Source of the DNA: a virus | Reading direction: 5' to 3' (one strand) | Virus record (IMG/VR): IMGVR_UViG_3300023199_000149 | Coordinates: 1 to 45,475 of that record | DNA length: 45,475 nt | Part shown: piece after piece, positions 1 through 45,475 of the stretch | Position numbering within the stretch: position 1 is the stretch's first letter | How the letters are laid out: each line of letters opens with the position of its first letter | Notes under the pieces: generated by a model | Seen by the model: only the letters and a program-made list of their open reading frames with translations | Database searches by the model: none | What the model was told of the DNA's origin: nothing | Translations under genes and position numbers: made by a program

Positions 1-47
1 ATGGTCCAGCTGCGACGCCTTACTTCACCCATCCTATTCCCTCTTGG

Positions 48-81
48 TTAAGTGTCCACCTATTCGTTAGTGGACACTTAA
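48..81. repeat. Perfect 12-bp inverted repeat
   Basis: The arms TTAAGTGTCCAC (48-59) and GTGGACACTTAA (70-81) are exact reverse complements around a 10-bp spacer. There is no T-run, so it does not look like a terminator. It could be an operator or a pair of abutting insertion-sequence tips. No transposase gene is visible in the remaining left edge, so its origin is open. Confidence 0.6.
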
Positions 82-265
82 AGCAATCAAGAAAATCAAG
101 AAAGAGCGCCTTCACCGGACGGATACTGAGGAGCATGGCTCACAGCATAAAAAATTAAGCCTCGTAAGCTTCTGTTTTTTTGTTATCTCATCCACCTGTT
201 TTATCAGCTTGGATTATTTAGAAGAAAACGAAAAAGAAAAATCAGAAAAAGAGTTCAGGACTGTT

Positions 266-955
266 ATGACTGAGATATCAAAGGATATACTGAAATCAAG
301 TCACTCATATTCACCAAAGAAAGTCCGTTTCAAATATTGCATTAGCACTGACATACTGCTCAAAGTCACCAGAAAAAAGTGGAAAAACCTTCCCCTTCCA
401 TCGTTGTTGCAAAAAATTAAACAAGAAGGTGAGAAAGTTTATCAAAACATTACAGGTGCCGAAGTTACTTTGTATTTCACCAATGATCCAAAATTCAGGA
501 CCAAATTTTATCGCGATTTGAAAGTCGACAAAGCCATTTTACATATTGAACCCCAATTGGCTACTTCAGTTACCCATTACCCATTTTCAAATTCTGAGGA
601 ACAGCCTACTTCTTTTTGTCAGGATATTTCTTTTGATGTACCTGAAAGTGGTTTTAACGCTTTTGATTCATATAATGCTGTAGATGCACAGTCCTATTAT
701 GATCTGGCTGATACAAAATTATACATTTACCTGAAAGCCCCAAAGTACAAACGATACCTTGGCTTGAAAAAGCCAACAATTGAAAACCTGTCAGTCACTT
801 TTGGAAATGGAGTGACTCAATATTACCTTCAGGAAAATGATCAAATTGAGACACGCCCATTTACGGATGGTAGTGGCATTGCCTATCGGCAAAAATCTAA
901 AATCCCCTCAATCGAGAAAGATTTTCCAAGTTTAATTTCACGCTTTTCACATTAA
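266..955 (+). CDS. Hypothetical protein, possibly 5'-truncated
   Basis: The frame is open from 209 to 955. An ATG at 266 follows a weak AGGA and gives 229 aa starting MTEISKDILK. The upstream TTG at 209 has no ribosome binding site. I recognise no domain. The protein is lysine-rich and charged at the N-terminus, with no obvious signal peptide or membrane segment. It is AT-rich like the neighbouring cassette and convergent with it. The lack of a clear start next to the 48-81 inverted repeat makes a truncated 5' end possible. Confidence 0.5.
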   Translation: MTEISKDILKSSHSYSPKKVRFKYCISTDILLKVTRKKWKNLPLPSLLQKIKQEGEKVYQNITGAEVTLYFTNDPKFRTKFYRDLKVDKAILHIEPQLATSVTHYPFSNSEEQPTSFCQDISFDVPESGFNAFDSYNAVDAQSYYDLADTKLYIYLKAPKYKRYLGLKKPTIENLSVTFGNGVTQYYLQENDQIETRPFTDGSGIAYRQKSKIPSIEKDFPSLISRFSH

Positions 956-985
956 TGAAAAACTTCATTTATGTGTGAACATGCT

Positions 986-1013
986 GATTGCTCCAAATTA
1001 CAATAAAGCAATC
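986..1013. terminator. Weak hairpin between convergent genes
   Basis: GATTGCT (986-992) pairs with AGCAATC (1007-1013) across a 14-nt loop, between the plus-strand gene ending at 955 and the minus-strand gene ending at 1013. There is no T-run on either strand, so termination here is only suggested by position. Confidence 0.3.
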
Positions 1014-2059
1014 TATGGGCACGAGGGGCAATTTCCATCACCTGTATGATCTGAATGTGGAGGAGTTAACTCATCTCTTATTGGCAATGTACCACCCTCA
1101 AGAATTTGATTAACTTCTTTGAGAAACTCATCAGCGGAGATTTGATACATTCCCCCTCGAGCCCCCTCGAAACTACAGTTCCAAGCGCCAAGAGCTTGTC
1201 CAAAGGTCAAAGCATTTTTAATAACCTCATCTGAAATACTTTCTAAATCTGGATTGTCTATTTCTCCAAGCTTAGAAATAATTCCTGCAGTTGTCCAATC
1301 GCCACATCCACATGTGTCTTTCAATTCTTCCGCTTTAAACGCTGGAATATTTATCCATTCGTTTTCACTAGAACGTCTATACCTCAGACCGTCATCACCT
1401 TTGGTTTGGATTTCTAGTGTTGGGCCAACGCCATTTTCCTTTTCAGAAACAGACGAAGAAAACCGTTCATCCGAGTACTTGATAATATCGGCAACTTTCA
1501 TTGCCTGTTGAAAATGCTTAGGATTTCCTTTTCCTGAAGGTTCAAAGAAAATCAAACAACCTAGTTCTTTAAAATGTCGTGCCAAATCAATTGCAGCAGG
1601 AGAGGTTCTATCAAAAAAGAAGACGTTCCCCCTATGAACTCTCTCCTTAACTACTTCCGCCTGCTTTAAGGTAATCGATTTAAAATTGGGTAAATAAGAA
1701 CCGCATTTGGGACAATTTTTCCAATGGAACCTGTGTTTCGGGTGTCCGTTCTTATCTTTGGTGATTTCTTGAGTGATAATTGGAACATTAGCACTTGGTT
1801 GCAACTCAGCAAAATCTAGCCTGACACCCCAGTTTTTCATATCCTCTTTTACTCGATTTGATGAGCTTTCATTGTCTAATCGAGCAAGAGGAAAAGATGA
1901 CCACCCAAGGAACGACAGAATCGTTAATACATTTCCACAAGTTCCGCCTGCCCATTGATAGGCAGCTTTATTAGTCTCAGTTCCAATAACAATATCAAGA
2001 GCAAAAAGACCAGTTCCATAGACGGAAGGTTTTTTCTCGTAATGGAGCAATGTATTCAT
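1013..2059 (-). CDS. PfkB/ribokinase-family sugar or nucleoside kinase, cysteine-rich variant
   Basis: This 348-aa protein has the PfkB layout. A glycine-rich substrate motif AGGTCGN lies near residues 37-43, and the C-terminal catalytic/anion-hole signature DTCGCGD lies at 248-254, with the final Asp as the expected base. The family norm is DTxGAGD, so the Ala is replaced by Cys. Two CPxC motifs are unusual for the family: CPKC at 116-119 and CPSC at the extreme C-terminus (344-347). They could bind a metal. Known members phosphorylate a hydroxymethyl group of sugars or nucleosides; the substrate here is unknown. It is the last gene of a minus-strand cassette, 158 bp after the Rossmann-like gene, and could have its own promoter there. 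Confidence 0.8.
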   Translation of the reverse strand: MNTLLHYEKKPSVYGTGLFALDIVIGTETNKAAYQWAGGTCGNVLTILSFLGWSSFPLARLDNESSSNRVKEDMKNWGVRLDFAELQPSANVPIITQEITKDKNGHPKHRFHWKNCPKCGSYLPNFKSITLKQAEVVKERVHRGNVFFFDRTSPAAIDLARHFKELGCLIFFEPSGKGNPKHFQQAMKVADIIKYSDERFSSSVSEKENGVGPTLEIQTKGDDGLRYRRSSENEWINIPAFKAEELKDTCGCGDWTTAGIISKLGEIDNPDLESISDEVIKNALTFGQALGAWNCSFEGARGGMYQISADEFLKEVNQILEGGTLPIRDELTPPHSDHTGDGNCPSCP

Positions 2060-2217
2060 CGTAAATCACAGTTCATTAAAACGTGCAGCGTGTGCGCGTG
2101 TATAAACTAACTCAAGAAGTTTGTATGTCTAAAAATGACATCGCACTAGATTTTTATAAAAATAATTTTCCCCATGTATCTATACCTCTAAAATTAAAGG
2201 AATAATAGAAAAGCACT

Positions 2218-3312
2218 CTAAACCTCATACGGCTGACCATTTAGCCAAACATGTAAAATTTTCATTTCCGGGTTTTCACAAATCTCTTGATCATTAAATT
2301 CATAACCAATGTTTTCAACATAATATACAGGTAATTCTTTCTGGATCGCCGCCATTAGGGTTCCTATGGCAATTGTTTTAGTGCCCATTGGGGAAAGGAG
2401 ACTAGTTGCTCCGCCCATTGCAGAAAAAAGCTCTTGTCGACGTGCGTCAATACTAATAATCCGCCGATATACGTCTAAAGGATCATCCTCTTCAACATAA
2501 AGGTAATCACCGGGTGAAACCTCCCATGCTTGAAGCTCTATCAAAAAGCTCTCAGATAGTTTGTCTCCTAACTTCGGATCCTCCGCAGGAAAAGGAACCA
2601 TTGGACAAGTATCATCTGGTGCTATGTGATCGTGTATCTTAATCAGCGTCTGCTTATGCTTTGAGTCCAACGTCGGTATCCAAAATTTTGCTTTTTCTTC
2701 TACACCATGCAAACCTGCATCATGTTGGAAACCATGTGCCAAGACCACTTCAGCATCAGGAGAGCCAACAATTGCACCATCAACTGCCGGGCTAGAAACA
2801 GCGATAACATGGAAATTAACGCCATTTTTATTGTTTAAACAATCTTCATAGAAAAGTTTCGCTATTGGAAATGAAACTCCCGTAGATAATGCGCTAAAAT
2901 CAAGAATTATGTCTGTGATATTCTCTAGTTGCCCCTGTATAGCACTCATGCTTGCCTTGATAGCATTAATTGCACTTCGCCCCCCGACAACATTCCCATC
3001 CTCAGCAAAAATTTGGATTTCATTTTGATAGTAATTTAAAACTTTCTCTGAGAGGCGTTCCGAATTGGCATTTGCCAAACAATCAAGCTTTTCTGTAGAA
3101 TTTCGCCTCTGTTCTTTTAAGAAAATAGCATAAAGCCTGTCATGTAATTTTGTTGATAGTTTTTCAGCTATATGCGTCGCCCTGAGGTCAAAACCTGCAC
3201 CACCAATCAATAAACACATTTTTGAAGGATCAGAGAAATATGTTTCTACAAAATCATCAAAATCACCGTCCTTGAATGAAATCGCCGATTTCCATTGGTC
3301 TTCAAGAATCAT
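2218..3312 (-). CDS. Uncharacterised Rossmann-like protein of the PRTase/ATPase cassette
   Basis: This 364-aa protein matches no enzyme family I can name. Conspicuous segments are LLIGGAGFDLRATH near residues 34-47, DFSALSTG near 138-145, VSSPAVDGAI near 172-181 and, toward the C-terminus, SPMGTKTIAIGTLMAA. The alternating hydrophobic strands and glycine-rich turns suggest an alpha/beta sensor or effector with two Rossmann-like halves. It has no signal peptide or TM segment. Its start overlaps the stop of the upstream ATPase gene by 4 bp (ATGA), so translation is coupled and the two products probably act together. Confidence 0.7.
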   Translation of the reverse strand: MILEDQWKSAISFKDGDFDDFVETYFSDPSKMCLLIGGAGFDLRATHIAEKLSTKLHDRLYAIFLKEQRRNSTEKLDCLANANSERLSEKVLNYYQNEIQIFAEDGNVVGGRSAINAIKASMSAIQGQLENITDIILDFSALSTGVSFPIAKLFYEDCLNNKNGVNFHVIAVSSPAVDGAIVGSPDAEVVLAHGFQHDAGLHGVEEKAKFWIPTLDSKHKQTLIKIHDHIAPDDTCPMVPFPAEDPKLGDKLSESFLIELQAWEVSPGDYLYVEEDDPLDVYRRIISIDARRQELFSAMGGATSLLSPMGTKTIAIGTLMAAIQKELPVYYVENIGYEFNDQEICENPEMKILHVWLNGQPYEV

Positions 3313-5231
3313 TTTATCATCTCTTCAATATTTGAAACCGACTTCTTGACAAAACCTCCAAGCTTTAGAGTCAGACGGTTGTGCAAAATCAAGAACCCCC
3401 CAAGGCCGATTAATGTCCATTTTTGGCCTGGTTTCCCCTGGGAGTAGTTTCTGGTGATATTGAGCGCATTGTATGCAACACCATACTTTAAGACATCAAC
3501 GATTTGAGACTTTGTTTGAAGAAGCTTATCAAACTCTTCCTGAGGGATTGAGATTGCATTGGCTCCTGCATCGAGTGGAGCATTGTCCTTTAGACTTTCA
3601 TTCTTACAAATCTCTGCAATGGCTTCTCCCATCTGAATAACTTTTTTAGCATTTGGGAAGTTCCACTCTTGATAAATACTGGTTTTAGCTTTCTCACGAA
3701 GCATTGCATCTTGAACTTTTGCATCTAACGCAATACTGCCACGTCCTTGTATCAGTTTTGTATAGCATCGCGAAACAAGGGGGCTACATAGCCTTAAAAA
3801 CAATTCCGCATTCTGAGAGCTTGCATCACATAAATCATTAAATCCATAGAAAAATGGCCTGTTATATTTGTGAGCTAAATATATTTTCGCAGCACTTGCA
3901 ATATTAGAATCTGCTTTCATTTCTAGCACATCCTCTGGTTCATTGTTTTCAAAAAAACTGCGTTGAGGACGTTTATTCTGATAACGATGAATAAGCACTC
4001 TCTCCATTGCAAGCTTAAGCTCTTCTGTACAGTCTTGACCACCATACCCTTGTTCAAAACTTTGTATTCCTGACCTTATTTGATCAATTTGAGACCGAGG
4101 AACGCCGAGTGATACAGAGCATTTTTCCACTTCGTCTCTTAACTTAGTGATAGTCCCCTCTGCAAGTGGTTGAATTCTCTCAAGCAAGAGATGGTTCAAA
4201 TTGTTATGGTTTCTATTTGCAAAATCGGGAATACGTGTCAGATAACGTTTTGAGATATCTGCTGCAATTTTTCGAAACTCACGTTTAGCACTCCCCCTTT
4301 CCTCAACAGCCTGAAAAGAAACTGAAGTTGTTTCCCTATCAGCGTCAATACCGTTAGGAGAATAGTCGTCACTATTTGTGGTAAGCTCAATTGCATGGAC
4401 AGGAGCTAATGCATCAAATCTCATCATAAGCCATCGGGCGATTTTAATCTCCCTGCGAGCGAAATCGACCTTTAATTGCCCTAGTTGATCTGCATGAAGA
4501 ATATGTGCATCATCAAGGATTACTAGTGGTTTAAGGCGAACAGTATTACCACGTGAATCTTTTGCCTGAATTTCTTCAATAATATCAAATGGCTTATAGG
4601 ATTCCACAACCTCTTTGCTTATATTAGATACATCAGGAGCAATTAATGCAGTGCCTACTTTGTATACTGCATGCTCAACTTGCCTAGCTTTATTGTAGAC
4701 ATCTTGTCCTTTTTGGCCGCCAATAAAATCAATACTTCCTTCTTCTCCCCTTTTGGGAATAAAGGTTATGTGTTCTAGAGAATATTCGCCTTTGTTAATT
4801 ACATTCGAAATCCAACCTAATACTGCACGAGCTTGAATTAATTTCAATGTAAGTTGGTATTTAAGCTTATCGTTATAGGGCAATTCCCAATAATCACGAT
4901 ATTCAGCTTCCATTGGTAAACGACAGCAAACAATTTTTGGTGACCTGCCATCAATAATCTTACATTCATTGAGTGCCGCTATTAACGGGCGATAAGCATC
5001 TAAAATATCGTTATTTAAGATTGTCTGAACAAGCCGAAACTGAATAAGATTTGCTAAAGTCGTTTTTCCACTACCTGGAGTACCTGAAATAACGACAAGT
5101 CTATCAAATAAAGTGCCTTTGCCAGCTGGATGTTTTAATTTTGCAACTAATGGTTCAGGGCTAACCAATGACAAATAGCCTTCATCATCACGTAAGTACT
5201 CGGTAGCACGTTTTTCAAATGGGTTATCCAT
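3309..5231 (-). CDS. P-loop ATPase of the PRTase cassette
   Basis: This 640-aa protein has a Walker A motif GTPGSGKTT at about residues 50-58 and a Walker B strand LVILDDAH at about 236-243. A following segment, LTTNSDD, may serve as sensor 1. The domain resembles AAA+/STAND-type ATPases of the ORC/Cdc6 sort, followed by about 350 residues of helix-rich sequence with no recognisable domain. Its start overlaps the PRTase stop by 8 bp and its stop overlaps the next start by 4 bp, so it is the translational centre of the cassette. A role as nucleotide-dependent switch or scaffold for the neighbouring enzymes is inference. Confidence 0.75.
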   Translation of the reverse strand: MDNPFEKRATEYLRDDEGYLSLVSPEPLVAKLKHPAGKGTLFDRLVVISGTPGSGKTTLANLIQFRLVQTILNNDILDAYRPLIAALNECKIIDGRSPKIVCCRLPMEAEYRDYWELPYNDKLKYQLTLKLIQARAVLGWISNVINKGEYSLEHITFIPKRGEEGSIDFIGGQKGQDVYNKARQVEHAVYKVGTALIAPDVSNISKEVVESYKPFDIIEEIQAKDSRGNTVRLKPLVILDDAHILHADQLGQLKVDFARREIKIARWLMMRFDALAPVHAIELTTNSDDYSPNGIDADRETTSVSFQAVEERGSAKREFRKIAADISKRYLTRIPDFANRNHNNLNHLLLERIQPLAEGTITKLRDEVEKCSVSLGVPRSQIDQIRSGIQSFEQGYGGQDCTEELKLAMERVLIHRYQNKRPQRSFFENNEPEDVLEMKADSNIASAAKIYLAHKYNRPFFYGFNDLCDASSQNAELFLRLCSPLVSRCYTKLIQGRGSIALDAKVQDAMLREKAKTSIYQEWNFPNAKKVIQMGEAIAEICKNESLKDNAPLDAGANAISIPQEEFDKLLQTKSQIVDVLKYGVAYNALNITRNYSQGKPGQKWTLIGLGGFLILHNRLTLKLGGFVKKSVSNIEEMIK

Positions 5232-6360
5232 GATCTAAGGTGCTCCCTCCATGTCGTGAACGTCTTCTAAAAAGCGGGCGCATTTTGTGGTTGTCTTCCT
5301 CACCAGTCGTTTCTGCCCAGATAAGAGAAATTGAATTATTAGGTGTATTGTGCTCTAGAATCAAAGGAAGTGCACATTTTGCGTAACCATATCTCATATT
5401 TGGATTGCCACTTTTAGCGGCATGTTCATCCTCAAGCGAGCAATCATAATACTTTTCAGCAAGTTTAATGAATTCTGGATCTGTTTCTTTAGTTATTTTA
5501 ACACTATTTGGTAACTGCCAAGATGCTGTAACAGCAACGCTGTGTTGTTTAAAATCGGGTGCGAATTTATCTAAATTTTCTTGGATTTTATTCATTGCTT
5601 GTGTAGTTGCAACGTAGTGGTGAGCTATAATTGCACAATCATTTGATAAGGCCCATTTTGAGCCTAGGTCATTTTGTAATTTACAAATTCCATTAAGGAA
5701 TTTACTGAGCTTTCCTTTCCAAGCCTTCTTCTCATTATCATAACGAAGAAGAGAAGTTCCGCTAGCTGTGAAATCATCAATTAGATATACCGTTTCAAAC
5801 ATTGCGCCAGGGTCATTAAGGTCACCTTTAAGCTTTTCCCCTAAGCTTTCCCATTTGTCGTTCGATGTTTCATAATATAGAACAACTTGTTCATTGCTAA
5901 TAAGGCCAATATTCTCCCTTCTTAAAATATCCAAGCGGGCACCGTCACTCATCCCCAAAAACAACGTTTTCCTTCGCGCAATTTTTATTGCTTCTCTTCC
6001 TTCAGATGTGAGACGTACTTCAAAAGGTTTTTTATTTAGACCTTTCGCAACTTTACTTTCCAAATAAGGAAGTAACTCTTTGTAATTAAACAGAGATACT
6101 ATATGGTTCATCTCCCTTGTAGAAATATAAATCAATTTTTCTTTGATAAACTTATACGCAGAACGGCGTTCTTCAATCGTATCAAACTGCTGAAGCCAAT
6201 GGGCCATATTCTCGATAAAACGAGCGCCTGCTAAAAAATCTTCATATGAATCATATTTGGATTTTGACTTAAAACCAATCCAACGGAACTCTTCATCAGC
6301 TTCACTCTCGTTCCAATCCATAACATTACTCAAAATTCTGAGAGCCAGTTTCCTATTCAT
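5224..6360 (-). CDS. Type I phosphoribosyltransferase-like protein
   Basis: This 378-aa protein carries a PRPP-binding signature VYLIDDFTASGTSLLR at residues 191-206: hydrophobic strand, double Asp, then T-A-S-G-T. This is the hallmark of type I PRTases. The N-terminal 180 residues and the C-terminal 170 are not those of purine or pyrimidine salvage enzymes. The C-terminal part has a distinctive segment HNTPNNSISLIW. PRTases of this divergent kind occur in predicted stress and conflict operons, such as Ter-associated nucleoside pathways. The substrate base is unknown. A purine-rich stretch (AGGGATGGGG) precedes the ATG, 12 bp after the SIS-HAD gene. Confidence 0.8.
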   Translation of the reverse strand: MNRKLALRILSNVMDWNESEADEEFRWIGFKSKSKYDSYEDFLAGARFIENMAHWLQQFDTIEERRSAYKFIKEKLIYISTREMNHIVSLFNYKELLPYLESKVAKGLNKKPFEVRLTSEGREAIKIARRKTLFLGMSDGARLDILRRENIGLISNEQVVLYYETSNDKWESLGEKLKGDLNDPGAMFETVYLIDDFTASGTSLLRYDNEKKAWKGKLSKFLNGICKLQNDLGSKWALSNDCAIIAHHYVATTQAMNKIQENLDKFAPDFKQHSVAVTASWQLPNSVKITKETDPEFIKLAEKYYDCSLEDEHAAKSGNPNMRYGYAKCALPLILEHNTPNNSISLIWAETTGEEDNHKMRPLFRRRSRHGGSTLDHG

Positions 6361-6372
6361 TCTACCCCATCC

Positions 6373-8289
6373 CTATTTGAATCTTGCAATGCCGCTATCT
6401 GTCACCAATCTCTTCAAGTAATGCACAGTACCATATGGTCCTTTGATACCTGGGGGGCATAAATTCCAACATGAGGAAGAAGAAGTTGAAACTTCATCAA
6501 CACTTAGAGATAGTTCAGAACTGAGTAAATCAAAATCATTTCCAGGCCATTCACCTCGGTCTCCAATTGACAATACAGATCGATTTTTTAGAAGCTTACC
6601 CGTCATTTTTTCAATAACAGTACACTTTGTGACATCTTTTTTGAGAATATCAATAGAGTGGCTTGAGCGGGTGATTTTTAGTTGAGCACAATTATTTTGT
6701 GCCTCGTTATAAACCATTTGCCATAAAAGGCCTTCTGGAAGCAGTGATTTTGTCTCAACTGTAATCTGGTTCAATCTTTCTTCAAAAGTGCATTCAAGCG
6801 TTTTTGTACTCGATAGTTGCTGAATACATAAGGACTCTTTTGTAAGATCTGGGCAAGATCGTTCTTTTCCATCTGGAGAATTGTTATCTGACAATACGCT
6901 AATATCAGATCCGTTATAATAACCAATAATAATTTGGTCCCAGTATTCCCTTGGAATAATATTCTCGCTTTGCAATGCTTCTCGAATTGATTTCCCGCGG
7001 CCTGTCGCAAACCCCACCAGTATTCCTGCGTCCAATAATCTAATGAGTTGTTCAGTCATTTCTTTGATTGGTGGATCAAACCGATGTCGAGTGTCAACGA
7101 CTGTACCGTCATAATCAAGAACAATCCCTCCAATTATTGCCTTTTTCAAACGCTTGCTAAAATCAAAATACGATTGTTTCCAGAAGGTTTCATCTACGCT
7201 AACTGGCGGGAAAGCACGTGTTTTTCTGAGTATTGCAACTTCATCTTTTTTTAGCGTTGTTCTAAAACCAGCTTTAGCACTCAGTCGGTATATTTTTGAT
7301 CCATATTGGGGGACACCAGGTTTTCCTGGATCAATATTCCGATAAACTCCTTTTTCTCCAGTTAAGAATAGTGACAAGATAATCCCTACGATAGAATCTA
7401 TCCCCGGTGTGGCATTCAAATTGATATGACAATTAGGAATCTCATCGGGTAATAAGTTGAGAGTTCTGTTGCAGATTTCTTTGTCTTCTTTGGATGAAAT
7501 GAACAATATGCCGGATTTGTCTTTTTGCTTATCAAACCAGTGATGCCGACCATGAGCGAAATTCCGGATGTCAGAAATTAGAACAGACCCAAGACCTGCT
7601 TCGACAAACTTTGACTCAATGTCTATTGCTGCAGCTTTCAATGGCGTGCTGTAAACGACTTGAATATGCTCCATTGGCCAAAGGTTGGAGCAATCTTGAA
7701 ATAAGTCATCAAGTGACGAATGTGATGATAGTGTGTTTAATATTAGATTTTGGAGACTAGTAGGTAAGTTTGTAGGAATTTCGACTGTGAGACAGTAAGC
7801 TCGATAAAGAATAATGATAAATGAAACCAAAGAGTTAGTAGCTAAAAAGCCATCTTTTCCTGCTGGCAAATCGAAAGCAAAGATATCTGCAAATTGAAAT
7901 TTATCTGCGAGTTCGCCCAACTTGGAATTTTCTGATCCAACAATTGCTGCTACAATAGCAGGTTCAAGCAAGGCAGCATGCTTAAAGGCACGCCTTACAT
8001 CAATATTATTACCGCTGGCGGACATAAGCCAGACAGATGCTTTTCCATCTCTTGGAAGATGTTCAATCATTTCCAAAGGTGTTACGGCTTGTGCAACAGT
8101 TTCAAAAAGAGATCGATGAAGAGAGGCATGGTACTCTGCTGCTGAAAAAGATCCTCCTGACCCAACTGTAAACAAAGGGTGGTGCCAGCTTCTTTTCAAG
8201 GTTTTAGAGATTTCAGAAACATCAAAACTACAGGCCCATTCGTATGTTTTGTTTAGTTCTTCAAGTTCATTCTTGAATGGCCTTCCCAT
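6373..8289 (-). CDS. SIS-domain sugar isomerase / HAD phosphatase fusion
   Basis: First gene of the cassette, 638 aa. Residues about 40-330 form a double SIS (GlmS/AgaS-like) phosphosugar-binding unit with VGSGGSFSA (42-50) and MSASGNN (89-95). Residues about 385-635 form a Cof/SPP-type HAD hydrolase. It has motif I DYDGT (392-396), motif II FATGRG (427-432), candidate motif III lysines near 551-555, and motif IV GDRGEWPGND (576-585). All HAD catalytic positions appear intact. The predicted chemistry is isomerisation or binding of a phosphosugar, then dephosphorylation. The start has a good SD (GGAAGGG, 5 nt spacing). Confidence 0.8.
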   Translation of the reverse strand: MGRPFKNELEELNKTYEWACSFDVSEISKTLKRSWHHPLFTVGSGGSFSAAEYHASLHRSLFETVAQAVTPLEMIEHLPRDGKASVWLMSASGNNIDVRRAFKHAALLEPAIVAAIVGSENSKLGELADKFQFADIFAFDLPAGKDGFLATNSLVSFIIILYRAYCLTVEIPTNLPTSLQNLILNTLSSHSSLDDLFQDCSNLWPMEHIQVVYSTPLKAAAIDIESKFVEAGLGSVLISDIRNFAHGRHHWFDKQKDKSGILFISSKEDKEICNRTLNLLPDEIPNCHINLNATPGIDSIVGIILSLFLTGEKGVYRNIDPGKPGVPQYGSKIYRLSAKAGFRTTLKKDEVAILRKTRAFPPVSVDETFWKQSYFDFSKRLKKAIIGGIVLDYDGTVVDTRHRFDPPIKEMTEQLIRLLDAGILVGFATGRGKSIREALQSENIIPREYWDQIIIGYYNGSDISVLSDNNSPDGKERSCPDLTKESLCIQQLSSTKTLECTFEERLNQITVETKSLLPEGLLWQMVYNEAQNNCAQLKITRSSHSIDILKKDVTKCTVIEKMTGKLLKNRSVLSIGDRGEWPGNDFDLLSSELSLSVDEVSTSSSSCWNLCPPGIKGPYGTVHYLKRLVTDSGIARFK

Positions 8290-8322
8290 TTTCTTCCCTT
8301 CCAGTTTTAAGTTCCATCAATA

Positions 8323-8351
8323 TCTATAAAGAATGCGTCATATACAATCAA
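8323..8351 (-). promoter_or_regulatory. Candidate sigma-70 promoter of the PRTase cassette
   Basis: Reading the minus strand, TTGATT (8346-8351) is separated by exactly 17 bp from TATAGA (8323-8328), about 35 nt upstream of the first start codon. The prophage left end lies about 170 bp further upstream, so the core promoter remains on the cassette side of the junction. Confidence 0.55.
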
Positions 8352-8515
8352 GCGTTGTTCCAGTACAAGCTTTCAGTACAGAGGTATTTCAAATATTAAA
8401 CACAACACATTTTCTTTAACAGCTATTCTGTAAATTTGTGTGAAACCAAAGTGCGAATCTTACTATTCATTCCGGTTCGGATATAAATAACGAGGCCAGC
8501 GAATAAACTTTTCTG

Positions 8516-8520
8516 GTTAT
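8516..8520. repeat. Candidate attL target-site duplication (GTTAT)
   Basis: GTTAT occurs at 8516-8520 and again at 45199-45203, just outside the outermost transposase sites at each end. The flanking bases differ, so the match is exactly 5 bp, the duplication length made by Mu-type transposition. Rejoining gives CTG-GTTAT-CAG, a symmetric target. The implied phage termini do not start TG/CA as in Mu, which lowers confidence. Confidence 0.45.
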
Positions 8521-8536
8521 GTAGGGGGGTGTTTCA

Positions 8537-8670
8537 TTCTGGACAGACGGTAGAAGGGAAAAATGACCGTCAGAACGGCTGTATGTAAGGGATAGAGATC
8601 TAACGCCACCAAAAGCGGTTTTTGGACAGGATCGTTTTAAAATGCGTTTTTTTCGGATCAGTTTCTGGAC
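8537..8670. promoter_or_regulatory. Left-end transposase-binding sites (L1-L3 equivalents)
   Basis: Three related sites in the same orientation occur: TTCTGGACAG (8537-8546), TTTTTGGACAG (8619-8629) and AGTTTCTGGAC (8660-8670). The third 11-mer is identical to the reverse complement of both right-end sites. The number, spacing and inverted relation to the right end match Mu-type transposase binding arrays. Confidence 0.65.
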
Positions 8671-8700
8671 ACTATTGAGATATTAAGATGCAGAAGTGAA

Positions 8701-9207
8701 TCACTTCGCCATTGCTGTTTCAAAAATTGCTTTTGCGTCAGGTGCATCAATAAAGCGAGTAGGCCCAAAGCCACAGATTTCCAGACCAACATCCTTATAT
8801 TTGTAGATTCCGCTGCGCTTCCCAATTCCTAGGACAATATGCAATGTATGCCCTTTAGCATCGCTGAGACCAATCTGGGGGGCATCCTTAATTTTTGGCC
8901 TAAAAATATAGAGGTCCGTCCAGCCATATCTTTCCTTGGCCCAGTCATAAACATACTCACCGGTTACGTGTTGGACTTCCATGCTTTCAATAGACTCCTG
9001 ATATCCAAGCATCTTGGAGCACTCATTTGTAATCATGTAACTGGTAGCGATAAGGAATAAGCCTCTTTCTTCATCCGTAACATTCTCGGGCAGAACAAGC
9101 TTTCTCGCCAGTTCCTCCGTGTTTTCATCAGGCTTGTCATTAAAGAAGAAGTATGCACCGATTAGAAAAAAACCGATACCCAGAACTACATATTTAATAA
9201 TTTTCAT
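8701..9207 (-). CDS. Membrane-anchored phage protein (moron candidate)
   Basis: 168 aa starting MKIIKYVV. This ATG has a good SD (AAGGTGG, TGAA spacer), which is why it is preferred over the upstream in-frame ATG at 9240. An N-terminal hydrophobic segment of about 18 residues (IIKYVVLGIGFFLIGAYFFF region) should anchor it in the inner membrane with the remainder periplasmic. No domain recognised. It lies between the left-end transposase sites and the repressor, reads opposite to the lytic genes and could be expressed from the lysogen. A lysogenic-conversion or exclusion role is inference. Confidence 0.65.
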   Translation of the reverse strand: MKIIKYVVLGIGFFLIGAYFFFNDKPDENTEELARKLVLPENVTDEERGLFLIATSYMITNECSKMLGYQESIESMEVQHVTGEYVYDWAKERYGWTDLYIFRPKIKDAPQIGLSDAKGHTLHIVLGIGKRSGIYKYKDVGLEICGFGPTRFIDAPDAKAIFETAMAK

Positions 9208-9311
9208 TTCACCACCTTCTATTAACTCAGCATTAACCATGCACCATTAAAAGAAGCATATATTATTTTCAAGACAATCAATAACTTTCTATAAATTAAG
9301 ATTATCGCAAG

Positions 9312-9452
9312 TTACATTTCTTTTTTTAAATTGTTGACGATAATGTTAATCGTCACAGGGCCATTGCAAACAACGTTAGAGCCGCCATTTCCTTTGGGCC
9401 TGTTATCATTTGAGCCTAACGCCTGTCTAAAGAATGTTCCGAAATCGGACAT
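9312..9452 (-). CDS. Small ORF downstream of the repressor, 46 aa
   Basis: This short ORF starts MSDFGTFFRQ and ends with VNNLKKEM. It has an excellent Shine-Dalgarno (AAAGGAGGG, 4-5 nt before the ATG) and begins 12 bp after the repressor stop codon, so it is probably co-transcribed with the repressor. The middle is Gly/Asn-rich and the end is lysine-rich. A 7-bp inverted repeat TGACGAT/ATCGTCA (9335-9355) lies inside it. Function unknown; a repressor accessory or immunity protein is possible. Confidence 0.55.
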   Translation of the reverse strand: MSDFGTFFRQALGSNDNRPKGNGGSNVVCNGPVTINIIVNNLKKEM

Positions 9453-9464
9453 CTATCCCTCCTT

Positions 9465-9902
9465 TCACATTGCTGCCTTCATTGCGTGTTTCATTGCCGT
9501 TTTATCGGCTTTTTCGTCTTTTTCTCGGCATTCCAAAACGTATCCATAGTAGGCCATGACCGCTTTGGCAAAATTATGATTGGCAAGGATTATCCTGCGT
9601 TCTTCTTCTATTTCTTTCACAAATTCAATAGCTTCCTCAAGCAAGGCACCATCCAACGGAACATCGGGCATTTCAGCCTTGATGCTAGTCTTCATTGATC
9701 CGACACCAGTAAGTAACCAGTTCAGATCATAGCCTTTTTGAGCAATGACAGAAAGGTACTGTAGCTTTGGCAAGGAATCTCCTGCCTCATACCTTTGCCA
9801 TGTTCTAAATTTTGTACCGACTAACTCAGCCATCTCTTCCTGGCTTAATTCTAGGTCTTTTCGCACCCTTTTTAGTCGGTCAACAATATCAGCGTTTTCC
9901 AT
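9465..9902 (-). CDS. Phage repressor, XRE/Cro-CI HTH family
   Basis: 145 aa from the ATG at 9902 (MENADIVDRL). A canonical HTH covers about residues 15-50 (LELSQEEMAELVG, RTWQRYEAGDSLP). A hydrophobic NWLLTGVG segment and a charged helical C-terminus, probably for oligomerisation, follow. There is no LexA-like peptidase domain. The upstream in-frame starts at 9935 and 9968 lie at or before the predicted transcription start and lack an SD. It is divergent from ner and faces a cluster of repeated motifs, the normal position of the c repressor in Mu-like phages. Confidence 0.8.
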   Translation of the reverse strand: MENADIVDRLKRVRKDLELSQEEMAELVGTKFRTWQRYEAGDSLPKLQYLSVIAQKGYDLNWLLTGVGSMKTSIKAEMPDVPLDGALLEEAIEFVKEIEEERRIILANHNFAKAVMAYYGYVLECREKDEKADKTAMKHAMKAAM

Positions 9903-10063
9903 GCCACAGTTTAAATCCCTTTCTGTGGCGTTATGCATATTTTTACAAACACAGCCACAGAACGACAAAACCTAAAAGAAAACAAAGGCTTACGTCTTTT
10001 TTGACGCAATTGCGCCATTTTCTTTCTGTGGCACGTCATTTTAATGTTGATTACGCCACTTTT
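9900..10063. promoter_or_regulatory. Repressor/Ner operator cluster
   Basis: CTGTGGC-type sites recur at 9900-9910 (reverse), 9921-9930, 9954-9962 (reverse) and 10024-10032. A second motif, ATTRCGCCAYTTT, occurs at 10009-10021 and 10050-10062. All six fall in about 165 bp between the divergent repressor and ner genes and overlap both predicted promoters. Which motif binds the repressor and which binds Ner cannot be told from sequence. Confidence 0.55.
9940..9968 (-). promoter_or_regulatory. Candidate repressor promoter
   Basis: On the minus strand TTGTCG (9963-9968), a 17-bp spacer and TAAAAA (9940-9945) give a start near 9933, about 30 nt before the repressor ATG at 9902. The -35 overlaps one CTGTGGC site, as expected for autoregulation. 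Confidence 0.4.
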
Positions 10064-10073
10064 GTCGTATAGT
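10047..10073 (+). promoter_or_regulatory. Candidate early lytic promoter
   Basis: TTGATT (10047-10052) and TATAGT (10068-10073) lie 15 bp apart upstream of ner, with an ATTACGCCACTTTT operator-like motif in the spacer. The short spacer makes the exact hexamers uncertain. The position between repressor and ner is right for the early promoter. Confidence 0.45.
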
Positions 10074-10144
10074 GTTCATTCTACTAATCGAATTTGGACA
10101 CCCCGAAAAAAGCCGATCTGACCATCGGCATCCAAGGAGAACTC

Positions 10145-10450
10145 ATGACCCGCAAACCCGTTAAAGGTCTCCATAAAGAAGAGATTAAAGCCAAAATCCG
10201 AATGACCGGATCGACTATGGTTGGCCTTTCCCTGCGTTGGGGGTTTCACCGAACCGCAATCAATACTGCCTTGCGCAAGCCCTGGCCGAGTGTCGAAGCT
10301 AAAATCGCCAAGCTCATTAAAATGAAGCCTGAAGACATTTGGCCTGATCGCTATGACCAAGATGGCAACCCTTTGAAGGATAAGCGTGTCATGGGAAAGA
10401 ATAGCAAAAAATCGGCGGCGCACAACGACCAATTTTCAAAGGCCGCGTGA
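10145..10450 (+). CDS. ner: Ner-like winged-helix regulator
   Basis: 101 aa starting MTRKPVKGLH; the ATG at 10145 has an AGGAG ribosome site. The order is an HTH region around HKEEIKAKIRMTGST, the conserved RKPWPSVEAKIAKL helix, and the family tail PEDIWPDRYD. This is diagnostic of the Ner/Nlp (HTH_35) family. In Mu, Ner represses both the early and repressor promoters during lytic growth. It is the first plus-strand gene after the divergent operator region. A small CCGAT/ATCGG hairpin lies in its leader. Confidence 0.85.
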   Translation: MTRKPVKGLHKEEIKAKIRMTGSTMVGLSLRWGFHRTAINTALRKPWPSVEAKIAKLIKMKPEDIWPDRYDQDGNPLKDKRVMGKNSKKSAAHNDQFSKAA

Positions 10451-10545
10451 ACATGACCAACTGTTCATTTCACAGATACCCCGCGAACAAAAAAACAGAA
10501 CTCACTGCATTAGGGAATGGTCGCGCCCTTCTTAATGCGGGGAGC

Positions 10546-10593
10546 GGCAGACTGGCGACTTTCCCCCTGTTCCTACCCCATCGCCAGTCTGCC
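10546..10593 (+). other. Long stem-loop, 13-bp stem
   Basis: GGCAGACTGGCGA (10546-10558) pairs perfectly with TCGCCAGTCTGCC (10581-10593) around a 22-nt pyrimidine-rich loop. It lies between ner and the next gene, just upstream of a terminator. Possibly a transcript stabiliser or an antitermination or RNA-protein site. Confidence 0.6.
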
Positions 10594-10642
10594 ACTTACT
10601 TTGCCTCTCTCTGTCAACGTATGTGTTGAAGAGAGCACAACT

Positions 10643-10687
10643 GGCCGGACGGCTCAGTGCACAAAAGAGTCGTCCGGTCCTTTTTCC
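10643..10687 (+). terminator. Rho-independent terminator downstream of ner
   Basis: CCGGACGGCTC (10645-10655) pairs with GAGTCGTCCGG (10667-10677), with one G-U pair, and is followed by TCCTTTTTCC. It precedes the transposition operon, so early transcription must read through it or start again. Confidence 0.65.
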
Positions 10688-10702
10688 GAAAGGAGCAACG
10701 AT

Positions 10703-11193
10703 ATGGCTAGAAAAAAAAGCAGTCGCACACAACCAAACCCAGATCAATTTGACCTTTTTGCTCAAGGAGCTGGTGTCGAGTTGATGGATATCCCACAACA
10801 ACCCAGCACCGAAGATGGTGCGATGGATTGCAAACAGGCCACCCGCAAATGGCTAACAGCAGCGATCAAGCAAAGCGGTAAATCTCGCGAAGAGGTCGCT
10901 GAGACCCTCACCGCCTGGACTGGCGTTGATGTTTCAAAAGACAGTATTGATATGTGGACAAAGCCGAGCCACCCGAGCGAATTACCAGCACACTTTGTCG
11001 CCCCGCTGACCGTTATCCTGGGCGCGAACTTCCTCGACTGGTTTGCCCAACAAGCCGGGTCCGTGTTGCCGGAACAGAGCAGCTTTATATGGCTCAGATC
11101 GGGCAGATGGTTGTTATCAAGCAACACGCCGATCAGCAAATCCAAAAGGCTATCCACTCCCTGCCTCTTATGAATGCTGGAGTTGAGCTATGA
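10703..11193 (+). pseudogene. Early phage DNA-binding-type protein, single-base frameshift
   Basis: The ATG at 10703 follows a strong AAGGAG site and opens MARKKSSRTQ. This frame runs as a plausible protein to FLDWFAQQAG, then becomes unlike coding sequence and stops at 11173. The -1 frame continues the natural protein (RVAGTEQLYMAQIGQMVV onward) to a stop at 11193 that overlaps the parB start by 4 bp, as its neighbours do. One extra G in the GGG at about 11055-11057 would restore about 163 codons. Either the gene is broken, the base is a sequencing error, or an unusual frameshift operates. The middle part (KSREEVAETLTAW) looks helix-turn-helix-like. Confidence 0.7.
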
Positions 11194-12059
11194 AGACAGT
11201 TTCATTACCAGTTAGCGCCATTCTCACAGATGACCGGCTGCGCGATCCAGACCCTGAAGGTGTGGTCAAACTGGCTGAGTCCATACAGGCACACGGTCTG
11301 CAAACACCGATCACTGTGCATCTCTATCGTGAGGTCAATCCCAAAGACAGAACACAATGGCTCCCCATTCGTTTTGACGGATTGGTGCGATACAAACTGA
11401 TCGCCGGTGGTCACCGCCTGGCTGCAATTAAGGCTTTAGGGCTGACGCATATCACCTGCTTCGTTAAAGAGGTGGCAACACCGTTAGAGGCGATCATTCT
11501 GGAGGTGTTAGAAAACCTCCATCGCGTTGAGCTAAACCCACTTGATAAGTGCGTTTTTCTCGGCAAGCAGAAAGAGGTTTATGAGGAACTTTTCCCTGAG
11601 ACCAAGAAAGGTGCAAAGAATCAACACACCGTAAATTCGCTAAACGAAACGGTTTCGTTTAGCAAAGATATTGCTGAAAAAATCGGTAAAACATCACGAA
11701 CTGTTGAAAATTATATCCGCGTTTATAACGGATTAAGTAAGGCTTCAATCGACCGGATCAAAAACACCTGGATTTCGGAAAAACAAGGTGAGCTTCTTCA
11801 TTTGTCGGCTTGTGACGATGAGACACAGGCCCAATACCTAGACCTTATGCTGCGTGATAAAGACCCGATCCAAAGCGTTTCAAAATGTAAAGCTCACCTC
11901 GCCGGTCGTGTAGAGCGTAAGCTCACCCCAGCAGAGCATCGATTGGAAAAATTAAAATCCGCATGGCAGAACGCCCAAAAATCTGAGCAAGACGCATTCC
12001 TTCAGCATCTGGCTGAGCAGGGTGTTGTTCTGCCTGAATTATCCAAGGAGGCTGCATAA
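11190..12059 (+). CDS. ParB/Srx-domain nuclease-like protein
   Basis: 289 aa with GGAG before the ATG. The N-terminal ParB fold shows the phosphate-binding GGHRLAAIKALG box (residues about 73-84) and the helix ENLHRVELNPLDKC. A central HTH (AEKIGKTSRTVENYIRVYNGL) and a charged C-terminus follow. ParB-like genes sit directly before the transposase in many Mu-like phages of Proteobacteria; a role in replication or regulation is inferred. The stop overlaps the transposase ATG (TAATGG). A 25-bp perfect palindrome lies inside the gene. Confidence 0.8.
   Translation: MKTVSLPVSAILTDDRLRDPDPEGVVKLAESIQAHGLQTPITVHLYREVNPKDRTQWLPIRFDGLVRYKLIAGGHRLAAIKALGLTHITCFVKEVATPLEAIILEVLENLHRVELNPLDKCVFLGKQKEVYEELFPETKKGAKNQHTVNSLNETVSFSKDIAEKIGKTSRTVENYIRVYNGLSKASIDRIKNTWISEKQGELLHLSACDDETQAQYLDLMLRDKDPIQSVSKCKAHLAGRVERKLTPAEHRLEKLKSAWQNAQKSEQDAFLQHLAEQGVVLPELSKEAA
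11639..11663. promoter_or_regulatory. 25-bp perfect palindrome within parB
   Basis: The arms GCTAAACGAAAC (11639-11650) and GTTTCGTTTAGC (11652-11663) are exact reverse complements around a single G at 11651. It is translated as part of SLNETVSFSKD. Such a palindrome is far longer than chance in coding DNA. It may be a parS-like site for the encoded ParB, or a transposition enhancer. Confidence 0.65.
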
Positions 12060-14299
12060 TGGCCTGGCCTTTCTTCTCCGCACAACAATTTGCAGATATG
12101 AATTTGCCGGGGTTTTACCCCGATAAAAGCTCAATCATTCGCTATGCGCAGCGGGAAGGCTGGATCGTCAAAGATCGTTGGAACCGTTGGGGACCATCTT
12201 ATGATCGGAACGGCAATCCCCTGTCTCAAAAAAGAGCTGGTAAAGGCGGCGGCTGGGAATACCACTATGTTCTGCTGCCTGGTGAAGCTTACGACCATTT
12301 CGTCAACCTCCATGTTGAAAAAGAAGTTGAGGCCGGTGAACTTGTCGAGGCCGTAGATGTTGCCTTTAAAAAAGCCCCAGACACTCTAAGCCAGCTCAAC
12401 CAATGGCAACGCGATGTTATGGAAGCTCGTTTAGGCATCCTTCGCTGGGTGGAAGAAAACAGTATGCGTGGAGGCAGAAAAAAGGCCATCCGCGATTTAA
12501 CCGAACTCTGCAAGAGTAACCGCATTCCAAGCTACCTGCGTGATTTGCTAATCCAGGCAAACGCAAAGTCAGGACAGCAATCCGGTCAAGGTAAAGCCAA
12601 AGTTGGTCGCAGCACTGTTTATGAGTGGTTTGCGAAACGGGAAAAACATGGTGTTGCCGGTCTTGCCCCTGATCTGACGAAAGTGACAGATTTCTCAATC
12701 CCCGACTGGGGCTGGGCTTTCCTTGACCTCTATAGAAACCCGAACAAACCGGCAATCACCGCAATTATAGAAAAGCTTCCGGCACACCTCCCAGCAAATG
12801 TCTGCCCACCATCACGCGACCAGGCTGAACGTTTCTTGAAAAAGCTGGCGCCAGTTGCTCTCCACAATGGACGTATGGGGCCACAGGCACTCAAATCCAT
12901 GAAAGCCTTTACTCGACGTGGGACAGAAGACCTCTGGCCAACCGCCGTGTACAGTGCCGATGGCCATACCTTCAAAGCCAAGGTGGAGCATCCGTTTCAC
13001 GGTCAACCTTTTGCACCCGAGGTCACGGCGGTATGTGACATTTATTCCCGCTACATCCCCGGCTGGTCGGTCGCCTTGGCTGAAAACAGCATCGGTGTCC
13101 TGGAGGCTTTGTCGGTTTCAATCGTTGAACATGATGACGGTCGCCATCGTGGACTTCCTGCAATCTGGTACACAGATAACGGCTCGGGTTTCCGCGCCAA
13201 AATCTTTGAAGATGCAGGAACCGGCTTTTATGACCGCTGGGGCATCACTGCTAAAAACTCTCTGCCCTATAACTCCCAGGCTCGGGGTGTGATTGAGCGC
13301 CTTAACCGTTCGATTTGGACACCGCTTTCAAAGACATTCGAAACCTATCAAGGCAAGGATGCTGACAAAGAAGCCATGCGCGAAATCCGCCGGATTACCG
13401 ATAAGGAACTCCGCGCCAAACGCCGGGCCCCATTTGCCATTACCTGGGACGAATTCAAACAACAGGTTCAACAGGCGATCGACGACTACAACAACCGCCC
13501 TCATTCCGGCTTGCCCCGTTACCGGGATCCTGAAACCCTTCGTTATCGCCATATGACACCTAAAGAGGTCTGGGATAAATGGCTGGAGGAAGGCGGTGAA
13601 AACCGTTTAATCCCCAAAGATGAAGCTGCCGATCTCATTCGTCCTTATGAGCGCCGTAAGACCCTGCGCGGTGAAGTGCGTATTTTGGGGAACATCTATT
13701 TCAGCTTTGATCTAGAGCAATGGCATGGCGAAGAGGTCATGGTTGGATACAACATCCATGATGCTTCAAAAGTCTGGGTGCGTAATTTCGAAGGCGTTCT
13801 CCTGGCTGTCGCCGAACTGGACGGAAATAAACGCCAATACTTTGGTGATGATGTCATCAAGGTTGCCATGTCCAAGCAAGACAAGGTTCTCGAAAGCCGC
13901 ACTAAATCACGCCTTAGCCTAGTTGATGAAAAACGAGAAGAAATTCTCAAAGAAGCCAAAGGTCTGCCGTTAGAGGTCGAATATCAGGTGATGGAACAAG
14001 CACCCGCTCTAACGGAATATGACCGTCAGATCGCGGATGAGGCTTTTGCCAAGCTTGAAAAACGCAATGAACCAAAGGCCGAGCGCGAAGCCATCCCAGG
14101 CACTCGACCAATTTTCAGCAACGAAGTGCAACTTGCCAAATGGCTGCTCCAAAACCCGGATCAGGCCACTGAGAAAGATGCTCGTTTGTTCAAGGAAAAG
14201 CTGCGCGGAAGTCATTTCCGCCAGTTGTTGGAATTCGAGGACGTCCCGCCAGACCTCCTCGAAACCATCATCGCCAAAACGGCAGTATCAAACACTTAA
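12059..14299 (+). CDS. MuA-like DDE transposase
   Basis: 746 aa, somewhat longer than Mu A (663). The N-terminus is a Mu-type DNA-binding domain (SAQQFADMNLPGFY, REGW, WEYHYV). HTH segments lie around 125-200. The catalytic rve core carries D301 (SADGHTF), D373 (YTDNGSG) and E413 (GVIERLNRS), an intact DDE triad. A Mu_transpos_C beta-barrel follows (RGEVRILGNIYFS and AVAELDGNKRQYF). It performs end cleavage and strand transfer at the left and right sites noted here. Its start overlaps the ParB stop, and MuB follows 18 bp later. Confidence 0.95.
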   Translation: MAWPFFSAQQFADMNLPGFYPDKSSIIRYAQREGWIVKDRWNRWGPSYDRNGNPLSQKRAGKGGGWEYHYVLLPGEAYDHFVNLHVEKEVEAGELVEAVDVAFKKAPDTLSQLNQWQRDVMEARLGILRWVEENSMRGGRKKAIRDLTELCKSNRIPSYLRDLLIQANAKSGQQSGQGKAKVGRSTVYEWFAKREKHGVAGLAPDLTKVTDFSIPDWGWAFLDLYRNPNKPAITAIIEKLPAHLPANVCPPSRDQAERFLKKLAPVALHNGRMGPQALKSMKAFTRRGTEDLWPTAVYSADGHTFKAKVEHPFHGQPFAPEVTAVCDIYSRYIPGWSVALAENSIGVLEALSVSIVEHDDGRHRGLPAIWYTDNGSGFRAKIFEDAGTGFYDRWGITAKNSLPYNSQARGVIERLNRSIWTPLSKTFETYQGKDADKEAMREIRRITDKELRAKRRAPFAITWDEFKQQVQQAIDDYNNRPHSGLPRYRDPETLRYRHMTPKEVWDKWLEEGGENRLIPKDEAADLIRPYERRKTLRGEVRILGNIYFSFDLEQWHGEEVMVGYNIHDASKVWVRNFEGVLLAVAELDGNKRQYFGDDVIKVAMSKQDKVLESRTKSRLSLVDEKREEILKEAKGLPLEVEYQVMEQAPALTEYDRQIADEAFAKLEKRNEPKAEREAIPGTRPIFSNEVQLAKWLLQNPDQATEKDARLFKEKLRGSHFRQLLEFEDVPPDLLETIIAKTAVSNT

Positions 14300-14317
14300 T
14301 GAAAGGAAAGAATATCA

Positions 14318-15070
14318 ATGCGAGACCTGTTTGTCAAAACCGAGAATGCCTCAAACTTCATGGGAGCTGTCGCCCGGCTGCAAGATCGCGGCGCGGAAGA
14401 AGCTTGTCTGATGATTGTTGACGGCATTCCCGGTCTGGGTAAATCCCATACTTTGCAATGGTACTCAGCCCAGCAGGGATGCCTTTACCTTCGCGCCAAA
14501 AAGGAATGGACACCGGCATGGATGCTACGTGAACTCCTTCAAAGCCTGAATGTAAGTCCCGCCCACTCTTTTGAAAAAATGTACCGCCAAGCCTTGGAAA
14601 AGCTCGGCACAGAGGCACAAATGGCAGAACATAACGACGAAGTCTATGCCGTTGTGATCGACGAGGTGGATCATATCTGCCGCAGCTCCCGCCTTCTGGA
14701 AACCATCCGCGACCTGTCTGACATGCTGGAAATTCCTTTCATCATGGTCGGCATGGGCCGGGTACGCGATAACCTGAGCCGCTTCCCTCAGATCGCCAGC
14801 CGCGTTGGTCAGTATGTAGCCTTTAATCCAGCTACTCTGGAAGATGTCACCCGCATGGTTAATGAACTTTGTGAGGTTGAGGTCAAGGATGATCTGATCG
14901 CCCAGCTTCATAAGGCTTCCAACGGCCTTGTGCGCGAAATCAAGGAAGGCATCAACGCCATTGAACGTTTCGGCAAGGTCAACGATGGCCCGATCGGCGT
15001 CAAAGAAATGGTCGGCGAGGTTCTCTTGAATGACCGCCGCACCGGTCGCCAGATCACGGTGAAAGGTTAA
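14318..15070 (+). CDS. MuB-like AAA+ target-selection ATPase
   Basis: 250 aa with AAAGGAAAG before the ATG. Walker A GIPGLGKSHT (36-45) and Walker B AVVIDEVDHI (111-120) are intact, with a sensor-like segment IMVGMGRVRDNL. MuB polymerises on DNA, delivers target DNA to the transposase and gives target immunity. Length and position directly after the transposase fit. Confidence 0.9.
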   Translation: MRDLFVKTENASNFMGAVARLQDRGAEEACLMIVDGIPGLGKSHTLQWYSAQQGCLYLRAKKEWTPAWMLRELLQSLNVSPAHSFEKMYRQALEKLGTEAQMAEHNDEVYAVVIDEVDHICRSSRLLETIRDLSDMLEIPFIMVGMGRVRDNLSRFPQIASRVGQYVAFNPATLEDVTRMVNELCEVEVKDDLIAQLHKASNGLVREIKEGINAIERFGKVNDGPIGVKEMVGEVLLNDRRTGRQITVKG

Positions 15071-15074
15071 GGCC

Positions 15075-15626
15075 ATGTGTGCTGAAAACCAAAATACCAT
15101 CCTTCGCGCCATCGGCTCTGATGCCTGTTTGACCATAGAAGCACTTGAAGCCGCAACTGGTCTGAGTCGTAAGGCGATCAGTCAGGCTTGCACAAAACTG
15201 GTCTATCGCGGTTTTGTCGATCGCGTAGAGACAGGCTGTTTTCAGCTCACCAAAGAAGGGCGGATTGTTGTTTCAAACAATGCCGTTTTAAACAGCGCCC
15301 CGATCCGTCCCTTCGGCAAGAAACGCAAACACGGCAAATCCATGCGCATCCGTATTTGGAGAGCAGTACGCCTAAAGCAAAAGTTCACGATCAGCGACAT
15401 TGTGACTTTGGCCAGCAAGAACGAAAAAGCCCCCAGAGACAGCGTTCAACGCTATCTGCGCCTTTTGTTCCAGTCTGGCTACCTGCGTGACCTGAAATCA
15501 GACAAGAGAACCCGTCGCTATGTCCTGATCCGCGACACAGGGCCAGAAGCGCCAATGATCCAACGTGACAAAAAGGCTGTCTATGACCCGAATACAGAGG
15601 AGACTTATCCATGTCTTCAGCGTTAG
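15075..15626 (+). CDS. Early phage protein with two winged-helix domains
   Basis: 183 aa. The first half (residues 10-65: LTIEALEAATGLSRKAISQACTKL and a GFVDRVETG wing) is a winged helix. The second half (about 90-150: IRIWRAVRLKQKFTISDIV to YVLIRD) looks like another. A basic linker (GKKRKHGKS) joins them. Probably a DNA-binding early protein; the partner is unknown. It starts 4 bp after MuB with only a weak AAGG, so it may depend on coupled translation. Confidence 0.7.
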   Translation: MCAENQNTILRAIGSDACLTIEALEAATGLSRKAISQACTKLVYRGFVDRVETGCFQLTKEGRIVVSNNAVLNSAPIRPFGKKRKHGKSMRIRIWRAVRLKQKFTISDIVTLASKNEKAPRDSVQRYLRLLFQSGYLRDLKSDKRTRRYVLIRDTGPEAPMIQRDKKAVYDPNTEETYPCLQR

Positions 15627-15961
15627 AAATCGCCCAGGCTGAAGTTGACAAGTTCAACCAGTCTAACGGCGGCAAAGGCGGGATCGCCCATGTTGCCCGT
15701 AAGATCGGCGTGGCAAGACCCACACTGTCTCTGTTTTTGGCGAAGAAATACACGGCTCAAACAGACCAGCTTGAAAAAACAATTCTGTCTCAGCTCGTTG
15801 GTCGAGTGCCTTGCCCTCACCTTCAAAGCGACATTGCTCTGGCTCAATGTGAAAGCTTTTCAACCCGCTCCATGCCGATGAGCAGCCCCAAGGATTTCCG
15901 CCACTGGAAAGCCTGTCAGGTCTGCAAGCTCAAGCCCACAGGAGGCAAAGATGTTGAGTGA
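15611..15961 (+). CDS. Small HTH protein with C-terminal cysteines
   Basis: 116 aa with GAGGAG upstream of the ATG. An N-terminal HTH (GGIAHVARKIGVARPTLSLFL, residues 24-44) is followed by a Cys-containing tail (VPCPHL, LAQC, ACQVCKL). Phage early regulators of this type occur next to MuB. It overlaps the previous gene by 16 bp and the following gene by 11 bp. Confidence 0.65.
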   Translation: MSSALEIAQAEVDKFNQSNGGKGGIAHVARKIGVARPTLSLFLAKKYTAQTDQLEKTILSQLVGRVPCPHLQSDIALAQCESFSTRSMPMSSPKDFRHWKACQVCKLKPTGGKDVE

Positions 15962-16211
15962 TGATTTGAAAAATTTGCATGGCCTGATTCGCCACCGCCG
16001 CACCGATCAGGAAGAAGTTTTTCTCAATGAAAAACAGGTCGGCATGGTTCTGGATATCCTGAGCACAGCAATTGCGGACGCCATTGAGATGGAAAACTCC
16101 ACCATAGTCGATCCTGTTCGTGTTTTCCCTGATCCCGTCATTATCCCGATCGAAGCGTTCCGCCGCAAAAAGCAGGGTGGACCGGGACCAACTGGAGGGG
16201 ACGCGGCATGA
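15951..16211 (+). CDS. Hypothetical early phage protein
   Basis: 86 aa; the ATG follows an AGGAGG site inside the preceding gene. A helical N-terminus precedes a Pro/Gly-rich basic tail (FRRKKQGGPGPTGG). No domain recognised. It is translationally coupled at both ends and accepted mainly for its ribosome site and packing in the operon. Confidence 0.55.
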   Translation: MLSDDLKNLHGLIRHRRTDQEEVFLNEKQVGMVLDILSTAIADAIEMENSTIVDPVRVFPDPVIIPIEAFRRKKQGGPGPTGGDAA

Positions 16212-16297
16212 CCCGTTTCCTCAAATACCTTCGCCAGCAATGGCGCTATCTCACCCAAGTCGTCCTAAAACCAAAACCGAAAGGCTATCTCAAATGA
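16208..16297 (+). CDS. Very small basic ORF, 29 aa
   Basis: The frame MTRFLKYLRQ onward is 29 codons. Its ATG overlaps the previous stop (ATGA) and its own stop overlaps the next ATG (ATGA at 16294). It is amphipathic and basic, with pI clearly high. The double overlap suggests it is translated or serves as a coupling leader for the DUF3164 gene. Confidence 0.45.
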   Translation: MTRFLKYLRQQWRYLTQVVLKPKPKGYLK

Positions 16298-16914
16298 GTA
16301 CCCAAACCCAAATTCCAGAAGGATACATGCAAGACGCTAAAGGGCGTTTGTGGCCTGTAGACACGGTCAAAGAGACCGACAAGTTGGAAGATCAACTGGT
16401 CGAAAAGATCATGGGCTATGCTGCTGAACTATCAGCACAGATTACCCGCTTTAAAGGCCATACCTATGAAGACATTGCAGCCTTCATGGACCTGCTGGCT
16501 GAAAAATACGACACCAAAAAAGGTGGTAAGAAAGGCAATGTGAGCTTCACCAGCTTTGACGGCCTGACCCAAGTGCGTGTCCAGGTGCAAGACTATCTCA
16601 CCTTTGGACCTGAGCTGCAGATTGCCAAAGACCTGATTGATGAATGCATCAATGAATGGTCTGAAGGGAGCCGCGATGAGATACGCGCCATCGTCAACAA
16701 CGCCTTTAATGTTGAGAAAACCGGACAGGTCAACCGTGAAGCCTTGTTCCGCCTTCGCAAAATCAACATTGAGCATGAGAAATGGCAAAAAGCAATGGAA
16801 GCGATCAACGACAGCATTCGTGTCGCCGGGTCAAAAACCTACTTCCGTTTCTATCGCCGTAACTCAACCGACGAGGGCTTCAAAGCAATCCCGATCGACC
16901 TTGCGGCAGTGTGA
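16294..16914 (+). CDS. DUF3164 family phage protein
   Basis: 206 aa starting MSTQTQIPEG. The family pattern is clear: a short N-terminal GYMQDAKGRLWPVD, then KGGKKGNVSFTSFDG, then IDECINEWSEGSRDEIRAIV and a C-terminal SKTYFRFYRR. It is conserved in the early region of Mu-like phages; function unknown. The start at 16294 matches the usual family N-terminus and overlaps the stop of the 29-aa ORF. Confidence 0.8.
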   Translation: MSTQTQIPEGYMQDAKGRLWPVDTVKETDKLEDQLVEKIMGYAAELSAQITRFKGHTYEDIAAFMDLLAEKYDTKKGGKKGNVSFTSFDGLTQVRVQVQDYLTFGPELQIAKDLIDECINEWSEGSRDEIRAIVNNAFNVEKTGQVNREALFRLRKINIEHEKWQKAMEAINDSIRVAGSKTYFRFYRRNSTDEGFKAIPIDLAAV

Positions 16915-16922
16915 GGTCGGTA

Positions 16923-17120
16923 ATGGCGAAGAAGAAACCCACCAAGATTTTCCGCATTTCCATTAGCGCTCAGAGCGAAGTTCACTTTGTTCAGGCGCGA
17001 CATGAAAAAGGAGCCAAGACCGTCCTCAAAATGATGAAGGACATCGATACTCCTCGAAATGCGTCCATCAAGGAAGTCCACTTTGATGAAGTTAACGGCC
17101 CGATATTGGTAGGCACATGA
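16923..17120 (+). CDS. Small hypothetical early protein
   Basis: 65 aa, basic, starting MAKKKPTKIF after GAGGTCGGTA. The predicted beta strand KIFRISISAQSEVHFV and helix KGAKTVLKMMKDI suggest a small alpha/beta protein. No family recognised. The stop overlaps the next start by 4 bp. Confidence 0.5.
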   Translation: MAKKKPTKIFRISISAQSEVHFVQARHEKGAKTVLKMMKDIDTPRNASIKEVHFDEVNGPILVGT

Positions 17121-17403
17121 CCACAAAAAGAGAAACCATAGAACGCTATATCTGCGACTATCCAGGCTGCAAACGGGAAGCCGCGCCCGGCGGTTCTTTC
17201 TGGGATGACGATCACCTTTGCATCATCCATCGCACTCAGGTGTCCCAGAAAACGATGGATGATCTGCGTGAAGCTGTCGCGGACTGTTTGCGTGAAAGCC
17301 ATGAAGGCGGCACCCAGCACCTTCCCAAAGCCATGATCGCTTATGCCAATGCTTGGAACAAGGCATCGACGAGATCAAAACCGCGCATTTGCGCTGTGAA
17401 TAA
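17117..17403 (+). pseudogene. Early phage protein, frameshifted near its C-terminus
   Basis: The frame opens MTTKRETIER, with a possible zinc site (CDYPGCKREA, then HLCIIHR), and reads well to AYANA. It then continues unnaturally through the following gene as one 249-codon frame. In the neighbouring frame the sequence LEQGIDEIKTAHLRCE ends at TAA 17401-17403, a plausible C-terminus. One extra T in the TT at about 17353-17354 would restore it. The continuous reading to 17866 is therefore probably an artefact of a lost base. Confidence 0.6.
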
Positions 17404-17425
17404 CCCAAACATGAAAGGAAAAGAT

Positions 17426-17866
17426 ATGTCCTGGTCACAATGTGAACCCACAATCAAAAAGGCAAAATGCCAGCCCAAACAGGTTTGTGTGAACACTCGC
17501 AAAAACCCTGGTGGCAAATCCACCGGCATGGTGATTACCCTTGGGAAAGATGTTCTCGATCGTTTTAGTGTCGGACCTGGTGATAAGTGCGATGTTTTCT
17601 TTGGTGAAGACAAAGACCTCGGCAAGGTAAAGCTGATTTTCAACAAACGTTCTGAAGCTGGCTTTACGCTGTCACATCGCGGCCCGAAAGGAAGCTACCG
17701 GAACCTTTGTATTTACTTCGGTCACCTTCCAGCCGGTGTTGATTCTTCAATCAAGCTTGATTTGACGGTTTGTGTATTTGAACCGTTTCCTCGCCCTGAG
17801 AACCACCAACTCCCTTACATGATCGTCAACCTTCCAAAAGAACTGATTGACGACACCCTGCAATAA
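17426..17866 (+). CDS. Hypothetical early phage protein
   Basis: 146 aa starting MSWSQCEPTI; AAAGGAAAAG lies just upstream, which marks an independent gene despite the open frame running in from 17117. The central part (GMVITLGKDVLDRFSVGPGD) looks like a beta-rich AbrB-like or swapped-hairpin segment. The C-terminal half is also beta-rich. No certain family. Confidence 0.6.
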   Translation: MSWSQCEPTIKKAKCQPKQVCVNTRKNPGGKSTGMVITLGKDVLDRFSVGPGDKCDVFFGEDKDLGKVKLIFNKRSEAGFTLSHRGPKGSYRNLCIYFGHLPAGVDSSIKLDLTVCVFEPFPRPENHQLPYMIVNLPKELIDDTLQ

Positions 17867-17930
17867 AAAAACGGCGAACCGGATGGACCCCGGTACCGCC
17901 GCTATCTTCAATTTGACGGAGTATAAGGTA

Positions 17931-18401
17931 ATGCCTTTAGACAAAACGCACAACAAAGAAATCCTCCCCGGCACTCGCGGCAGCGATACACCACACCCGG
18001 TCGACGTACATGTCGGCCAACGTGTCAAGCTGCGCCGCACCCTGATGGGAATGACCCAAGGCAAGCTAGGTGAAAGCATCGGCCTGACCTTCCAGCAAAT
18101 CCAAAAATACGAACGTGGTGCCAACCGGATCAGTGCCAGCAAGCTCTGGCAGCTCGGTAACGTTCTGGATGTGCCGGTTTCACATTTCTTTGAAGACATG
18201 CCGGAAAGTGTCCGTGAAAGCTTCCCAGGCTACGAAGGTGAAACTGCAGAAAGCGATATCCCGGAAGAACATCTCACCTTGCATCGCCGCCAAACGCTGG
18301 AGCTGGTGCGCACCTTCTCAAGACTTCAAGACTCTGTCATTCGCAAGCGTGTGATCGATGTCGTTAGAGCGATCGCCGAAAGCGAGACGGTTAACGGATA
18401 A
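17931..18401 (+). CDS. XRE-family transcriptional regulator
   Basis: 156 aa from ATG 17931 (AAGG before it). The HTH at residues about 30-88 (VGQRVKLRRTLMGMTQGKLGESIGL, QIQKYERGANRISASKL, FFEDMP) is very close to the SinR-like regulators widespread on alphaproteobacterial chromosomes. The C-terminal helical part is variable. Inside a phage early operon it may be acquired from a host and could act on host promoters. A GC-rich hairpin with a minus-strand T-run precedes it (17870-17905). Confidence 0.8.
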   Translation: MPLDKTHNKEILPGTRGSDTPHPVDVHVGQRVKLRRTLMGMTQGKLGESIGLTFQQIQKYERGANRISASKLWQLGNVLDVPVSHFFEDMPESVRESFPGYEGETAESDIPEEHLTLHRRQTLELVRTFSRLQDSVIRKRVIDVVRAIAESETVNG

Positions 18402-18407
18402 GAGACA

Positions 18408-18716
18408 ATGGCAACCCCGGCAAAAGTCACACCAGAGGATTTAAGGGCGGCACTCACCTCGCTTGCCCTTATCGCCTCGGCGTTTGCCAAAGGCCGGGGC
18501 ATGTCCCAGCAGCGCCAGGCGTTGCTTGAAGCTATCAAGACAACGAATGCAACTCTGAGGGCCGAAGATCTTATCGGCATTGTTCCCGACCCTGAGACTT
18601 ACATTCGCAACTACCTTGAACAAGGCGGCAAATGGTCAGATATCACCGGCGCTGTCAGTAAAAACACGATGAAATATGGAATTCGTTATGTACCGGAATC
18701 TAGCAAAGACAGTTGA
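18408..18716 (+). CDS. Hypothetical early phage protein
   Basis: 102 aa, mostly helical (EDLRAALTSLALIASAFAKGRG; QALLEAIKTTNATL), with no recognisable domain. It starts 6 bp after the XRE gene and overlaps the next gene by 41 bp. The overlap leaves some doubt about its true C-terminus or the true start of the methyltransferase. Confidence 0.5.
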   Translation: MATPAKVTPEDLRAALTSLALIASAFAKGRGMSQQRQALLEAIKTTNATLRAEDLIGIVPDPETYIRNYLEQGGKWSDITGAVSKNTMKYGIRYVPESSKDS

Positions 18717-19371
18717 GCAGCTTTATGCCCTGCGTCCTTACGGCGGCTGGCGCGTGACTATTTCCGATCTTCCCTGGTTGTTCAAAAACTATTCAGCCAA
18801 AGGCGAAGAAAAGAACGCGCTTGCCCATTACAAATGCATGACCATTCCTGAAATCATTGAGTTTGGTAAACAGATCGATGGCCTTTTTGCTAAGGATTGT
18901 GTCCACCTGATGTGGGTCACATGGCCTCTAATGATGGAGTGGCACAAAGTCATCAAAGGTCTTGGGTTTGAATATAGTGGCCTCGGCTGGGAGTGGATCA
19001 AATACAACGCTGAGACCGACAAATATGCCTTCGGCCCTGGTTATGGCACTCGCAAAAACCTTGAGCCTTGCCTCCTCCTTATCCGTGGTAATCCAAAGCT
19101 GAAGAAAGACTTCGATTTCTTTGGTGAGGTCGATGTGGCTGAAGGTGTGCGATCTGTGCGCGACTGGATGGAATATAACCCGTTTGACTGCATTCGTGCC
19201 AAGCGCCGGGATCATAGCCAAAAACCACATGAACAATATGAACGCGCTGAGACCATGTTCGAAGGTCCATACCTGGACCTTTTCTCTCGTCCTGATCGTG
19301 AACTGGTAGAGCGCCCAGGCTGGACGTTCTTCGGCGATCAGGTTGATTTCTATTTGGAGGAAGCAGCATGA
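18676..19371 (+). CDS. MT-A70 family adenine methyltransferase
   Basis: 231 aa from 18676; an ATG at 18688 is an alternative. The fold is MT-A70: a catalytic motif IV at residues 31-34, NYSAKGEEKNALAHYKCM, HLMWVTWPL, GYGTRKNLEPCLLLIRG and the terminal ERPGWTFFGDQVD. The canonical DPPW is DLPW here, a substitution of the second residue. The role is N6-adenine methylation of phage DNA, probably to block host restriction. Whether DLPW is active is unknown. The stop overlaps the next ATG by 4 bp. Confidence 0.85.
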   Translation: MEFVMYRNLAKTVEQLYALRPYGGWRVTISDLPWLFKNYSAKGEEKNALAHYKCMTIPEIIEFGKQIDGLFAKDCVHLMWVTWPLMMEWHKVIKGLGFEYSGLGWEWIKYNAETDKYAFGPGYGTRKNLEPCLLLIRGNPKLKKDFDFFGEVDVAEGVRSVRDWMEYNPFDCIRAKRRDHSQKPHEQYERAETMFEGPYLDLFSRPDRELVERPGWTFFGDQVDFYLEEAA

Positions 19372-19637
19372 AACAGGGTCTTTTTGAACTAACTCCAAAG
19401 CAGGAACTCCTTCACAAGATCGGACAGAGTGAGGCCAAAGGCTATGCCTGGCACCCCGGCACTGGACCTGAAGGTGAAACTTGCAAAACTTGCCGTTTCC
19501 CTGTTCAAGGCTGTGGCTCCAAAACCTACTATAAATGCGAAATGAACAAAGCGCGTTGGACCCATTCTCGCCGCACTGACATTTTGCTGAAGGCTCCAGC
19601 TTGCCGCCATTGGGAAGCGAAAGAGGAGACTAAATAA
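19368..19637 (+). CDS. Cysteine-rich small phage protein
   Basis: 89 aa with four cysteines in the middle (CKTCRF, GCGSKTYYKC) and one near the end (CRHW), consistent with a zinc-binding fold. It is coupled to the upstream methyltransferase (ATGA) and abuts the ASCH gene. Function unknown. Small proteins of this form accompany MT-A70 genes in phages. Confidence 0.65.
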   Translation: MKQGLFELTPKQELLHKIGQSEAKGYAWHPGTGPEGETCKTCRFPVQGCGSKTYYKCEMNKARWTHSRRTDILLKAPACRHWEAKEETK

Positions 19638-20003
19638 ATGTCGACCATCTTCCCAGATAAAGCCCTCAGCATCCGCCAGCCCTGGTGTCATCACATCCTG
19701 GTTAACGGCAAACCAGTCGAAAACAGATCGCGCCGCACCCACTATCGCGGTTTCGTATTGATCCATGCCTCCATGAAGGTCGAAGACAAAGATTATTGCG
19801 AACAGCACAACCTAAAAACAGGCGGCATCGTCGGCATGGTTGAGATTGTCGATTGTGTTGAACAAATGGATACGCCCTGGTGGATCGGCCCTTATGGCTG
19901 GGTCTTGCGCAATCCTATTCCCCTTGAGTTTATCCCCTGTAAAGGAAAGCTTAGTTTCTTCCGCCCTGAGATTGATTTCTCAGCTTTAAAAGTGGCGGCT
20001 TAA
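19638..20003 (+). CDS. ASCH-domain protein
   Basis: 121 aa with the ASCH signature LSIRQPWCHHILVNGKPVENR, the LIHAS strand, GGIVGMVEIVDCV and GPYGWVLRNP. ASCH domains are RNA- or nucleotide-binding beta-barrels related to PUA and YTH domains. Here it follows two methyltransferase-associated genes, so recognition of modified nucleotides is a possible role (inference). Confidence 0.85.
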   Translation: MSTIFPDKALSIRQPWCHHILVNGKPVENRSRRTHYRGFVLIHASMKVEDKDYCEQHNLKTGGIVGMVEIVDCVEQMDTPWWIGPYGWVLRNPIPLEFIPCKGKLSFFRPEIDFSALKVAA

Positions 20004-20027
20004 CCTCCATCAACGAAAGGACACACG

Positions 20028-20312
20028 ATGGAAAAGAACCTCGACTTCTCCAAGGCTCTTGAAGCTCTCAAAGAAGGTAAACGCATCGCCCGAGAGGGCT
20101 GGAATGGGAAAGGTATGTTTCTCTTCCTGGTGAACGGTTCCAACTTTGCAGTTAGCCGTGAACCCTTGCTTTCAATTATGGGAGAAGGTGCCGAAGTCAC
20201 CTATCGCCCTCACATCGACATGAAAGATGCTGAAGGTAAAATCGTTCCCTGGTTTGCATCTCAAACAGATCTTCTGGCCAATGATTGGCAGGTTATCACC
20301 GTAGCTGCATAG
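20028..20312 (+). CDS. DUF2829 / Tad2-like Thoeris anti-defence protein
   Basis: 94 aa after AAAGGA. It carries the DUF2829 pattern: DFSKALEALKEGKRIAREGW, WNGKGMFLFLV, YRPHIDMKDAEGKIVPW, SQTDLLANDW. Phage proteins of this family (Tad2) bind and sequester the cyclic signal of Thoeris defence as tetramers. The family match is seen; anti-Thoeris activity is inference from the family. It is the last gene of the early block and is followed by a structured intergenic region. Confidence 0.8.
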   Translation: MEKNLDFSKALEALKEGKRIAREGWNGKGMFLFLVNGSNFAVSREPLLSIMGEGAEVTYRPHIDMKDAEGKIVPWFASQTDLLANDWQVITVAA

Positions 20313-20335
20313 CCCCTTTTTTCTCTCTCATCAAC

Positions 20336-20494
20336 AAGCCCGTTACCCTTTCGAGGGTCGGGCTTAAGGCGGTGGAAGTATCACACAGATAAACCGATGG
20401 AGGGAGTCATGTAGTACGTCATTCCAAGCTGTAATCAGCAACTGAAGACGAAAGTCGAAGATCCAATACCCCCGTACAGCCAGGCTGACGGGGG
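20336..20494 (+). other. Structured intergenic RNA candidate
   Basis: The 219 bp between DUF2829 and gemA (20313-20531) hold no gene. They contain two strong hairpins. In the first, AAGCCCG (20336-20342) pairs with CGGGCTT (20359-20365), with an inner ACCCT/AGGGT stem capped by a TTCG tetraloop. In the second, CCCCCGT (20469-20475) pairs with ACGGGGG (20488-20494), continued by CAGC/GCTG. A short GAC-GAAA-GTC hairpin lies between them (20447-20456). Neither large hairpin has a T-run. The tetraloops point to a functional RNA rather than plain terminators. Confidence 0.45.
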
Positions 20495-20531
20495 TTAAGG
20501 GGTAGAAGATTGATTTTAGGAGTACCAAGAT

Positions 20532-20984
20532 ATGAAACGTTCTGCAGCATGGCATAAAGCAAACCGCGCCATTCGTGCGGCCTGTAAGGATCGCGGTATC
20601 AATGAAGATCAGCGCAAACTCATCATGGAAAATGTAACCGGCAACACTTCCTCGAGCGATTGCAACGCCCAGGAACTGGAGGCTGTTCTTGATCGCATCA
20701 ACGGTCAGATACAACACCTCCGCGACTTCAAACCTTCAAGCAAATCATTTGTTCGCCTGATCTGGGCACTTTGGAATGACCTGGATAAACGTGGTGGTGT
20801 CAAATATGACGACACGCGCCAGGGCCTGGTCTTGTTCGTCAATAAATTCCGTTCTGAAGACAAACAGCTCACAGATCCGCGTCAACTTGATTGGCTGACT
20901 TACAACGAAGCCACACCGGTCATTGAAGCCCTGAAAAAGATGATTGAGCGCGTTAAGAAGAAAGGTTCTGCCACCAATGTCTAA
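20532..20984 (+). CDS. gemA: GemA-like protein (Mu gp16 family)
   Basis: 150 aa; AGGAG lies 9 nt before the ATG. The family pattern RAIRAACKDRGINEDQRKLIMENVTG, the SSSDCNAQELEAVL segment and the C-terminal LDWLTYNEATPVIEALKKMI identify the GemA/DUF1018 family. Mu GemA affects host gene expression and DNA topology. In this phage class it stands immediately before the Mor-type activator, as here. Confidence 0.8.
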   Translation: MKRSAAWHKANRAIRAACKDRGINEDQRKLIMENVTGNTSSSDCNAQELEAVLDRINGQIQHLRDFKPSSKSFVRLIWALWNDLDKRGGVKYDDTRQGLVLFVNKFRSEDKQLTDPRQLDWLTYNEATPVIEALKKMIERVKKKGSATNV

Positions 20985-21348
20985 CGGCAAGGAATATACC
21001 GATCTGGAAGCCATCGCCGATCAATGCTCTCCAGTCATTGCGCGGCGATTGGTTGAAGTCTTTCCTGGCACCGTTCAATATGTCCCAGCCAAGCTGACAG
21101 AGGAGCATGAACTAACATCGATCGGCGAACACCATGCAAAAGAGCTTGTCAAACATTTCGCCAAGTGTACCATCTACATTCCGATGTCACTGTTGAATGA
21201 AGGACAACGAAAAGCTCTGATCCTTAAGCGCCATAAGGAAAAAGTTAAAGTTCTGGACATTGCATTGGAGGCTGGTTGCACAGAGCGCCGCGTCTATCAG
21301 GTACTGGCAAAAGCCAGGAAAGAACGGGAACAACCCACGCTATTTTAA
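20977..21348 (+). CDS. mor: Mor/C-family transcription activator
   Basis: 123 aa from ATG 20977, overlapping gemA by 8 bp. It has the Mor domain: an N-terminal dimerisation region followed by a C-terminal HTH (KALILKRHKEKVKVLDIALEAGCTERRVYQVLAKAR, with LDIALEAGCTERRVYQ as core). In Mu, Mor activates the middle promoter and C the late promoters. Only one such gene is visible here, so it may directly switch on lysis and structural genes downstream. Confidence 0.8.
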   Translation: MSNGKEYTDLEAIADQCSPVIARRLVEVFPGTVQYVPAKLTEEHELTSIGEHHAKELVKHFAKCTIYIPMSLLNEGQRKALILKRHKEKVKVLDIALEAGCTERRVYQVLAKARKEREQPTLF

Positions 21349-21368
21349 CGTAAAAGCATCCCTTTCCC

Positions 21369-21391
21369 TGAAGCCTTCAATACCATATATA
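21369..21391 (+). promoter_or_regulatory. Candidate Mor-dependent promoter
   Basis: A dyad TGAAGCCTTCA (21369-21379) lies just upstream of TATATA (21386-21391), directly after mor and before the lysis genes, with no good -35 box. Activator-dependent phage promoters look like this. The dyad is closer to the -10 than in Mu, so the assignment is tentative. Confidence 0.35.
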
Positions 21392-21404
21392 CGGAAAATT
21401 ACGC

Positions 21405-21436
21405 ACCCTCTTCGCTAACAAGTGATGAGGGTTTTT
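21405..21436 (+). terminator. Terminator-like hairpin overlapping the endolysin ribosome site
   Basis: ACCCTC (21405-21410) pairs with GAGGGT (21427-21432), followed by TTTTT. The 3' arm contains GAGGG, the only Shine-Dalgarno for the endolysin ATG at 21439. The structure could stop mor transcripts and hide the lysis start at once. Confidence 0.5.
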
Positions 21437-21438
21437 CA

Positions 21439-21912
21439 ATGTCTACAGATATTAGTCTAAAGCTATCCGAAAACTTCCGGCTGAAAGAGGCGATTGCCTC
21501 ACAAACTGCCTTGCGCCTTGGCATCAACAACCTGCCAAATGTCGAGCAGACAACCTGCATTGTCAAAGTCGCCCAACATATTCTGCAGCCGGTGCGTGAC
21601 CAATTTGGCATCCCGTTCAGCCCATCTTCCTGGTTTCGTTGCACCGATCTGAACCACCAGATCGGCAGTAAGTCGAACTCCCAACACACCAAAGGTCAGG
21701 CTGTTGATTTTGAAGTACCTGGTATTTCAAACCTCGAAGTCGCCAAGTGGGTCGTTGAAAACCTCAGTTTTGATCAGCTCATTCTGGAGTTCTGGAACAA
21801 GGACGAACCAAATGCTGGCTGGATCCACTGCTCATTTGTCGACCCGACCGTCAACCGCGGTCACGCCAAGCGTTTTGACGGCAAACACTTTATGACCGGA
21901 TTGGAGGACTAA
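21439..21912 (+). CDS. M15A-type peptidase endolysin
   Basis: 157 aa. The peptidase M15 zinc motif is complete: H83 and D90 in SQHTKGQAVDFE, and H130 in AGWIHCSF. Between them lies the SSWFRCTDLN substrate region. It hydrolyses peptide cross-bridges of peptidoglycan. There is no signal peptide, so export needs the holin encoded 3 bp downstream. Confidence 0.88.
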   Translation: MSTDISLKLSENFRLKEAIASQTALRLGINNLPNVEQTTCIVKVAQHILQPVRDQFGIPFSPSSWFRCTDLNHQIGSKSNSQHTKGQAVDFEVPGISNLEVAKWVVENLSFDQLILEFWNKDEPNAGWIHCSFVDPTVNRGHAKRFDGKHFMTGLED

Positions 21913-21915
21913 GCC

Positions 21916-22494
21916 ATGGATTGGGGTAATGTTGCAAACCTTGTAAAATCAGCCGCACCACTTGTGGGTACCGTCTTAGGTGGCCCCGTTGGTGCTGCAG
22001 CCGGTGTCATTGGTGGCATTGCATCTTTGTTCGGGACTGAACCTGAACCTGACAAAATCGAAGCCGCCATCAAGGCAGATCCGGAAGCTCTGGTAAAACT
22101 CAAACAATTTGAAATCCAAAACCAGACGGACCTTCAAAAACTCGCGATCCAGTGTTCAACCCAGATCACGCTGGAAGTGAACAAGACCATGCAAACCGAA
22201 AGCAAAAGCGATAAATGGTGGGTTTCTGGATGGCGCCCCTTCTGGGGTTTCATCTCAGGTATCGCCTTTCTGGCCTTGGTGGTATTCGTCTGCATTTTGG
22301 CTTACGACATCATCAAGTCTAAAGATTTCACCGCCCTCAATAGCCTACCGATGCTGGTTGGGGCTTTCTCGACATTGTTCGCTACACCGATGGCGATCCT
22401 GGGTGTCGCGTCCTGGCACCGAGGCAAAGAGAAGCGTGTCAAAGCTGGTGAAGTCAATCAACCTGGTCTCTTACAGCGGTTTACAGGAAAATAA
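21916..22494 (+). CDS. Three-TM holin (GTA-type)
   Basis: 192 aa. Hydrophobic segments lie at about 12-36 (Gly/Ala-rich), 110-132 (FWGFISGIAFLALVVF) and 143-165, with a charged helix between the first two. The WWVSGWRPFWG motif before TM2 and the SWHRGKEK tail are typical of the 3TM holin family first seen in gene-transfer agents. It forms inner-membrane holes for lysis. Confidence 0.8.
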   Translation: MDWGNVANLVKSAAPLVGTVLGGPVGAAAGVIGGIASLFGTEPEPDKIEAAIKADPEALVKLKQFEIQNQTDLQKLAIQCSTQITLEVNKTMQTESKSDKWWVSGWRPFWGFISGIAFLALVVFVCILAYDIIKSKDFTALNSLPMLVGAFSTLFATPMAILGVASWHRGKEKRVKAGEVNQPGLLQRFTGK

Positions 22495-22496
22495 AT

Positions 22497-22880
22497 ATGC
22501 CTGCGGAATGGATGGATATTGCAAACTTGATTTTCAAAGTTCTGGGGGTACTTGGCGGCATCCTCAGTCCCCTTATCGCTGTTGTTATCTGGTTATTCAA
22601 GAAATCTTTCGTCATTAAATTTGTGACCAAAGAAGAGCTGGAAGCCGCTGTTGATGAACGTTCGAAAGAATTTGAAAAAGTTCACCAGCGCCTAAATGAC
22701 GGTGATCGACGGTTTGAAAACCTTGCGACCAAAGAACAGCTCAACGGGTTGGTTGTTGAACTGAAAGAAGCAGCCGGTGACCTAAAAGCCGCTACCGCCG
22801 AAATGAACGGTATGCAGCGGGAATTCGCTGGCCTCAGTGAAAACGTCCGGCTTTTGCTGGAAAAAGGATTGAAGGAATAG
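22497..22880 (+). CDS. DUF2730 family protein (Mu gp25-like)
   Basis: 127 aa. One N-terminal TM segment (about residues 10-34) is followed by a coiled-coil rich in Lys/Glu (KEELEAAVDERSKEFEKVHQ onward). It lies 2 bp after the holin. Mu gp25 holds the same place; a periplasmic coiled-coil with lysis or spanin-like function is possible. No lipobox is seen. Confidence 0.65.
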   Translation: MPAEWMDIANLIFKVLGVLGGILSPLIAVVIWLFKKSFVIKFVTKEELEAAVDERSKEFEKVHQRLNDGDRRFENLATKEQLNGLVVELKEAAGDLKAATAEMNGMQREFAGLSENVRLLLEKGLKE

Positions 22881-22883
22881 ACC

Positions 22884-23486
22884 ATGAGCAATTTGTTTGC
22901 ACAACGCCTTCAGCAACACCTTCGCTTGGCTGTTTTGCTTTACCTGCAGAACCGTCCTGAAGCTGACGATCGCCGCTTGGCTATTTTACGTATTCTGTCC
23001 CAGGCACCGGCTTATACTGCCAACGCCTCTATCATTCAGGATTTCCTGCTGGATATGGGCATGAACCCTTCTCGAGACACTGTACGTACTGATCTCGCCT
23101 GGTTGGATGAACAATCACTCGTTACCTTGCAAGTTGATCAAGGTGTCTATGGCGCCATTGCTTCTTCTCGGGGCATTGAAGCGGCTGAAGGTAAAATCTC
23201 AATCCCTGGCATCGCGGCCCCTGCAGATCTTGATGCGATCAAAACCAGCCTACTCAAAATCAGCCTGTCTCCTTCAGATCAAGACCTTTTGAACGAACTG
23301 ATGTGGCTGACAGACAAGAACCTTCTTACCCAGTGCGTGTTTGGGAAGGCACTGGCAATTACCAATGCCGGTCGCGACGTTGCCCTGGGCAAGGTTCAGA
23401 TTGAGGGCATCAAGAAGCCCAGCGCTGATACCTTGATGCGTACAGCCGCCCAAGGCATCAAAGGTAGCTTCGGAGCAAAGACGTAA
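22884..23486 (+). CDS. Mu gp26-like winged-helix protein with internal duplication
   Basis: 200 aa, about twice the usual length. The first half has the family pattern RLAILRILSQAPAYTANASI, SRDTVRTDLAWLDEQSLVTL and GIEAAEGKISIPGI. The second half repeats the latter part: SPSDQDLLNELMWLTDKNLL, ITNAGRDVALGKVQIEGI. It overlaps the DUF1804 start (TAATGG). The role in Mu-like phages is unknown; probable DNA-binding. Confidence 0.7.
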   Translation: MSNLFAQRLQQHLRLAVLLYLQNRPEADDRRLAILRILSQAPAYTANASIIQDFLLDMGMNPSRDTVRTDLAWLDEQSLVTLQVDQGVYGAIASSRGIEAAEGKISIPGIAAPADLDAIKTSLLKISLSPSDQDLLNELMWLTDKNLLTQCVFGKALAITNAGRDVALGKVQIEGIKKPSADTLMRTAAQGIKGSFGAKT

Positions 23487-23992
23487 TGGCACACGATCAA
23501 GAAACGCGCCAAGCTGTACGCAATGCTTATGTTTTTGATCGCTTGGATCTAGGTGCTGCAGCTGACAAACACAGTGTCTCCAGAGGCACCGCTCAACGCT
23601 GGAAGAACCAAGCCGCGGCTGCTGGTGATGACTGGGATAATGCGCGATCTGCAGCATCGATATCGGCAAACGGTACGCGCATGGTTGCAGAGATTGTGCT
23701 TTCTGACTTTATGCAGGCTTATCAGAAAACAATGGAGCTTCTGAATGACCCAGAAACCAATATCAGCGCCAAAGACCGTGTAGATTACATTTCCAAGATG
23801 GCAGACGCGTTCACCAAGACTATGAGCGCCGTTGCCAAGGCAGCACCAGAGCTTGGTCAATACGCTGTTGCCAACGAACTGATGCATCATCTGACCCGCT
23901 TTGTCAGTGAGAACTACCCTCAACACCTTGAAGCTGTTCTGGAGATCATGGAACCGTTCGCCATTGAGGTGGCCAACGAATATGGCGGTTGA
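23486..23992 (+). CDS. DUF1804 / Mu gp27-like, probable small terminase subunit
   Basis: 168 aa. The N-terminal HTH (RNAYVFDRLDLGAAADKHSVSRGTAQRWK) is followed by a helical oligomerisation region. This is the DUF1804 family, placed directly upstream of the large terminase. In Mu packaging this gene product likely recognises the pac end. Confidence 0.8.
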   Translation: MAHDQETRQAVRNAYVFDRLDLGAAADKHSVSRGTAQRWKNQAAAAGDDWDNARSAASISANGTRMVAEIVLSDFMQAYQKTMELLNDPETNISAKDRVDYISKMADAFTKTMSAVAKAAPELGQYAVANELMHHLTRFVSENYPQHLEAVLEIMEPFAIEVANEYGG

Positions 23993-24000
23993 GGTATTTC

Positions 24001-25713
24001 ATGGCTCAACAGAGAAAAAAGCAGAACAGACCTGGCTATCAAGGGCATAAATACGGCTCCAATGATTTCCTGGAGGATATGAACCAGCTGGCCTCAACAC
24101 TGCGTGAGCAGATTGAGTCAGCTGCAGATCTTGGGAATTTTGATCGTTCCAAGGCTGCTATTGCAGATCGTCGGAAACGGGTACAAAAGGATTTCAAATT
24201 CTTCTGCCAAACCTATTTCCCGCATTATGGCGATGCTGAACCCTCTGAATTCCACGAATGGATCTTCAACACTCTTCCAGCAGCCATTGATATGCCGGAA
24301 GGTCAACGTTATGCCATTGCTGCCCCGCGGGGTAACGCAAAATCAACTTACATTAGTCAGCTCCTGGCCATCTGGACCGTCCTAACAGGCCGTAAGAAAT
24401 TCCCTTTGATCCTGTCTGATGCGATCGAAGTTGCAGCTATGCTCTTGGAAGGCATCAAGGCGGAGCTGGAAGATAACCCCCGCCTGCTTTTAGATTTCCC
24501 TGAACATACCGGTCGCGGACCTGTATGGCAGGTAGGCACGATCGTTACCAAGAAGAACTGCAAGTTCATGGTCGGTGGTTGCGGCAAACGGATCCGTGGT
24601 GCCCGCCATGGGTCTCAACGTCCCGACATCACCTTCCTGGACGATCTGGAAAACGACGAAAACGTTGAAAAGGTCGAACAGCGTAACAAGAGTGAGGGAT
24701 GGCTGGACAAAGTTGTCGAAAACATTGGCCCTCCGGACTTCTCAATGGATGTTCTCTACGTGGGTACCGTCCTACATTTCGACAGTGTTCTCGCCCGTAA
24801 ACTGAAAGCCCCGCTCTGGAAAGCTAAAACATTTAGAGCCATCATCAAATGGCCCGCACGAATGGACTTATGGGAAAAATGGGAAGAGCTGTTACGTGAC
24901 CCTGATGACAAGGAAGGCATCGCAGCAGAGAAATTCTTTCAACAAAACAAGAAAGCAATGGAGCGCGGAGCTAAAGTTCTCTGGGAAGCTGTCCAGCCGA
25001 TCTTAAAGCTGATGCAGCTGAGAGTACGCCTCGGCACTAAGGCCTTTAGTTCAGAATACCAAAACCAGCCAATCGACAGTGAAAACCAGATATTCTCTCG
25101 GATCATTTATTGGGTGGTTCCAGTAAACCCTCTTGTTCATTTCGGTTCAGTCGACCCATCTTTAGGTAAATACGGAAAAACAGGGGACCCAAGTGCAATA
25201 CTGATTGGCGGTTACAACCGAGACAATGGAATTCTAGATGTATTGGTTGCTTCCATTCGCAGGCGTTTGCCTAATGTCATTATCTCTGATGTGATCGCTT
25301 TGCAGAAAGAATATCGCTGTGCCATGTGGTTCATTGAAGCAGTGCAATTCCAAGAATTCTTGCGTACACAAATGATGAAAGATGCTGCGAAAGAAGGAGT
25401 TGTCCTGCCAGCACGAGGCGTTGTCCCGAACACCGATAAAATTCTTAGAATTGAGAGCATGCAACCAACTATCGATGTTGGACAAATCCGTTTGCATTCG
25501 AGCCAATCAACACTGATCAACCAGTTAGAAACCTTTCCACAAGGTCATGATGATGGACCAGACGCATTGCATATGCTTTACACCGGAGCCGTGGAGCTAG
25601 GACATAAAGTTGGAACCTCTGTCACTGGAGGCACTCGAACATTTGGCTCTAGTATTGCAGGCTCCTTAGGTGTCGCCGGTGCAGGTATATTGAATAAATT
25701 GAGGAATATGTAA
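24001..25713 (+). CDS. Terminase large subunit (Mu gp28-like)
   Basis: 570 aa from ATG 24001, preceded by GAGGT. Walker A APRGNAKST is near residues 108-116 and Walker B ITFLDDLEND near 210-220. The RNase H-like nuclease starts at FGSVDPSLGKYGKTGDPSAI and carries a late acidic motif, DDGPDALHML. It packages DNA by headful cutting outward from the prophage. Its stop overlaps the portal start. Confidence 0.92.
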   Translation: MAQQRKKQNRPGYQGHKYGSNDFLEDMNQLASTLREQIESAADLGNFDRSKAAIADRRKRVQKDFKFFCQTYFPHYGDAEPSEFHEWIFNTLPAAIDMPEGQRYAIAAPRGNAKSTYISQLLAIWTVLTGRKKFPLILSDAIEVAAMLLEGIKAELEDNPRLLLDFPEHTGRGPVWQVGTIVTKKNCKFMVGGCGKRIRGARHGSQRPDITFLDDLENDENVEKVEQRNKSEGWLDKVVENIGPPDFSMDVLYVGTVLHFDSVLARKLKAPLWKAKTFRAIIKWPARMDLWEKWEELLRDPDDKEGIAAEKFFQQNKKAMERGAKVLWEAVQPILKLMQLRVRLGTKAFSSEYQNQPIDSENQIFSRIIYWVVPVNPLVHFGSVDPSLGKYGKTGDPSAILIGGYNRDNGILDVLVASIRRRLPNVIISDVIALQKEYRCAMWFIEAVQFQEFLRTQMMKDAAKEGVVLPARGVVPNTDKILRIESMQPTIDVGQIRLHSSQSTLINQLETFPQGHDDGPDALHMLYTGAVELGHKVGTSVTGGTRTFGSSIAGSLGVAGAGILNKLRNM

Positions 25714-27137
25714 TGGCTAGAACATCCAAAAAGAAGCAGCCAAAGCCCGTCTTTAACGAGATCACAGCTGCAGGCGGTACGACAATGGGTGTCGCATTCA
25801 GTGACCGCTCCATGGAATCTAACGCAAGAAACATCAAAAGTTGGCGTGGTTTGTTACGTGATCACCAGGTTGGAAGTGTCTGGGAACAACGTCAAGCCGG
25901 TGTCATTGCTGTAGACTGGGAAGTATATCCAGCCAGTGAAGCAGCTAATGATGTGGCAGCCGCAGAGTTCATCAAAGACCAAATCTCAAAAGTCGGCTTT
26001 GACCAGGTCACCAAGAAAATGCATTTCGCACAGTTCTATGGTTTTGCCATTGCAGAATGCATGTGGGCAAAAGACGGAAGTAGAATTGTCCTGGATAAAA
26101 TCGTTGTCCGTGCCCAGGAGCGATTCACCTGGAAAGGTGGCGAACTGTTGTTTACAGGTGGAGGGAACTCCCAAGGCGATCCCCTACCTGATTTCAAAAT
26201 GTGGCATTACACCCTGCCAGGAGATAGTGATGATGTTCCTCATGGTCCTTGCTTAGGCTGGCGACTTTACTGGCCGGTCTTTCTCAAAGAAAATGGCGCT
26301 CGTTTTTGGGCGGTCTTTATTGAGAAATACGGTATGCCAACATCAAAAGGAGAACATCCGACACACGCAACTCAAGAAGAAATCGACAATCTCCTGGCCA
26401 CACTAATGGCTGTACATAGTCAATCAGCTGTCGCTGTACCTGAAGGTTTCAAGCTGGAACTCCTTCAAGCTATGCGTTCTAGCGGTGGAGATTATGAAAA
26501 ATTCCAGGAATACTGGGATAAGGCGGTTTCCAAAGTCATCCTAAGTCAAACGATGACAACTGATGACGGCAGCTCCCAAAGCCAGGCAAACGTTCATGAG
26601 CGTGTTGCCGATAACATCATTCAAGGCGATGCGGACCTGATCTGTGACAGTTTCAACAGAGGGCCAATTGCTTGGCTAACAGCTTGGAATTTCCCTGGTG
26701 CTAATCCTCCAGAGGTATGGCGCCGCATTGCTCAGGAAGAAGACCTGGATAAACGTGCTGATCGAGACAAGAAGGTTTCAGAAGCATCTGGACTAAGGCC
26801 AACAAAAGCTTATGTGGAAGACGTGTATGGTGGCGAATGGGAAGAAACTAACGCCCAGGAAAAACGACAACCGAAAGACCCGGCCTTTGCCGATCGTGAC
26901 GACGAAGCAGATGATGTGGACGAACTCGCAGATCAGCTTGACGATCTTTCTTCAGCAGATTTCGCAGACATCCTTGACGAAATCCGCCAAACATTGAAAG
27001 ACAGTCAGAGCCTCGAAGATGCACAAAGCCGACTGCTTTCTCTGTCATCAAAAATCAAAACAAATGAGATGGCCAAGAAGGTTGCAGGCGGATTAGCGGT
27101 TGCCGATCTGATGGGCCGAGCGAGTGTTGACACATGA
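25713..27137 (+). CDS. Portal protein (DUF935, Mu gp29-like)
   Basis: 474 aa. The DUF935 hallmarks are RGLLRDHQVGSVWEQRQAGV, AQFYGFAIAECMW, AVFIEKYGMPTSKGEHP and LAQEEDLDK-type C-terminal helices; the acidic tail (DRDDEADDVDELADQLDDL) is typical. It forms the dodecameric portal. The stop overlaps the F-like gene (ATGA). Confidence 0.9.
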   Translation: MARTSKKKQPKPVFNEITAAGGTTMGVAFSDRSMESNARNIKSWRGLLRDHQVGSVWEQRQAGVIAVDWEVYPASEAANDVAAAEFIKDQISKVGFDQVTKKMHFAQFYGFAIAECMWAKDGSRIVLDKIVVRAQERFTWKGGELLFTGGGNSQGDPLPDFKMWHYTLPGDSDDVPHGPCLGWRLYWPVFLKENGARFWAVFIEKYGMPTSKGEHPTHATQEEIDNLLATLMAVHSQSAVAVPEGFKLELLQAMRSSGGDYEKFQEYWDKAVSKVILSQTMTTDDGSSQSQANVHERVADNIIQGDADLICDSFNRGPIAWLTAWNFPGANPPEVWRRIAQEEDLDKRADRDKKVSEASGLRPTKAYVEDVYGGEWEETNAQEKRQPKDPAFADRDDEADDVDELADQLDDLSSADFADILDEIRQTLKDSQSLEDAQSRLLSLSSKIKTNEMAKKVAGGLAVADLMGRASVDT

Positions 27138-28369
27138 AGCTGGACGATACCGCTCTCGAGTTCCAGGAAGCAATCGACTATTTCAAAGGTAAGGTAAACC
27201 TTCCCACCAAAGCCTGGACGGATGTTTGGGAAGAACAGCATACCAAAGCCTTTGTCATTGCCGGTGCGACCAAGACGACCATGCTGGAAGATTTTCGCGG
27301 CGCCATTACCAAAGCGATCGAGAACGGAACCACGTTAGAAGAATTTCGCCAGGACTTTGACACCATCGTTGCCAAGCATGGCTGGACCTACAAGGGAAAA
27401 CGCGGTTGGCGTACCAGAGTCATCTTTGAAACCAATCTGCGCACAGCACATGCAGCCGGTCGATGGGATCAGATTGAACGGGTGAAGAAAATCCGTCCAT
27501 ATCTACGATATATCGCTGTGGACGATCAACGCACCCGACGTCAACACAAAGGCTGGGACGGTCTTATCTATCCGGTCGATCACGAATTTTGGAACACCCA
27601 CTATCCTCCAAATGGCTGGGGCTGCAGATGTACAGTTCAATCTCTGTCGGAACGTGATCTTAAGAAAAAAGGTTACAGCGTTTCTTCTTCCATGCCAGCT
27701 GATGGCGTTGATCATCACACCATCAAAACACCTGGTGGGGATATGCAGGTCGAAACACCGGCAGGCATCGACCCTGGTTTTGCCTACAATGTCGGTCGAA
27801 ACCGATTAACCGGCGTTACGCCACCACCTGCACCTGGACAACCAGATCCAGGAAATGGATTGCCTGCAACCACCCCAATGCCGTCACCGCGCAATGTCTC
27901 AACCGCCAAGACCTTGCCCAGCAGTGGCATGACCGAAGATGACTATGCTGATGCCTTCCTGAAAGAGTTTGGCGGTTCAACTTCAAAGCCCGTTCTATTC
28001 ACTGACAAGGTTGGTGAAGTGCTTTCGATTTCCGAGGATCTGTTTAAGGACATCAATGGCGATTGGAAAATTACTAAGGGTGGTCGCGCACCGTATCTGA
28101 GATACCTGGCTGACAACATCAAGGATCCGGATGAAATCTGGTTTGACTGGCAACAACTTGAAAATGGAAAGTGGGTATTGCGACGCCGCTATATGAGCCG
28201 CTTCGATGTATCAGGAAAGCAATTGAGTGGCTATAGCGTCTTTGAGGTAACCAACAAGGGGTGGCGCGAGGTCACAAACTTCACCCCGAAAGCTGATAGA
28301 AAATCGCAAAACCAAGATGAATATTTAGAGAAATGGCGGCGGGGCAGCTTGTTATATCGAAAAAAATAA
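27134..28369 (+). CDS. Mu gpF-like minor head protein fused to a PBECR2-type nuclease domain
   Basis: 411 aa. Residues about 60-200 are the phage_Mu_F head-morphogenesis domain (RVIFETNLRTAHAAGRW, HYPPNGWGCRCTV). A Pro-rich linker lies at about 230-265. Residues about 290-411 match the phage Barnase-EndoU-ColicinE5/RelE-like fold (PBECR2): ISEDLFKDINGDWKITKGGR, DEIWFDWQQLENGKWVLRRR. A nuclease carried inside the virion could be ejected with DNA. Activity is inference. Confidence 0.82.
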   Translation: MKLDDTALEFQEAIDYFKGKVNLPTKAWTDVWEEQHTKAFVIAGATKTTMLEDFRGAITKAIENGTTLEEFRQDFDTIVAKHGWTYKGKRGWRTRVIFETNLRTAHAAGRWDQIERVKKIRPYLRYIAVDDQRTRRQHKGWDGLIYPVDHEFWNTHYPPNGWGCRCTVQSLSERDLKKKGYSVSSSMPADGVDHHTIKTPGGDMQVETPAGIDPGFAYNVGRNRLTGVTPPPAPGQPDPGNGLPATTPMPSPRNVSTAKTLPSSGMTEDDYADAFLKEFGGSTSKPVLFTDKVGEVLSISEDLFKDINGDWKITKGGRAPYLRYLADNIKDPDEIWFDWQQLENGKWVLRRRYMSRFDVSGKQLSGYSVFEVTNKGWREVTNFTPKADRKSQNQDEYLEKWRRGSLLYRKK

Positions 28370-28443
28370 AGCCGGGAGGTTCCTTCCCGGCTTCAAGGGA
28401 GCCATTCGACGCGACAGTTGAACCCGCGTAGGTCATCCCTCAT
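28361..28443 (-). ncRNA. Putative antisense-oriented small RNA or leaderless 16-codon message
   Basis: A consensus promoter (28450-28478) points left; its start is expected at about 28443. The minus strand then gives a terminator hairpin AAGCCGGGA/TCCCGGCTT (28393-28369) followed by TATTTTTTT. The transcript is about 80 nt. The first base at +1 is the A of an ATG opening MRDDLRGFNCRVEWLP and a stop at 28393, so it could be a leaderless peptide mRNA. ACGCG/CGCGT pairing gives a second stem. Its 3' end is antisense to the last codons of the F-like gene. Confidence 0.6.
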
Positions 28444-28449
28444 GCGAGT

Positions 28450-28478
28450 ATTATAGGATATCACCCCGTAAAATTCAA
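28450..28478 (-). promoter_or_regulatory. Strong sigma-70 promoter for the small RNA
   Basis: On the minus strand TTGAAT (28473-28478), exactly 17 bp, then TATAAT (28450-28455), a perfect -10. It opposes the late operon and should be active in a lysogen without any phage activator. Confidence 0.7.
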
Positions 28479-28739
28479 CAATCTGATTTTAAGCCCACTG
28501 AGCGTCTCTAATGCGTTTTAAGCTACGCTGGCAGGGAGTAAATGTCATTCCCCCCGTTAGAGGGGCGTTAGAGAAGCAAATTGACGGGTTCTGAAATGGA
28601 TGTCTGGACAAGCTTCATCACTTCGACCATGATGTGCCCATATTCCCCTTTTGCCCAATCTGATCTTTTTCCCTGAAGCGTTCAATCACGCTAACAGATA
28701 AGCCTCGTCATTATGGCCTTCGATGTTTCGGAGGTTTAG
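28479..28739. other. Intergenic stretch with no supported gene
   Basis: These 261 bp, unusually long in a packed head operon, precede the protease gene and its GGAGG site. I see a small CCCC-GTTAGA-GGGG hairpin (28552-28565 area), a direct repeat CGTTAGAGGGG/CGTTAGAGA, and a minus-strand open stretch (28568-28681, ending VNLLL) without a start. The stretch may be gene debris. One TCTGGACA resembling the transposase sites lies at 28602-28609. Confidence 0.4.
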
Positions 28740-29858
28740 ATGACAAAACGCATCCATATTTTCAAAAGCGGAAAGCACACTTCAATGGAAGGTGCGGCGA
28801 TCAGTTTCAGTGACGAGATCGTCAGTCAGGTCGCAGACAATTACGACCCACAGGTTTCTGAGGCCCCTCTGGTCATCGGGCACCCTAAAACGGAAGACGA
28901 AGCCTACGGCTGGGTTAAGTCTGTTCAGTTCGAAGACGGTGGACTATTTGCAGAGGCGGATCAAATCGATCCGGCCTTCTCTGAAATGGTGACCCAGGGC
29001 AAATTCAAAAAAGTATCTGCCTGTTTTTTCGCCCCCAAATCTCCAAACAACCCGACACCTGGCGCTTTTTATTTGCGCCATGTTGGTTTCCTTGGTGCTG
29101 CTGTCCCTGCCGTTAAAGGGCTACAGCAAGTTCAATTCTCTGACGCTGAAGAAGATGTTGTCACAGTCGAGTTCGCGGATTTTTCCGGCTGGACGATCGC
29201 AGACATTGGTCGCGGTCTTCTGAGCATTAAAAAATTCCTTCTCGGTAAATATGACGCTGAAGAAGTGAATGACGCCATTCCCGATTGGACCGCTGAAGGT
29301 CTCATTGAAAAGGGGGCGTATGAAGCTGGCAAAGAAGCCGGTGAGGAAGCCACTGATACTTCCTCAAGTTTCTCTGAACCCTCTAACGATGATGAGGATC
29401 CTATGACAAAGAATACTCAACCCGGCACCTTGTCGGCTGAGGAAATCACTGCTCGCCAGAAAAAACTGGAAGCAGACGAAGCGGCCTTTGCTGAAAAGCA
29501 GGCTGCTGCAGATGCCAAGGCGTTTATCACACCGTTGGTAAATGAAGGCAAAGTCCTTCCAGGTGAAGAAGACACACTGGCAAGCTTTATGGCCAGCCTG
29601 TCTTCCGACGAAACAGTTTCATTCGCTGATGGCGATGAAACAAAAGAAAAAGGTCAACTGGAGATCTTCCAGGACTTTTTGAGCGGACTGCCATGCCGCG
29701 TGAACTTCTCCGAAGAAACAGGTGCAAAGGGTGATCAGGTTGATTTCAACGACCCTGATCAATTGTCTGCAGCTGTTGCTTTACACATCAAAGAACAGGC
29801 TGCAAAGGGCATTCAAGTCTCTGCCATTGAAGCCCTCGAAGCTGTGAAAGGGTCTTAA
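28740..29858 (+). CDS. Mu gpI-like prohead protease with nested scaffold
   Basis: 372 aa with GGAGG before the ATG. The N-terminal 150 residues are the Mu I protease domain (TKRIHIFKSGKHTSMEG, APLVIGHPKTEDEAYGW, KKVSACFFAP, HVGFLGAAVPAVKGL). The C-terminal part is Glu/Ala-rich coiled-coil (SAEEITARQKKLEADEAAFAE), the scaffold. It matures the prohead by cleaving the scaffold. Confidence 0.88.
   Translation: MTKRIHIFKSGKHTSMEGAAISFSDEIVSQVADNYDPQVSEAPLVIGHPKTEDEAYGWVKSVQFEDGGLFAEADQIDPAFSEMVTQGKFKKVSACFFAPKSPNNPTPGAFYLRHVGFLGAAVPAVKGLQQVQFSDAEEDVVTVEFADFSGWTIADIGRGLLSIKKFLLGKYDAEEVNDAIPDWTAEGLIEKGAYEAGKEAGEEATDTSSSFSEPSNDDEDPMTKNTQPGTLSAEEITARQKKLEADEAAFAEKQAAADAKAFITPLVNEGKVLPGEEDTLASFMASLSSDETVSFADGDETKEKGQLEIFQDFLSGLPCRVNFSEETGAKGDQVDFNDPDQLSAAVALHIKEQAAKGIQVSAIEALEAVKGS
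29403..29858 (+). CDS. Scaffold protein from internal start (Mu gpZ-like)
   Basis: An in-frame ATG at 29403 within the protease gene is preceded by GAGGATCCT and opens MTKNTQPGTL. The 151-aa product is the coiled-coil scaffold alone. In Mu the scaffold Z is likewise made from an internal start in I. The site is seen; its use is inference. Confidence 0.6.
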   Translation: MTKNTQPGTLSAEEITARQKKLEADEAAFAEKQAAADAKAFITPLVNEGKVLPGEEDTLASFMASLSSDETVSFADGDETKEKGQLEIFQDFLSGLPCRVNFSEETGAKGDQVDFNDPDQLSAAVALHIKEQAAKGIQVSAIEALEAVKGS

Positions 29859-29860
29859 TC

Positions 29861-30238
29861 ATGAGCCAGCTTGGACTTGTAAAAAATTATACCGCTGAAG
29901 GTGTGATTGCAAAAAACCGTATCGTCAAATTCGGTGCTGCAGACAAACAAATCGCGCAAGCATCAGCCGCAACCGACAACTTCGCCGGTGTGACTGGCGT
30001 AAACGGTGCCGATGGTGCTGGCGATCGCGTCGATATCTATAAAACCGATATCCAGGATATTGAGTTCGGCGGAACTGTCGCCGCTGGTGATCCTTTGACA
30101 GCTGATGCTGATGGTAAAGCCATCAAAGCTGCACCGACTGCTGGATCAAATGTCCGTTGTATCGGTACCGCTGAAGTAAGCGCAGTTTCCGGTGACATTG
30201 CCCCAGCTCACATTTCTCCATTCATCATGCAAGGTTAA
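29861..30238 (+). CDS. Capsid cement/decoration protein (DUF2190)
   Basis: 125 aa, beta-rich, with the family pattern YTAEGVIAKNRIVKFGAADK, FAGVTGVNGADGAGDRVDIY and VAAGDPLTADADGKAIKAAP. It is placed between protease and major capsid genes as usual. It stabilises the outside of the capsid. Confidence 0.85.
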   Translation: MSQLGLVKNYTAEGVIAKNRIVKFGAADKQIAQASAATDNFAGVTGVNGADGAGDRVDIYKTDIQDIEFGGTVAAGDPLTADADGKAIKAAPTAGSNVRCIGTAEVSAVSGDIAPAHISPFIMQG

Positions 30239-30248
30239 GGACTAAACA

Positions 30249-31199
30249 ATGACCGATACTGCACAATTCGAAACAAAGCCTGAGCTGACGGCCCTGGTTC
30301 GCTCCTACAAGAACCCTGACTATGCTCTAATTGCCGATGGTGTTCTTCCTGAGCAAACGGTCTCCGATCGTAAGTTTGGTTACACTGCCTACCCTGAAGA
30401 TCAAAACTTCAATGTGCCTGACACCCACATTGGTCCGCGCTCTGCTGCGAACCTATTGGAAATCACTGGTTCTGAAGAAACAGCCAAGGTTGTCGATTAT
30501 GGCTTGGCTATTCCTTTGGACAATCCAACAATTCAGGCAGCTGAAAAAGCCGGTTATGATCCTCGCAAACAAGCTGCAAACCTGTCTATGGGTATTGTTA
30601 CCTTGGACCGAGAGGTCCGTGTTGCAAAGTTCATCAACGATCCGACCAACTACGGTACTGGTCTAACGACTGCCCTTTCCGGCACGTCACAATTCAGCGA
30701 TTACGCTAACTCCACCCCATACGACGTGATCGAAGATTACCTGGATAAATGTCTTATCCGTCCGAACCAACTGGTCATCGGTCACAACGCCTGGAAGAAG
30801 CTCAAGCGCCATCCCCAAATTGTGGAATATGTAAAAGGTGATTCAAACGCTTCTGGTGTTGTCTCCAAAGAAGCGGTTGCGGAACTGTTTGAAGTACAAC
30901 GCGTCTACGTTGGTGCGAGCCGCATCAACATCAACCGTCCTGGTCAAGCTATGGAGCTGAACCGTGTATGGGACAATCTGGTAGCCGGTCACTTCATTGA
31001 CAGTTCCGCAACACCTGAAATCGGTGGCGTCACATATGGCTTCACAGCTCGCCACGGTCAAAAGGTCGCAGGCACAAAACAAGTCGATATGGGCTTGCAT
31101 GGTGGTGAACTGGTTCGTGCTGGGGAAAGCCTGAAGGAAGTCCCTGTGGCACCTGATGCCGGTTTCCTTATTCAAGCTGCCGTACCAGCTCAAGCCTAA
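30249..31199 (+). CDS. Major capsid protein
   Basis: 316 aa, AAGGA before the ATG. It resembles B3-type Mu-like capsid proteins: ADGVLPEQTVSDRKFGYTAY, YGLAIPLDNPTIQAAEKAGY, NQLVIGHNAWKKLKRHPQIV, and a C-terminal GLHGGELVRAGESL. The HK97 fold is inferred from the family. Position after cement protein and before head-tail genes supports it. Confidence 0.88.
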   Translation: MTDTAQFETKPELTALVRSYKNPDYALIADGVLPEQTVSDRKFGYTAYPEDQNFNVPDTHIGPRSAANLLEITGSEETAKVVDYGLAIPLDNPTIQAAEKAGYDPRKQAANLSMGIVTLDREVRVAKFINDPTNYGTGLTTALSGTSQFSDYANSTPYDVIEDYLDKCLIRPNQLVIGHNAWKKLKRHPQIVEYVKGDSNASGVVSKEAVAELFEVQRVYVGASRININRPGQAMELNRVWDNLVAGHFIDSSATPEIGGVTYGFTARHGQKVAGTKQVDMGLHGGELVRAGESLKEVPVAPDAGFLIQAAVPAQA

Positions 31200-31214
31200 G
31201 GGGGGTGATCCGAT

Positions 31215-31532
31215 ATGTCTGAACTAAAAACATATGAAGTCATCGGCAACATCACCCATGACGGTGAAGAAATCACTGACGGTGAAATTGAGCTTACTGA
31301 AAAGCAAGCGCGCGAACTGCTTCGACTGAAGAAAATCACCCTCCCTGAAGACGAAACTGTCGATGAAGCAGCCCTTCTTCTGAAAGCCTGCTACGCAGCC
31401 TACGAAGAAGACTCGGACAAGAAACCAAGCTGTACAGATCTGAAAAAAGACCTCGGCTTCACGGTTTCTGCTGATGACCGTGATACGGCATGGGAAGCAG
31501 TCCTAGAAGAAAAAACGGCTCCTACTGAATAA
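31215..31532 (+). CDS. Small acidic head-completion-type protein (gp35 position)
   Basis: 105 aa, strongly acidic, after a GGGGGG-type ribosome site. An N-terminal segment KTYEVIGNITHDGEEITDGE precedes EIELTEKQARELLRL. It occupies the place of Mu gp35 between capsid and DUF1320. No firm domain; the role is inferred from order only. Confidence 0.6.
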   Translation: MSELKTYEVIGNITHDGEEITDGEIELTEKQARELLRLKKITLPEDETVDEAALLLKACYAAYEEDSDKKPSCTDLKKDLGFTVSADDRDTAWEAVLEEKTAPTE

Positions 31533-31600
31533 ACCAAGTAGAGAGCAGCCTGTGACGGTCCATTCGTGGCAAGGGTGTACCTGAGGCAACTTCAAGAAAT

Positions 31601-31636
31601 CCTTCCGATGGTCTGCCAGACAAGATCATCGGAGGG
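31601..31636 (+). other. Cruciform-like stem-loop before the DUF1320 gene
   Basis: CCTTCCGATG (31601-31610) pairs with CATCGGAGGG (31627-31636), with an inner GTCTG-C-CAGAC palindrome (31611-31621). The outer 3' arm includes GGAGG, the ribosome site of an alternative GTG start at 31636. It could tune translation of the next gene. Confidence 0.5.
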
Positions 31637-31656
31637 TGAAAATCAAGGAACGAGAG

Positions 31657-32067
31657 ATGGCCTACGCAGACCAAACAGCAATGGAAAAACGGTTCAAGGA
31701 TCTGGAGCTGATTGAATTGACCAATCAGGATGATCCTCATGCTGAAACCATCAATGCTGCCGAGCTGCAAGTCGCCCTGGATGATGCCAGTGCCGAGATC
31801 GATGCGATGCTCGGTTCGCGCTATCCCGTTCCCCTGGATCCGGCACCGAGCGTCATTGAACGGCTGTGCTGTGACATTGCGCGCTACCTTCTCTTTTCAG
31901 GCAAAGCTCCTGAAGAAGTGCAGAAGCGATATGACGACGCGCATAAACTTCTTAAACGCATGGTAAGTGGCGATGTGATGCTGGGGTCTGAGGTCGCGGC
32001 CAACAACACCGGTCCGACGTTCCAAGCACACAACCTGGCTTTCAATGAGAAGGAACTTTTCTCATGA
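31657..32067 (+). CDS. DUF1320 head-tail connector (Mu gp36-like)
   Basis: 136 aa from ATG 31657 (AAGGA 9 nt upstream, MAYADQTAME), preferred over GTG 31636. The DUF1320 pattern is seen: MEKRFKDLELIELTNQ, LDDASAEIDAMLGSRYPVPL, RLCCDIARYLLF and EEVQKRYDDAHKLLKRM. It joins head and tail. The stop overlaps the next ATG. Confidence 0.85.
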   Translation: MAYADQTAMEKRFKDLELIELTNQDDPHAETINAAELQVALDDASAEIDAMLGSRYPVPLDPAPSVIERLCCDIARYLLFSGKAPEEVQKRYDDAHKLLKRMVSGDVMLGSEVAANNTGPTFQAHNLAFNEKELFS

Positions 32068-32555
32068 GCGCCACCATGCAAATTGATAGTCGCGATCTTG
32101 GGCGTCTCGGCAAACGTGTTCAAACTTTCCTGTCCAGTCTTGGTGATCAAGAACTGCTTTATGACGGCATCGGCATGGCTTTGGTGTCTCAGGTTCAAGA
32201 TCGTTTCCAAGAAGGCAAAGGTCCAGACGGTGTCGCCTGGGAAAAGGCAAAACGTGGCGGACAAACTTTGGTCGATAGCGGTCGCCTGCGCGATAGCGTG
32301 ACCCACAGCGTTGATGGTTCAACCGTCAAGGTTGGTACCAATGTTATCTACGCCAAGTCTCACCAGTTCGGCGCCACCATCAAACCGAAAAAAGCGAAAG
32401 TCCTAGCATTCACTATTGCTGGCAAAGCTGTCTTCGCCAAAAGCGTCACCATTCCGGCCCGTCCGTTCCTGGGCTTCGATGACGACAGTTTCAAAGCCAT
32501 CCGTGGTGAGATCGCTGATTTTGTACGCATGGCTAAACGGGAGGCGCGAGTATGA
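32064..32555 (+). CDS. Virion morphogenesis protein (Mu gpG-like)
   Basis: 163 aa. The phage virion-morphogenesis family pattern is present: VSQVQDRFQEGKGPDGVAWE, LVDSGRLRDSV, VGTNVIYAKSHQFGATI, IPARPFLGF. It acts in head-tail joining or tail completion. In Mu gpG lies beside F. Here it comes later, after DUF1320, as in B3-like phages. Confidence 0.85.
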   Translation: MSATMQIDSRDLGRLGKRVQTFLSSLGDQELLYDGIGMALVSQVQDRFQEGKGPDGVAWEKAKRGGQTLVDSGRLRDSVTHSVDGSTVKVGTNVIYAKSHQFGATIKPKKAKVLAFTIAGKAVFAKSVTIPARPFLGFDDDSFKAIRGEIADFVRMAKREARV

Positions 32556-33142
32556 TTGATCAAATTGAAGCTGGTATCCAGACCCGCCTGAATGATTTGG
32601 CAAAGTCAAACGCCTTCAAGGTCAAATGTGAAACTTACGGCGGTGAACTGGACGACAACCTCCTCGTTGATGCTGCTCAAAAGGCTCCGGCCTTCTGGAT
32701 CGCTTTTGCGGGGGCAAAACAAACCCGCACAATTGCTCGCAAGGGTCAAGAGTGGCAGGCAAACTTTGTTATCATTTCCGCTGCCAAGAGCATGAAACAG
32801 GACCAAGCCCGACAAGGTGGTCGTGGGGGTAAAGTTTTAGGTGCTTACGAGCTGATCCTTTTCGCCATTGCAGCCCTTGAAGGGTATCTGCCGGACGGCT
32901 GCAGTCAGGCGTTAGACCCAAAACAGGTCACCAACCTTTTTAACGCCAAGATCGAGCGTGAATACCTCGCCATCTACAGCGTGACTTTCTCATGCCGGTT
33001 CATTTGGGAGCGCGTTCCAGATGCAACCCTCGAGGACCTGGAAAGCATTTTCCATTCTTCCAAACCGTATGTTGGTGGTCCGGCTTCGGACGAGACGCCG
33101 ACTGTGGATTCCGAAATCACCCAACTGGAGAATTCTGAATAA
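32552..33142 (+). CDS. DUF1834 tail protein (Mu gp37-like)
   Basis: 196 aa, overlapping the gpG stop (ATGA). It carries IEAGIQTRLNDL, FWIAFAGAKQT, WQANFVIISAAKS, GAYELILFAIAALEGYLP and YLAIYSVTFSCRFIW, matching the DUF1834/gp37 tail-terminator-type family. Confidence 0.82.
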   Translation: MIDQIEAGIQTRLNDLAKSNAFKVKCETYGGELDDNLLVDAAQKAPAFWIAFAGAKQTRTIARKGQEWQANFVIISAAKSMKQDQARQGGRGGKVLGAYELILFAIAALEGYLPDGCSQALDPKQVTNLFNAKIEREYLAIYSVTFSCRFIWERVPDATLEDLESIFHSSKPYVGGPASDETPTVDSEITQLENSE

Positions 33143-33339
33143 TGTCGGACAAAATCTACATCAAGCCTGCCAAGGGCATGACCATTCCGCATCCTGACAC
33201 AGGTGCGTCGATCGAAGAGGTCGGGGCCTGGGTGCCGAACAACAAATTCTATCGTGGTTTCCTTTCTCGCAAAGAAGCAGTGAAAGCCAACCCGCCTAAA
33301 GCAACAGGCAAAACAGCCGCCAAGTCAGAGGAGAAGTAA
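33142..33339 (+). CDS. DUF2635 protein (Mu gp38-like)
   Basis: 65 aa, KIYIKPAKGMTIPHPDTG at the N-terminus and the conserved WVPNNKFYRGFLSRKEAV, then a Lys/Ala-rich tail. This tiny protein stands before the sheath gene in Mu-like phages. Function unknown. Confidence 0.82.
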   Translation: MSDKIYIKPAKGMTIPHPDTGASIEEVGAWVPNNKFYRGFLSRKEAVKANPPKATGKTAAKSEEK

Positions 33340-33342
33340 TCC

Positions 33343-34824
33343 ATGGCCGACATTAGCTTCAACGAAGTGCCGATCGACATTTTCCGTCCCGGCATCTATA
33401 TGGAAATCGACCCGTCCCTGGCTTTCAATGGCTTGCCGGTCTTTAAACAGCGCACCGTCATGTTCGGTCAAATGGGGACATCGCCCGAAGCCACGGTCAA
33501 TCAGATTTACCAGGTGATCACAGGCTCTGAAGCCAAAACACTGTTTGGTCAAGATTCCATGCTGGCCGGAATGGTGGCGGCTTTCCGCAAAATCAACCCT
33601 TACCAGGAATTGCTGGTCATCCCGTTGGCAGAGAATGCCGGTGGTGTCGCGGCGACTTCGACGATCACCATCTCAGGGGCAGCAACCCGTTCATACACTC
33701 AGGTCTTTTATGTCGGGGATGTTCGTTACACGCTTGGCGTTTCCAGTGCGGAAGATGCTACCTCGATTGCAGGGCGGCTCGTTACACTGATCAATAACAA
33801 TCCGGCCTCTTATGTGACAGCTTCAAACGTTGGCGCAGTTCTCACCTTGACCTGCAAATGGAAAGGCGAAACCGGCAACGACATCAATATTTTCACCCGC
33901 TACAATCGCGATGATTACGACAGCCCCGGTGTCAGTTTTGCCATTGTTCAAAATAGCAATGGTTCGGGTAACCCTGACTTGCAAGACGGGATTGATGCAC
34001 TTGATTCCCTGACCCAGTATCAGGGCTTTGTTTGCCCCTATACTGATACAACGAACATGGACTTGTTACGTTCCGAACTGGATACCCGTTGGGGGCCCCT
34101 CAGTCAGCGTGACGGACGTGTCTTCTGCGCCAAAAAAGCAGGGGTTGCCTCTCTCAATTCCTTTGCCTTGGCGCGGAACTCTCAACATTTTGCAATCATG
34201 GACATCACAGAAAATTCGGCCTCGCCGTCTTGGGAATGGGCAGCTTCACTGGCTGCAAATGTCATGTACTACGGCACAACAGACCCGGCCCGTCCGTTCC
34301 AGACATTGGAATTGAAAGACATTAAGGGAGCGCCTGAAGGTCAACGCCGCCTCCCGGAAGAAAATGAAACGCTTCTTCGTAACGGTATTTGCAGCCACAG
34401 CATCGGCATTGATGGCAAGGTGCGGATTGAACGTGCTGTGACAACCTACAGCCAAAATCAGGCCGGTGCCGAAGACAAGGCATATAAAAGCCTCAATACG
34501 GTGATGACCATGAGCTATTACCGCCGCTCCGTGATCAATCGCTTCCAGCTACGTTACCCACGCCACAAGTTAGCAACAAGCGGTCATCCGGCTGCAGGTT
34601 TCGCATCCAACATCATCACGCCTGAAACTGGCATTTCTGAGTTTTTGGCACATTACACCGCCATGATTGATGCCGGTCTGATGGATGATTATGACGGCTA
34701 CAAGGCTGACATTCTCTCTAACAAAAACTCACAAATGCGCGGTCGCCTCGACGTCTTCGACCAGCCCCGCCCGATCGATCAATTCCACCAGTTGGCAGTT
34801 CGCTCTGCCTTCCGCCTGATCTAA
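33343..34824 (+). CDS. Tail sheath protein (Mu gpL-like)
   Basis: 493 aa after GAGGAG. It has N-terminal IFRPGIYMEIDPSLAFNGLP, a central beta insert, QYQGFVCPYTDTTN, and the C-terminal contractile domain with TYSQNQAGAEDKAYKSLNTV. The order sheath-tube-chaperone confirms it. A contractile tail makes this a myovirus-type particle. Confidence 0.9.
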   Translation: MADISFNEVPIDIFRPGIYMEIDPSLAFNGLPVFKQRTVMFGQMGTSPEATVNQIYQVITGSEAKTLFGQDSMLAGMVAAFRKINPYQELLVIPLAENAGGVAATSTITISGAATRSYTQVFYVGDVRYTLGVSSAEDATSIAGRLVTLINNNPASYVTASNVGAVLTLTCKWKGETGNDINIFTRYNRDDYDSPGVSFAIVQNSNGSGNPDLQDGIDALDSLTQYQGFVCPYTDTTNMDLLRSELDTRWGPLSQRDGRVFCAKKAGVASLNSFALARNSQHFAIMDITENSASPSWEWAASLAANVMYYGTTDPARPFQTLELKDIKGAPEGQRRLPEENETLLRNGICSHSIGIDGKVRIERAVTTYSQNQAGAEDKAYKSLNTVMTMSYYRRSVINRFQLRYPRHKLATSGHPAAGFASNIITPETGISEFLAHYTAMIDAGLMDDYDGYKADILSNKNSQMRGRLDVFDQPRPIDQFHQLAVRSAFRLI

Positions 34825-34840
34825 GAAAGGAAGTTCTTAA

Positions 34841-35206
34841 ATGTCTATCTTTGGCACTGCAATTATCGCCGCAAATGGCAGAGAGCTTCAATCTGTTGAA
34901 GGCTCTGCCTCTCTTAAACCTGGTCTTTCAACCAGCAAGCCCCGTAAAGGCCCTCGCGGTTATGTCGGCGGCAGCGTTGTTCCTGGTATGTCTGAGGTCA
35001 AATGTGATGTGATTCCAACGGATGATTTTGATCCGGAAGATTTCGCAAACGGCCTTGAAGTCACCATCCGTTTCTTCTGTGAGCAATCCGGACAGGAATG
35101 GGTGATTGCAAAAGCATCATTGTCTGATGACGTGGAACTGGGTGATGGTGAAGACGCTTCCTGGTCCGGCCTCATCTTCACCGGCACGAAAGCGGAGAAA
35201 GTTTAA
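34841..35206 (+). CDS. Tail tube protein (Mu gpM-like)
   Basis: 121 aa after AAAGGAAG; ANGRELQSVEGSASLKPGL, RGYVGGSVVPGMSEVKCDVI and EVTIRFFCEQSGQEWVIAKA match the Mu tube family (phage_tail_tube). Its stop overlaps the chaperone start. Confidence 0.88.
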   Translation: MSIFGTAIIAANGRELQSVEGSASLKPGLSTSKPRKGPRGYVGGSVVPGMSEVKCDVIPTDDFDPEDFANGLEVTIRFFCEQSGQEWVIAKASLSDDVELGDGEDASWSGLIFTGTKAEKV

Positions 35207-35619
35207 TGCTGGATGTAAACCTGATCGAAGGCATCAAGATCGGCGGGAAAACCTATACAACTGTTTTCCTGGACAAGCTGAGTGCTGGTGAGGCGATGGA
35301 TGCTGCAGATGCTGCTGAAAGCATCAAAATGGCAGATGATGGCAAAGGCGGCATTACCCCCATCTTTCAAACATCACCGGCTCGTGCCGATGCTGAGCGT
35401 ATCCGCCGCATGATCAAGAAGCTGGAAACCATCGAAGGCGATTCCATCCAAGGCCCTGTGCAGCTTGCTGATCTCAGAGCAATGGATGAGTTCGACTATC
35501 GCCGCCTGACCACCAAGGTCGATGAAATGGAACAAGTCCTGTTGAAACGGGAGACCGGCAACCAGGGGCGATCTGAAGGCGCCGAAGCCGAAGACGGTTC
35601 TGGCGCTCCTAAAGCTTGA
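35206..35619 (+). CDS. Tail assembly chaperone (Mu gp41-like)
   Basis: 137 aa, TYTTVFLDKLSAGEAMDAAD and LRAMDEFDYRRLTTKVDEM, the gpE/gp41 chaperone family. It is the short, unshifted product. A slippery site near its end lets some ribosomes change frame into the 35570-35797 extension. Confidence 0.85.
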   Translation: MLDVNLIEGIKIGGKTYTTVFLDKLSAGEAMDAADAAESIKMADDGKGGITPIFQTSPARADAERIRRMIKKLETIEGDSIQGPVQLADLRAMDEFDYRRLTTKVDEMEQVLLKRETGNQGRSEGAEAEDGSGAPKA

Positions 35620-35797
35620 GGCAGCGTGTCCTGGTTGGGCGTCCGGATGGTCGTTCCTTCAGGACATTCCTCACATCGAAACCGCCGTCATTGCGTTGGC
35701 CAGCACGACCAACACCTCAATGGCAGAGATTAAAACCTACCCAGTTCACAAACTCCTTCGACAACTCAAAACGGTAGCACACCTGAAAAGCCCATGA
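35570..35797 (+). CDS. Frameshift extension of the tail chaperone (gp41-gp42 type)
   Basis: After CAG-GGG-CGA (slippery GGGGCGA 35565-35571), the +1/-2 frame stays open for 75 codons: APKPKTVLALLKLEAACPGW, ASGWSFLQDIPHIETAVIA, ending LKTVAHLKSP. Its stop overlaps the tape-measure ATG by 4 bp. It has no start of its own. Mu makes its longer chaperone by a -2 shift between these genes, so the same mechanism is expected. Confidence 0.72.
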   Translation, partial: DLKAPKPKTVLALLKLEAACPGWASGWSFLQDIPHIETAVIALASTTNTSMAEIKTYPVHKLLRQLKTVAHLKSP

Positions 35798-37680
35798 GCG
35801 ATTTTGAATCACAAGTCCAGGTCGATATGACAGGTAACCTCGCGGCAGAAGCCAAGCGAGGTGAACGGGCTATTCAAGGGTTATCAACAAAAGCCACAAG
35901 AGGCTTCAATCGGATGCGCAAGGCATCCATGGGGCTTTCAAATGCGATCGATGGATTGGGCAACCGCTATACAGGTCTGGTCACTGGTGGCGGGATGGCG
36001 TTGGCTGCTCGGGGTATTGTTGATTTTGATCGCCGCCTGAAGGACATCGAGGTCCAGGCCGGACTAACCGGCAAGCAAATCGACACCCTCAAAGGTCAGC
36101 TATTCTCCGTTGCTCAAGACAGCAATATCCGAATTGACCCAACACAGTTGATGGGCGCTGTGGAAGCCATTGTCGAAAAAACCGGTGACCTCGATCTTGC
36201 ACAAAACAACCTGGAAAGCATTGGCCTAGCCATTCGAGCTGTCGGTGCTGAAGGTTCTCACATTGGTGCTGTGATTGCCGGTCTTAAAAAGCTCGGTGTG
36301 ACAGAGCCGGACGAAGTGAGACGAGCGTTAGAGTTGCTCATTGAACAAGGTAAGGCCGGTGCCTTTACCTTCCAAAACCTTGCTGCGGAATCTGGACCGT
36401 TGATGGCGTCCCTGGCTTCGATGGGGCAAAAAGGTATGGCAGCTGTTCGTACCCTTGGTGCCTTAGCTCAGACCACGCAGATGGCAACTGACAGCGCAGC
36501 TGAAAGCTCAACAGCAATTCAGGCATTGATCCGTGAAATCGCGGTCAAGGGCAAAGACTTGGAAAAGAAAGGCATCACTGTTTTTGATCCTCAGGCTGCA
36601 GCTGAAGGCCGCGAAGAGTTCCTCGCCCTGGATCAGATCGTTCGATCCATCATTGAAAAATCACAAGGCCGTGTTTCTCGATACGGTAAAATCTTCGGTG
36701 AAGAAGCTCAGAAAGCCCTCAAAGTACTGGGTGCTGACTTCCAATCATCCGGCGACCTGGTCAAACTGAATGAATTTCTGGCTGTTCAGTCCAACGGCAC
36801 CCAGATCGTTGCAGATGCAGCCGCCAAAACACAAACCATGTCAGCTGCAATAGACAGCCTCAACGGTGCCCTGACTCGAGTGGCCAATGACAATATGGCT
36901 GAACCGATTCAACAAATCGCAGATGCAATCAACTCTCTGGACACTGATGAGCTGAACAACCTGTTTGATTTGGCTGTCACCGGCGCAACAGCAGCTGCAG
37001 GTATTTGGGCTGTCAATAAAGCTATTCGCGGAACCGCTGCCGGGATCCGGATGGTGAGATCAATGCGTGGCAGTTCAAAAGGTGTCGCTGGTGCTGCAGC
37101 TAATGCCATGAGCGCCGCTGCAGCTCAGCCTGTTATTGTGACCAACTGGCCAGCAAGTTTTGGAACTGCAGGCGGGATGGATACAGCAAACAACAACAGA
37201 AAAGGACGTGCCCGCAAATCTGGTGTGACAACCCGCTTGGGTCGTTTTGCAGGTCGGGCTGGTCGAATTGTTCCAGGGGCAGCTTTAGCGATGGGTGCGC
37301 TTTCTATGGGAAGTGCTGCCATGGACGGTGATGTTAAAGGCATGGCCAGTAGTGGCGGTGCCATCGCCGGTGGCCTTGCTGGTGCTAAAGGAGGTGCTAT
37401 GGTCGGTGCCTTCGCTGGCCCGATCGGCGCTGCTGTCGGTGCAGCTGTGGGAGGTGGCCTTGGTGCCTGGTTTGGCAGTGAAGGTGTAGAAGCTTTGTTC
37501 TCCAAAATGTTTGGGAAAGAGAAAGAGGGAACTTCACCTGAGCAGAAAGAAATGAATGCAGGTCTTTCTAAGGTTGCGAAAGCTCTTGAAGACAACACTC
37601 GTGCCCAACATCGTCCGAATAGTTCCGATCGGGCGCGGCGCCATCCGGATCTTGGTGGCCTTGAGGCAGGTGCCTTATGA
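35794..37680 (+). CDS. Tail tape measure protein
   Basis: 628 aa. An N-terminal helical TP901-type core (RRLKDIEVQAGLTGKQIDTL, GAVEAIVEKTGDL, MATDSAAESSTAIQALIREI) is followed by a Gly/Ala-rich hydrophobic stretch at about 490-565 (GALSMGSAAMDG, GAIAGGLAGAKGGAMVGAF), typical for membrane insertion during DNA entry. Length sets tail length. Confidence 0.88.
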   Translation: MSDFESQVQVDMTGNLAAEAKRGERAIQGLSTKATRGFNRMRKASMGLSNAIDGLGNRYTGLVTGGGMALAARGIVDFDRRLKDIEVQAGLTGKQIDTLKGQLFSVAQDSNIRIDPTQLMGAVEAIVEKTGDLDLAQNNLESIGLAIRAVGAEGSHIGAVIAGLKKLGVTEPDEVRRALELLIEQGKAGAFTFQNLAAESGPLMASLASMGQKGMAAVRTLGALAQTTQMATDSAAESSTAIQALIREIAVKGKDLEKKGITVFDPQAAAEGREEFLALDQIVRSIIEKSQGRVSRYGKIFGEEAQKALKVLGADFQSSGDLVKLNEFLAVQSNGTQIVADAAAKTQTMSAAIDSLNGALTRVANDNMAEPIQQIADAINSLDTDELNNLFDLAVTGATAAAGIWAVNKAIRGTAAGIRMVRSMRGSSKGVAGAAANAMSAAAAQPVIVTNWPASFGTAGGMDTANNNRKGRARKSGVTTRLGRFAGRAGRIVPGAALAMGALSMGSAAMDGDVKGMASSGGAIAGGLAGAKGGAMVGAFAGPIGAAVGAAVGGGLGAWFGSEGVEALFSKMFGKEKEGTSPEQKEMNAGLSKVAKALEDNTRAQHRPNSSDRARRHPDLGGLEAGAL

Positions 37681-38969
37681 TCGATCTGGCTCAATATGCA
37701 CAAGGTACCATTGATGGATTGGCGTTTCATACGACACGTTCACAACGCTCTGCATCGCACCGCATCGATGTGAAGGAATATCCTTTTAAGGATGATGCCC
37801 TTGTTACTGACATGGGTTTGTCTCGCAAAAAGTTTGATATGTCCATCTATGTGCTGGGTGATGATGCCCTTCAGCGCCGAAAAGAAATCGAAGCCGCCTT
37901 AGACAAAACGGGCACACATATCCTTGTCCATCCAACCCGAGGGGAACTGACGGTCGTTGTAGAGGACGTGCGCGACGATGAAGATTTCACCGAGCTGGGC
38001 GTTGCTGACTTTAATGTGACGTTCATCCTTGCCGGAAACACAAAAGGTCCAACTGCCACAGTCGACACTAAAGCCGCAGTCATTACGGCCTCGCAGGAAG
38101 CTGAAGCCGTTATCTTAAATGGCTATGACTTGTCTTTAGGTGTTGATGAGCTGGAGGCTGAAGCCACCACGGATGAACTGGTTGAAAGCTTTAATCGGAT
38201 CAGCACCATGTTTCAGCAGGGCAGCGATGCGTTGCGCGGTGGTTTTGCCTCTCCGCTTGATCAAGTGGATTTGTCTGTTCTTAAAGCCGGTGATCAGATG
38301 ATCGGCAGTGGTCTTGAATTTGCGCAGACCGCATTTTCTGTTGTTCGCACCGGCCTCACCAACGCACAAAATCCACTGGGTTATGTTCAATCATTGATCG
38401 GGCAGCTGGCTCCGAATGCCGGGGCTCTCTGGAATATGTTAAACGGGTCCAGCAATCCGTTTGCCGACCTTCTTACCTCACCCAAAAAGGACGCTGGAAC
38501 GGGTCTTTTTTATGCCCGATCCAATACGCCTAAGAACAACAGCCAGGACGAACTATTCACGCAGATGTTCTTTGATGCCACTGTCATTGAGGCATCGAAT
38601 GCCAGTGCAGTTTCCAACTTCACTGACTTAAATCAGGCTGTGGCTATTCGTGATGCGATCGGCAATGCGCTCAAAGAGGCCATCCACGCCACACCAAGTC
38701 TGGATCCGATCAAACAGGCGACGCGTCGATCTGCTTTGCGCAGCCTTCGTACCGCTGTTTTTCGTGACATTACCGAACGCTCTGTCGCTCTTCCCAAGTT
38801 GATCGCTCATCGCAGCCTGCAGCCTGAAACTTCTCGCGTTCTGGCATACCGTCTAACAGGCTCTTTATCTGAAGGAGAGCAACTGGTCAGCCGCAACGGG
38901 ATCACACACCCATCGTTCGTGCCATCTGCGCAAGATCTCTTCGTGAAGAAGGAGGTCAACAATGGCTGA
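37677..38969 (+). CDS. DNA circularisation / baseplate hub N-like protein (Mu gpN)
   Basis: 430 aa. Residues 1-110 match the DNA_circ_N domain (IDGLAFHTTRSQRSASHRID, EYPFKDDALVTDMG, EIEAALDKTGTHILVHPTRG). The remainder is helical. In Mu, gpN is a baseplate component; the circularisation name comes from related phages. Confidence 0.82.
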   Translation: MIDLAQYAQGTIDGLAFHTTRSQRSASHRIDVKEYPFKDDALVTDMGLSRKKFDMSIYVLGDDALQRRKEIEAALDKTGTHILVHPTRGELTVVVEDVRDDEDFTELGVADFNVTFILAGNTKGPTATVDTKAAVITASQEAEAVILNGYDLSLGVDELEAEATTDELVESFNRISTMFQQGSDALRGGFASPLDQVDLSVLKAGDQMIGSGLEFAQTAFSVVRTGLTNAQNPLGYVQSLIGQLAPNAGALWNMLNGSSNPFADLLTSPKKDAGTGLFYARSNTPKNNSQDELFTQMFFDATVIEASNASAVSNFTDLNQAVAIRDAIGNALKEAIHATPSLDPIKQATRRSALRSLRTAVFRDITERSVALPKLIAHRSLQPETSRVLAYRLTGSLSEGEQLVSRNGITHPSFVPSAQDLFVKKEVNNG

Positions 38970-40017
38970 CATCACCTTGCATGTTAACGGCTTGAAATGG
39001 GAGGGCTGGCAAAAGGCTGAAGTCACCCGTTCAATGGATGCGGTGTTTGCTTCCTCCACCCTGACCCTGACTAAAGGCTGGCCAGGTAAATATGGTTCGG
39101 ACATTCCTCCGATCAAACGTGGTCAACTTTGCTCCCTGGCTTTGGAAGGTGAAACGGTCATCACCGGCTACGTTAATGAACACGATCTGACGGCTGACAA
39201 GGACGGTTTTGAGCTTAAGATTTCCCCGCGGGACAAAACTGCGTTGTTGTTTAAAAGCTCTGTTCTGAGGGAACCGGCTGAATGGCTGAACCAGACAGCC
39301 TCACAGATTATCTCTGATATTTGCAAGCCGTTTGGCATTAAAGTGGTGACCGTTGCAGATGTTGGGGCCCCATTCAAAAAATTCACTGTCAAACCAGGTG
39401 AAACAGCTCGCCGCGCCATCGAGCGCCTTTGCCGTCACCGCGCCCTATTATTCTTCGCTGACCGTTTTGGGAACCTTGTTTTAACTTCCGTTGATCACGC
39501 TGCCAAAGCGCAAACGGAATTAGTTCATGGTCCAAACGGCAATGTCCTGTCCTGTCGCATCAAAGCTTCTTTAACCGACCGGAATAGTGATTACATTGTG
39601 CGAAGTCAGAGTGCGGGTGAAGACTGGGGTGTAGCATCTCACACAAAGCTAGACGGCATGGCCACTGACCATGGCGTTCCTCTGTATTGCCCTCAAATCG
39701 TCATTGCGGATGAACCAGGTGATGCTGCCTCCCTTCAGAAATTGGCTGTCACAATGGCTTCCCTCAATGCTGGTCGTTCAGCTGAACTTGAATATAGCGT
39801 TGCAGGATGGAAACAGGGCAATACCCTTCCCTTGTGGGATATTAATACATTAGTTCCAGTGCGCGATATCTTCGATGAGAACCAAGATACATGGCTGATC
39901 AAACGCTGTTTTTATAGCGTTAGTGAAGATGTCGCACCGGAGACAAATCTAACGCTGACCAACCCCAAAGCCTACGCGCTGCAGGCAGAGCCTGAAAAAG
40001 ATGAGGGAAGCTGGTAA
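38962..40017 (+). CDS. Baseplate hub protein (Mu gpP / gpD-like)
   Basis: 351 aa. ITLHVNGLKWEGWQKAEVTR, GYVNEHDLTADKDGFELKIS, KPGETARRAIERLCRHRALL and WDINTLVPVRDIFDENQDTW match the Mu P/late-control D family, the hub of the baseplate. It overlaps N by 8 bp and gp45 by 1 bp. Confidence 0.87.
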   Translation: MADITLHVNGLKWEGWQKAEVTRSMDAVFASSTLTLTKGWPGKYGSDIPPIKRGQLCSLALEGETVITGYVNEHDLTADKDGFELKISPRDKTALLFKSSVLREPAEWLNQTASQIISDICKPFGIKVVTVADVGAPFKKFTVKPGETARRAIERLCRHRALLFFADRFGNLVLTSVDHAAKAQTELVHGPNGNVLSCRIKASLTDRNSDYIVRSQSAGEDWGVASHTKLDGMATDHGVPLYCPQIVIADEPGDAASLQKLAVTMASLNAGRSAELEYSVAGWKQGNTLPLWDINTLVPVRDIFDENQDTWLIKRCFYSVSEDVAPETNLTLTNPKAYALQAEPEKDEGSW

Positions 40018-40610
40018 TGGAATGGCTTAAAGAACAACTTGATGCAATTCGGTTGCGGATCAGCCTTTTATTTACCCGCGGCATTGTGACTGTGGTTTAC
40101 AAAGTGGATGCCGATAAGCTTCAAAAGCTTCAGGCTTCCGGACTTGTTGGTGAACTGGCAGACAAGGTAGAGCATTTTGAACCCTATGGTCTGGCGTGTA
40201 ATCCATTGCCGGGATCAGAAGCTTTTTTGCTGTCGCTTCTGGGGCAACGCAGCCACCTTCTTGCTTTCGTAACTGACCCACGGAAATGTCCAACTGATCG
40301 CAAACCTGGCGAAGTGATCTTATGGTCTAAGTTCGGTCAACGGATCTGGTTGCATGATGATGGCGGCATGACCTTAACATCACCGGCTTACATTAAAGGT
40401 TTTGCACCTGAGATTACCATGAAAGCCGAAAACAAGCTCCGTCTTGAAGGCGATGAGGTTGAGGTTTACGCCAAAACCAGCTTTGCCTGGGACGTAAATG
40501 GCCATGGTCAAAAATGGTATGGCGATTATGTTGATACGTGGACCATCGGGCAGCAACCAGGCACCGCCTATAATATTTCACCGTCAAGCTATCTGGGCGG
40601 AGGTGAATGA
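40017..40610 (+). CDS. Baseplate spike protein (Mu gp45-like)
   Basis: 197 aa. RGIVTVVYKVDADKLQKLQA, VEHFEPYGLACNPLPGSEAF and PGEVILWSKFGQRIWLHDDG match gp45, the membrane-piercing central spike. The C-terminus (YVDTWTIGQQPGTAYNI) is shorter than in many relatives. Confidence 0.85.
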   Translation: MEWLKEQLDAIRLRISLLFTRGIVTVVYKVDADKLQKLQASGLVGELADKVEHFEPYGLACNPLPGSEAFLLSLLGQRSHLLAFVTDPRKCPTDRKPGEVILWSKFGQRIWLHDDGGMTLTSPAYIKGFAPEITMKAENKLRLEGDEVEVYAKTSFAWDVNGHGQKWYGDYVDTWTIGQQPGTAYNISPSSYLGGGE

Positions 40611-41089
40611 TGGATATCGCCATGACAAACCCGACAGGCACCGGCTTTGATTTTGCCCATGATGGCACTGATCTGATTATCAGTGACGGCCTGCTGGAAC
40701 TGTTGATCAACACACTATTCAGAGATGCGAGAGCGCCTGCAGAGATTCTGGAGCCTGGCGAAGATCCACGAGGGCACTGGTCAACCGATCTGGAAGGCGA
40801 CACACCTGATGGGAGCTTTCTCTGGACACTTCGTCGGGAAAAGATCACGCCGAATATGCCTTACCGGGTTGCAGAACTGATGGAAAAAGCCTGCGCCTTC
40901 ATGATTGCTGCAACCGAAGGGCCAGCTGAACCTGTTGTGAAAGTTCAAGCATCCTGCAAAAAGGCCAATCAACGAGGCCGTATTGAAGGAGAACTGATCC
41001 TATTTCTAAACCAAAGCCTGGAACAAAGACGGTTCTCAGTCGTCTATGACCCGATCAATCAAGAATATAATGTGAAGGAGGTTGCCTGA
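40607..41089 (+). CDS. Baseplate protein (Mu gp46-like)
   Basis: 160 aa. GTDLIISDGLLELLINTLFR, RGHWSTDLEGDTPDGSFLWT, EKITPNMPYRVAELMEKACA match gp46 (the gpW/gp25 wedge-type family). GGAGG precedes two adjacent ATGs (40607, 40610). Confidence 0.85.
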   Translation: MMDIAMTNPTGTGFDFAHDGTDLIISDGLLELLINTLFRDARAPAEILEPGEDPRGHWSTDLEGDTPDGSFLWTLRREKITPNMPYRVAELMEKACAFMIAATEGPAEPVVKVQASCKKANQRGRIEGELILFLNQSLEQRRFSVVYDPINQEYNVKEVA

Positions 41090-42186
41090 TGCCTTGGCCA
41101 AAGAAGTCACTTAAAGATCGTGAATTGGGTCTTCGTAGTAATATTGCCTCAAACCTCGGCTTGAAATCCACACCTGGGCGCCTGAGCAATATTGCTGCTT
41201 TCTCAGGAGAGGTTTCTGCTGAGGTTGATGACCTTCACCAACATATCGATTATGCGCGGCAGCAAATTCATACGAAGACCTGCGACGAAGAGCATCTCAA
41301 ACTCAAAGGTGCCAAATACGGCCTCCTCAAACTGAAGGCCGTTCAAGCAGTTGGGCAGGTCACCTTCACTGGTACAGACGGCAAGGTGATTTCCAAAGAC
41401 GAAGTGCAATTGAAACATACATCCGGCGTGATCATCACCCTCGATACTGATGCAACGATTGCAGGCGGCACAGCTATTGTAAATGCGACCGTCGAAGAAG
41501 CGGGTAATGCTGGTAACCTAGCCAAGGATGAACTTCTGTCACCCATGTCTCCAATCGAAGGGGTGTCTTCTGAGGTAACTGTCTCAACTGCTTTCACGGA
41601 AGGCAGGGAAGAAGAAACTCTGGATGCCTATCGCTCCCGTGTCATGTTCCGTGAATCCTTCCCTCCTATGGGTGGAAACGATGCCGACTACGTTGTCTGG
41701 GCTAAGATGATCAACGGCGTTTCTGATGTCTGGGTTTATCCAAAAGAGCTGGGGTTGGGTACGGTCACCGTCCGGATCGCGGCCTACGACGATCCTACTG
41801 GACCTATTCCAACTGAGGCACTCCGCCAAAGCGTTGCGGATCACATTGAAGGGCATATCAATCCGGTTACAGGGCAATGGTCCGGTCGTCCTAGTGGTGG
41901 TGCTGAGGTGTTTGTCGTAGCACCTGTTGCCAAAGTCATTGATCTTGACTTCACGAGCCTCGACCCAGACACGACAGAAACTCGGACAGCTATTAAGGAG
42001 GCAGTTTCCTCAATGCTGCGTAAACGCTCAAAGCCGGGTGTTCTAATTCATTTGGATTGGATCGGCGAGGCAATTTCAAAGGCGATTGGAGAAAATCAAC
42101 ACACCTTAAATACGCCTAATGCCGCCATTCAGTGCGCAACCAACGAACTGCCGGTCATCGGTAATGTAACGGTCGGAGGTTCTTGA
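41089..42186 (+). CDS. Baseplate J protein (Mu gp47-like)
   Basis: 365 aa. LRSNIASNLGLKSTPGRLSN, GVSDVWVYPKELGLGTVTVR, VKIAAYDD-type strands and a C-terminal KRSKPGVLIHLDWIGEAIS match the baseplate wedge J/gp47 family. It overlaps gp46 by 1 bp. Confidence 0.88.
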   Translation: MPWPKKSLKDRELGLRSNIASNLGLKSTPGRLSNIAAFSGEVSAEVDDLHQHIDYARQQIHTKTCDEEHLKLKGAKYGLLKLKAVQAVGQVTFTGTDGKVISKDEVQLKHTSGVIITLDTDATIAGGTAIVNATVEEAGNAGNLAKDELLSPMSPIEGVSSEVTVSTAFTEGREEETLDAYRSRVMFRESFPPMGGNDADYVVWAKMINGVSDVWVYPKELGLGTVTVRIAAYDDPTGPIPTEALRQSVADHIEGHINPVTGQWSGRPSGGAEVFVVAPVAKVIDLDFTSLDPDTTETRTAIKEAVSSMLRKRSKPGVLIHLDWIGEAISKAIGENQHTLNTPNAAIQCATNELPVIGNVTVGGS

Positions 42187-42187
42187 T

Positions 42188-42787
42188 ATGGTCCGCACAT
42201 CCAATGATTACCAATCTGCCATGATCAATTCACTGCCTCAGGGAGCTGCATTCCCCAAAAAGGAAACGGCAAACCGCGATGCTATGTTTGGTGCTGTAGC
42301 AGATGAGCTGGCTGCAGAAGACTTTCTCGTTGAAAAAATGCTCACCGAAGCAGACCCGTTAAATACGAAAGACCTTTTGGATGAGTGGGAGCAACAACAT
42401 GGACTTCCCGAATGCCCTCATCAATCAGGCTTAAGCCGCCAGGAGCGTCTTGCTCTGTTGAATGAAAAGATCGACCGTGTAGGAAGCTTAAACCCAAATG
42501 CGATCGTCGCCCTGGCTGACCTTCTTGGTTACAAAGTGGAGCTAAAGGAACGCCGACCTTTTATTGGTGGCATTTCTAAAGGTGGCCAAGAAGCTGGTGG
42601 CGATGCGAAAGTGCGCTTTTGGTGGACAGTTCGTGTCAAAGAACCTCGTGTCACCATGTTTCGTGGTGGTGTGTCTACAGGTGGCGAAAAACAAGGCTCA
42701 ATCAAACGCGCTGAAGATCTGGAGTGTCTTCTACACAAAATTAATTTTTCTGAAAAAGAACTGACCGTTGGTTACGAAGGGAACTGA
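42188..42787 (+). CDS. Baseplate/tail protein (Mu gp48-like, DUF2313)
   Basis: 199 aa after GGAGG. NDYQSAMINSLPQGAAFPKK, DPLNTKDLLDEWEQQHGLPE and FWWTVRVKEPRVTMFRGGVS match the DUF2313 family, tail-tip connectors between wedge and fibre. Confidence 0.87.
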   Translation: MVRTSNDYQSAMINSLPQGAAFPKKETANRDAMFGAVADELAAEDFLVEKMLTEADPLNTKDLLDEWEQQHGLPECPHQSGLSRQERLALLNEKIDRVGSLNPNAIVALADLLGYKVELKERRPFIGGISKGGQEAGGDAKVRFWWTVRVKEPRVTMFRGGVSTGGEKQGSIKRAEDLECLLHKINFSEKELTVGYEGN

Positions 42788-42789
42788 AA

Positions 42790-43440
42790 ATGGATTATGT
42801 ACCTCCAATTGGTAAAACAGGATTGGCTTCTTACGTGGATGCGGATCCGGCTAACGGTATTGAAGGAGATGCCGTCTCAAGCGATGCTTGGGAACACTCA
42901 ATGTTGGAAATTAGAAATGTCATTGAGACATTTCTGGGAGAAGACACAGCATCTGGAAACGATCTCACTCAATTGGCGCAAGCCATTTCTCAAGCAGTTG
43001 CCGACGGGGCTGTTTCAGTTGAGAATGCTACAGAGGATGTGGCAGGTATTGTTGAACGCGCAACTGATGCAGAAGCAGCCGCTGGAACTGACGCAACTCG
43101 CTATATCACAGCCAAACAATTAAATGATAATGCTGTTGTTGTTTCAGAGAAAAGTTCTAGGACCACGACAGGAACATGGACAATCACAGGTCTGACTGTT
43201 GGGAAGCCAATATTTCTTACTGTTTCCGGTTATAGCGGCGACAACGGCATTTTTGAATTTAGAGTAACAGCAGGCTCAAATGATGGGGGAGCAGGAAACG
43301 GTGTGGATTTCCGATTAGGCCCATATTCAAATGGTAGTTTGAACAGTTCATGTTCAGCTGTGATTGTTCCAACTTCTTCAACTGTCAGCATTGAAGTGGC
43401 AGCTATAACTTCAGGTGTTACCGCGAGGGTTTATCAATGA
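42790..43440 (+). CDS. Tail fibre protein (short)
   Basis: 216 aa, GAAGGG before the ATG. The repeat-like VENATEDVAGIVERATDAEA, RYITAKQLNDN region is typical of tail fibres. The C-terminus is a Ser/Gly/Thr-rich beta domain (GYSGDNGIFEFRV, SAVIVPTSSTVSIEV) that may bind host surface sugars. It is short for a fibre. DNA from here to 44000 is more AT-rich than the rest of the tail module, a common sign of receptor-driven exchange. Confidence 0.78.
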   Translation: MDYVPPIGKTGLASYVDADPANGIEGDAVSSDAWEHSMLEIRNVIETFLGEDTASGNDLTQLAQAISQAVADGAVSVENATEDVAGIVERATDAEAAAGTDATRYITAKQLNDNAVVVSEKSSRTTTGTWTITGLTVGKPIFLTVSGYSGDNGIFEFRVTAGSNDGGAGNGVDFRLGPYSNGSLNSSCSAVIVPTSSTVSIEVAAITSGVTARVYQ

Positions 43441-44024
43441 TTCATGTATTTTTGGCTAAAATTAATCAAACTTTGATCGTCGTAAATATTGATAACGACA
43501 AAGAAGCCTCAAGTTTTAAAAAAAACAACGAGTGTCGCGAATTAACAGAAACCGAACAGAGCTTGTTTGTTGATGGTCTGCATCTTGCTGGTAGTGAAAA
43601 CACGAGTGTTACAGGCACCGCACTGGATGATGCAGTTATTTCATATCAACCTATGACCACGGATGAAAAAGCACAAAATCTGTGTAAGTTGATTAGTCAA
43701 CATGCGGAAGACCTGATTTCAAAAGGTTTTTTGGTGAACGGTCGCGCTTTTCGCTGTGACGATATTTCAGTTGGACGTCTTTCTGAGATGAAAGATCGAG
43801 CGCAGGATATTGAGACTGAAGATGGTTCTTGGTCTCAAAAGTTTATGACATCTGCCGGAGATGTCATTTCTTTATCTTCAGCTGCCCAAGTGAAAGCTTT
43901 GCATACACGAGCAGTGGATTATGCCGGTGACGTATTATCTGCTTCGGCAACGTTACAGGAAAGCCTTATCGATGATTTTAAAACATCAACTGAATGGCCT
44001 GCTGTGCCGGATTTAACCCTATAA
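43437..44024 (+). CDS. Tail fibre assembly-like protein (DUF4376-type C-terminus)
   Basis: 195 aa, overlapping the fibre gene (ATGA). The C-terminal half (SKGFLVNGRAFRCDDISVGR, FMTSAGDVISLSSAAQVKAL, HTRAVDYAGDVLSASATLQE) resembles DUF4376, found in fibre-assembly chaperones. The N-terminal half is unlike known families. Expected to help fold the fibre. Confidence 0.68.
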   Translation: MIHVFLAKINQTLIVVNIDNDKEASSFKKNNECRELTETEQSLFVDGLHLAGSENTSVTGTALDDAVISYQPMTTDEKAQNLCKLISQHAEDLISKGFLVNGRAFRCDDISVGRLSEMKDRAQDIETEDGSWSQKFMTSAGDVISLSSAAQVKALHTRAVDYAGDVLSASATLQESLIDDFKTSTEWPAVPDLTL

Positions 44025-44033
44025 CAGCAGGGG

Positions 44034-44113
44034 TCAGGATGCGGTAACATCCTGAGCCGGGTGTATGACCCACCCACGACAAAAGCCGCCCCGCCAGCCC
44101 GATCGAGCGGGGC
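44034..44113 (+). terminator. Two hairpins ending the late operon
   Basis: TCAGGATG (44034-44041) pairs with CATCCTGA (44048-44055) around CGGTAA. Then GCCCCGC (44088-44094) pairs with GCGGGGC (44107-44113). Neither has a T-run on the plus strand, while the second has GGCTTTTG on the minus strand. They probably reduce read-through into the com genes. Confidence 0.45.
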
Positions 44114-44138
44114 TAATATCGGATATAAAAGTTAATAA

Positions 44139-44321
44139 ATGGAGTCTTTTCGCTGTGGAAGTTGCAAAAAACTTCTTGGAAAGGTGGGGACCTCTGGTGA
44201 AGTTCAAATCAAATGCCCCCGCTGTAATACTATAAATCATTGGAAGGCCTCTGAGCCTCACACCCTGAATGCCGATGAGCATCATGATCAGAGTGTGAAT
44301 CATGAAAAAGAAGACAAGTAG
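44139..44321 (+). CDS. com: Com-like zinc-finger translational activator
   Basis: 60 aa. Four cysteines C6, C9, C26 and C29 (FRCGSCKKLLGKVG, IKCPRCNTINHW) form the Mu Com zinc finger. Mu Com binds the com-mom mRNA and opens the mom start. Here the gene overlaps the methyltransferase gene by 20 bp, and a hairpin covers that start codon. A TATAAA (44123-44129 region) lies upstream without a clear -35. Confidence 0.85.
   Translation: MESFRCGSCKKLLGKVGTSGEVQIKCPRCNTINHWKASEPHTLNADEHHDQSVNHEKEDK
44282..44305 (+). promoter_or_regulatory. Start-codon hairpin: candidate Com-responsive RNA switch
   Basis: TCATGAT (44282-44288) pairs perfectly with ATCATGA (44299-44305), and the methyltransferase ATG (44302-44304) lies inside the 3' arm. 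The 10-nt loop holds the purine-rich CAGAGTGTGA. This matches the layout of the translation-inhibiting stem-loop relieved by Com in Mu. Confidence 0.6.
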
Positions 44322-45093
44322 TCAAGTCTTACCCATTGCCCCCTATCTTGGGGGCAAACGCAATCTCGCCAAACGCCTTGTTGAGCGTATCAACCAGATC
44401 AACCACATCACATATGCAGAACCATTTGTCGGCATGGGCGGTGTGTTCCTGCGCCGCGATCAGCCGGTCCGATCGGAAGTCATCAACGATATTAGCCAGG
44501 ACATCTTCAATCTTTTTCGACAAATCCAAGAGCATGAAGGTTATTTCACAGACTACCTGTCCAACCAGATGACTATGCGCTCAGAGTTTCAGCGCCTGGT
44601 CAAAGTCCCGCCCGAAGTCCTGACCGACATCCAAAGGGCGGCAAGGTTCCTTTACCTTCAGCGCACCTGCTTTGGGGGTAACCCCAAGCACAACAGCTTC
44701 GGTGTCTCACCGGAACGGGCTGGGCGTTTCAATACCCGCATCCTTAAGCCGATGATCCAGAACCTGCACAATCGCCTGTCTGGGGTCGTGATCGAATGCT
44801 TGCCCTATCATGAGTTCATTGAGCGATATGACAGGCCGAGCACGCTGTTCTATCTCGATCCACCATATTACGGCTGTGAGAAAGACTACGGGAAAAACAT
44901 CTTTAGTCGGGAGGACTTCCAAAAAATCGCCGACCAGATGGCCAGCATCAAAGGTCGTTTCATTCTATCGATTAATGACACGCCAGTGATCAGAGAAGTG
45001 TTTGATGGGTTTGATATGGAGGAAGTCAGTTTGAACTACTCAGTGGCTAGGACAACGTCCAAACAGGCCAGAGAGCTGATAATTTCAAATTAG
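44302..45093 (+). CDS. Dam-like (D12 class) adenine methyltransferase in the mom position
   Basis: 263 aa. Motif X PYLGGKRNLA (14-23), motif I AEPFVGMGGVF (39-49) and motif IV DPPY (186-189) are intact, as is RTCFGGNPKHNSFGVSPE between them. The Dam family usually makes N6-methyladenine, often in GATC; specificity is not shown here. It replaces mom as the modification gene behind com. It has no real Shine-Dalgarno, which fits regulated translation. Confidence 0.88.
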   Translation: MKKKTSSQVLPIAPYLGGKRNLAKRLVERINQINHITYAEPFVGMGGVFLRRDQPVRSEVINDISQDIFNLFRQIQEHEGYFTDYLSNQMTMRSEFQRLVKVPPEVLTDIQRAARFLYLQRTCFGGNPKHNSFGVSPERAGRFNTRILKPMIQNLHNRLSGVVIECLPYHEFIERYDRPSTLFYLDPPYYGCEKDYGKNIFSREDFQKIADQMASIKGRFILSINDTPVIREVFDGFDMEEVSLNYSVARTTSKQARELIISN

Positions 45094-45103
45094 GACGTTA
45101 GAA

Positions 45104-45127
45104 AGGGGCCGCTTGGCCCCTCGTTTC
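45104..45127 (+). terminator. Terminator after the methyltransferase
   Basis: AGGGGCC (45104-45110) and GGCCCCT (45115-45121) form a tight stem with GCTT loop, followed by CGTTTC. It closes the last phage operon just before the right-end transposase sites. Confidence 0.6.
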
Positions 45128-45150
45128 TATCGATCTCTAACGAAAAAACT

Positions 45151-45183
45151 GTCCAGAAACTAACCTGAATTAGTCCAGAAACT
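45151..45183. promoter_or_regulatory. Right-end transposase-binding sites
   Basis: GTCCAGAAACT occurs twice in direct repeat, at 45151-45161 and 45173-45183, 22 bp apart (two DNA turns). Both are the reverse complement of AGTTTCTGGAC at the left end, as expected for inverted transposon ends. Confidence 0.7.
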
Positions 45184-45198
45184 GCCGCCGCGCTATAG

Positions 45199-45203
45199 TT
45201 ATC
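45199..45203. repeat. Candidate attR target-site duplication (GTTAT)
   Basis: This is the second copy of the 5-bp direct repeat at 8516-8520. It lies 18 nt beyond the last right-end site's GTCCAGAA core, a distance comparable to the left end (16 nt). Confidence 0.45.
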
Positions 45204-45283
45204 AGATGATTTCTTGAGGTGTCAGGAATAGCTATCCAAAAAATTCCGAATGAATTCCAAAGTGGGTTTTGGGAGATAAATTC

Positions 45284-45325
45284 CAAAAGAGAAAAGCCTG
45301 TAACTTATTGAAGTTACAGGCTTTA
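45284..45325 (-). terminator. Rho-independent terminator of tRNA-fMet
   Basis: AAGCCTGTAACTT (45294-45306) and AAGTTACAGGCTT (45311-45323) form a 13-bp perfect stem with a 4-nt loop. On the minus strand it is followed by TTTTCTCTTTT. It lies a few bases after the tRNA 3' end. Confidence 0.85.
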
Positions 45326-45327
45326 TT

Positions 45328-45404
<77 letters not shown>

Positions 45405-45424
45405 TTGGTATATTTGTGTATATT

Positions 45425-45467
45425 AAACACAAAGGCCGCCTTTTGAGGGGCGGCATTGTGTTTTTTT
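45425..45467. terminator. Strong hairpin terminator upstream of the tRNA
   Basis: AAACACAA plus GGCCGCC (45425-45440) pairs with GGCGGC plus TTGTGTTT (45449-45463), with TTTT following on the plus strand. The near-symmetric form can work both ways. It should insulate the tRNA from whatever lies to the right. Confidence 0.65.
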
Positions 45468-45475
45468 AATATTGT

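Follow-up and report, generated by a model that had tools for sequence, protein, structure and literature searches.

A Mu-like phage carries, in the gap between its genes for the minor head protein MuF and the head maturation protease I, a compact predicted transcription unit that faces the late operon, and its most likely product, judged from promoter and terminator sequence, is a non-coding RNA of ~83 nt. We read the unit as a clade-specific accessory gene for this small RNA in the MuF/G–protease I slot, a reading to which we give an even chance. The antisense RNA is an accessory, and greater interest attaches to the phased repeats that lie beside it. What recurs in the gaps of relatives is a late promoter site together with these repeats, not the antisense unit.

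The window, by which we mean the whole 45,475-bp stretch analyzed, contains the phage from ~8520 to 45195 (36.7 kb), bounded by repeated TTCTGGACA end sites and with bacterial flanks on both sides. It is a Mu-like transposable phage of the RR1-B/RcapMu type, with genes in the order repressor, ParB-like, transposase, MuB-like, GemA, late activator, lysis, terminase, portal, MuF, protease I, scaffold, capsid, and tail. Where the repressor and early genes diverge, at 9900-10080, repeated TTCTGTGGC sequences are likely to be repressor operators. Outside the phage, the left flank encodes on the minus strand (1013-8289) a CARF-domain protein, an ORC-CDC6-like ATPase, a PRTase-CE protein, and a HAD-domain protein, possibly a defence operon; the flanking tRNA did not discriminate between hosts. 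The MuF–protease I gap is 370 bp long (28370-28740), and the antisense unit sits inside it. gpG is absent from its usual position here, as it likewise is in Ochrobactrum phage POA1180, which has a neck protein gene downstream. The features of the region are collected in Table 1.

Table 1. Genes, sites, and predicted elements in and around the MuF–protease I gap, in window coordinates
Feature	Coordinates	Strand	Basis
Late activator (Mor/C) gene	20944-21348		
Twin late-activator-like site TTTCCCTGAAGCCTTCAAT, right after the Mor/C gene	21363..21381	+	Sequence match to 28668 site
MuF (minor head protein), upstream neighbour of the gap	27134..28369	+	PHROG 220, E 3e-99
Intrinsic terminator: 11-bp stem, loop AGGAACC, T7 tail	28360..28395	-	Scan; z -4.4
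Predicted ~83-nt RNA	28361..28443	-	Placement relative to -10 and terminator
16-codon ORF MRDDLRGFNCRVEWLP, ATG at predicted +1	28393..28443	-	Direct reading
Sigma70-type antisense promoter, TTGAAT-17-TATAAT	28450..28478	-	Consensus scan, 10/12
Third, inverted copy GCATTAGAG	28506..28514	-	
Tandem CCCCCGTTAGAGGGGCGTTAGAG, 11-bp spacing, candidate arm of a strong gyrase site	28551..28573	+	Same tandem in relatives
Late-activator-like site TTTCCCTGAAGCGTTCAAT, candidate P_I region	28668..28686	+	18/18 specified bases identical to 21363 site
Head maturation protease I, downstream neighbour of the gap	28740..29858	+	PHROG 976, E 6e-99

The first-pass annotation had described a promoter, an ATG at +1, a 16-codon ORF, and a terminator on the minus strand of the gap, and all four were found where it had placed them. 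The -35 hexamer TTGAAT (28478-28473) and the -10 hexamer TATAAT (28455-28450) are separated by a 17-nt spacer, and the predicted +1 is A28443, 7 nt past the -10. The terminator, which ranks among the two best in the phage, has its stem at 28395-28367 and its T7 run at 28366-28360. This run is encoded by the final Lys-Lys codons of MuF, so that the RNA would end at the MuF stop codon. Only the 3' end of the RNA, the U-run and the stop codon, overlaps MuF, the remainder being intergenic, and it is therefore hardly antisense to any coding sequence. Read on the plus strand the hairpin is without a U-run, so the terminator would work only in the direction of the promoter. The predicted RNA consists of a weak 5' hairpin, a strong terminator hairpin, and a U-tail; the terminator hairpin folds well beyond shuffles (z -4.4), and the folding of the 48-nt 5' domain is no better than that of shuffles (z -0.5).

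Promoters matching at 10 of 12 positions are in themselves ordinary, with 4 observed in the phage and 3.9 expected. When the 36.7-kb phage was shuffled 320 times with its dinucleotides preserved, a promoter of at least 10/12 was never followed 20-150 nt downstream by a terminator this strong; if any fair terminator is counted, the pairing arose in 5% of shuffles. The spacing of the two elements thus suits an RNA of 50-150 nt, as would be expected of an independent small RNA gene, better than chance would provide. The unit has also been kept in a sibling contig, the only close relative, and on both grounds the proposal of a compact, independent transcription unit facing the late operon is supported.

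The sibling, IMGVR 3300022725_000086 (L169), has 0 changes in the 83 positions of RNA and terminator, and the three changes in its promoter region fall in the spacer and discriminator, leaving both hexamers unchanged. Set against ~20% change at four-fold sites in the flanking genes (23% over MuF as a whole and ~21% at the start of the protease gene), this unchanged copy supports a small RNA gene, as do the pairing absent from all 320 shuffles, the z-score of the terminator, and the slot itself, which hosts morons with their own promoters and varies in length among relatives. The tract of low divergence from L169 is wider than the unit: it starts within MuF, at 28154, and reaches ~28740, and the last 230 bp of MuF have 0 of 25 four-fold sites changed. 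Because the tract extends beyond the unit, the scarcity of changes is not a property of the RNA in particular, and exchange or recombination rather than selection may account for it.

Beyond the sibling, the unit was not encountered. From 160 relatives collected, the gaps of ~107 others were compared, and none had a compact antisense unit; nor were antisense promoters enriched in these gaps. An exact 23-mer of the window, which differs from the sibling, had no match in viral contigs, and an 18-mer from the body of the RNA matched the sibling only. Searches with blastn gave three weak matches in phages (E about 3) and none in E. coli. A 44-nt plasmid match proved spurious. Four weak matches came from 369 sampled genomes belonging to the same class as G003, which is the genome with the Ectothiorhodospiraceae MAG locus L030; the best (L184) lay in a glycosyltransferase-like gene and lacked the hairpin, and these were rejected. 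Rfam had no match in the gap. Across phages, plasmids, E. coli, viral contigs, and the 369 genomes, neither conservation nor covariation of the unit was found beyond the close sibling. The first-pass annotation had held that absence from all relatives would count against its proposal; this is nearly what was found, in that one sibling has the unit and all others are without it. With a single sibling as carrier and no credible homologue elsewhere, the unit is clade-specific.

This distribution bears on the view that the unit is not a gene at all, which we consider rather unlikely. The promoter match would then be incidental and the hairpin would serve some other end, either halting stray transcription in the antisense direction or stabilising MuF mRNA at its 3' side. 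The ~4 promoters of this quality expected in the phage are in keeping with this view, as are the single sibling, the low-divergence tract that exceeds the unit, and the relatives that lack it. However, an incidental promoter would hardly be paired with so strong a terminator (0/320 shuffles), and the hairpin, being without a U-run on the plus strand, is a terminator only in the direction of the promoter.

According to the small RNA reading, RNA polymerase would start at 28443 and stop at the MuF stop codon, so that the RNA would not enter the late genes. The promoter looks constitutive and, judging by its consensus match, may be on in lysogens, as first proposed. The RNA would most likely act in trans, either through base pairing or by binding a protein. 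Two other elements of the gap, the candidate late promoter P_I (28668) and the phased repeat (28551-28573), would be independent of it. Hfq- and CsrA-type trans-acting small RNAs resemble the unit in being short, in having their own promoter and a strong terminator with a U-tail, and in the two ARGGA motifs of the predicted RNA. They differ in that the unit has no conserved seed, no target found, an unstructured 5' domain, and no Rfam match. Among 49 phage genes, duplex energies pointed to no convincing mRNA target (best z -2.5). A CsrA/RsmA sponge would be expected to expose several GGA motifs in loops; of the two ARGGA copies here, that in the terminator loop alone is unpaired, and the motifs only hint at binding by CsrA.

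Of the small RNA and the leaderless 16-aa message offered earlier, the RNA is the likelier, and the peptide, for which no coding signal was seen, is not supported. The MRDDLRGFNCRVEWLP frame, also listed as a longer ORF with a GTG start, is probably not a gene. In favor of a leaderless message is the ATG at the predicted +1. Yet chance alone would leave 16 codons open behind a given ATG in roughly one case out of two, so the frame is no evidence, and its stop codon falls within the stem of the terminator, where a ribosome would hinder termination. The frame is identical in both known copies (the window and L169), which leaves no changes by which to gauge coding constraint and no sequence variation indicating coding. 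We regard the peptide as very improbable.

It is also quite improbable that the RNA acts in cis, by pairing with a late mRNA that reads through from MuF to I and directing RNase III to cut it between its upstream and I-T parts. That the RNA would match the intergenic stretch of such a transcript base for base is consistent with this, and P_I would make the downstream part independent; but relatives with the same gene order lack the unit, and read-through is itself hypothetical.

Mu has a strong gyrase site (SGS) that is needed for transposition and helps synapsis of the prophage ends, and a C-dependent late promoter, P_I, that lies between G and I. The first-pass statement that no such element had been described here calls for qualification, the place itself being well known for acr operons as well as for the Mu gyrase site. 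The D3112-like phages have anti-CRISPR operons with their own promoters between gpG and I (PMC4704812; PMC4378225), and JBD24 likewise bears an acr locus in this slot, the length of which ranges in relatives from 56 bp to >4000 bp. The acr-aca moron loci of the D3112/JBD-type Pseudomonas phages share with our unit the MuF/gpG–protease I slot and the character of an accessory unit with its own promoter, which in their case can be on in the prophage (PMC4704812). In contrast, our unit is on the opposite strand, spans ~120 bp, and comprises just an RNA or a 16-codon frame. No acr or HTH aca gene was found in the gap, which has no ORF of at least 60 aa inside it and only unremarkable smaller ones. 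If the unit does specify a small antisense RNA, the accessory genes known from the G-I slot would gain one more clade-specific example.

The shared slot invites comparison with RNA anti-CRISPRs (Racrs) and other mimics of CRISPR repeats, the known Racrs being solitary, promoter-driven RNAs in phages. However, the RNA bears no likeness above shuffles to a small panel of nine common CRISPR repeats, and we give this explanation the faintest of chances. The specific immunity function suggested at first is not supported. No likeness to these CRISPR repeats, no target among the phage genes, and no family match was found.

Downstream of the unit lies a site that the phage repeats once. The shared sequence, TTTCCCTGAAGC[C/G]TTCAAT, has two copies and no other within at most 3 mismatches; one copy is 73 bp before I, and the other is directly past the late-activator gene. 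By position and sequence, they are candidate activator sites of P_I (28668) and P_lys (21363), respectively. RR1-B, RcapMu, and POA1180 each have a site, of their own sequence, that stands in the post-activator region and again within the final 50-80 bp ahead of I. The shared element of RR1-B and RcapMu looks like a terminator as well, so that part of it may be one. The site of the window resembles Mu P_I in standing before I and in being shared with the region after the late activator, and it differs in its sequence; binding of the activator to it is presumed.

Between this site and the unit are the phased repeats. CGTTAGA-N4-CGTTAGA, with copies at 28555 and 28566 that are 11 bp apart, lies 185 bp before I. 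An identical tandem occurs in RR1-B at 18870/18881, ~200 bp before I, in a gap that otherwise looks unrelated, and the same tandem is found in JBD24, RcapMu, and other relatives. In a comparison that was exploratory, having been made after the repeats were noticed, exact direct 6-mer repeats at lag 11 were present in 54 gaps of 114 dereplicated relatives and reference phages, compared with ~15 at other lags and ~10 in shuffles, and 7-mer repeats in 35 versus ~5. No such excess was found in control stretches lying 1.5-3 kb from the gaps. Helically phased repeats thus recur in roughly half the gaps of the dereplicated relatives. Typical units, CCCCGTTAGA and TTTAAACGGGG, alternate AT and GC over one helical turn.

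The published gyrase motif consists of two arms in which G+C is phased at 10.75 bp (PMC6379681). In the window, helical G+C phasing places the stretch at ~28543-28590 among the top 0.02% of the phage at 47-bp windows but only among the top 1% at 100 bp. At periods of 9.5-10.75, and in the same exploratory spirit, the gap holds the locus maximum of helical G+C phasing in 17-28 of 107 relatives, against 2.3 expected; a smaller excess at periods of 8, 9, 12, 13, and 15 (8-11 of 107) perhaps arises because the gaps are non-coding. A candidate gyrase site has been proposed in Ab30 at the start of the same gap (PMC5977238). The Mu gyrase cut site is annotated in the G-I gap, 176 bp before I, and our tandem is at -185; TTTTTAAACCGGTATTTAACGG, which occurs in Mu's own gap in the right arm, is akin to the TTTAAACGGGG repeats of the relatives. 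The repeat lies in the central G-I gap, at ~0.55 of the phage; Mu I starts at 0.49. The resemblance concerns the tandem repeat rather than the antisense unit. We regard the tandem as a candidate strong gyrase site, which these likenesses fit but do not prove. That a homologue of the gyrase site is widespread, in the form of 11-bp phased AT/GC repeats before I in transposable phages far from Mu, we put forward tentatively, holding it somewhat less probable than not. The repeats bear on an open question (PMC8705779) and make it directly testable.

The proximity of the unit to the repeats, at 70-100 bp, raises an alternative in which the promoter matters and not the RNA: leftward transcription away from the putative gyrase site, opposite to P_I, would hold that site under negative supercoiling or spare it read-through, and so aid synapsis of the prophage ends as the Mu SGS does. 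The Mu cut site in the same gap, P_I leaving on the other side, and the position of the gap near the phage center are consistent with it. On the other hand, relatives have the repeats without the antisense unit, and the gyrase site here is only a candidate, and we consider such a role improbable. A broader proposal, that the central gap is a widespread topology element to which, in this clade, the antisense promoter and small RNA are coupled and modulate gyrase loading or synapsis, is a long shot; coupling of the unit to the gyrase site is much less likely than a widespread gyrase-site homologue alone.

CGTTAGA is not confined to the gap. It is the top over-represented heptamer in the phage of the window (8520-45195; 20 copies versus 1.7 expected) and in RR1-B (L188; 21 versus 1.3), dispersed in both on both strands, and RcapMu has CGTCAGGA in its place. 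ParB was considered as a reader of the motif and rejected as inconsistent: L051 has the motif and no ParB match in its genome, and L014 has ParB (39%) and was not flagged for the motif. Viral contigs yielded no ParB relatives. In the window, three convergent pairs of CGTTAGA are spaced by 40-41 bp (13968/14008, 15621/15662, and 45096/45136), an arrangement that none of 20000 random placements reproduced within this two-base spacing window.

Follow-up and report, generated by a model that had tools for sequence, protein, structure and literature searches.

The com-methyltransferase pair at the right end of a Mu-like prophage

The window, i.e., the whole stretch of 45,475 nucleotides analyzed here (one IMG/VR virus record, IMGVR_UViG_3300023199_000149), contains a Mu-like prophage with MuA-type transposase, portal, sheath, tape measure, and baseplate genes, and its final genes, just before the right end, are com and then a methyltransferase gene. 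The com gene (44139–44321, plus strand) encodes a 60-aa, four-cysteine zinc-ribbon protein of the Mu Com family, which matches PF10122 (Zn_ribbon_Com; E 5.5e-15; 55 bits, cut-off 22.9) and the PHROG translational regulator (E 1.2e-15), and its alignment with 12 other Com proteins has six invariant columns. The second gene (44302–45093, plus strand) overlaps com by 20 bp and encodes a D12-class (Dam-like) N6-adenine DNA methyltransferase of 263 aa (Pfam MethyltransfD12, E 1.4e-27; 97.5 bits, cut-off 22). FVGMGG and DPPY are found in this protein and match FxGxGG and DPPY, which we take to be the motifs of D12 N6-adenine methyltransferases. The first-pass annotation had described a Com-like gene overlapping a Dam-like methyltransferase gene by 20 bp, and all three elements of that description are borne out. 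The enzyme scored 110.4 bits against the NCBIfam Dam model (TIGR00571), below the cut-off of 114.85, and it belongs to MethyltransfD12 and not to Mom. A search for relatives with the methyltransferase alone confirmed none, a search for near-identical junction patterns gave no match, and no sigma-70-like promoter was found in a scan of 43900–45475.

Beyond the methyltransferase gene, GTCCAGAAACT occurs twice on the plus strand (45151–45161 and 45173–45183, within 45151–45183) as probable transposase end sites, and inverted copies are found on the left, exact at 8660–8670 and with two mismatches at 8617–8627. Judging from these repeats, the copies at 8617–8670 and 45151–45183 likely mark the prophage ends, with com and the methyltransferase gene as the last pair inside them. 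A tRNA-Met gene (anticodon cat, minus strand, 45328–45404) lies directly past the right end, which suggests that the record includes host flank. The gene at 27134–28369 encodes a Mu F-like head protein with a fused PBECR2 nuclease-like domain (E 3.8e-29).

Tandem com boxes upstream of the methyltransferase start

In published SELEX work (PMC6483171), Mu Com selected the loop CC(N)2-3GAG, always within a hairpin closed by C-G. Two hairpins with four-pair stems upstream of the methyltransferase start fit this motif: com box 1 (44245–44258, plus strand; AGGC-CUCUGA-GCCU) and com box 2 (44269–44282, plus strand; AUGC-CGAUGA-GCAU), both flanked by A and C and separated by a linker (44259–44268, plus strand) that is predicted to pair with the SD region of the methyltransferase gene. 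Box 2 with its flank (44265–44283) is identical to the Mu Com target at 16 of 19 bases, the three differences being loop bases. The tandem scores 34.8 bits with the RNA model R1. Two boxes arose within com in only one of 20,000 dinucleotide shuffles and in six of 20,000 synonymous recodes, while a cruder test, permuting only the existing codons of com, gave them in 669 of 20,000. One more box-like site, within a baseplate-hub gene at 39416, scored 11.4 bits with R1 and was dismissed as chance. The Rfam scan returned one tRNA and three matches under gathering scores, none of them at the com boxes.

Conservation of the boxes among com loci

The com loci sampled came from phages and from two larger sets, 490 viral and 430 genome loci, of each of which the best 80 were taken. 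The Com pattern was present in 173 of the 184 loci, which were reduced to 82 distinct loci after removal of near-copies (at least 80% identity); the other 11, excluded because they lacked the Com pattern or room, include com-less phage loci as well as L018, which has a spacing not captured by the pattern but is matched by R1. L001 was excluded as a duplicate. When only the loop motif CC-N2/3-GAG was used as an anchor and no stem was required, 59 of the 82 distinct loci had box 1, 76 had box 2, 56 had both, and three had neither. Outward from the closing pair, the next three pairs show strong complementarity and covary: they are Watson-Crick in 58, 54, and 54 of the 59 box 1 sites (shuffled means 48, 42, and 28.5) and in 72, 67, and 58 of the 76 box 2 sites (shuffled 67, 49, and 24). 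The fourth flanking position is at background and mostly has A opposite C (52/59 for box 1 and 47/76 for box 2), which gives the element consensus A[NNGC-C-N2/3-GA-GCNN]C. When 73 matches were aligned by fitting to the model, a procedure that favors the structure, 95.2% of cells were paired, all eight pairs showed two-sided changes, and covariation scored 0.398 (0.126 when shuffled and at most 0.113 when slid). The model alignment A4 was built from all loci carrying both anchors except L009 and L092 (54 of 56). In rows whose loop has three bases, including that of the window, MAFFT places box 1 out of register.

We considered, and rejected, the possibility that constraint on the Com protein accounts for the conservation of the boxes. 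Box 2 lies in all three reading frames within com (43, 25, and 8 loci), indicating that it is the RNA that is conserved, and the residues spanning box 1 swap jointly (K..L/F in 26 and R..P in 14 of 48 loci, with three mixed and five others set aside). From these sequence patterns, protein constraint would not readily explain either box.

The com-less relatives of the methyltransferase provide a control. Among the best 80 of 567 viral relatives, which are 53–62% identical to the window enzyme, com is present upstream in four and absent in 76; the nearest D12 relatives in this set, up to 62% identical, are from the com-less phages phiKM1, Aussie, and RR1-B and from viral contigs. A box with at least four pairs lies within 100 bases of the start in three of the four com-bearing relatives versus two of the 76 com-less ones, and the latter two look like chance occurrences; box-like sites near the com-less loci L011, L227, and L238 were discarded on the same ground. 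Applied to these best 80 of 567 relatives, R1 recovered the tandem in three of the four com loci (39.4, 25.8, and 17.6 bits), missed L231, and found nothing above 15.2 bits in the com-less relatives. Across 22 genomes picked for containing com, R1 had 30 hits at E up to 0.01, spread over 21 of the genomes, and 28 of the hits lie at a com gene.

Some tandems occur apart from an intact com. At L279 (reverse strand), tandem boxes precede a D12 methyltransferase gene and the com zinc ribbon is missing, while the same genome has another com locus, L291; at L293, an R1 match of 31.9 bits is found without com. In Pseudomonas phage DVM-2008, a second tandem (L007:3383–3418; 46.8 bits) precedes a colicin-M-like gene, and the zinc ribbon of the com there looks broken. 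Another com lies upstream in the same record, at 1998, which makes these boxes a possible trans-acting case. Five loci (L074, L080, L081, L085, and L289) have tandem boxes followed by a short NGFKYKPQFGV-like frame and then a longer frame in another register.

Genes downstream of com

Downstream proteins were compared in 71 distinct loci, after omission of 11 of the 82 that lack a 100-aa downstream frame within 100 nt. Pfam assigned 28 of them to D12, 17 to N6_N4, six to C5 methylases, and six to Mom, and among the remainder were B_lectin (three), baseplate gp25 (two), levansucrase (one), and others; for the gp25 pair, the wrong frame may have been chosen. The first-pass annotation had presented the methyltransferase as standing in the place of mom. 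With D12 in 28 and Mom in six of the 71 loci, it is not exceptional, nor is it new, since a com-Dam pair is already annotated in phage B3. A quick tree of 75 D12 enzymes requires that com was gained or lost 11 times, with six or more of these events forced by well-supported branches, and the nearest row to the window enzyme is com-less.

Predicted closure and release of the ribosome site

In the predicted main fold, 44258–44268 pairs with 44288–44298 (plus strand) over 11 positions with one mismatch, the inner pairs having probabilities of 0.72–0.95 in context. The 3' arm of this stem holds an SD-like GAG (44291–44293), which we consider the probable SD of the methyltransferase gene. The SD region has a mean unpaired probability of 0.15, below 30 of the 33 other starts in the window, while the ATG is mostly free (0.75 unpaired).

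A different lock had been proposed in the first-pass annotation, namely a hairpin hiding the methyltransferase ATG (44282–44305, plus strand; arms 44282–44288 and 44299–44305). The perfect 7-bp inverted repeat TCATGAT/ATCATGA does exist, with 10 bases between its arms and the ATG inside, and a comparable one is absent from the 33 other window starts that were tested. It excludes the SD-hiding stem and is excluded by it. Its pairing probability is 0.02–0.27 in four contexts with the upstream linker and reaches 0.5–1.0 only without the linker, so that it appears as a minor fold, and the preferred fold closes the SD region instead. By itself the hairpin is weak evidence, since 224 of 5,000 ATG-keeping shuffles produce one. 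In other com-linked genes, perfect hairpins of this sort show only a slight enrichment over shuffles (arms of at least 7: 3/70 genes vs 3/700 shuffles; at least 6: 4/70 vs 16/700; at least 5: 10/70 vs 52/700). The hairpin was therefore rejected as the main lock.

Closure of the ribosome site was also assessed over the com loci as opening cost relative to context shuffles. Starts linked to com have a mean z of 1.57 (n = 71), rising to 2.00 for D12 genes only (n = 26), against −0.39 for com's own starts (n = 70) and 0.00 for 33 other window genes. When the boxes were locked as hairpins, the cost fell by a mean of 3.57 kcal versus 1.92 in shuffles (n = 66; larger in 47/66), and with a 3-base footprint added, by 4.42 versus 2.45 kcal (n = 66; larger in 54/66). 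For the window alone, closure is modest, with a z of 1.7, a value reached in two of 30 shuffles and in 10 of 33 window genes; with the boxes fixed, its cost is no higher than in shuffles (9.40 vs 9.41 kcal, 7/15 as high). Locking the window boxes lowers the cost by 0.2 kcal without the footprint and by 6.9 kcal with it. The mean unpaired probability of SD and start did not differ between 71 com-linked and 43 other genes (p 0.12 and 0.16), and the blocking folds vary from locus to locus.

A probable Com-dependent translational switch and the alternatives

These observations are best accommodated by a Com-dependent translational switch, to which we assign a probability of roughly 0.77, in which the linker hides the methyltransferase SD and Com frees it. 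In the absence of Com, the linker between the boxes would pair with the SD region and the methyltransferase would go untranslated. Com made from the same message would then bind both boxes as hairpins, and its footprint would extend into the flanking bases; because these would be covered, the linker could no longer hold the SD, and ribosomes would initiate at 44302. Methylation of phage DNA would accordingly lag behind Com and fall late in the cycle, which agrees with the position of the pair after the tail genes. That the Com of the window binds the window boxes, and that the outcome is activation of the methyltransferase, we infer. The switch suggested by the first-pass annotation is well supported, by the tandem boxes and the predicted SD-hiding stem, its ATG hairpin being only a minor alternative.

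Ribosomes finishing com might instead open the structure and start on the methyltransferase with Com playing no active part. Such plain translational coupling fits the 57 of 71 distinct loci in which com overlaps the downstream start, and a ribosome translating com passes both boxes and the linker; however, coupling alone leaves unexplained the covarying, SELEX-matching hairpins and the use of every frame by box 2, and 14 of the 71 pairs have no overlap. We regard it as unlikely as a full explanation, though coupling may act alongside Com. Still less probable is that Com opens the ATG hairpin as the regulatory lock, given its low pairing probability in full context, its frequency in shuffles, and its weak enrichment in related pairs, even if its perfect arm holds an ATG as in no other tested start of the window; it adjoins box 2 and could form a second lock after the SD stem opens. 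The boxes might, finally, serve Com self-repression or mRNA stability instead of activating the next gene. They do lie within com itself, and the sequence would by itself suit either sign of regulation. Nevertheless, Mu Com is a documented activator (PMC6483171), box 2 lies 15–24 nt from the next start in most loci, and unusual closure is seen at the downstream ribosome sites but not at com's own, which makes this reading very improbable.

Relation to known systems and wider meaning

The locus resembles Mu com-mom in the Com zinc ribbon, in the hairpin loop C-NNN-GA with a C-G closing pair, in the target 19-mer save three loop bases, and in the overlap of the two genes as the last pair before the right phage end. 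It differs in having two boxes where Mu has one canonical box, and a D12 methyltransferase in place of Mom; moreover, the stem beside the Mu box holds the GUG start (PMC6483171), whereas in the window the linker between the boxes is predicted to hide the SD. A close counterpart is B3ORF47/48 of Pseudomonas phage B3, annotated as a Com translational regulator overlapping a Dam methylase (31 bp), where both com boxes are present; its methyltransferase is only about 40% alike and its blocking fold is another. In phage KS5, com adjoins an N4/N6 methylase (PMC3091744), as is annotated for phage AP3 too. Pseudomonas com genes ahead of lectin-like bacteriocins and levansucrase have been published (excerpts of PMC6240691 and PMC3899960); they share the Com protein and the same boxes with the window, but their cargo is not DNA modification. 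The available text of PMC6240691 leaves the role of Com to be explored, and neither it nor that of PMC3899960 describes an RNA element at these com genes; likewise, the accessible parts of PMC3447690 and PMC4553209 describe none for com-methyltransferase pairs. In the open-licence literature, mostly represented by titles and the openings of abstracts, we recognized no description of a conserved tandem com box. The pair would thus belong to a known kind of switch, of which the tandem-box variant seems to be the usual form and the breadth is new.

Because paired hairpins of this one kind are found at most of the com loci examined, ahead of many different enzymes, the element looks like a portable phage switch and not a one-off. 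On balance, we lean towards viewing it as an autonomous RNA control module that brings along its own trans-acting protein, inserted by phages and bacteria ahead of unrelated genes (for DNA-modifying enzymes of four kinds, lectin-like bacteriocins, and levansucrase), and whose boxes can outlive a broken com and be served in trans, as may be the case at L007:3383–3418 and L279.

The com-mom pair of Mu is a classic translational switch that has mostly been studied as a single case, and the loci compared here suggest a broad Com class, with Mom as the partner in only a minority. The RNA consensus of two four-pair hairpins predicts Com targets, and the tandem boxes offer a reason for the position of com before bacteriocin and levansucrase genes. 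The Com-hairpin pair serves as an RNA tag, and com loci supply natural variants of it. The role of the many Com proteins thereby becomes testable with reporters.
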